Position numbers and translations under genes: made by a program
Source of the DNA: Leptolyngbya sp. DLM2.Bin15
GTDB taxonomy: Bacteria; Cyanobacteriota; Cyanobacteriia; RECH01
Assembly (NCBI GenBank): GCA_007694125.1
Contig: RECH01000221.1
Location: forward strand, 1-35,922
Direction of reading: 5' to 3'
Length of the DNA: 35,922 bases
Shown here: positions 1 to 35,922 of the stretch, in pieces
How positions within the stretch are numbered: position 1 is the stretch's first letter
Layout: the number at the start of each line of letters is the position of its first letter
The notes under the pieces: model-generated
Told to the model about the DNA's origin: nothing
Database searches by the model: none
The model's input: only the letters and a program-made list of their open reading frames with translations

Positions 1-56
1 TCAAACATCGTCAGATTCCAGCATTCACTTAAATCATTCTTGATTGCGCAACGCCC

Positions 57-1022
57 AAAAATCTATCCCATCGCCTCGATGCCCAGTGCAACTGGGTGGT
101 AGATTTCAACCTCCAGCGGATGGGCACGGTACGCAGCACCGGCGAATGGCTCTATGCCTTGGCCCTCTCCCTCTACGATCGCCTCCCCCCTGACCTACAG
201 CCCACTATTTTCGAACCTGACGAGACCGTCTTTTTAGACCCTGCCCATAATCCCTACCAGACCTTTAACCGCTGGCTAAAAAAACTCGCTCCCCTGATGG
301 CTGACCGGCGTTTCATCGTCGCCATCGATGAATTTGAGCTATTGGAAGATGCTATGGATAACGGACGGGTTGAGCTTGGGCTTACGGAATTCCTGCGAGG
401 TCTGATCCAAACTACTGACTGGTTTGTTTTGGTCTTAGCCGGCCTCTACACCCTCCAGGAAAAATGCCACGACTACTGGAATCCCCTCTTTGGCAGCATC
501 AAGCCCCGCAAGGTAAGCTTCCTCACCGCAGCAGCAGCTCGACAGTTGATCACCCAACCCTCTCTCGACTTCCCCCTTGACTACACTCCCGAGGCCCTAA
601 ACGAAATCGTCCATCTCACCCACGGTCAGCCCTACCTCGTCCAGCTCATTGGCCAAAACTTGGTCACCCAGTTCAACCGCCAAGTGTTTGAAGAAGGTCA
701 GAAGAGCGATCGCCCTATTTCCCTTACAGACCTCCATGCCGTGATTGACTCCTCCGCCCTGTTCCAAGATGGCGGGGCCTACTTCACCGGCGTATGGCGA
801 CAGGCTGAAACCAGCGAGCCACTGGGGCAAATCGATCTACTGCAAGCCCTCAGCGCCGGCCCGCTCACGCTCCCGGAACTAGTCGCGGCAACTGGACTCT
901 CTCCTGATGCAGTCACCGCTGCCCTCAAGACCCTCTGCGACCATGATGTGGTGGTTCAAGAGGGCGATCGCTTGCAGTTCACCGTCGAACTCATGCGACG
1001 ATGGGTACAGCAGCGTTCCTAG
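57..1022 (+). pseudogene. 5'-truncated AAA/STAND-like ATPase-domain protein (P-loop missing)
   Basis: The ORF at 96-1022 reads as the central and C-terminal part of an ATPase-like protein (RFIVAIDEFELLED resembles Walker B, then a winged-helix-like tail). In-frame coding continues upstream as KNLSHRLDAQCNWVVDF from about nt 57. A stop lies at 30-32 and no GxxxxGK[ST] is present in any frame of nt 1-56. Confidence 0.5.
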
Positions 1023-1135
1023 CGCCATCCATCGAGTATTATCGGCATAGCAGAGACATCCAGCCGTCTCCAGCCTCCTAGGATACCTTGCCCCTTCCCT
1101 ATCCGCTCCTCTATTGTGAGTATCATAATCTCTCT

Positions 1136-1741
1136 ATGACTGACCTAACGGATGCACTCGATCGAATTCTGGCCTGGATACAAAATCATAAACCCGAGTA
1201 TATCAGTCGGTTTTTGCCAGGATTATCTTTAGACGAACTTCAGACAAAGCTGAAGCGATTTCCCCACCACCTATCGCAAGAGCTCTATACTCTTTACCAA
1301 TGGCACAACGGCATCAGGAATGATAATTGGGAATGTGGCATCTTTATTAGTCATGTGTTCCTGGATATAGACTATGCCCTGAAGCGAGCAACAGAAGGAT
1401 ATATTAACCATCCGTCGCAGATCCATTCTAGAGAACGGCAGTATTTGCCAACCTATTTATTTCCCTTCTGTGGGTTTGAAGGAGAACATTTTGTCGTTGA
1501 GGGGATGGATTGTGAGGCAGAGTCATCTCCTGTTTATTTCATGGATCAACTGGGTGGGGTTCACTTAGCCTTTACGAGTCTAACTACAATGATGTTGGCC
1601 CTAGCTGAGTGTTATGAGACCGGCCTCTATGAGATTTCTGAAGAAGGACTCATTGAAATTACAGATGAAGAAGCTTTTGGAGCTGTCCGCCTTGCCTATA
1701 ATCCGGGAACCGTGCCCAGGCTCTATGATGAAGGATGCTAG
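1136..1741 (+). CDS. SMI1/KNR4 (SUKH) family protein
   Basis: MTDLTDALDRILAWIQNHKPEYISRFLPGLSLDEL...LYTLYQWHNGI resembles SUKH/SMI1-KNR4 proteins. The internal ATG at 1136 is the more likely start than 1088. Confidence 0.7.
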   Translation: MTDLTDALDRILAWIQNHKPEYISRFLPGLSLDELQTKLKRFPHHLSQELYTLYQWHNGIRNDNWECGIFISHVFLDIDYALKRATEGYINHPSQIHSRERQYLPTYLFPFCGFEGEHFVVEGMDCEAESSPVYFMDQLGGVHLAFTSLTTMMLALAECYETGLYEISEEGLIEITDEEAFGAVRLAYNPGTVPRLYDEGC

Positions 1742-2512
1742 AGGTAGATATGAAAGGCTAAAGCAACTATCAATATGGTGCTTTGTATGGGCGCTTGGAC
1801 GCTCCCGAGTTCCGCCGATTCTTCTCCCCATGGAATGTTAGGAGCAGATCTGTGGATTGCGGTGCAGAGCCATAGATAATCTATTTCTGAGAGCAGCGAT
1901 CGCCCACAATAGTCTATCCACGGACGATTACCCCTAGCTCAACCTAGAAGCTAGGGATCTTGTGAAAATGCGATCGCTGTCCGGGTGTTGTTGTCAGGAA
2001 TGGAGGGCGATCGCCCTGTATATTAGTCTAGCCCTTCGGGTGATCCTGCTAGGTGAGTATCTTCTGGGAATTTACCTTGGTTAGATCCACTGCCATCTCT
2101 CTCTGTGTATTTTTGATGTGAGAGTGATAGGTGAACTAGCCATTTTATTGTTTAAGGTAAATGTTCAGAAGCCTCTTCCAGCAGAATGTCTTCTAGCTAA
2201 AATTAAGAAATCTATGAACTTTAAAGCCTTGGTTGGTGGATGTATTGGTTGTGCGTCAGACATGTGTGGGAGAATCTTTAACAATGGCTGAAGCTCTTAT
2301 TTATCAGTCTTTTTGGGCAGAGACAGTCATGCTCTGAGATTCCTGGCGATGCTAGAGCCCACATTTTGCTGAATCACGACCACTGTAGCGGACAATCCAA
2401 GAACTGGTATGAGAGCGATCGCGGCTATTTGATAAGTTTTATGTTCATCCGTTGAATTCACGGAGCCGATTGGGTGTTCTAAAACTAGTTGGTTATGGAG
2501 TACAACGATGAC

Positions 2513-3184
2513 ATGAACATTTATTGGTTTCAGCGCCTTCGCCTACCCTTGTCCGGAGGCGCGATCGCTCTTTTGGGGCTGCTAGTCGGCTGTGGATCCA
2601 GTGTGGCCACCGAGGATCAGTTGGCAGAGGCCTACCTCAGCGCCCTCCAGACGGGAGATGTGGCCACAGCGCAGTCTCTCTACTGCATTCCCAGCGCTTA
2701 CCCAGATGCTGTATCACCCTTTGATGACTACACCATCGTCATGATGGAGCCGGATATTAGTGTTCCGAATCAACCGACGATCAGCCGCACTGTATTGCAA
2801 GTGTCGCTGACGGGGTCAGCGGATGATTCTGAACGCCTACATCTAGGTATTTGGAATACCAACGATTTGTATCTTGTTATGCAGGCAGAAAACCGTGAAT
2901 GGCGATCGCTGGGGGGCGACCCCATCTTTGATCAGCCACGCTCGGAATGGCGCGATGAAACGCTCTGCGTATTTGAGACTAGATCCCATGATCCCTATCC
3001 CCAAGTGGAGATTGGCATGTCCCTAGATGAGGTGCGCGACATTTTACGGAGTCCTGGGGTGGTGGATGAATCCTCCGGTGGAATGCAGGTGATGCGGTGG
3101 CAGATACCTAGCGGGCAATACTATGCTTACGTTGAGCTAGTGAATGACCGCGTTCAGGCAAAATGGTTGCGCTACTACGACTAG
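2513..3184 (+). CDS. Putative lipoprotein, possible BamE/SmpA-like C-terminal region
   Basis: N-terminal signal with lipobox LLVGC. The C-terminal segment VEIGMSLDEVRDILRSPGVV...WQIPSGQYYAYVELVNDRV resembles the BamE/SmpA fold pattern. Confidence 0.55.
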   Translation: MNIYWFQRLRLPLSGGAIALLGLLVGCGSSVATEDQLAEAYLSALQTGDVATAQSLYCIPSAYPDAVSPFDDYTIVMMEPDISVPNQPTISRTVLQVSLTGSADDSERLHLGIWNTNDLYLVMQAENREWRSLGGDPIFDQPRSEWRDETLCVFETRSHDPYPQVEIGMSLDEVRDILRSPGVVDESSGGMQVMRWQIPSGQYYAYVELVNDRVQAKWLRYYD

Positions 3185-3258
3185 GGGATGCTTATCGCTC
3201 TTTATGAATCTGGGTAGCGAATGGATGAGATAACGCAAATGCATTAGATCATGAATGA

Positions 3259-3297
3259 CCCTAAATCCCTCTCCCGTTCGGTAAGAGGGATTTAGGG
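3259..3297. terminator. Perfect 14-bp inverted repeat between convergent genes
   Basis: CCCTAAATCCCTCT (3259-3272) and AGAGGGATTTAGGG (3284-3297) are exact reverse complements, located between the ends of the lipoprotein gene (+) and pgm (-). Confidence 0.55.
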
Positions 3298-3347
3298 TGA
3301 GGGCGATCGGTCGTGGGTTATCCAAGAATGGGAAGCGAGAATCGAGA

Positions 3348-5024
<1,677 letters not shown>

Positions 5025-5173
5025 TTATCAGGTCAGTTACCCCTATGGGCGATTTTTTCGGGGAAGGCGATCGCTCCTTAGAATCACCCTTGAGAATTAG
5101 GTGGTCTGGATCGTGGATTCCCGGTGATCCAAGGGGATGTAGGCAAGCCCTGGGGCGCGATCGCTCAGACTGC

Positions 5174-5839
5174 CTACGCTTCTGGAATCCCACAAAACTG
5201 TTGGATTGCTTGCCATAGCTGGGGCTGCACCTTGCCCAAACTATGATCGTCGTCCAGTTCCACCAGGCTCACCCAGGGGCGATCGGCAGCATAGGCGCGG
5301 CTGGCCGTAATGGGAATCACCTCATCCGATCGCCCATGCAGAATCAAGGTCGGCAGCGATCGCTGCAGCTTCTTTTCATCATAGGTTTGGGCATCGGTGA
5401 TAAATCCATAATGCAGCGGTAGGTGCGCTTGGGCTGTGTAGTGATACACCTGCAGATAGCCGGTGCTTTGCCAGTGGGCCACCTGATCGGCACCGAGGCG
5501 GGGTAGCCAGTGGTCGAGAAATTGAAAGGCTGGGGCCAGCAACACCAAGCGATCGACGGCGGGTGCCTGTTCTGCAAGCCAGGCGGCGGTGAGGCCGCCA
5601 AAGCTGGAGCCAATTAGGGTCACCGGTGATGAGGCTGTGGATAGGAGATCCTGCACCTGCTGCAGTTGACGCGTCAGGGTTAGGTGGGAAAAGTCGTCTT
5701 GGTTGAGGTCGGGAATGGCCACGGTGATGCCTGATTCTCGTAGGCGATCGCTGAGGTACTGGGCCTTCGCTGATGCGGGGCTGGAGGCAAAGCCATGCAG
5801 GTAGATGATGGAGGGGCGATCGCTGTCTGGAAGGGGCAT
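5174..5839 (-). CDS. YqiA/YcfP-type alpha/beta-fold esterase
   Basis: IIYLHGFASSPASAKAQYL, IGSSFGG nucleophile elbow, LILHGRSDEVIP and a C-terminal DDDHSLG. Confidence 0.8.
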   Translation of the reverse strand: MPLPDSDRPSIIYLHGFASSPASAKAQYLSDRLRESGITVAIPDLNQDDFSHLTLTRQLQQVQDLLSTASSPVTLIGSSFGGLTAAWLAEQAPAVDRLVLLAPAFQFLDHWLPRLGADQVAHWQSTGYLQVYHYTAQAHLPLHYGFITDAQTYDEKKLQRSLPTLILHGRSDEVIPITASRAYAADRPWVSLVELDDDHSLGKVQPQLWQAIQQFCGIPEA

Positions 5840-6483
5840 CAGGAGGAAGAACTGAGGGCTTTCACCATCAGCAACTGTTGGGGACGCTTGAGCAACATCG
5901 ATCCCACACTGGCATCAGCGCGCTGGAGTTGAAACCCGAGCTGGTGGTAAAGCCGGCGTGCATGGGCGTTGTTGTCCAACACATGGAGACAAATTTCGGA
6001 ATAGCCCCAATCTAGGGCAATGCGCTCACAAACGCCTAGCAACTGTTTCGCGACGCCCTGCCGCCGATAGTGGGGCTGCACCGCTAGGTTGGAAATATAA
6101 AGGTACTGCTGCCGCTGGGACTGCCAAAGCTTGGGATAGCGCAGGGCCATCTCCACCGTGCCTGCGATGGAAGCATCCAGCGATCGCCGTCCCTCGGTTG
6201 ACGATTCAGGATCCACGGCCACGAGACAAACCGTATGGGGATCGCGGGCATAGAAGCGATGGCGCAGATCCTCATAAATGCCCAAGCGAAAGACCGGATT
6301 GAACCAAGCCGCTAACCCTTCTTGGGGGTGAAAGCACTGGGTGAGCATGTCAGCGAGGAGCGGCAAGTCTGGCTGCCGCACGGTGCGAATCAGACAAGCT
6401 GCACCATTTCTGAGGCGATCGCTTGACTGCCAGCTATAGGTCTCAGCAGACGGTTGGGATTGCCCCGTCAGAAACGTGGACAT
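5839..6483 (-). CDS. GNAT family N-acetyltransferase
   Basis: LYISNLAVQPHYRRQGVAKQLLGVCERIA...ICLHVLDNNAHARRLYHQLGF is the GNAT acetyl-CoA binding pattern. Its stop overlaps the esterase start as TGATG. Confidence 0.85.
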   Translation of the reverse strand: MSTFLTGQSQPSAETYSWQSSDRLRNGAACLIRTVRQPDLPLLADMLTQCFHPQEGLAAWFNPVFRLGIYEDLRHRFYARDPHTVCLVAVDPESSTEGRRSLDASIAGTVEMALRYPKLWQSQRQQYLYISNLAVQPHYRRQGVAKQLLGVCERIALDWGYSEICLHVLDNNAHARRLYHQLGFQLQRADASVGSMLLKRPQQLLMVKALSSSS

Positions 6484-6638
6484 GATGCGTTAAGGATGAA
6501 TGGTGTGGGCGAGACGTAGCGATCTTAGGCGGCACTCTAGACGCAGGAATCTTTTTAGAATTCTAGCGCTTATGAGCTTTTAGGTGGAATAGTAGCCTAG
6601 ACGCGCTACTACAACGACGAAGCTGGCCTTAATTCAAT

Positions 6639-6788
6639 GAAGCTTGCCGGGTTTCGACTACGCTCAACGAAGCTTGCCGGGTTTCGACTCCGCTCAACCC
6701 TCGTCTTATCAAGATTTGAGCATTGAGCGACGTCGAAATGAGCGACGTCGAAATGAGTGACGTCGAAATGCTGACCAATCGTTACGTC
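6639..6788. repeat. Dispersed structured repeat, copy A
   Basis: Two 30-bp units GAAGCTTGCCGGGTTTCGACTNCGCTCAAC (6639-6668, 6669-6698), three 15-bp units TGAGYGACGTCGAAA (6724-6768), and the tail CCAATCGTTACGTCC shared with the copy at 12.2-12.4 kb. Confidence 0.8.
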
Positions 6789-7403
6789 CGCCCACTTCCC
6801 GCCGCTGGAGGATTTCGGGGGGCAGGCTGTGGGGGCAAGGGACATCGATTCAAGCTTTTCAACAAGATAGTTTAGGAATAAAGCTTCTATGATAAAAGTT
6901 GGGAATACTAAGGCAACCCAATTTGTGCAGGGGCATAGGGGGGATGACCAGGTTGCGACTACCCTCGACAACCATCAGAGCTTGGGAGCTTCAGCTCATC
7001 TCTCTAGTTTGCGATAGGCTGTTCAACTTCGGTAGGGTGGCCGATGTCTAGGCTAACGATACTAAACAAGAAGGCTAGAATCTTAAGCAGGCTATCAGCA
7101 GATTCAAGGGTACAAATTTTTCTGGGTGCATCAGACCAATCCTGAGTAACTGAATATTAGTTGAATGACGTGAATAATGTGCGATCGCGCTCACTCTACC
7201 CGTTCCCATTGGCCCACTGAGGCTGTACCGCAGCAGGGGCAAGCTGTTGGGCTCGTGGTTGTCCTCAACCTAGCCCAAAACCACCACAGGTTAAAAGCTC
7301 GTGCTATCCATCCTCGTGTGACAACATCGTTCCATTTTTGAGGTCATGCAATCTACCCCCCTACTCTCATCAGACGACTGCCCCCACTGCAGGAGCATAG
7401 TGC

Positions 7404-10400
7404 ATGAAATCTCCTGATAGCGAAAAGCCTAAAATTCTGGTGGTTGATGACGAACCAGACAACCTTGATCTGCTCTACCGCACCTTTTATCGGGAATTTA
7501 AGGTATTGCGGGCAGAGAGTGGGCCAGTCGCGCTGGAGATTTTAGCGGCCGAGGGGGATATTGCGGTGATCATTTCTGATCAGCGGATGCCCTCCATGAG
7601 CGGCACGGAGTTTCTGAGTCTGACGGCGACCCAATATCCTGACATCATTCGGATCATTTTGACCGGCTACACCGATGTTGAAGATCTGGTGGAGGCGATT
7701 AACGCTGGGAAGGTTTTCAAGTATGTCACCAAGCCCTGGGATGATGAAGAGCTGAAAACCGTGGTGCGCCAAGCGGTTGATACCCATAATGTGTTAAGAA
7801 CCCGCACCCAAGAACTGCGTCGCACGCTGCGCCAAGAGTCGCTGCTGAACACCATCAGTAGCGCTATTCGCGGTGCGCTGAACTACCAATATATTTTCCA
7901 AACCATCGTGGATACGGTGGGGCATATGTTTGAGGTGGACTGCTGTCTGCTGCGACCTTGCCAAGATGAACTGATGACCGATGAGGTGTTCACCTACCTG
8001 AGTGCGGCGGCCCAGGGCGATCGCGTTGACCAAGCGAGTGAGTCGGATGCCTCAGGTACCTCAGATGCCTTAGATACCTCAGATGCCTCAGATCCTGCCA
8101 CCAGTCCCCTGATCCATACGCTGTGGGAAACGGAAACCATCCAGGTGATTCAAGATACGGTCACTGATGAGCGGCTGGAGCGATCGGCTCCCAACGGCGG
8201 TTGTATTCGCCATATCTATAGCCAGGCTAATATTCGCTCGACGCTGATTGTGCCTCTGATTTGCCAGCAGGAACTGATGGCGGTGCTGGCCCTGCACCAG
8301 CAGCAGCCCCGCGTCTGGCAGGATGACGATGTGCAACTGATTGCCATGGTGGCCAACCAAGCCGCCCCAGCCTTGGCCCAAGCGCGGGCCTATGAAAAGC
8401 TGCGGGCCTTGGCTCGGCGAGAGGCTTTAGTCAATACCATTACTACGGCCATTCGGTCGAGTTTGAACCCCCAAGACATTTTCGCGGCGATTACCCAGCA
8501 ACTGGGGCAGGCGCTGCATACGGACGGCTGTGCCCTATCGCTGTGGACGGCTGGGGATGAATTTGTCCAATGTGTGGGGCTGCATGATGCCACCGATCAA
8601 AACGCAGAGCAGCCGTTTACCCTAGGGGAAATTCATCCGGAGCCACAGTCGGACTGGATGATCACTAGCGCCCCTCAAGGTGAGGCTCCCTTGGTGCGAT
8701 CGCACCTGCCCACGTCGCGGGTGCCGATTGAGGGTAATCCGGTGTTGCAGCAGCTTTTGTCCACCCAGAGTCCGGTGATTATTGACGATCTGGCCCATCA
8801 TCCTGAGATGAATATGCCCGATCTACCCCTGCGGTTGCCGGCCCGGGCCCTGTTGGTGGTGCCGCTGCTGTACAACGGTCATATCATTGGCAGCATTTCC
8901 CTGCGGCAGTCGAGCCGTTCTCGCCAGTGGCAACAGGAGGACATTGAGCTGGCCCAGGCCGTGGCCGTGCAGGCGGCGATCGCGGTGCAGCAGTCTCGCC
9001 TCTACCAAAAAACCCGTCAGCAGGCGGAGCAGTTGCTAGAGCTGGATCAGCAGAAAAATGAGCTGTTCCAAAATGTGTCCCACGAGTTTCGTACGCCGCT
9101 CACCCTGACCATTGGCCCCCTAGAGGCAGCGATCGCCCAAGGGCAAGGCCTCTCCTACGATCAGTCTCAAATTGCCCTACGCAACTCTCGCCGCCTGCTG
9201 CGCTTGGTGAATCAGCTCCTCGACATTCAGCGCTTGGATGCGGGTCGGATGCAGCCGCGCTTCCGCCCCTGTGATTTCAAGAGCTTCGTGGCCCAGATTG
9301 TGGATGCCTTCCATCACTATTGCGATCGCAAAGAGATTCACCTGTCCACCGATCTGGAAGACTGCCTGCCCATTTACCTCGATCTAGAGAAGTTTGATAA
9401 GGTTCTCTACAATCTCTTGTCGAACGCCATGAAGTTTACCCCGGCAGGGGGCAGCATTGTGGTCAGTCTGCGATCGGCCAACGATCACTGTCTGCTGCAG
9501 GTGCGCGACACTGGCATTGGCATTCGTCCCGATCAAATTCCCCATTTGTTTGACCGTTTCCGCCAGGCGGATGGGTCTGCCAACCGCAAGTATGAGGGCA
9601 GTGGCCTGGGTCTGGCCTTGGTCAAGAAATTGGTGGAAATGCACGGCGGCAATCTCTCCGTTGAGTCGGAATATAGCAAGGGCAGTACCTTTACGGTGTG
9701 GCTGCAGACGGGCATTTCCCACCTGCCGCCGGATCAGGTGATTGAAGTGCCGATGGAAATGGAGTCGAGCCGCGCGGTGGTGGAACTGGCGGATATCGAA
9801 ATCCATGCCACCGATCGCCCTGGGGATGGCGAGGGTGAGGTTGGCGAAGTGCTGGGTATCTTGCCCGAGGGGCCAGACGGCGACACTGCGCCCACGATTC
9901 TGGTCGTAGATGACAATCCCGATCTGCGGCAATATGTCTCGGATATTTTGCGCAACGCCAGCTACCGGGTGGTGACGGCTCGGAATGGGGCGGAAGGCTT
10001 CCAGCTTGCCCAAACTCATCAGCCGCAGCTGATCCTTACGGATCTGATGATGCCCATGGTGTCTGGGCTGGAAATGATTCAGCAGCTTCGCCAAGATGAG
10101 ACCCTCAAGGGGATCCCGGTGATCTTGCTCACCGCCCGTGCCGATGAAGATACCCGCATTGAAGGGGTGGAGCAGGGGGCTGATGCCTATTTGTCTAAGC
10201 CGTTCAACGATCGCGAATTATTAGCCGACGTGCGCAATCTGCTGGCCCTCAAGGCCAATGAGCGGCGGGTGGAAGAACTCAACCGTTATCTCACCGAGTC
10301 TGTGCTGCAGCGGTTCTTGCCGCCGTCCTTGGTGAAAAAGGCGGCCCAGGGTGACTTATTGCTCGATCTGCGCCCCGAGCCGAAGCTGGTGACCATTTTG

Positions 10401-10976
10401 TTTAGCGACATCATTGGCTTCACCCAGTTGTCCAATACCTTGCGATCGCGGCGGGTGTCGGAGCTGCTCAACGAATATCTCACGGAAATGACCCATGCCA
10501 TTTTTGACCATGGGGGCACGGTGGATAAATTCATGGGGGATGCGATTTTGGCGATTTTCGGCGCGCCGGAAGAGCTACCGCCCAGTGAGCAGGTGCATCG
10601 AGCGATCGCTGCAGCTCGTCAGATGTATGCGTCTTTGGAAGTGCTGAATGCGCGCTGGCAGGCGCAGGGCATTGGCAAGGTGCAGTTCCGCTGCGGCATT
10701 CACCAGGGTACGGCGGTGGTGGGCATGTTTGGTGGTGCTGAGCGATCGGACTACACGGCCATTGGCCCCAGTGTGAACATTGCTGCCCGCATTCAAGAAG
10801 CTGCCACTCCCGACTCCATTCTGATTTCTGCTGCCGTGGCCGACTATCTAGAACTAGAAGACGATGCGGTGACCAAATGCAGCCCCCTGAAGCTCAAGGG
10901 CGTCGATGAAACGGTGTTGACCTTCTCGATCAAGGCCCATCCCGACTCGTTCTATCGCAACGCGCCGAAGGACTAA
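7404..10976 (+). CDS. cyaC: REC-GAF-GAF-HisKA-HATPase-REC-class III adenylate cyclase, CyaC-like
   Basis: REC1 ILVVDDEPDN/SDQRMP; two GAF-like regions; HisKA VSHEFRTPL; HATPase NLLSNAMKFTP, DTGIGI, GSGLGLALV; REC2 ILVVDDNPD/TDLMMP; cyclase FSDIIGFT, DKFMGD, DYTAIG, VNIAARI. The architecture matches cyanobacterial CyaC. Confidence 0.85.
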   Translation: MKSPDSEKPKILVVDDEPDNLDLLYRTFYREFKVLRAESGPVALEILAAEGDIAVIISDQRMPSMSGTEFLSLTATQYPDIIRIILTGYTDVEDLVEAINAGKVFKYVTKPWDDEELKTVVRQAVDTHNVLRTRTQELRRTLRQESLLNTISSAIRGALNYQYIFQTIVDTVGHMFEVDCCLLRPCQDELMTDEVFTYLSAAAQGDRVDQASESDASGTSDALDTSDASDPATSPLIHTLWETETIQVIQDTVTDERLERSAPNGGCIRHIYSQANIRSTLIVPLICQQELMAVLALHQQQPRVWQDDDVQLIAMVANQAAPALAQARAYEKLRALARREALVNTITTAIRSSLNPQDIFAAITQQLGQALHTDGCALSLWTAGDEFVQCVGLHDATDQNAEQPFTLGEIHPEPQSDWMITSAPQGEAPLVRSHLPTSRVPIEGNPVLQQLLSTQSPVIIDDLAHHPEMNMPDLPLRLPARALLVVPLLYNGHIIGSISLRQSSRSRQWQQEDIELAQAVAVQAAIAVQQSRLYQKTRQQAEQLLELDQQKNELFQNVSHEFRTPLTLTIGPLEAAIAQGQGLSYDQSQIALRNSRRLLRLVNQLLDIQRLDAGRMQPRFRPCDFKSFVAQIVDAFHHYCDRKEIHLSTDLEDCLPIYLDLEKFDKVLYNLLSNAMKFTPAGGSIVVSLRSANDHCLLQVRDTGIGIRPDQIPHLFDRFRQADGSANRKYEGSGLGLALVKKLVEMHGGNLSVESEYSKGSTFTVWLQTGISHLPPDQVIEVPMEMESSRAVVELADIEIHATDRPGDGEGEVGEVLGILPEGPDGDTAPTILVVDDNPDLRQYVSDILRNASYRVVTARNGAEGFQLAQTHQPQLILTDLMMPMVSGLEMIQQLRQDETLKGIPVILLTARADEDTRIEGVEQGADAYLSKPFNDRELLADVRNLLALKANERRVEELNRYLTESVLQRFLPPSLVKKAAQGDLLLDLRPEPKLVTILFSDIIGFTQLSNTLRSRRVSELLNEYLTEMTHAIFDHGGTVDKFMGDAILAIFGAPEELPPSEQVHRAIAAARQMYASLEVLNARWQAQGIGKVQFRCGIHQGTAVVGMFGGAERSDYTAIGPSVNIAARIQEAATPDSILISAAVADYLELEDDAVTKCSPLKLKGVDETVLTFSIKAHPDSFYRNAPKD
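8046..8099 (+). repeat. In-frame 18-bp tandem repeat (about 3 units) inside GAF1 coding region
   Basis: GATGCCTCAGGTACCTCA, GATGCCTTAGATACCTCA and GATGCCTCAGATCCTGCC encode DASGTS DALDTS DASDPA. Confidence 0.75.
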
Positions 10977-12205
10977 AACACGGTGCCGTCGCTTTGAATC
11001 TGTAGGGGTGGAGAGCCATCCCGTAGCTCGGCCGCAATGCGTCGTCCGGCAGCCCAGGTGCCGCCTTCAAGAATTTTCACGAGGGGGAGCTGGGTGGCAT
11101 CTTGCTGGCGGGTTTGGCGAATGGTTGCGGCAATCTGATCCAGTAAAACTACCGTCAGCGCCCGCCATTCGACAATCACCTCTGAGCCTGGTAAGTGGCG
11201 ATCGCTCACCACGCCCGCATGTTTTGGCTGCAGCAGTCCTAGATCGACACAAAGGCCGCCGTTACGATATTCCGCAAGACCGGTGAGGGCATCGAGGTCG
11301 GTGATGGTGATCCCTAGGCTTTGTAAGGGCTCCAGCAGAGAATAGGTGAGCCACTGGGAGAGTTTATGGAAGGGCACCAGTTGCGATCCCAGACCGCCAT
11401 CGGGTAGGCGGGGATGGGGCCAGACATCGCCTAAGTTCACCTGGGCGATCGCCACCCGTCCGGGCCAGATGTCGCTCAATCCCTCTAGGACGACATCGAA
11501 GACGGCGGTGGCCGGCAGGCGCTGATCGACGACCTGGGGCAGGAGGGCATCCACCAAATTGCCCAGCCGGGGTCGTTCTTGACCAAACAGATGGGGATAG
11601 CGATGGAGCGATCGCCCCAGGGTTTGCAGCAGGCCCGCCCGTCCCTCTAGTCCTACTAAGGGATTGCGATCGCTCACCTGGAAGGCAGCGGCTAGGCGAT
11701 CGGGGGTGAACTGCTGTAGACCTTGGGCGTCGGCTTGGAGTGGCTGCTGGGCATCGCTGGACATTGTGCCGGCGGTGAAGGCATAAAAGCTGGCGATCGC
11801 CAGTCCTTCTGAGCGTTGGTAGACCTCGTCGGTGCCGGGTTCGGTAAACTGCCAGGTGGCTCCAGCGCCCGCATCCAGCAGCACGCTGGTGATTGCTAGG
11901 TCGAACTGAATGCGGGCCCATTCGAGGGGATCGATCGTGCCTACCTGTTGGCTTAGGTGGGCCAGGCGATCGCGATCGCCGCTTTCAAAATGTCGCCAGC
12001 GACTGTGGAAGGGCACGGCCCAATCGGGATAGTTGGCCTCAATCACCTGGATGACGTAGTCGGCGGTGGCGGTTAGGCGGGTGAGGTCGCAGCGAAAATG
12101 GCTGAGCTGATCGGCACAGGCCAGGTCAAACAGTTGGCCACAGCGATCGCGAATTGCCGCCGTAGACCGCAGATAGGCAAGGGTGTCAGCCTCGGTTGCC
12201 ATCAC
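10973..12205 (-). CDS. URC4/Urg3 family protein (DUF1688), uracil catabolism
   Basis: Full-length similarity pattern to URC4/Urg3 (YVIQVIEANYPDWAVPFHSRWRHFE, PFHKLSQWLTYSLLEPLQ, LTGLAEYRNGGLCVDLGLL, VEWRALTVVLLDQIA). It neighbours upp and a URC1-like gene. Confidence 0.85.
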   Translation of the reverse strand: MMATEADTLAYLRSTAAIRDRCGQLFDLACADQLSHFRCDLTRLTATADYVIQVIEANYPDWAVPFHSRWRHFESGDRDRLAHLSQQVGTIDPLEWARIQFDLAITSVLLDAGAGATWQFTEPGTDEVYQRSEGLAIASFYAFTAGTMSSDAQQPLQADAQGLQQFTPDRLAAAFQVSDRNPLVGLEGRAGLLQTLGRSLHRYPHLFGQERPRLGNLVDALLPQVVDQRLPATAVFDVVLEGLSDIWPGRVAIAQVNLGDVWPHPRLPDGGLGSQLVPFHKLSQWLTYSLLEPLQSLGITITDLDALTGLAEYRNGGLCVDLGLLQPKHAGVVSDRHLPGSEVIVEWRALTVVLLDQIAATIRQTRQQDATQLPLVKILEGGTWAAGRRIAAELRDGSPPLQIQSDGTVF

Positions 12206-12232
12206 TCTTCCTCAGTAGGTGAACTCAAGTCA

Positions 12233-12374
12233 ATGAAAGCTGCTGGGTTTCGGCTTCGCTCAACCCTCTTCCTAGTATTCAATGCAAGCTGCCGGGTTTC
12301 GGCTTCGCTCAACCCTCTTCTCATCAGGATTGGGGCACTGAGCGAAGTCGAAGTGCTTGCCAATCGTTACGTCC
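12233..12374. repeat. Dispersed structured repeat, copy B (between upp and URC4)
   Basis: Two copies of AAGCTGCYGGGTTTCGGCTTCGCTCAACCCTCTTC, then ACTGAGCGAAGTCGAAG (complementary to the CTTCGCTCA arms), ending GCCAATCGTTACGTCC as in copy A. Confidence 0.8.
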
Positions 12375-12376
12375 CC

Positions 12377-13012
12377 CTAGCGCGTTCCATAGAGGCGATC
12401 GCCCGCGTCCCCTAGCCCTGGCAGAATGTAGCCTTGGGCATCGAGATGGTCATCCACGGAGGCGGTGTAGATGGGCACATCGGGATGTTCGCTATGGAAA
12501 TGGGCGATGCCCTCGGGAGCTGCTAGCAGACAGACAAACTTAATGGAGAGGGGCCCCGCTTCCTTGAGCCGATCCACCGCCGCCACCGCCGAGTTGCCCG
12601 TCGCCAGCATCGGATCCACCACCAACATATCCCGCTGCTCAATATCCGTGGGCAGTTTGAAGTAATATTCCACCGCCATCAGGGAGCTAGGCTCTCGGTA
12701 TAGACCGATATGCCCCACCTTGGCCGTGGGCATCAGCTCCAACATGCCATCCAGCAGCCCCTGCCCGGCCCGCATGATGGAAATAATCGCCATTTTTTTA
12801 TCCGCAGCCAGCATGGGCGCATCCATGGTGGTGAGAGGCGTTTGGATCGGGACGTACTTGAGGGGTAGATCCCGCGTTACCTCGTAGGCTAGCAGCATGG
12901 CCACCTCCTTCAGCAACTTGCGGAAGTCTTGGGTATGGGTGTCCACATGGCGCAGAAGCGAGAGCTTGTGCTGAACCAGTGGATGCGTAATCACATGAAC
13001 CTCTGCTGCCAT
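12377..13012 (-). CDS. upp: Uracil phosphoribosyltransferase
   Basis: [73 protein letters not shown]. The start is probably [11 protein letters not shown] at 13012 rather than the ORF start at 13078. Confidence 0.93.
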
Positions 13013-13238
13013 GAATCCCGATGTATGGTGGTAGATATCGACTAGATGATCCCATGCGCCGGACAGACCAGCTCCCATGGTTCGGACGCAAGAGCGATCG
13101 CCCCCGCTTCAGTGATCGAAGTATCGCGACTGGGTTCCTCGAACCGCCCCGCCTATGGCTTTCTGTCACCCCTAAAGCATTTCCATGGGTTCTGATTAGA
13201 ATACACTACAACCTTTCCCCTCACTCGGATGGATCGAT

Positions 13239-14492
13239 ATGGTGAATAACCCGCAGAAGCCGAAGCATATCATTCTCACCTCCCATTCCCATCGTGCTAG
13301 CACCAAACGTATTCCCATTGAGTGGGGAGCTGCTGATCCCCAAGCGCGCGGCCCGGTGATTGGTTCCCCCCGCAGTTTGGCCTATCGCAATGTCATTGGT
13401 ACCCATGCGGGTTCCTATGGCGTGTATCGAGCCTTGGCCGTGGCCAGCGGCGTCCTCGATCCAGCCCATCGCGCCGATCTCACCAACACCTCGCCTGTGG
13501 TACATATTGGCCCCTATCCCAGTTGGAGTGACCCCAGCAAGATTGTCTCCCTCGATCCCCTAGGCGGCTTGGTCAGCGAGGTGTTTAGCGACATGGCCTC
13601 GGAGGACTACGACATTCTGCCCACCATTGCCATCACCAAAGCTCATATCAATATTCCTGAACTCCAGAGCGAAATTGATGCCGGCCGCATCGTGGCGGAT
13701 GGCACCTTGCTGAAGGCCGATGGCAGTCTCGTGGTCACCAAGGCGGCGATTGATCCGGTGTGGTATCTGCCGGGGATTGCCCAGCGGCTTGACATTGAGG
13801 AAGCTGATCTGCGGCGAGTGCTGTTTCAACAAACGGGCGGCATGTTTCCAGAACTGGTCACCCGTCCCGATCTGCAGGTGTTTCTACCCCCCATTGGCGG
13901 CACCACGGTCTATATCGTCGGTGATATCAACACGGTGGCCGATCCTACCGTGCCCCTAGCGGTGCGGGTGCATGATGAATGCAATGGTTCCGATGTGTTT
14001 GGCTCAGATATCTGCACCTGCCGTCCCTACCTAGTTCACGGTATTGAGGTCTGTATTCAAACGGCTCAAGAGGGCGGCGCTGGGGTAATTGTCTACTGCC
14101 GTAAGGAAGGCAGAGCCCTGGGTGAAGTCACCAAGTTCTTGGTCTACAATGCCCGCAAACGTCAGGAGGGGGGCGATCGCGCCGATGCCTATTTCCTGCG
14201 TACCGAATGTGTGGCGGGGGTGCAGGATATGCGCTTCCAGGAACTGATGCCGGACGTGCTGCACTGGCTGGGCATCACCAAAATCGATCGCCTGGTCTCC
14301 ATGAGCCAGATGAAGTACAACGCCATCACCCACTCGGGGATTGAGGTGGTGAAACGGGTGCCGATTCCGCCAGACCTGATCCCTGCCGATGCCCAAGTGG
14401 AAATCGAGGCCAAAAAGGCCTCGGGCTACTATTCGGAAGATGGTGTTCGTGATGGGGATGACCTAGCTCAGGTGAAGGGTCGAGACTACTAA
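13239..14492 (+). CDS. URC1-like GTP cyclohydrolase II homolog (uracil catabolism)
   Basis: C-terminal GCH II-like domain: RVHDECNGSDVFGSDICTCRPYL keeps the C-x10-C-x-C zinc cysteines; YCRKEGRALGE; GIEVVKRVPI. A long N-terminal region and genomic pairing with URC4 and upp indicate URC1 rather than RibA. Confidence 0.82.
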   Translation: MVNNPQKPKHIILTSHSHRASTKRIPIEWGAADPQARGPVIGSPRSLAYRNVIGTHAGSYGVYRALAVASGVLDPAHRADLTNTSPVVHIGPYPSWSDPSKIVSLDPLGGLVSEVFSDMASEDYDILPTIAITKAHINIPELQSEIDAGRIVADGTLLKADGSLVVTKAAIDPVWYLPGIAQRLDIEEADLRRVLFQQTGGMFPELVTRPDLQVFLPPIGGTTVYIVGDINTVADPTVPLAVRVHDECNGSDVFGSDICTCRPYLVHGIEVCIQTAQEGGAGVIVYCRKEGRALGEVTKFLVYNARKRQEGGDRADAYFLRTECVAGVQDMRFQELMPDVLHWLGITKIDRLVSMSQMKYNAITHSGIEVVKRVPIPPDLIPADAQVEIEAKKASGYYSEDGVRDGDDLAQVKGRDY

Positions 14493-14532
14493 GATCACAT
14501 CCGGTGCAAGATCGGCACAATGTGTCCCAACC

Positions 14533-14571
14533 CTGGGAGAAGGAACGGGGTATCTATAGCCCCTCTCCCAG
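14533..14571 (+). terminator. Stem-loop downstream of the URC1-like gene
   Basis: CTGGGAGA ... TCTCCCAG enclosing GGGG/CCCC. No T-tract follows. Confidence 0.4.
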
Positions 14572-14630
14572 ATGCACGTCAGCCGTGAGGTCACCTGGCG
14601 TCCCCCCGATGATCCTGATCTGGTCGAAGC

Positions 14631-14741
14631 CTAGTACTCTGAGGCGTAAGTAACCTGCCTATGTGCTGAGGCGGGAAACCTTGTGTGTCCTAGAATTCCT
14701 TTTCGTTCTTCTGTCTTCGTTCTTCTGTCTTGCGGTACTAG
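14631..14741. mobile_element. MITE-like non-coding element with short terminal inverted repeats
   Basis: Starts CTAGTACT and ends GGTACTAG (7 of 8 complementary). It contains a tandem 14-bp CGTTCTTCTGTCTT unit. Nt 14679-14741 are nearly identical to the reverse complement of 35860-35922. Confidence 0.6.
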
Positions 14742-14854
14742 GGTTGCGATCGCCCAGCCCGAAGGGCACATCTCCGTTTTGCATCTCCGTTGTCTTGAGC
14801 TGTTAGGCGTGGTCGTAACCCATCCGGTTAGACAGGTTATTCATTCAGGTGAGC

Positions 14855-15430
14855 CTAGCGCCAGAAGGGCCGCCAGTAGTCTGGTTGATAAAAATGTAAA
14901 CGACCATAGCCGAGAAACTGCCCATGGGCCTGCTCGCCCGGCGGATAGGCGGTGACGCCAAAGAGGTACACGCCATCCCGGAGCGGATTGCGATCGGGGC
15001 GGATGGCTAGGGTGACCGTGGTGCCGGGAGGAACGGCAGGCTCAAACTCGACGGTTAAGGTCTGGGTTTCTTCGTCATACGCCGTGGTCTGAATTGCCAA
15101 GGTCTCTCCCTGACTGCGCCGGGTGCCTTCAAAGGCGGTGGTGCGGTCGGTGCGGTAACGGATGCGTTGACTAGCGCTGTTGCCCGACTCGGGGGCGATC
15201 GCCACGGCTTTGAGAGGTTCGCCGGCATTGTCTGGCACCTCTAGGGTGAAGTAGTAGGTGCCGCCAGCGGTGGAGGCGGTGGAGCGGTTCGTGCTGGTGT
15301 CGATTAAGCTGGGCGGACGCTCAAAATAAACGGTGCCATCGGCAAGCTGGATGGCGATCGCTTGGGGAACGATGCCGACCATGCCGATCCCCAGCGCTGC
15401 AGCTAGACCAAGGTTCAGAGTGCGGTTCAT
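14855..15430 (-). CDS. DUF2808 domain-containing secreted protein
   Basis: Signal peptide, then IQLADGTVYFERPPSLIDTS...YYFTLEVPDNAGEPLKAVAIAPESG...YLFGVTAYPPG, the cyanobacterial DUF2808 pattern. Start taken at MNRTLNLG. Confidence 0.8.
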   Translation of the reverse strand: MNRTLNLGLAAALGIGMVGIVPQAIAIQLADGTVYFERPPSLIDTSTNRSTASTAGGTYYFTLEVPDNAGEPLKAVAIAPESGNSASQRIRYRTDRTTAFEGTRRSQGETLAIQTTAYDEETQTLTVEFEPAVPPGTTVTLAIRPDRNPLRDGVYLFGVTAYPPGEQAHGQFLGYGRLHFYQPDYWRPFWR

Positions 15431-15518
15431 CTGCCTGTCCTCCATCGTGCTATCTCCATGATAGCGATCGCGCTCGACGACGGTTGGAGGTTAGGCTAGG
15501 GCGATCGTAAGCGTGATA

Positions 15519-16526
15519 TTAGGGGCGATCGCTCGACCGCAGGTCTGGGGATCGCAGGGGCGTAGACTGTTCTTGGCGCTCGTAGGCCGCCACAATCCGC
15601 TGCACCAGGGGATGGCGCACGACGTCCGATGCGTTCAGATGGCAGAAGGCAATGCCCTCCACCCGATGGAGAATTTTCTCCGCCACAGCCAAGCCCGACT
15701 GCTGGTAGTGGGGTAGATCGGTTTGGGTGACGTCACCGGTCACCACCATGCGCGACTGAAAGCCCAGCCGCGTCAGCACCATTTTCATCTGGGCTGGGGT
15801 GGTATTTTGCGCCTCATCCAAAATCACAAAGGCATTATTCAGGGTGCGTCCCCGCATATAGGCCAAGGGAGCCACTTCAATCACCCCGCGTTCCATGAGG
15901 CTGGGAATTTTCTCCGCATCTAAGAATTCGTAGAGTGCATCGTAGAGCGGACGCAGGTAGGGGTTAATTTTTTGCTGCAGATCGCCCGGCAGGAACCCCA
16001 ATCGTTCCCCGGCTTCCACTGCTGGTCGAGTCAGAATCAGACGCTCATACTCATTATTCAGCAGCGCCTGCACCGCCACCACGGCAGCTAGATAGGTCTT
16101 CCCAGTGCCGGCTGGGCCAATGCAAAAGGTGAGGTCGTGGCTGCGAATCGCTTGAATGTAGTGGCGCTGGCGGAGGGTTTTGGCGCGTACCGCCTCACCG
16201 CGGCGTGTGCGGGCCAAAACATCGGACTGGAGGGCCTGTAGCTCCACCTGTCGCTGGGTATCCCAGGCATGGGACACGGTTTGGATATCCACCGAGGTCA
16301 CCGGAGATCCAGCTTCCCAATAGGGCTTCAGCAGATCAATTAAATCTTTACAGCGACGCATCTGGGCATCTGAGCCCGAAATCAGCACCTGCTGTCCACG
16401 CAGCACGATGGAGGTACCGGTATGCTTCGATAGCTGTTTTAAATTTGCTTCTTGGGGGCCTGCCAGGGCGATCGCACTCTCTGGACTTGGCAACTCAACC
16501 GTCAGCACCTGGGTCATACACAACAA
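15519..16526 (-). CDS. PhoH family ATPase
   Basis: FCIGPAGTGKTYLAAVVAVQALL, LTRPAVEAGERLGFLPGDLQQKINPYLRPLYDAL, VILDEAQNTTPAQMKMVLTRLGF. Confidence 0.95.
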   Translation of the reverse strand: MLCMTQVLTVELPSPESAIALAGPQEANLKQLSKHTGTSIVLRGQQVLISGSDAQMRRCKDLIDLLKPYWEAGSPVTSVDIQTVSHAWDTQRQVELQALQSDVLARTRRGEAVRAKTLRQRHYIQAIRSHDLTFCIGPAGTGKTYLAAVVAVQALLNNEYERLILTRPAVEAGERLGFLPGDLQQKINPYLRPLYDALYEFLDAEKIPSLMERGVIEVAPLAYMRGRTLNNAFVILDEAQNTTPAQMKMVLTRLGFQSRMVVTGDVTQTDLPHYQQSGLAVAEKILHRVEGIAFCHLNASDVVRHPLVQRIVAAYERQEQSTPLRSPDLRSSDRP

Positions 16527-16568
16527 TACCTACGGTGAGAACATGATCCCCACCTTACCATCCCCACC

Positions 16569-16946
16569 CTAGGATTCGTCTTGGGCACTGCGCGATCGCG
16601 GCCGCACGGGGGGAGTAGGGCGGGACGATCGCGGTGCTGCTGCTCGGGGCGCATCTTCAGTGGGTAGCCCATATACATCAAGATGGGCTATCTGCTGCAC
16701 TGACTGAGATGCAATGCGCAACACCGTCCGAATGGCTTGAATATTGCGCCCACCCCGCCCAAACACCCGACCGCGATCGGATTCTTCAAAGGCCACCCGC
16801 AGCCACACCCGATTGGATGTGGGCATGTATTCGCAATCGACGCTCAAGGTGGCAGGCTGCTCTAGAAACGGCTCAATTAAGAACCGCAGCAGTGCCTCAT
16901 AGTTGGGCGTAGATTCTGTGGGTGGCAAGGCGGAGGGGTCAGGCAT
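16569..16946 (-). CDS. KH domain RNA-binding protein (KhpA/YlqC-like)
   Basis: LLRFLIEPFLEQPATLSVDCE...VWLRVAFEESDRGRVFGRGGRNIQAIRTVL contains a GxGG KH loop and sits directly downstream of rpsP. Confidence 0.85.
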   Translation of the reverse strand: MPDPSALPPTESTPNYEALLRFLIEPFLEQPATLSVDCEYMPTSNRVWLRVAFEESDRGRVFGRGGRNIQAIRTVLRIASQSVQQIAHLDVYGLPTEDAPRAAAPRSSRPTPPVRPRSRSAQDES

Positions 16947-16950
16947 GGAC

Positions 16951-17307
16951 TTATTCAGCCTCGGAAGTATCCTCAGATGGAGCCGCTTCTACAGCGGTCT
17001 CGGTAGCGGTCTCGGTAGCAGGCTCAGCAACTGCCACAGCAGAGTCCTTGGGAGCATATTTGGATACGGGACGCTCTAGGATGCTGGCGCGCTCTAGAAT
17101 ATGGCGAACGGTCTCGGTGGGCTGTGCGCCCTGCTGCAGGCGACGGAGGATTCCATCGACGTCTAAACGGGTTTCATCGGTGCGCGGATTGTAGAACCCT
17201 AGTTCTTCCAAGGGGCGTCCGTCCCGACGAGCGCTGCTATCCATAGCAACAATGCGGTAGCTGGCTTCACGCTTTTTGCCGAACCGCTTCAATCGCAGTT
17301 TGATCAT
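16951..17307 (-). CDS. rpsP: 30S ribosomal protein S16
   Basis: [45 protein letters not shown]. Confidence 0.97.
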
Positions 17308-17598
17308 GCCTGAAAAGAGTTCTCCTAAAACAACTGAACGTAGACCATCAACACAAAATTCTTGACCCTATCTCCAAGCGATCGCGCTGGCAGGGCTAGC
17401 GGTAACCCCCATGCTCGTGACCTTAGCCTTGGGCTGTAGGTACTGACTGGCTGACCACGTGCCAAGTCAAACTTAGCCCCTTGACCCCAGCGACATACGG
17501 GTTAAACACCAAGTACATGATTATATCATCGATTACATGGATTGGTGTAGAGCCGCTTGGATGCCCTCTTAGATGGTGAAGGTCTGAAGGGGCGATCG

Positions 17599-19077
17599 CT
17601 AGAGAGAGCCAAAGCCTTTTTTCTTCTTGTCTTTCTTTTTCTTTTTGCCTGCGGTGCCGCCACCGGGGTAGCCCCGCCAGCCAGGACGTGGCCCACCTCC
17701 GCCCATGCCCGGCATCCCGCCGCCACCGCCAAAGGGATTGCCCATGCCGCCCATGCCTGGCATTCCCATCCCTGGCATCTGCCCGCTGCCCATTTGCTGC
17801 ATCATGGTGCGCATGCGCTGGAAATCGCTGACCAGCTTGCTGACATCATTGAGGCTGTGGCCCGACCCTTGGGCAACGCGCTTGCGGCGGCTGGGTGACC
17901 CGGACAGGATCTCTGGATTTTTGCGCTCCTCCTTGGTCATGGAGTTGATCATGGCTTCCGATCGCTTGAGCTGGACTTCGCCCTGCTCCAACTGATCACT
18001 GGAAATTTTGCCCATGCCGGGGATCAGCTTCATCAAGCCGCCCAAGGAACCCATGTTTTTCAACAGGCGCATTTGCTTGAGGAAGTCGTCAAAATCAAAC
18101 TGAGCCGAGAGGATTTTCTCCTGCATCTTCTCCGCTTCAGCAAAATCCACCTCTTCCTGGGCTTTTTCCACCAGGGTGAGCACATCACCCATGCCCAAAA
18201 TGCGGGAGGCCATGCGATCGGGGAAGAAGGGCTGTAGGGCTTCAACCTTTTCGCCCACCCCGATGAACTTAATCGGCTGTCCAGAAATACGGCGCACCGA
18301 CAGAGCTGCACCACCTCGGGTATCGCCATCCATCTTGGTGAGAATGGCACCGGTCACCCCAATTTGCTCATGGAAGGTGCGGGTGAGGTTGGCGGCCTCT
18401 TGCCCGGTCATGGCATCCACCACCAGCAAAACTTCGTGGGGCTGCACCATCTCCTTGACTTGGGCCAACTCGCCCATCATGTCTTGGTCAATTTGCAGCC
18501 GCCCTGCTGTGTCGATAATGACGGTATCAATGCCCTCTTCCCGGGCCCGCGCCACCCCTTGGCGGGCAATCTCCACGGGATTGGCATCGCTGCCGAGCTC
18601 AAACACCGGCACGTTGATCTGCTTACCCAGGGTGATCAACTGGTCGATCGCCGCCGGACGGTAGACGTCGGTGGCCACCAGCAGGGTAGAGCGATCTTGC
18701 TTACGCAGGTGCAGCGCTAGCTTGGCCGAGGCGGTGGTTTTCCCTGTCCCTTGCAAACCGGCCATCAGCACAATGGTGGGCCCTTCTTCCGCTTGGGCTA
18801 GGGGAGCATTGGTTTCCCCCATCACTTCCACAAGCTGATCGTAGACAAGTTTGATGAACTGTTGGTCAGGACGGACGCCGGAGATCACCTCCGCCCCTTG
18901 CGCCCGGGTTTGTACCTCAGCGACAAAGTCTTTCACCACCTGCAGACTGACATCGGCCTCCAGCAGCGCCCGCCTTACTTCCCGTAGGGCTTCCTGAATG
19001 TTGGCATCGGAAATCTTGTCTTGACCGCGAAGCTTTTTCCAGGCTCCTTCAAATCGCTCGGCTAGGGCATCAAACAT
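17599..19077 (-). CDS. ffh: Signal recognition particle protein SRP54
   Basis: MFDALAERFEGAWKKLRGQDKISDANIQEALREVRRALLEADV, GLQGTGKTTASAKLALHL, DTAGRLQ, TKMDGDTRGGAALS and a Met/Gly-rich M domain. Confidence 0.97.
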   Translation of the reverse strand: MFDALAERFEGAWKKLRGQDKISDANIQEALREVRRALLEADVSLQVVKDFVAEVQTRAQGAEVISGVRPDQQFIKLVYDQLVEVMGETNAPLAQAEEGPTIVLMAGLQGTGKTTASAKLALHLRKQDRSTLLVATDVYRPAAIDQLITLGKQINVPVFELGSDANPVEIARQGVARAREEGIDTVIIDTAGRLQIDQDMMGELAQVKEMVQPHEVLLVVDAMTGQEAANLTRTFHEQIGVTGAILTKMDGDTRGGAALSVRRISGQPIKFIGVGEKVEALQPFFPDRMASRILGMGDVLTLVEKAQEEVDFAEAEKMQEKILSAQFDFDDFLKQMRLLKNMGSLGGLMKLIPGMGKISSDQLEQGEVQLKRSEAMINSMTKEERKNPEILSGSPSRRKRVAQGSGHSLNDVSKLVSDFQRMRTMMQQMGSGQMPGMGMPGMGGMGNPFGGGGGMPGMGGGGPRPGWRGYPGGGTAGKKKKKDKKKKGFGSL

Positions 19078-19180
19078 ACGTCAGGCTGGGGTTAGGGTCT
19101 ACAACAGGCGATCGCTTCCACAACAGAAGCGCGTCTTTCTCAATTCTAAAGGGTGAGGGGCGTCTCGATCGGCCAATTGG

Positions 19181-20038
19181 CTAGCGAGGCCAAACCCGTG
19201 GCATACAGGGAGGGCGATCGCTCCAGGTTTGGCGAACATCCTGCCAGACCTGGGTAAACCAACGGCGGGCAGCGCTGGAGGAGGGGCCACGATAGCGACA
19301 GAGGTAGCCCGACTGCAATTGGGTCACCCCGGCATCCCCCACCTGGTGCAGCTCTGCCCAAAGCGATCGCGCCCTTTCTATCTGATCAGGCTGGGGCGAT
19401 CGCCCCAGGATGGCAAAACTGCCGACGACGGGATAGCCTGCCAGACCGTGGGGGCTGGTGAGCAGGTCAGCACTGGCCGGTAGCCATTGGGGATCGATCC
19501 ACAGGGGTTTACCCTGCTGCCACACTTCCGTATGGGATCGCCACTCGCCTTCGGTGAAGGTTTCTTGGCGGGCGGTGCGGCCAAAGCGCGTGATCTCCCA
19601 GCCTAGCCATAGAGCCTGCTCCCCTAGCTCCACCCGAATGGTTTGGTGCAGCCGCCCTCCTTGGAACACGATGAGTTCTTGGGGCAGCCATTCCAGCCAG
19701 GCTCCGGCCCCTAGGGTTAGGGTGACCGATTGGGTCGCTGTTTCGCCAGCGCTGCCGTAGAGTTTATTAGCTGCTGCCGTGGTGAGGAGGGCATGGGTGT
19801 GCGGTGCTAGGTCTACTGTGGTGGACAAGCGATCGCCCCCAACAATGCCGCCGGCGGTGTGTAGCATGACGCCATGGCAAACCCCATCCTCGGGGTAAAA
19901 GGGTCGCTGAATTTTGTAAGGAGCGCGGGCGTGGCGATGGGCCAGGTAGGTGCGCCCGGTGTCATCGGTGTCAAAGCTTAGGTGCAACTGCCCGTGCCAT
20001 CCAGTGGGACGGTGGGACGCGATGGGGGCAGTGGTCAT
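19181..20038 (-). CDS. ureD: Urease accessory protein UreD
   Basis: LMLHTAGGIVGGDRLSTTVDLAPHTHALLTTAAANKLYGS...LEWLPQELIVFQGG is characteristic of UreD. Confidence 0.93.
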   Translation of the reverse strand: MTTAPIASHRPTGWHGQLHLSFDTDDTGRTYLAHRHARAPYKIQRPFYPEDGVCHGVMLHTAGGIVGGDRLSTTVDLAPHTHALLTTAAANKLYGSAGETATQSVTLTLGAGAWLEWLPQELIVFQGGRLHQTIRVELGEQALWLGWEITRFGRTARQETFTEGEWRSHTEVWQQGKPLWIDPQWLPASADLLTSPHGLAGYPVVGSFAILGRSPQPDQIERARSLWAELHQVGDAGVTQLQSGYLCRYRGPSSSAARRWFTQVWQDVRQTWSDRPPCMPRVWPR

Positions 20039-20149
20039 GGCAATCTCTAAAGGGGTGTGAGGAGAAGCGATCGCCGCCTATTCTACCAAGATCCGTCGCT
20101 GTACTTTGCTCATGGTCAAGATTTGGAAGCAACTGTCCGAGGGCGATTC

Positions 20150-21427
20150 TTAGCGCATCTGCGACGGAAATTCTCCCGTTTGCACCGTCAAGGATCGGGT
20201 GGCACCCTCACGCCATAGGCTGATCTGCAGGCGATCGCCCACATTACTACTGCGTACCATGTCTTGAATATCCTGACCGGTGGCGATCGCCTCCCCATTG
20301 ATCTCCTGAATCACGTCTCCCGCTTGCAGACCGCTGAGGGATGCAGGAGAGCCCGGCGCAACCTCTACCACCACTACCCCCTGATCAATATCGAGTCGCT
20401 GGGCACGGTTGAGATTCGCATTCAGCTCCTGCTTAACACTCTCGTTCAGTTCCACCATGCGAATGCCTAGGTAGGGATGCTGAACGCGGCCATTGGCAAT
20501 GAGCTGGTTGGCAATATCCTGCACCACGTTGATGGGAATTGCAAAGCCTAGCCCCTGAGCCCCGCCAATGATCGCCGTATTCATGCCGATCACCTGGCCG
20601 CGATCGTTCAACAGCGGCCCGCCGGAGTTGCCGGGGTTAATGGCGGCATCGGTTTGAATAAAGCTCACCTGCTTGTCGGGAATGCGGACATCGGCACTGC
20701 TGCGCCCCGTGGCGCTGATGATGCCAGCGGTGACCGTATTGTCTAGCCCGAGGGGGTTACCAATGGCGATCGCCCATTCCCCAGGACGGATCTGCTCGGC
20801 ATTTCCCAAGCGCACAATCGGCAAGTTGCTAGCGCTAATGCGAATCACCGCCACATCGGTGACCGGATCCTGTCCCACCACTTCCCCTTCAAATTCTCGA
20901 CCATCCCGCAGGGTGACGGTGACCCGATCGGCTCCATCAATCACATGGGCATTGGTAATCACCAGACCGTCATCCGCCAAGATAAAGCCTGAGCCAATGC
21001 CGTCGGTCATCTGTCCCATGTTGGGAGAGCCGCTGTTGCCAAAAAATCGCCGTAATGCCGGATCGTCAAAACTGCCTGGCAAAACGGCCACCCGCCGTTG
21101 GGCATCAATGCGCACCACCGCCGGCCCCACATCATCTACCACATCGGCAATGAAACTATCCCCGCGAGCTGCCAAGACCTGCCCCGAGGTCCCCAGGACG
21201 GGATCCGGCGTGGAGCGATCGCTACTGGCCGCTGTTAGCTCTATGGGCGGCGATGAACCGGCCCGCTCGGGTGTGGCGGCTAGCCAACGATCGACTAAAA
21301 CAATACTAGAAGCACCTATAACGGTTAATAGAACATATAAGCTAATACGAGCCAGCGACGCACCCCGAGATGACGGTGATAATGAAGATAAATCTGTCCA
21401 CTGTGGTTTATGTTGTGCCATGACCAA
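20150..21427 (-). CDS. HtrA/Deg family trypsin-like serine protease with PDZ domain
   Basis: ITNAHVIDGADRVTV, DVAVIRI, TDAAINPGNSGGPLLNDRGQVIGMN, PDZ SGLQAGDVIQEINGEAI; N-terminal TM segment. Confidence 0.95.
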   Translation of the reverse strand: MVMAQHKPQWTDLSSLSPSSRGASLARISLYVLLTVIGASSIVLVDRWLAATPERAGSSPPIELTAASSDRSTPDPVLGTSGQVLAARGDSFIADVVDDVGPAVVRIDAQRRVAVLPGSFDDPALRRFFGNSGSPNMGQMTDGIGSGFILADDGLVITNAHVIDGADRVTVTLRDGREFEGEVVGQDPVTDVAVIRISASNLPIVRLGNAEQIRPGEWAIAIGNPLGLDNTVTAGIISATGRSSADVRIPDKQVSFIQTDAAINPGNSGGPLLNDRGQVIGMNTAIIGGAQGLGFAIPINVVQDIANQLIANGRVQHPYLGIRMVELNESVKQELNANLNRAQRLDIDQGVVVVEVAPGSPASLSGLQAGDVIQEINGEAIATGQDIQDMVRSSNVGDRLQISLWREGATRSLTVQTGEFPSQMR

Positions 21428-21570
21428 TCTCCTGGTTCTATACCCGACGCAACGCCGGCGATCGCAAGTTCTACCTAGAACCCTTCATCCCACGGCTGGA
21501 CGAGGGCAGACTTGGGTGTAAGGGACATCTTAAGTTCTCATCTCTAGCCTAAGAGACCTATATGGCGGAG

Positions 21571-21585
21571 ATATGACAGTCATAT
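21571..21585. promoter_or_regulatory. 15-nt dyad ATATGACAGTCATAT upstream of htrA
   Basis: Perfect 7-bp inverted repeat around one central nucleotide, about 145 bp upstream of the htrA start. Confidence 0.35.
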
Positions 21586-21720
21586 TCCAAAGATATGGAG
21601 CCTGAGCGATCGTTATCCTGAAGACTGCGATCGCTAAGACCTTGATTTCATCAGCCATTCGCCCTAGTTTGACTCACCCACAGCAATTTGTCACATCAAG
21701 TTCATGTAAATCACAAACGG

Positions 21721-21841
21721 TTGACACATCCCCTTGATACGGTTAAGTCATCAGGTGAATGAATGCAAGGGAGGAGCAGGGATTGCCCTCGTTGAGATTA
21801 TCTCGTCGAGGAACCAGCAATTCAAACTGCTCCTTTTTTTT
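21721..21841 (+). ncRNA. Candidate small RNA with intrinsic terminator
   Basis: Consensus -35 TTGACA at 21721 with a weak -10 (TTAAGT). Nested stems GGAGCAG/CTGCTCC (21773-21779/21827-21833), ATTGC/GCAAT, CCTCG/CGAGG and GAGA/TCTC, then 8 T (21834-21841). It does not lead directly into an ORF. Confidence 0.55.
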
Positions 21842-22005
21842 GTCTAGTTTTTGGTCTGGAAGGTTTATTGAAAAGGTTGGGGCTAAAAACTCACCTGCAG
21901 AGCTGGTTCACCATTCTTGAATTCACCACTATCGAACTGCCCAGGTCTTGATAGAGTAGGTAGCGGGCGATCGCCCCACTTGCATTTTCCCGGTGAAATT
22001 CAGCT

Positions 22006-23277
22006 ATGACTACTGTCCTGTTGCCAGCCGTGCGCCTTCTCGATCCCATTCGCCAAACGGATGGCGTAGCGGATGTACTGGTTCAAGACGGGATGATCCA
22101 AGCGATCGCGCCCACCATCGATGCACCACCGGACACCCTGATTTGCGATCGCCCCGGCCTGGTCATGGGCCCAGGGTTGGTGGATCTCTACAGCACCAGC
22201 GGTGAGCCGGGGTATGAGTCGCGGGAGACGTTGGACTCGTTGCTCAATGCCGCCGTGGCTGGAGGGTTTACCCGGCTGACGCTGTTGCCCCATATGCAGC
22301 CGCCTATGGACAGCCCGGCCATGGCCACCTGGCTGCGATCGCGGCTCCAGACCTGTGCTAGCGCGGTGCGCGTTGAGCTGTGGGGTGCTTTAACCCAAGG
22401 ACTGGAGGGCGATCGCATGGCAGAGGTCGCCGATTTGTCCGAGGCGGGGGTGATGGGCTTTACTGATGGCCAGCCCATCGCCCAACTGAACCTGCTGCAT
22501 CGTTTACTCGACTACCTGACGCCCTATGGGAAACCCTTGGCGCTGTGGTGCTGCGATCGCACTCTCACCTACGGCGGCACGGCCCGAGAAGGACAGGACT
22601 CGATTCGTCTTGGGCTTCCCGGTCATCCGGCCATGGCGGAAACGGCAGCGATCGCAGCGGTGCTGGAATGTTTAACCCCAGCGTCGCCACCGGTGCATTT
22701 CATGCGGATCTCCACGGCCCGCAGTGTGGAGCTGATCCAGCAGGGCAAGCAGCGCGGCTTGCCGATGACTGCCAGCACAACCTGGATGCACCTGCTTTGG
22801 ACGACGGCAGATTTGGAGCATTATGATCCCAACCTCCGGCTCGATCCCCCCTTAGGAACACCAGCGGATCGAGCGGCCCTCGTCCAGGCGATCGCCACGG
22901 GGGTGCTCGATGCGATCGCCGTCGATCATACGCCCCACACCTACGAAGACAAGACCGTTGCCTTCAATGAAGCGCCCCCTGGAGCCATTGGTCTAGAACT
23001 AGCCCTGCCTTTGCTCTGGGAGGCCTTTGTGGCCACTAGCCAATGGGATGCCCTCACCCTGTGGAGCTGCTTGAGTACGCATCCTGCCCTCTGCCTCCAG
23101 CAAGAACCGCCCCAGATTGCCGTGGGGCAGCCGGCAGAACTGACCCTGTTTGACCCCCATGCCGACTGGACCGTGACCCGACCAACCCTCCAGTCGCGAT
23201 CGCACAATACGCCATACCTAGGGCGATCGCTGCGCGGTCGAGTGATTCCCTGGGCGCAATTGGTGAGGGAATCCTAG
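22006..23277 (+). CDS. Dihydroorotase-like amidohydrolase lacking the HxH metal motif (probable non-catalytic paralog)
   Basis: Amidohydrolase/DHOase layout: MGPGLVDLYSTSGEPGYESRETL, GVMGFTDGQPIA, VHFMRISTARSVELI, NLRLDPPLGTPADRAALVQAI, DAIAVDHTPHTYEDK. The expected DxHxHxREPG reads DLYSTSGEPG. Confidence 0.85.
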   Translation: MTTVLLPAVRLLDPIRQTDGVADVLVQDGMIQAIAPTIDAPPDTLICDRPGLVMGPGLVDLYSTSGEPGYESRETLDSLLNAAVAGGFTRLTLLPHMQPPMDSPAMATWLRSRLQTCASAVRVELWGALTQGLEGDRMAEVADLSEAGVMGFTDGQPIAQLNLLHRLLDYLTPYGKPLALWCCDRTLTYGGTAREGQDSIRLGLPGHPAMAETAAIAAVLECLTPASPPVHFMRISTARSVELIQQGKQRGLPMTASTTWMHLLWTTADLEHYDPNLRLDPPLGTPADRAALVQAIATGVLDAIAVDHTPHTYEDKTVAFNEAPPGAIGLELALPLLWEAFVATSQWDALTLWSCLSTHPALCLQQEPPQIAVGQPAELTLFDPHADWTVTRPTLQSRSHNTPYLGRSLRGRVIPWAQLVRES

Positions 23278-23304
23278 GAATGAGCTAAAGGGACGACCTA
23301 CAGG

Positions 23305-23979
23305 CTACAGGGATAGACGAAAGCCTTGACCTAGGGGCAACGCTGCCACCCAAGGGCGATCGCCCCCATAGCTTTGGTCGGGATAAATGGGCAGGGGATC
23401 GATGCCCCCAATGCGGTTGAGGGGCCAAAAGCGAACAACGGCCCGTCCGATAATGTCATCTTCATGGACATAGCCCCAGAAATGACTGTCGTTGCTGCGA
23501 TTGCGGTTATCGCCTAGGACAAAGTATGACTGCTCAGGAATGGTGGTGGGGCCCCATTCATAGTTGGGAGCTTCGGCAATGTATGGTTCGATGATCGGCT
23601 GATTGTTGACATAAACCTGCCCACCGGCAATCCTGACCGTATCTCCCGGCAGCCCCACCACGCGCTTAATCAGGGCATCGCGGAATTCGGGCTGTTGACG
23701 GCGCAACCCTTCGGGAGGATCAAAGACAATGATTTCGCCCCGAGTGGGTAGACGAAAGTAGTAGGAGACTTTTTCGATAATTAAGCGATCGTCTACTTGG
23801 AGTGTCGGCAGCATCGATTCGGTGGGAATAAACCGTGCTTCGGCAATGAAATGACGGATGCCGATGGCTAGCACGATGCTCACACCAAAGATTTTTACCC
23901 ACTCTACCCATCCATCTTCTTCGGTCTCGTGGGTGTTGGCATGGGAATTAGAACTTAGCGGTTTGGGGCGTTCACTCAT
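23305..23979 (-). CDS. lepB: Signal peptidase I
   Basis: RFIPTESMLPTLQ (Ser), IKRVVGLPGDTV (Lys), YFVLGDNRNRSNDSHFWGYV; N-terminal TM. Confidence 0.95.
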   Translation of the reverse strand: MSERPKPLSSNSHANTHETEEDGWVEWVKIFGVSIVLAIGIRHFIAEARFIPTESMLPTLQVDDRLIIEKVSYYFRLPTRGEIIVFDPPEGLRRQQPEFRDALIKRVVGLPGDTVRIAGGQVYVNNQPIIEPYIAEAPNYEWGPTTIPEQSYFVLGDNRNRSNDSHFWGYVHEDDIIGRAVVRFWPLNRIGGIDPLPIYPDQSYGGDRPWVAALPLGQGFRLSL

Positions 23980-24075
23980 TCAACTCGTCCGGTGATAGGG
24001 CATGGGTGCATCCGGCATTTGATTCTAGACTGCGACCTGCTTCGGGGCAAGCGATCGCTTCGGTCTCCACTGTCC

Positions 24076-24696
24076 TTAGTTCACAAGTTGCTGGTTCCCG
24101 TCCTCTGGGTAGAGGAGTGCTGGAGTGACAGCCCCAAGGCGATTGGGGGGCCAAAACCGCACCGCTGCCCGTCCGATAATCGTCTCCCGAGGTACATAGC
24201 CCCAGAAGTGGCTGTCTAAACTATTGTTGCGATTGTCGCCCAACACCAAATAGGACTTCTCAGGCACCACTGCCGGGCCCCAGACATAGGTCGGCTCTGC
24301 AGCAATGTAGGGTTCATCTAGGGGGGCTCCATTGATCAACACTTGACCATGGATCACTTGAACGGTTTCGCCGGGTAAGCCAATTACCCGTTTGATAAAG
24401 GCAAAGCGAAAATCTGGATTTTGCTCCTGTAAGTCTTCCCGAGGCATAAAGACCACCACATCACCCCGAGCTGGATCCTGGAAACGGTAGCTGAGTTTTT
24501 CGACCACCAGGTGATCGTTCACTTGCAGGGTCGGCACCATCGATTCGGTGGGAATATAGCGGGCTTCTGCAATAAAATGCCGGATGCCCAGGGACATAAA
24601 TAAACTCAGCCCAACGACTTTTAAGACTTCTCTCCAAGGATTGGCTTGGGAGTGGGGGGTGGAGCGATCGCGACGCACAGACTTCATAGGCAACAT
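24076..24696 (-). CDS. lepB: Signal peptidase I (tandem paralog)
   Basis: RYIPTESMVPTLQ, IKRVIGLPGETV, YLVLGDNRNNSLDSHFWGYV. Confidence 0.95.
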   Translation of the reverse strand: MLPMKSVRRDRSTPHSQANPWREVLKVVGLSLFMSLGIRHFIAEARYIPTESMVPTLQVNDHLVVEKLSYRFQDPARGDVVVFMPREDLQEQNPDFRFAFIKRVIGLPGETVQVIHGQVLINGAPLDEPYIAAEPTYVWGPAVVPEKSYLVLGDNRNNSLDSHFWGYVPRETIIGRAAVRFWPPNRLGAVTPALLYPEDGNQQLVN

Positions 24697-24925
24697 TTAG
24701 GAACTATCACAGACAACTAGGATGCCACTAGGGGATCCACCGGTGCCTTGAATGGTATGGACAGCTTTCGGGCAGCAGCGGGTTGACGTTGAACCAGGGT
24801 GTGATCTGGAAACATAAAGGCTATCGCAATTCTAGCGAAGATGGTTTGGAAATCCGCTAGGTTTGCACTATGACCCGTTGTCTACTTCGACTCAGGTATT
24901 CATCAATACGGCTGCTTCATCCGTA

Positions 24926-25182
24926 TTGATCCGCCACGCTTCTAGGATCATGCCGGCTGGGGCTCACCAGGATGGAGACGTCTTGATTGAGAACGGAGCG
25001 ATCGCCCAAGTGGGCACCGATCTGTGGGATCTGTAGTGGATCTGTAGTGGATTTGTAGTGGATTTGTAGTGGATCTGTAGGCAGATAGGGACATAGACGT
25101 CACCGGGCTGAGGTTGTTGCCAGGGGTGATCGATCCCCAGGTGCATTTACGGGAAGCGGGGCTGGACTATGAAGATCTCGGC
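24926..25182 (+). pseudogene. Decayed dihydroorotase (HxH type) N-terminal fragment
   Basis: Frame A encodes LIRHASRIMPAGAHQDGDVLIENGAIAQVGTDL. After an 11-bp tandem array, another frame encodes [32 protein letters not shown]. Homology then stops. Confidence 0.75.
25019..25080. repeat. 11-bp tandem repeat GATYTGTAGTG (4 full units plus partial ends)
   Basis: Units at 25028, 25039, 25050 and 25061 plus a partial at 25072; each carries an in-frame-capable TAG. Confidence 0.9.
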
Positions 25183-25235
25183 CTACGAGAGAATGAGCCT
25201 TTCAGCTTATCCCAACCTCTTGTTCCAACCTCAGG

Positions 25236-27770
25236 TTACTTGCTGGTGAGGGTATGTACGCCGTCCCAGTCGTCATGGGGAGGGTTCTGGAGATAGAGGC
25301 GCGATCGCTCTAGGTGTAGATGGGTGGCGCGATCGCCCGGACAGATGATCTTCGCTTGCTCAAACTGCTTCAGGGCTTGGTCAAACTGGCGATCGCCATA
25401 GGCTTGCCGACCGGCGAGATAATGCTCTAGAAACTGGTGCTGGGTTGGCGTAAAGACCATCTGGCGATCGCCCAGAAGTTCATAAATAGTCAGCGATCGC
25501 TCCTTGCCTTTCACCCGAATGCGATCGAGTTCCCGCACCCAAATTTTGTCGTGGCATTCGCTATGGGTGAACTCGCTGATGATGATGTTGCAGCTTTGAT
25601 CCCAGTTGCCATAGATTTTTGTCACCCCTTCGAGGCGCGAGCTAATGTCTACGCCATCGCCAATCACGGTGTAGTCCATGCGCTTCTTGGAGCCAATGTT
25701 GCCGCAAACCACTTCCCCGGAGCTGAGACCGATGCCAATGTGCAGTTCGCGATCGCCGCTGCGATGCCGTTCGGTATTGAATAGCTCCAGACGATGGCGC
25801 ATATCCAAGGCCGACTGCACGGCTTTCCAGGCATGGGTTTCCAGGGTAAGCGGTGCCCCAAAGACGGCCATCAGGGCATCGCCGATAAATTTATCCAGGG
25901 TGCCCTTGTAGTTGAACACCGCCTCCACCATGGTTTCAAAGTAGCTATTCAGCAGCGAGACCACCTCCGCTGCTTCCATGGATTCGGTAATCGAGGTATA
26001 GCCGCGAATATCGGAAAAGAGAATGGTCACCTCCCGGCGTTCTCCTTCCATCAGCGCATCTTCGCCAATGGCAATCACCTGATCGGCCACCTCGGGGTTC
26101 ATGTAGCGATAGAGGGTTGTCTTCATCCGCTTTTCGCTGCTGATGTCTTCCAGCACCACCAAGCCACCGCGCACGCTGCCGGTGGGATTGGTCAAGGGAT
26201 TCACCGTGAGGTTAATGCTGCGTTCAAAGCGCTGCACCGTAGCTGCTGGATCCAATACCTCGCCAATGCTCCAAGCGGTAAACCCCTCTTGCTCAGCATC
26301 CCAAGCGGCTAGCACCGGCAGGGGGTCGTCATCCTCTAGGGCGATCGCCACATGCAGCGTTTGCTCCGGCACGTAATGACGGGCCCCGGTCTTGAGGCTA
26401 TCTTCCAAACGCATCTGCAGGGATTCCACCGGCACCACCGACCACACCGGCCGCCCCACCAGGTTCTGCGTCCATAGGGTTTGGCATTGCCACCCCTCGC
26501 CTCCCTGGATCAGACAGCCTAGCAGTTCTAGGGCCGCCTCGTTGATGGTGACAATTCGCCCATCCATATCGGTGGAAATGACCGCATCGGACAGGCTTTG
26601 CAGCATGTCTTTTTGGTACTGTTTTTCCAGCAGAATATTCTGAAATAGCTGAGCATTTTCCAGGGCAATCCCCGCCTGGATGTTGAACGCCCGCATGAAG
26701 TCTTCATCAGAACCGGTGAAGCTGCCCTGATCCTTGTTGATCAACTGCGTCACCCCAATCAGCGCCCCGCTGGAGTTGAACACGGGCATACAGAGAATAT
26801 TGCGGGTATGGTAGCCGGTGCTTTGATCTACCGTGGGGTCGAAGCGCGGATCTTCGTAGGCGTTGGGAATGTTCAGGGTCTCCCCTGTGGAGGCCACATA
26901 GCCCGCGATGCCGCGATTGGCCGGCAGGCGGATCTCCACCCGATTGTTGCGATCGTCTGCCACCGCCACCTTCGACCACAGTTCATGGCGATCGCGATCG
27001 ATCAAAAACAAGGTGCTGCGATCGGCCTGCATCAGATCCCGCGCCTCATCCATCACCTTGCTGAGGGTGTCATCCAGATTCAAACTTTGCCCTAAGGATG
27101 CCGTCGCCTCCAGCAACGCCGCCGCCCCCCGTTGGTTCCGCGCCGCAATGTAAAACAAATTACAGCTTTCGAGAATTACGCCTATGGATGCCGCAAATTC
27201 GCCAAACAGAGCCTGATCGACCTCCGTAAACGGCTTGCCGCTGGATTTATTCACCAACTGCACCACCGCTACCACCTGGCTTTTGCGGTTCATCACCGGC
27301 ATACAGAGCAGGTTACGGGTTTGGCGGCCGGTGTGGCGATCGGTATCGCGGTTAAACAACGGATGGGTATCCACGTCGTGAATATTCAACGGTTCTCCCG
27401 TCGATGCCACATGGCCAATGATGCCGGTGTTCATCGGTACTCGCAGCTCTGCCCCAGGCTGGTCGCTGCTCACCGTTTTACACCAAAGCTGCTGCTTCTC
27501 TTCATCCACTAAAAAAATGGTGGTGTGCTCAGCCTGTAAAATCTGCCCAATTTTGTGGGTAAAGGCATCGAGCAGCCGTTCGAGCATCACCTCCAACTTT
27601 TCGTTGTTGATGAGTTCGATCGCCTGGAGAAAATACTCAAACTCCGTGGTGATTTGTTCCAGCAGCGTCATGAACTGGGGGACAGGCAGATCCCTAAGTT
27701 GGCCCGTCAAGTCCACCGTGGAGTCCACCTGAAATAGGTTGGCGAGCATACCGTTAGAGGAACCGGTCAT
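25236..27770 (-). CDS. GAF-GAF-PAS-class III adenylate cyclase, CyaB1-like
   Basis: Two GAF domains, GAF2 with the NK-x4-F-x3-DE pattern ([13 protein letters not shown]); a PAS segment ([25 protein letters not shown]); cyclase [33 protein letters not shown]. Confidence 0.85.
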
Positions 27771-28603
27771 GGGCGTGAAGATTAATGAGGCAAAAATGTA
27801 AGGTAGTCCTGAAGCCAGGAGGTTACCCGCTACCCAAACATAGAATCAGCAATTCAAGGCGGGCGTAATCCTGGGTAAATCAGGAGGATCCCATGCAATT
27901 CATCAAGCTAGATGCCTATAAAACCGGCGATCGCTCTTCACACCATAACGAATAGGAGTTATTCCCGTCGATAGTTGTGCTCCTCGTTGCCGTAGTTGAT
28001 AGACCCTAGCCTAGGGGAACACCCTCTTTAGCTTATCGGGCCCTAGCGAATTGGAACCGTCTTGATCTGAACCAATATGGATGGTGAAGAGGATGGGCCA
28101 GGGAGAGCGATCGCCCTGAGGATGCTCGTCGTCCTCTCCCACAGACGAGCAGCTAGGGTTCTAGCCCCGGAGCTTAAAAAAAGTTAATCTATGGAGATGA
28201 CTTTTTTGAGCACTCTCCAGTATTGTTGTGGTCTAAATCCTGTGGATGGGGTCACGCGGCTGTAAGATTATCTCGATCGAGCGATCGCCCCTTCTCAGAT
28301 CACGGTCATTCTGGTGAAGAATGGCACATTTGGGGTTTAAGCCTGCCCACTGCATCTACTCTGAATCCTAGGTTCCTAGGGCATTCATCTCATCGTTCAG
28401 CACCTGTTCATCCTCCAATCGGGCCGATAGCCAACCCCCAGGAGAATAACCTCCATCAAGGCTAGACTATGGAGCGATCGCGGCTAGAGAGTAAGACCAT
28501 AGGGTCATTGCTGTGCCGTTCACCTGCGCCAGTCTGCTCCTTGGAGACGTAGGGCTGGTCACCTGATCCGTTGTTTGTTCTTGTGCACGTCTCGGTATAG
28601 ATT

Positions 28604-29437
28604 ATGCAGCCGAAATTTGTGGTTCGTTCCCGGCATTTTGCGATCGCCTTTATCTTTGGGTTAGTGCTGTTCTTAGTCGCAGGCACCCATCAATCCATGG
28701 TTCGTGCCCTAGCGCCGTCCTCCTCAGCCGCCACGGTGTTGGGGCAGCACACAGCCTTGCCGATCATTGAGCCGGTATTGCCCTCCTCCGCCACCTGGTC
28801 ATCCTTCCCTGCCTCCAACTATGCGGCTGGCCAACAGCTTCACGCTTCTGCCGAATCGCAGCCAGCGCAGCCTCGGGCCGCCATCAGCACCCAGCCCCTC
28901 ACCGTCGCGGAGGCGGCCAATGTTCAGCAGGTAGAGCCGTCGCAGGTGGCAGCGAACGATTGGCAATCTGCCTCGTTCCCCGTGGAAGACTTTCAAACCT
29001 ATACCTCTCCCTTTGGCTATCGGCGATCGCCCACCGGTGGCTATAACCGGGAATTTCACTATGGGCTCGATCTGGCCGCTCCAGAGGGCAGCTATATTCG
29101 CAGTTGGTGGAGCGGGGAGGTTGTGGAGGTTTCCGACGACAGCAATTGCGGCACCTCTGTGGTCATCGAGTCAGGCCCTTGGCTACATATTTACTGCCAC
29201 ATGCAGGGCTATGTGGAATCCGACGGCCAGGGACGCTACATGAGCGATCGGGGGGGCGGGCTGCAAATTCGCGAGGGACAAACCATCACGGCCGGTTCTC
29301 GTATTGGCCGGGTGGGGATGACGGGTCGTACTACGGGGCCCCATCTCCACTGGGGGCTGAAATATAACGACAGTTGGGTGGATCCGGCCTTGGTGTTGCG
29401 TGCTATGTACGCTAGCCAGCAAACGGCATCGCGCTAG
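28604..29437 (+). CDS. M23 family metallopeptidase (LytM-type), membrane-anchored or secreted
   Basis: N-terminal hydrophobic segment; FHYGLDLAAPEGSYI (HxxxD), LHIYCHM and GPHLHWGL (HxH). Confidence 0.9.
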   Translation: MQPKFVVRSRHFAIAFIFGLVLFLVAGTHQSMVRALAPSSSAATVLGQHTALPIIEPVLPSSATWSSFPASNYAAGQQLHASAESQPAQPRAAISTQPLTVAEAANVQQVEPSQVAANDWQSASFPVEDFQTYTSPFGYRRSPTGGYNREFHYGLDLAAPEGSYIRSWWSGEVVEVSDDSNCGTSVVIESGPWLHIYCHMQGYVESDGQGRYMSDRGGGLQIREGQTITAGSRIGRVGMTGRTTGPHLHWGLKYNDSWVDPALVLRAMYASQQTASR

Positions 29438-29530
29438 ATAGGACAGCTCAACAGCTCAACCGGTGGGCAGTTGGCAATCCGCAGACCAACTGCCCACCTT
29501 GATGCAAAACCACGCATCTTCAGTGAGCTA

Positions 29531-30904
29531 TTACAGCGCGCCCGCCGCCGTTTTATCCAACACACTGCCGCCGGTGGTGATGTTCATGGCTCGCAGAACC
29601 GGCAACCCCTCCGCTCCCTGGGGATAGTCGATGACGCTGACGGCACCATTGCCTTGCTTAAACCGCCAAAACTGGTCGGGGCCGAGGTTCATCAAGTCAC
29701 AAAGAATGGCCTTGTTGACGGCATCGTGGGCCACCACTAGCACCGTGGGTAAGGGTTCCCCAGGTTGGGCGACGGGTGTGGAACGGGCGATCGCCTCCCA
29801 GGCTGTTGCCGATCGCGTCCAGACATCCTGTAAGTTTTCGCCGTCGGGCATTTGCACCGTCTCGGGCGCAACTTTCCAGTCTTGCAGCTCGGTGGCATAG
29901 TCCACCTCAATCTCTTCTTCCAGCTTGCCTTCCCATAGACCATGGCTAATTTCCTTCAGCCCTTCCATCAGCTCCAGCTCTAGGCCAGGATGGTGGGTGA
30001 GGATCGACTCTGCCGTTTGCTTAGGACGCAGGAGCGGACTGGTGATGGCGCGGGTCAAGGGTACATCCTTGAGATACTCCGCTGCGTGGGCCGCTTGGGC
30101 ATAGCCGTTTTCATTCAGGGGAATGTCCATCTGCCCCTGGAAACGCTTATCGCGGTTCCAATCGGTTTCCCCATGGCGCACCAGCAGGAGCCGGAAGCCG
30201 CCTTGCCCTGCTCGAACCGCAGGTAAGGGCTTGCCGAGGTGGGCCGTTAGGTTCATGGACTCAAGCTGAGCCGGCTCACCCCAGCCATTGGGGAAGTTCA
30301 ACACGTTGATGCCGCAATTGGACTGGTAGAGACGCACATAATGTTCGGGCTGCAGTCCCAACGCCGTTGCGATCAACACACGGTTGATGCCGCTGTGGGC
30401 TACGACCAAGATGGTTTTCCCGGCGTGGTGCGGGAGAGTCTCTTTCCAAAACTGGGTGGCTTGGTCAAACAAATCCAGCAGTGGATAGATGGTGGTCGTC
30501 CCGGTGTCTGTGGTTTGCTCCATAGCTAGCCGATGGGGTTCTTGGTGCCAGAGCCGCGCCTGTTCGGGAAACTGTTCCTCGACCTCTAGGAAGGTCAACC
30601 CTTCCCAGTTCACCAAGTTAATCTCTTTGAGATCGTCTCGTTGCTGGAGGGTGGGCACAGCTTGGCTGGGGGCCAGGGTTTCGAGAATTAAGGCGGCGGT
30701 TTGCTGGGCCCGTTGGAGCGGGCTACAGTAGGCCGCGTCCAAGGCTATCCCTTGCAGAGCTTGCCCCACTTGGATGGCCCCTTGCTGGCCCAGGTCAGTC
30801 AGGGTCGATTCGTCGCACTGTCCCTGAATTTTCCGCAAAACGTTGTAGGTGCTCTCGCCGTGTCGTACGAGAATGACGCGAGTATTCAGGGTTCTGTCCT
30901 CCAA
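29531..30904 (-). CDS. Tandem two-domain histidine phosphatase (phosphoglycerate mutase-like)
   Basis: Two RHG motifs, LVRHGESTYN and LVRHGETDWN, each with SPLxRAxQTA / SPLLRPKQTA and VVAHSG / VVAHDA. Confidence 0.9.
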   Translation of the reverse strand: MEDRTLNTRVILVRHGESTYNVLRKIQGQCDESTLTDLGQQGAIQVGQALQGIALDAAYCSPLQRAQQTAALILETLAPSQAVPTLQQRDDLKEINLVNWEGLTFLEVEEQFPEQARLWHQEPHRLAMEQTTDTGTTTIYPLLDLFDQATQFWKETLPHHAGKTILVVAHSGINRVLIATALGLQPEHYVRLYQSNCGINVLNFPNGWGEPAQLESMNLTAHLGKPLPAVRAGQGGFRLLLVRHGETDWNRDKRFQGQMDIPLNENGYAQAAHAAEYLKDVPLTRAITSPLLRPKQTAESILTHHPGLELELMEGLKEISHGLWEGKLEEEIEVDYATELQDWKVAPETVQMPDGENLQDVWTRSATAWEAIARSTPVAQPGEPLPTVLVVAHDAVNKAILCDLMNLGPDQFWRFKQGNGAVSVIDYPQGAEGLPVLRAMNITTGGSVLDKTAAGAL

Positions 30905-31111
30905 TGTCTGTGTCGATGGGTTGTCGATGGGTTATGGTCATGCCCCATGGCAGCGATCGCTGGTTGACCTACCATGGGCTACAAAAATTTTACCCGTCTC
31001 GGTTCGCATCCCCAACGATCTTCTCAAAACCCTTGAAATATGTTCTGGTTGACGATCGCTTCATGGGCTCGCTTGAAGCAGTTCGATGCAATCAGCCAGT
31101 GATCACGTCGG

Positions 31112-31420
31112 CTAGTCGTCACCAGAGGGAGCGATCGCTGCCTCCACCGCCGCCTTGGGCCAGAGCATCCGCACGCCCATGACAGCAAAGCCGACCGCAG
31201 CAATGGTTTTGACCCAATGGACAGGCAGCAGTTGCGAAACGCCTTCGCCCAGCCATACGCCCAAGAAGCTAGCCAGCAATAAGGCAGCGGAGGTGCCCAA
31301 GAATACCGCGCGCAGAGACTTGGAGCTACCGCCGAGGGCGATCGCCGCAAGTTGACTTTTGTCGCCTAGCTCCGACAGAAATACGGTGACGAAACTGAGG
31401 CCGAGGAGATTGAAATCCAT
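31112..31420 (-). CDS. Half-size TMEM165/GDT1 (UPF0016) family transporter
   Basis: FVTVFLSELGDKSQLAAIALGG, the E-x-G-D-[KR]-[TS] motif. Confidence 0.88.
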   Translation of the reverse strand: MDFNLLGLSFVTVFLSELGDKSQLAAIALGGSSKSLRAVFLGTSAALLLASFLGVWLGEGVSQLLPVHWVKTIAAVGFAVMGVRMLWPKAAVEAAIAPSGDD

Positions 31421-31461
31421 GGTGGCTTGAGTCCTCTAAGCAGGGCAGGAAGTTGGCTGAA

Positions 31462-31902
31462 CTAGAGTTGAACAATGTCCCACACGAGCCATAGGGAAAT
31501 GCCGATCAGCAGCGTTCCCACCGCTTTTTCTAGGACGGCTTCGGAGACTCGGTTCGAAAGCCAGCGCCCTACCAAGACCCCAATGAGACTCGTGGTCACC
31601 AGCGCGGCTCCAGCTCCGAGGAAGACGATCCAGGGTGCCTGGGATTCGGCACTCATCAGCAGGGTGGTGAGCTGGGTTTTGTCGCCCAATTCGGCCAGAA
31701 AAATTGTGATAAAGGTCGAGACGAAAATCTTAAACTCGATCTGCAACGTCAAGCCCTGGACACCTGTCGGCGGAACGGCGGGAGAACCAGGAGTGGCGTC
31801 AGAGCTGGCTTCTTGCACCTCAGCCTCCTCTAGCACCGCTACGGGTGGGGTGGGTAGCGGGGGAAGCTGGGCAGACGAGGATGAGGGCGGCAGGTTAATC
31901 AC
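31462..31902 (-). CDS. Half-size TMEM165/GDT1 (UPF0016) family transporter
   Basis: FITIFLAELGDKTQLTTLLMS motif, with an acidic/Pro-rich N-terminal extension. Confidence 0.88.
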   Translation of the reverse strand: MINLPPSSSSAQLPPLPTPPVAVLEEAEVQEASSDATPGSPAVPPTGVQGLTLQIEFKIFVSTFITIFLAELGDKTQLTTLLMSAESQAPWIVFLGAGAALVTTSLIGVLVGRWLSNRVSEAVLEKAVGTLLIGISLWLVWDIVQL

Positions 31903-31967
31903 AGGCAGCAGGTTATTTCATTTTCTTTTCATATTATTCCCTACAAAGGCAGGCGATCGCAACCCGA

Positions 31968-32000
31968 TCGGTCTCGAATCGGTCTCGAATCGGTCTCGAA
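31968..32000. repeat. 11-bp tandem repeat TCGGTCTCGAA x3
   Basis: Three exact consecutive units read directly, plus a partial fourth. Confidence 0.9.
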
Positions 32001-32052
32001 TTGGTAGCAGATCGCCCCATATATCAGGTTTTCAAAAGAGGGAGAGACAGGG

Positions 32053-32403
32053 TCAAATGCCGATGGCGTGGTTGAACCGCAGCATCTCTAAACTGCGATC
32101 GCCATAGATGCCTTCGATATGCTCGTGGCAGCATTCAATGGCAAAGTCGTTGAGTTCGTCTGGAGTAACGCCAAACAGGTCTTCAAACACATCCGCCTGC
32201 ACCCGGCAAAAGCGAGGGCGATCCTCATAGATGCTGCATTCCCGCGATTGGGCATCGTAGTGAATACACCAGCCGTCATCGCCCACCATGCTGAGATAGA
32301 GGGCTAGTTCATCGGGTTCGAGGTAGGTATCAAGGTCTGGACGTTCTGTAGGATCGAGCTGGCAGCAAGCCCCACATTGTTTAACACATTGCCAAGTGGC
32401 CAT
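32053..32403 (-). CDS. YkgJ family cysteine-cluster protein
   Basis: CVKQCGACCQLDPTERPDLDTYLEPDEL...CIHYDAQSRECSIYEDRPRFCRVQ. Confidence 0.88.
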   Translation of the reverse strand: MATWQCVKQCGACCQLDPTERPDLDTYLEPDELALYLSMVGDDGWCIHYDAQSRECSIYEDRPRFCRVQADVFEDLFGVTPDELNDFAIECCHEHIEGIYGDRSLEMLRFNHAIGI

Positions 32404-32694
32404 TGGTCTGCTGAGGAGTAAGAGTGGGTGGTGGGAAGGGCTATGCCGGATGGGTTCACGTCACCCTGGGGCGATCGCGTCCGGCTGAACGATGAGGCTG
32501 AATTATGAGGTGCCATTCTCCATCCAGAAGGATGGTGGTCATCGCTGCATCGGCTGGCTTCATCAAGGTTGTGGGCGATCAGCCAGGTATGAGGGTTGGG
32601 GAATCACCATCGTTGCAGCAGCCATTTAGGGCAACCGTCCTAATTTTTGTAAAATTCCTTAAAATATCGGTGAGCTTCCCCTGTACTATGGTAC

Positions 32695-32723
32695 CGGGAA
32701 TCTGTCTGAGTTCCCGCTATAGT
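32695..32723 (+). promoter_or_regulatory. psb30 promoter region: CGGGAA/TTCCCG dyad next to a -10 TATAGT
   Basis: CGGGAA 32695-32700, TTCCCG 32711-32716, TATAGT 32718-32723, upstream of the ATG at 32766. Confidence 0.5.
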
Positions 32724-32765
32724 TTAAGCTAAGCACGTTTACTGATCGAAACTTTGGGAGGAGCG

Positions 32766-32897
32766 ATGGAGGCTTTAACAAGCATTATTGGTGGCGTTAA
32801 CTGGGAAGCGATCGCGCAGTTGACCTTGGTTGGAATGATTATGATTGCTGGGCCCGTGGTGATCTTTGTGTTGGCAGCCCGAGGCGGCGATCTCTAA
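32766..32897 (+). CDS. psb30: Photosystem II protein Psb30/Ycf12 (43 aa)
   Basis: MEALTSIIGGVNWEAIAQLTLVGMIMIAGPVVIFVLAARGGDL; single TM and the conserved GPVVIF..AxRGGDL ending. Absent from the supplied ORF track, probably because of length. Confidence 0.92.
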   Translation: MEALTSIIGGVNWEAIAQLTLVGMIMIAGPVVIFVLAARGGDL

Positions 32898-32930
32898 GCC
32901 TGACATCAACCAGCCCCGTAATTCTATAGA

Positions 32931-32972
32931 AGCGATCGCCCATCTCAACGATCAGGGCGATCGCTTTTTTTT
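32931..32972 (+). terminator. Intrinsic terminator built from two HIP1 sites
   Basis: AGCGATCGCCC (32931-32941) and GGGCGATCGCT (32955-32965) are perfect complements, followed by a T-run to 32972. Confidence 0.85.
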
Positions 32973-33082
32973 GCTCCAACCCGAGGTCGATGACGTGATG
33001 GCATGTAGCGTGCTGTTAGGCGCAGCCGTAACGCACGTCTATCTCACGTCTATCTGAGGCTGAACGACCGGTTTATCCCAAC

Positions 33083-33110
33083 AAAAAACCCGAGCCGTCA
33101 CGACCCAGGT
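33083..33110 (-). terminator. Intrinsic terminator for sodB
   Basis: On the minus strand, ACCTGGGTC GTGAC GGCTCGGGT (stem with G-U pairs) followed by TTTTT. Confidence 0.6.
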
Positions 33111-33159
33111 CTTTTGTCATGGCATAGAAAACCCAGGTCTTACGACTAGGGTGACGCCC

Positions 33160-33759
33160 CTAAGCTGCGGCTAAGTTCTGAGCCACGAAGTCCCAGTTCA
33201 CCAGCTTATCGAGGAAGGTGGAGATGTAGTCTGGGCGCTTGTTTTGGTAATCCAAATAGTAGGCATGCTCCCACACGTCCATGGTCAGCAGAGGCACTTG
33301 ACCGGCGGTCAGCGGATTGTCTGCATTCAGGGTTTTGGTGACCTTGAGGGTGCCGTTGTCGAGCACTAGCCAAGCCCAGCCACTGCCGAACTGAGTGGCT
33401 CCAGCCGTTTTGAAGGCTTCCACAAACTTATCGAAGCTACCAAAGTCTGCATCAATTTTGGACGCTAGCGCACCGCTGGGAGCACCGCCACCGTTGGGCT
33501 TCATGCAGTTCCAGTAGAAGCTATGGTTCCAAGCTTGAGCAGCATTGTTGAAGAGGCCAGCTTTCGACGCATCGCCCGCGATCGCCTTGATCACGTCTTC
33601 AATCGACTTGCTGTCTAGATCGCTTCCAGACACCGCATCATTAAACTTGCTCACGTAGGCGGCATGGTGCTTATCGTGGTGAAATTCTAGAGTGCCCTTA
33701 GAGATGTAGGGTTCTAGCGCAGTGTAGTCGTAGGGCAGTGCCGGCAATTCGTAAGCCAT
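33160..33759 (-). CDS. sodB: Iron superoxide dismutase
   Basis: LEFHHDKHHAAYV, NNAAQAWNHSFYW (Fe-type Gln), FGSGWAWLV, DVWEHAYYLDYQNKRPDYI. Confidence 0.96.
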   Translation of the reverse strand: MAYELPALPYDYTALEPYISKGTLEFHHDKHHAAYVSKFNDAVSGSDLDSKSIEDVIKAIAGDASKAGLFNNAAQAWNHSFYWNCMKPNGGGAPSGALASKIDADFGSFDKFVEAFKTAGATQFGSGWAWLVLDNGTLKVTKTLNADNPLTAGQVPLLTMDVWEHAYYLDYQNKRPDYISTFLDKLVNWDFVAQNLAAA

Positions 33760-34271
33760 AGGTGTTCATCCTTTCGCAGTAATCTTCATTGTGAGGCACA
33801 CAGTCACGTTTTGTCTAAAGCCCTGGCAGTGCCAGAAAGCCTTAGCGTACGTTCTATCGTCAAGGTGTGCAGGGGTTGAGGTTGACATGCTCAACGATCG
33901 CGTTGGCAAGCATCAGGTGTTGCCCAATCGATCTCTTTCTGCATCCTATCCTGCTGACTCCACTCACTTCATCCCCCGAACGGGAGACGTTGTGAGAGGC
34001 TCATTTAGGATTTCTTCACATTCTAGATCGGATCGTCTGATTTCTGTGTGGGGCAGCAAATATGCAGTATGAGAATTAAAAGGGGTTGGGCGAGTAGAAC
34101 GAAGGAGCGATCGCCTCGGTCTAGGTGTACCATCAGCCATAGTCTAGGTTTCTGTTTGGCCATGGAGGCGCAGGTTACCGATCTGCGACATCGATAAAAC
34201 CCTGAAAAGCAGAGATATCCCTACCTTGCCGCTCTCGTAAAGAAAAATTAAGATCATAGCAAGACGCTTCA

Positions 34272-35018
34272 TTGTGTAGCCCTGTGCAACTTTCTCCCGC
34301 CCCTGCCATGAATCCGCTTGTGCTTTCTCAGCAGTTGTTGTCCACCCTGGGAACGCGGGTCACCTATCACCACCGAGCTGCCTTGCCGTCGGAGGCTAGT
34401 TTGATGGTGGTGAGCAATCATCGCAGCATTTTGGATGCGCCCCTAGTGATGATGGCTGCCCACCGTCCGGTGCGCTTTGCCTGTCACCACTACATGAGTC
34501 GGGTGCCGGTGCTGAACGAAATTGTCACAGGGTTCGGCTGTTTTCCCCTAGGAGCGGCTGACGATCATCAGCGCAGCTTTTTCCAGCAGGCGGTGCATTT
34601 GCTCAAAGCTCAGCAGGCCATCGGCATTTTTCCTGAAGGAGCCCAGCCGATGGTGGAGTTGACGCCCCCCACCGAAACCCGATCGTTTCATCGGGGGTTT
34701 GCCCATCTGGCCCTGCGGGCACCGGTGGATAACTTGGCGATCTTGCCCATTGCGATCGCCTCCCGGCAGGAGATGACCCATTCTGTCTTTCCGCTGCAGT
34801 TGCTGAGCTGGTTTGATCCATCCGAGCCCCTGTTTCACCAAGCCGGTTGGCATCCCCTGGTCATTTATCAACAGGTTGATGTAGTGGTGGGGCAGCCGAT
34901 TTGGATCACGCCTCAGCACCGTCAAGCCTACCAAGGGCGACAGGCTCGGTCTATGGTTACTGAGTTGACGGAGCAATGCCAGGCCGATATCGATCGCTTA
35001 CTGCGCCATGGGGGATAG
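34272..35018 (+). CDS. PlsC-like 1-acyl-glycerol-3-phosphate acyltransferase
   Basis: VSNHRSILDAPLV (NHx4D) and IGIFPEGAQ. Confidence 0.85.
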   Translation: MCSPVQLSPAPAMNPLVLSQQLLSTLGTRVTYHHRAALPSEASLMVVSNHRSILDAPLVMMAAHRPVRFACHHYMSRVPVLNEIVTGFGCFPLGAADDHQRSFFQQAVHLLKAQQAIGIFPEGAQPMVELTPPTETRSFHRGFAHLALRAPVDNLAILPIAIASRQEMTHSVFPLQLLSWFDPSEPLFHQAGWHPLVIYQQVDVVVGQPIWITPQHRQAYQGRQARSMVTELTEQCQADIDRLLRHGG

Positions 35019-35068
35019 ATTGGCCGCGATCGCCCCGCTCAAATCCCATTTCCGCTAAGTAGAACCCT

Positions 35069-35863
35069 ATGGTAAACGTTTTGGAGTCCGCTCAACGCCA
35101 TCGCTGTGAGTTGTTAAAGCCTTGTGCTCCCAATCCTGGTCAGCCGCCATTTATATTGCTACCAGGTATGGATGGTACGGCTCAATTGCAGCATGGCCAG
35201 GCACGCCAGCTAGCCGATGCGTTTGACGTGCGCTGTTTAACCATTCCCGGCAATGACCTCAGCTCGTGGGATGACTTGACGGAGCAAGTGCTGCAGTTGA
35301 TTGAGATGGAATTCTCTAGCGCCACGGGCCAGATCTATCTCCTTGGCGAGTCCTTTGGCGGATGTCTGGCGCTCAAACTTGCCCTGCGATCGCCCCGGCT
35401 TTTTCAGCGCTTGATTTTGGTCAACCCGGCGTCATCCTTTGAGCGGGCAACCCTCATCCGTTGGGGCTCTCACCTCACCCAATGGCTACCCGGCATCCTC
35501 TATCCCTACTCATGCCTGAGTATCCTGCCCTTTTTGGCGGCCCTCAACCGTATGTCAGACGAGGGACGATGGGCCCTTTTCTCTGCCATGCAGAGCGTTA
35601 GCCACAGAAGTGCCCAATGGCGGCTATCGCTGCTGCATAATTTGAACGTGTCGGATTATCATCTGCGGCGGATTTCCATGCCCACGCTGATTGTCGCCAG
35701 CGGTTGCGATCGCCTCTTGCCTTCCGTTGACGAAGCCCGCCGCCTAGAATCTTTGATTGCCCCAGCCCAAACCTACCTGTTGCCCCAGAGCGGTCATGCT
35801 TGCCTGCTGGAAGAGACCGTCAGCATCCGCCGCATTTTGCAGCAGTGTGATTTCATGCCCTAG
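35069..35863 (+). CDS. Alpha/beta hydrolase
   Basis: PFILLPGMDGTAQL, LLGESFGGCLALKLAL, PTLIVASGCDRLLP, PQSGHACLLE. Confidence 0.88.
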   Translation: MVNVLESAQRHRCELLKPCAPNPGQPPFILLPGMDGTAQLQHGQARQLADAFDVRCLTIPGNDLSSWDDLTEQVLQLIEMEFSSATGQIYLLGESFGGCLALKLALRSPRLFQRLILVNPASSFERATLIRWGSHLTQWLPGILYPYSCLSILPFLAALNRMSDEGRWALFSAMQSVSHRSAQWRLSLLHNLNVSDYHLRRISMPTLIVASGCDRLLPSVDEARRLESLIAPAQTYLLPQSGHACLLEETVSIRRILQQCDFMP

Positions 35864-35922
35864 TACTGTAAGACAGAAGAACGAAGACAGAAAAACGAAA
35901 AGGAATTCCAGGACACACAAGG
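35860..35922. mobile_element. Inverted, edge-truncated copy of the MITE-like element
   Basis: The reverse complement CCTTGTGTGTCCTGGAATTCCTTTTCGTTTTTCTGTCTTCGTTCTTCTGTCTTACAGTACTAG matches 14679-14741 with few mismatches. Confidence 0.75.

Follow-up and report, generated by a model that had tools for sequence, protein, structure and literature searches.

A dihydroorotase pseudogene beside lepB in Leptolyngbya points to recurrent displacement of the resident enzyme by a horizontally transferred type II PyrC

The window, i.e. the whole stretch of 35,922 nucleotides of Leptolyngbya sp. DLM2.Bin15 that was analysed, contains at positions 24905-25182 (+ strand) what is left of a dihydroorotase gene: its first ~75 codons, distributed over two frames and split by an 11-bp tandem array. 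The features of the locus are as follows.

22006..23277, + strand: PRK07369-type dihydroorotase-like paralog, intact, lacking the metal motif and evolving under purifying selection, as judged from congeners
24076..24696, - strand: lepB, encoding signal peptidase I, next to which the PRK07575 gene ancestrally lay in divergent orientation
24905..25018, + strand: fragment A, the first ~38 codons of a PRK07575-type dihydroorotase that was very probably displaced, with ATG changed to AAT at 24905-24907
25019..25080, no strand: 11-bp tandem array with the unit GATCTGTAGTG in ~5.8 copies, which disrupts the reading frame and contains TAG stops
25093..25182, + strand: fragment B of the same PRK07575 gene, in a frame different from that of fragment A, with the QVH codons at 25138-25146
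25183..25235, no strand: deletion scar with a junction common to the congener G003, running into an adenylate/guanylate cyclase gene; ~365 C-terminal codons have been deleted

With regard to the identity of the stump, the family-model search against NF005751/PRK07575 gives a clear match for fragment B (25093-25179, E 4e-8, profile 47-75) and a weak one for fragment A (24926-25015, E 0.008, profile 6-35). PRK07575 is the best model for fragment B, tied with PRK09060, and fragment A matches NF005751 alone; both fragments were also recovered independently by a genome-wide NF005751 scan. As the protein identity to intact genes elsewhere is 48-60% for fragment A and 61-75% for fragment B, and as the order of the fragments and the slot beside lepB are the same, the match is not due to chance. 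The stump scores ~30 and ~15 bits, far below the curated cut-off of NF005751 (529 bits), and only ~75 of 440 positions are left. At the DNA level, its matches to the other dihydroorotase-model loci of the genome are only short chance matches, many of them around GCGATCGC. The stump thus matches the beginning of PRK07575/NF005751 (~75 codons) and occupies the place beside lepB where this gene usually lies, but it has lost its start codon, lies in two frames and lacks the C-terminal ~365 codons: it is dead, a pseudogene of this family and no longer a working member.

The sequence-only reading had already described an N-terminal dihydroorotase pseudogene in two frames with the array in between, an anatomy that the model matches bear out. 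Its estimate of 350-400 lost codons also agrees with the ~365 codons that the genome-wide scan finds neither on the contig nor elsewhere in the genome. Its assignment of the remnant to the HxH type has to be abandoned. The motif of fragment B is DPQVHLRE, with Q-V-H at 25138-25146 instead of His-x-His at strand 1, which is the QxH metal motif of PRK07575: each of the 30 intact loci inspected for this family, which is type I-like, has DPQVHF, and QVH is likewise present in PDB 2GWN, the nearest relative with a solved structure.

In most of the intact PRK07575 loci fetched, the gene is divergent from and adjoins lepB, a geometry identical to that of the stump and lepB in the window. The coding trace begins at 24905, where the congener G003 retains the ATG that reads AAT in the window. 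Near this start, a second slippage tract of TGATCCGCAT-like units (24920-24935) is shortest in the window, longer in G003 and longest in the congener G002. On the other side, lepB is part of a tandem pair of signal peptidase I genes (23305-24696), which are ~55-60% identical to each other and present as a pair in both congeners. Further away, genes resembling a URC-type uracil-degradation set surround upp (10973-14492).

The intact neighbour of the stump at 22006-23277 belongs to the same superfamily (PRK07369/NF005614). In congeners, its protein identity is ~92% at a four-fold-site identity of 0.76-0.79. It lacks the metal motif, as the sequence-only reading had stated, and it co-occurs with either active enzyme, so it is not the replacement. 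The PyrC' of Pseudomonas, discussed in PMC2770081, offers a comparison for this paralog.

The loss of the resident gene had raised the question of how this strain makes orotate, and whether a functional pyrC had been relocated. An intact type II PyrC of 342 aa is encoded on a contig other than that of the stump (C115:5168-6196). It scores 522.6 bits against TIGR00856 (cut-off 292.95) over residues 3-341, i.e. its full length, and aligns from one end to the other with type II enzymes of known structure. Its motifs, HLHLRD at 13, VKYYPAG at 98, LLHGE at 134, FEHITT at 172 and GTDSAPH at 244, preserve every residue that binds metal in E. coli PyrC, i.e. two His, Lys, two more His and Asp (PMC2770081). 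In the division of dihydroorotases into types I and II (PMC8659124, PMC11818841), the intact dihydroorotase of the genome is of type II, a member of the E. coli PyrC family (PDB 1J79, 4LFY). It differs from the old gene in contig, in type and in its horizontal acquisition, and it is no relocated copy but a different gene family. The pyrB, pyrD, pyrE and pyrF genes, which it had been proposed to check, are all present, each over its family cut-off. With type II PyrC added to these genes, no gap in the pathway is predicted and the orotate puzzle disappears. The same pyrC neighbourhood occurs in G002 on a 59-kb contig, so the C115 gene is not contamination. Two other loci match dihydroorotase models but are not dihydroorotases: the one on C80 is a dihydropyrimidinase, and the one on C256 a TRZ/ATZ-type amidohydrolase.

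To place these two enzymes in the class, 291 genomes were scored by the PRK07575 and TIGR00856 cut-offs, which are passed by 166 and 119 genomes, respectively; the assemblies include some with fragmentation or mild contamination (G029, G003). PRK07575 alone is found in 158 genomes, type II PyrC alone in 111, both in 8 and neither in 14, many of the last being incomplete. The eight genomes with both enzymes compare with 68 expected under independence (Fisher p 1e-53). This and the other exclusion statistics ignore phylogeny, except for the within-genus contrasts: nine genera hold both PRK07575-only and type II-only species, which implies at least nine changes if those genera are monophyletic. 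Among the genomes with neither enzyme, G130 (family f24, listed as 100% complete) is below both cut-offs and gives a best PRK07575-model match with an E-value of 4.9e-77; either its gene is fragmented or it uses a third solution.

Stumps of the PRK07575 gene were searched for in 83 type II PyrC genomes, with the small-genome family f2 set aside and the genome of the window (G000) searched separately. They lie beside lepB in ~13 type II genomes, including those of the window's genus; outside this genus, they are found in G098, G054, G041, G027, G029, G065, G076, G170, G165 and G229. Only the C-terminal part is left in G056, G228, G256 and G265. Many of the stumps exhibit stops, frameshifts or large internal deletions, and they become progressively shorter in the g26 genomes G054, G041 and G027. 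The stump of G065 is collinear with the intact gene of its congener G246 from lepB to codon ~126, after which ~2.65 kb is missing. A fragment in G127 was rejected as a stump, being a 33% match only. A full-length match in G168 (L105, G168:C104:2487-3776), 39% identical to a cyanobacterial PRK07575 protein, is not a stump but a divergent homolog; as G168 also carries type II PyrC, L105 is possibly a further acquired dihydroorotase type.

In the converse search, no type II PyrC stumps were found in 74 PRK07575-only genomes, nor in three genomes with neither enzyme, all from families that also contain type II genomes. The matches returned were weak, covered the conserved middle of the profile and lay within long open frames, most of these being the PRK07575 genes. 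The asymmetry between 13-17 of 76 genomes and 0 of 74 corresponds to a Fisher p of 1e-4 to 6e-6, uncorrected for relatedness. These one-sided stumps strongly indicate the direction of the replacement.

The type II gene shows a pattern of similarity that does not follow the families. The PyrC of the window's genome is 98% identical to that of G002 and 94.5-95% identical to those of three genera of family f24; the values are 85% for the congener G003 and 87.5% for G001 of its own family. At four-fold sites, pyrC identity with G003 is 0.43, compared with 0.66-0.77 for neighbouring genes, and it reaches 0.76 with G232 (family f24), a genome in which LepB shares only 64% and PRK07369 only 54% protein identity with the window. 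AU tests reject a single PyrC clade for families f24 (p 0.001) and f15 (p 0.024); one clade for the three congeneric PyrCs of the window's genus is not rejected (p 0.37). On these comparisons, the incoming type II gene moves horizontally. Since the non-cyanobacterial relatives among the matches listed are mostly from Betaproteobacteria, at 65-75% identity, it is likely of proteobacterial origin. The G+C content of the pyrC contig (0.49 versus 0.56) fits an acquired region without proving it.

These data bear on the most serious competing explanation, in which the ancestor possessed both enzymes and chance decided which of them each lineage lost, with no transfer. The eight genomes with both enzymes and the wide occurrence of both families in the class would be expected under such differential loss. 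However, near-identical type II PyrCs across families, yet a four-fold-site identity of 0.43 between congeners, are not, and neither is the rejection of family monophyly; random loss should also leave stumps of both kinds, and only those of PRK07575 were found. Differential loss is thus largely refuted by the similarity pattern of pyrC, and we regard it as very unlikely.

The congeners allow the fate of the stump itself to be followed. G003, a separate assembly, possesses both fragments and the same 3' deletion junction, with a different short-unit linker at the site of the array, and G002 retains a shorter trace without a linker. Between the window and G003, the fragments are 0.71 and 0.79 identical, close to the four-fold sites of the neighbouring genes (0.66-0.77), as neutral drift predicts. 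Upstream of lepB, the block 24830-24870 (CTATCGCAATTCTAGCGAAGATGGTTTGGAAATC and its flanks) is 85-93% identical in the congeners, in surroundings of ~70-80%; it is possibly a lepB promoter or a former pyrC regulatory site. This conservation, together with the recurrence of N-terminal stumps beside lepB in several lineages, could suggest that the stump has been retained as leader or promoter DNA of lepB, or as a short peptide. Nevertheless, the conserved block lies outside the stump, which diverges about as fast as four-fold sites, no longer has a start codon, has linkers that differ among congeners and is mostly gone in G002, so that retention for a function is less likely still than differential loss.

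A local mis-join of a gene that is intact in the organism is hardly credible: although the assembly comprises 384 contigs and the break falls at a tandem array, a common trouble spot for assemblers, the comparison with sister strains that the sequence-only reading had proposed supports the pseudogene, because the separate G003 assembly has the same 3' junction and G002 is further reduced, and this 99.9% complete genome holds no other PRK07575 sequence and a replacement enzyme predicted to be functional. Equally hard to credit is a partial duplication with the resident gene never lost, which would account for the presence of the first ~75 codons only but not for the occupied ancestral slot, the lack of a parent copy in the genome or the collinearity of the G065 stump with the intact G246 gene up to a clean deletion.

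We therefore favour, with high confidence, the interpretation of the stump as a fossil of a process in which a type II PyrC, moving by horizontal transfer, has displaced the resident dihydroorotase repeatedly and in one direction. A PRK07575-type gene divergent from lepB was present in the ancestor, and the decay of this gene, the presence of a replacement and the recurrence of the exchange in the class are directly visible in the genomes. The order of events that we infer begins with the arrival of type II PyrC, which would have made the resident gene redundant and freed it from selection. The old gene would then have decayed neutrally through deletion and repeat slippage, the tandem array probably being a slippage expansion in dead DNA. 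The N-terminal end may persist longest because deletions reaching the 5' region of lepB would be selected against. Since the PRK07575 deletion is common to G000 and G003 but their type II genes are dissimilar and lie in different neighbourhoods, a second exchange, of type II genes, must be assumed; the type II gene itself was probably exchanged later in G000 and/or G003.

That genes can be displaced in this way is already known. As in other cases of non-orthologous (xenologous) displacement, the resident enzyme of an essential step is replaced by a transferred isofunctional enzyme of a different type, and all three marks of such an event are found here: a near-exclusive distribution, transfer of the incoming gene and a residual trace of the displaced one. 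In contrast to the typical case, the displacement recurs within one bacterial class and its direction is recorded by stumps. In the open literature, a scope outside which most subscription papers fall, we found no description of a recurrent dihydroorotase exchange in cyanobacteria or of its stumps.

An apparent gap in pyrimidine synthesis thus becomes a readable case of repeated replacement at an essential step, in which the stumps give the direction and the genomes with both enzymes represent intermediates. We can only speculate that type II PyrC acts in cyanobacteria as a mobile gene for replacement, consistently superior to the resident QxH enzyme, spreading between families and irreversibly removing the resident gene; this broader proposal is possible rather than probable. 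If it holds, the advantage could stem from, for instance, the use of metals or the evasion of an inhibitor or phage, and gain would be common and reversal rare. The zinc-related PyrC paralogs of proteobacteria (PMC2770081) are a possible lead to the selective driver, and the congeneric pairs G065/G246 and G076/G088 make the selective cause directly testable. Finally, the annotation 'pyrC' in cyanobacteria spans two active-looking families and a metal-site-deficient paralog, so that presence/absence calls and phylogenies based on this name mislead.
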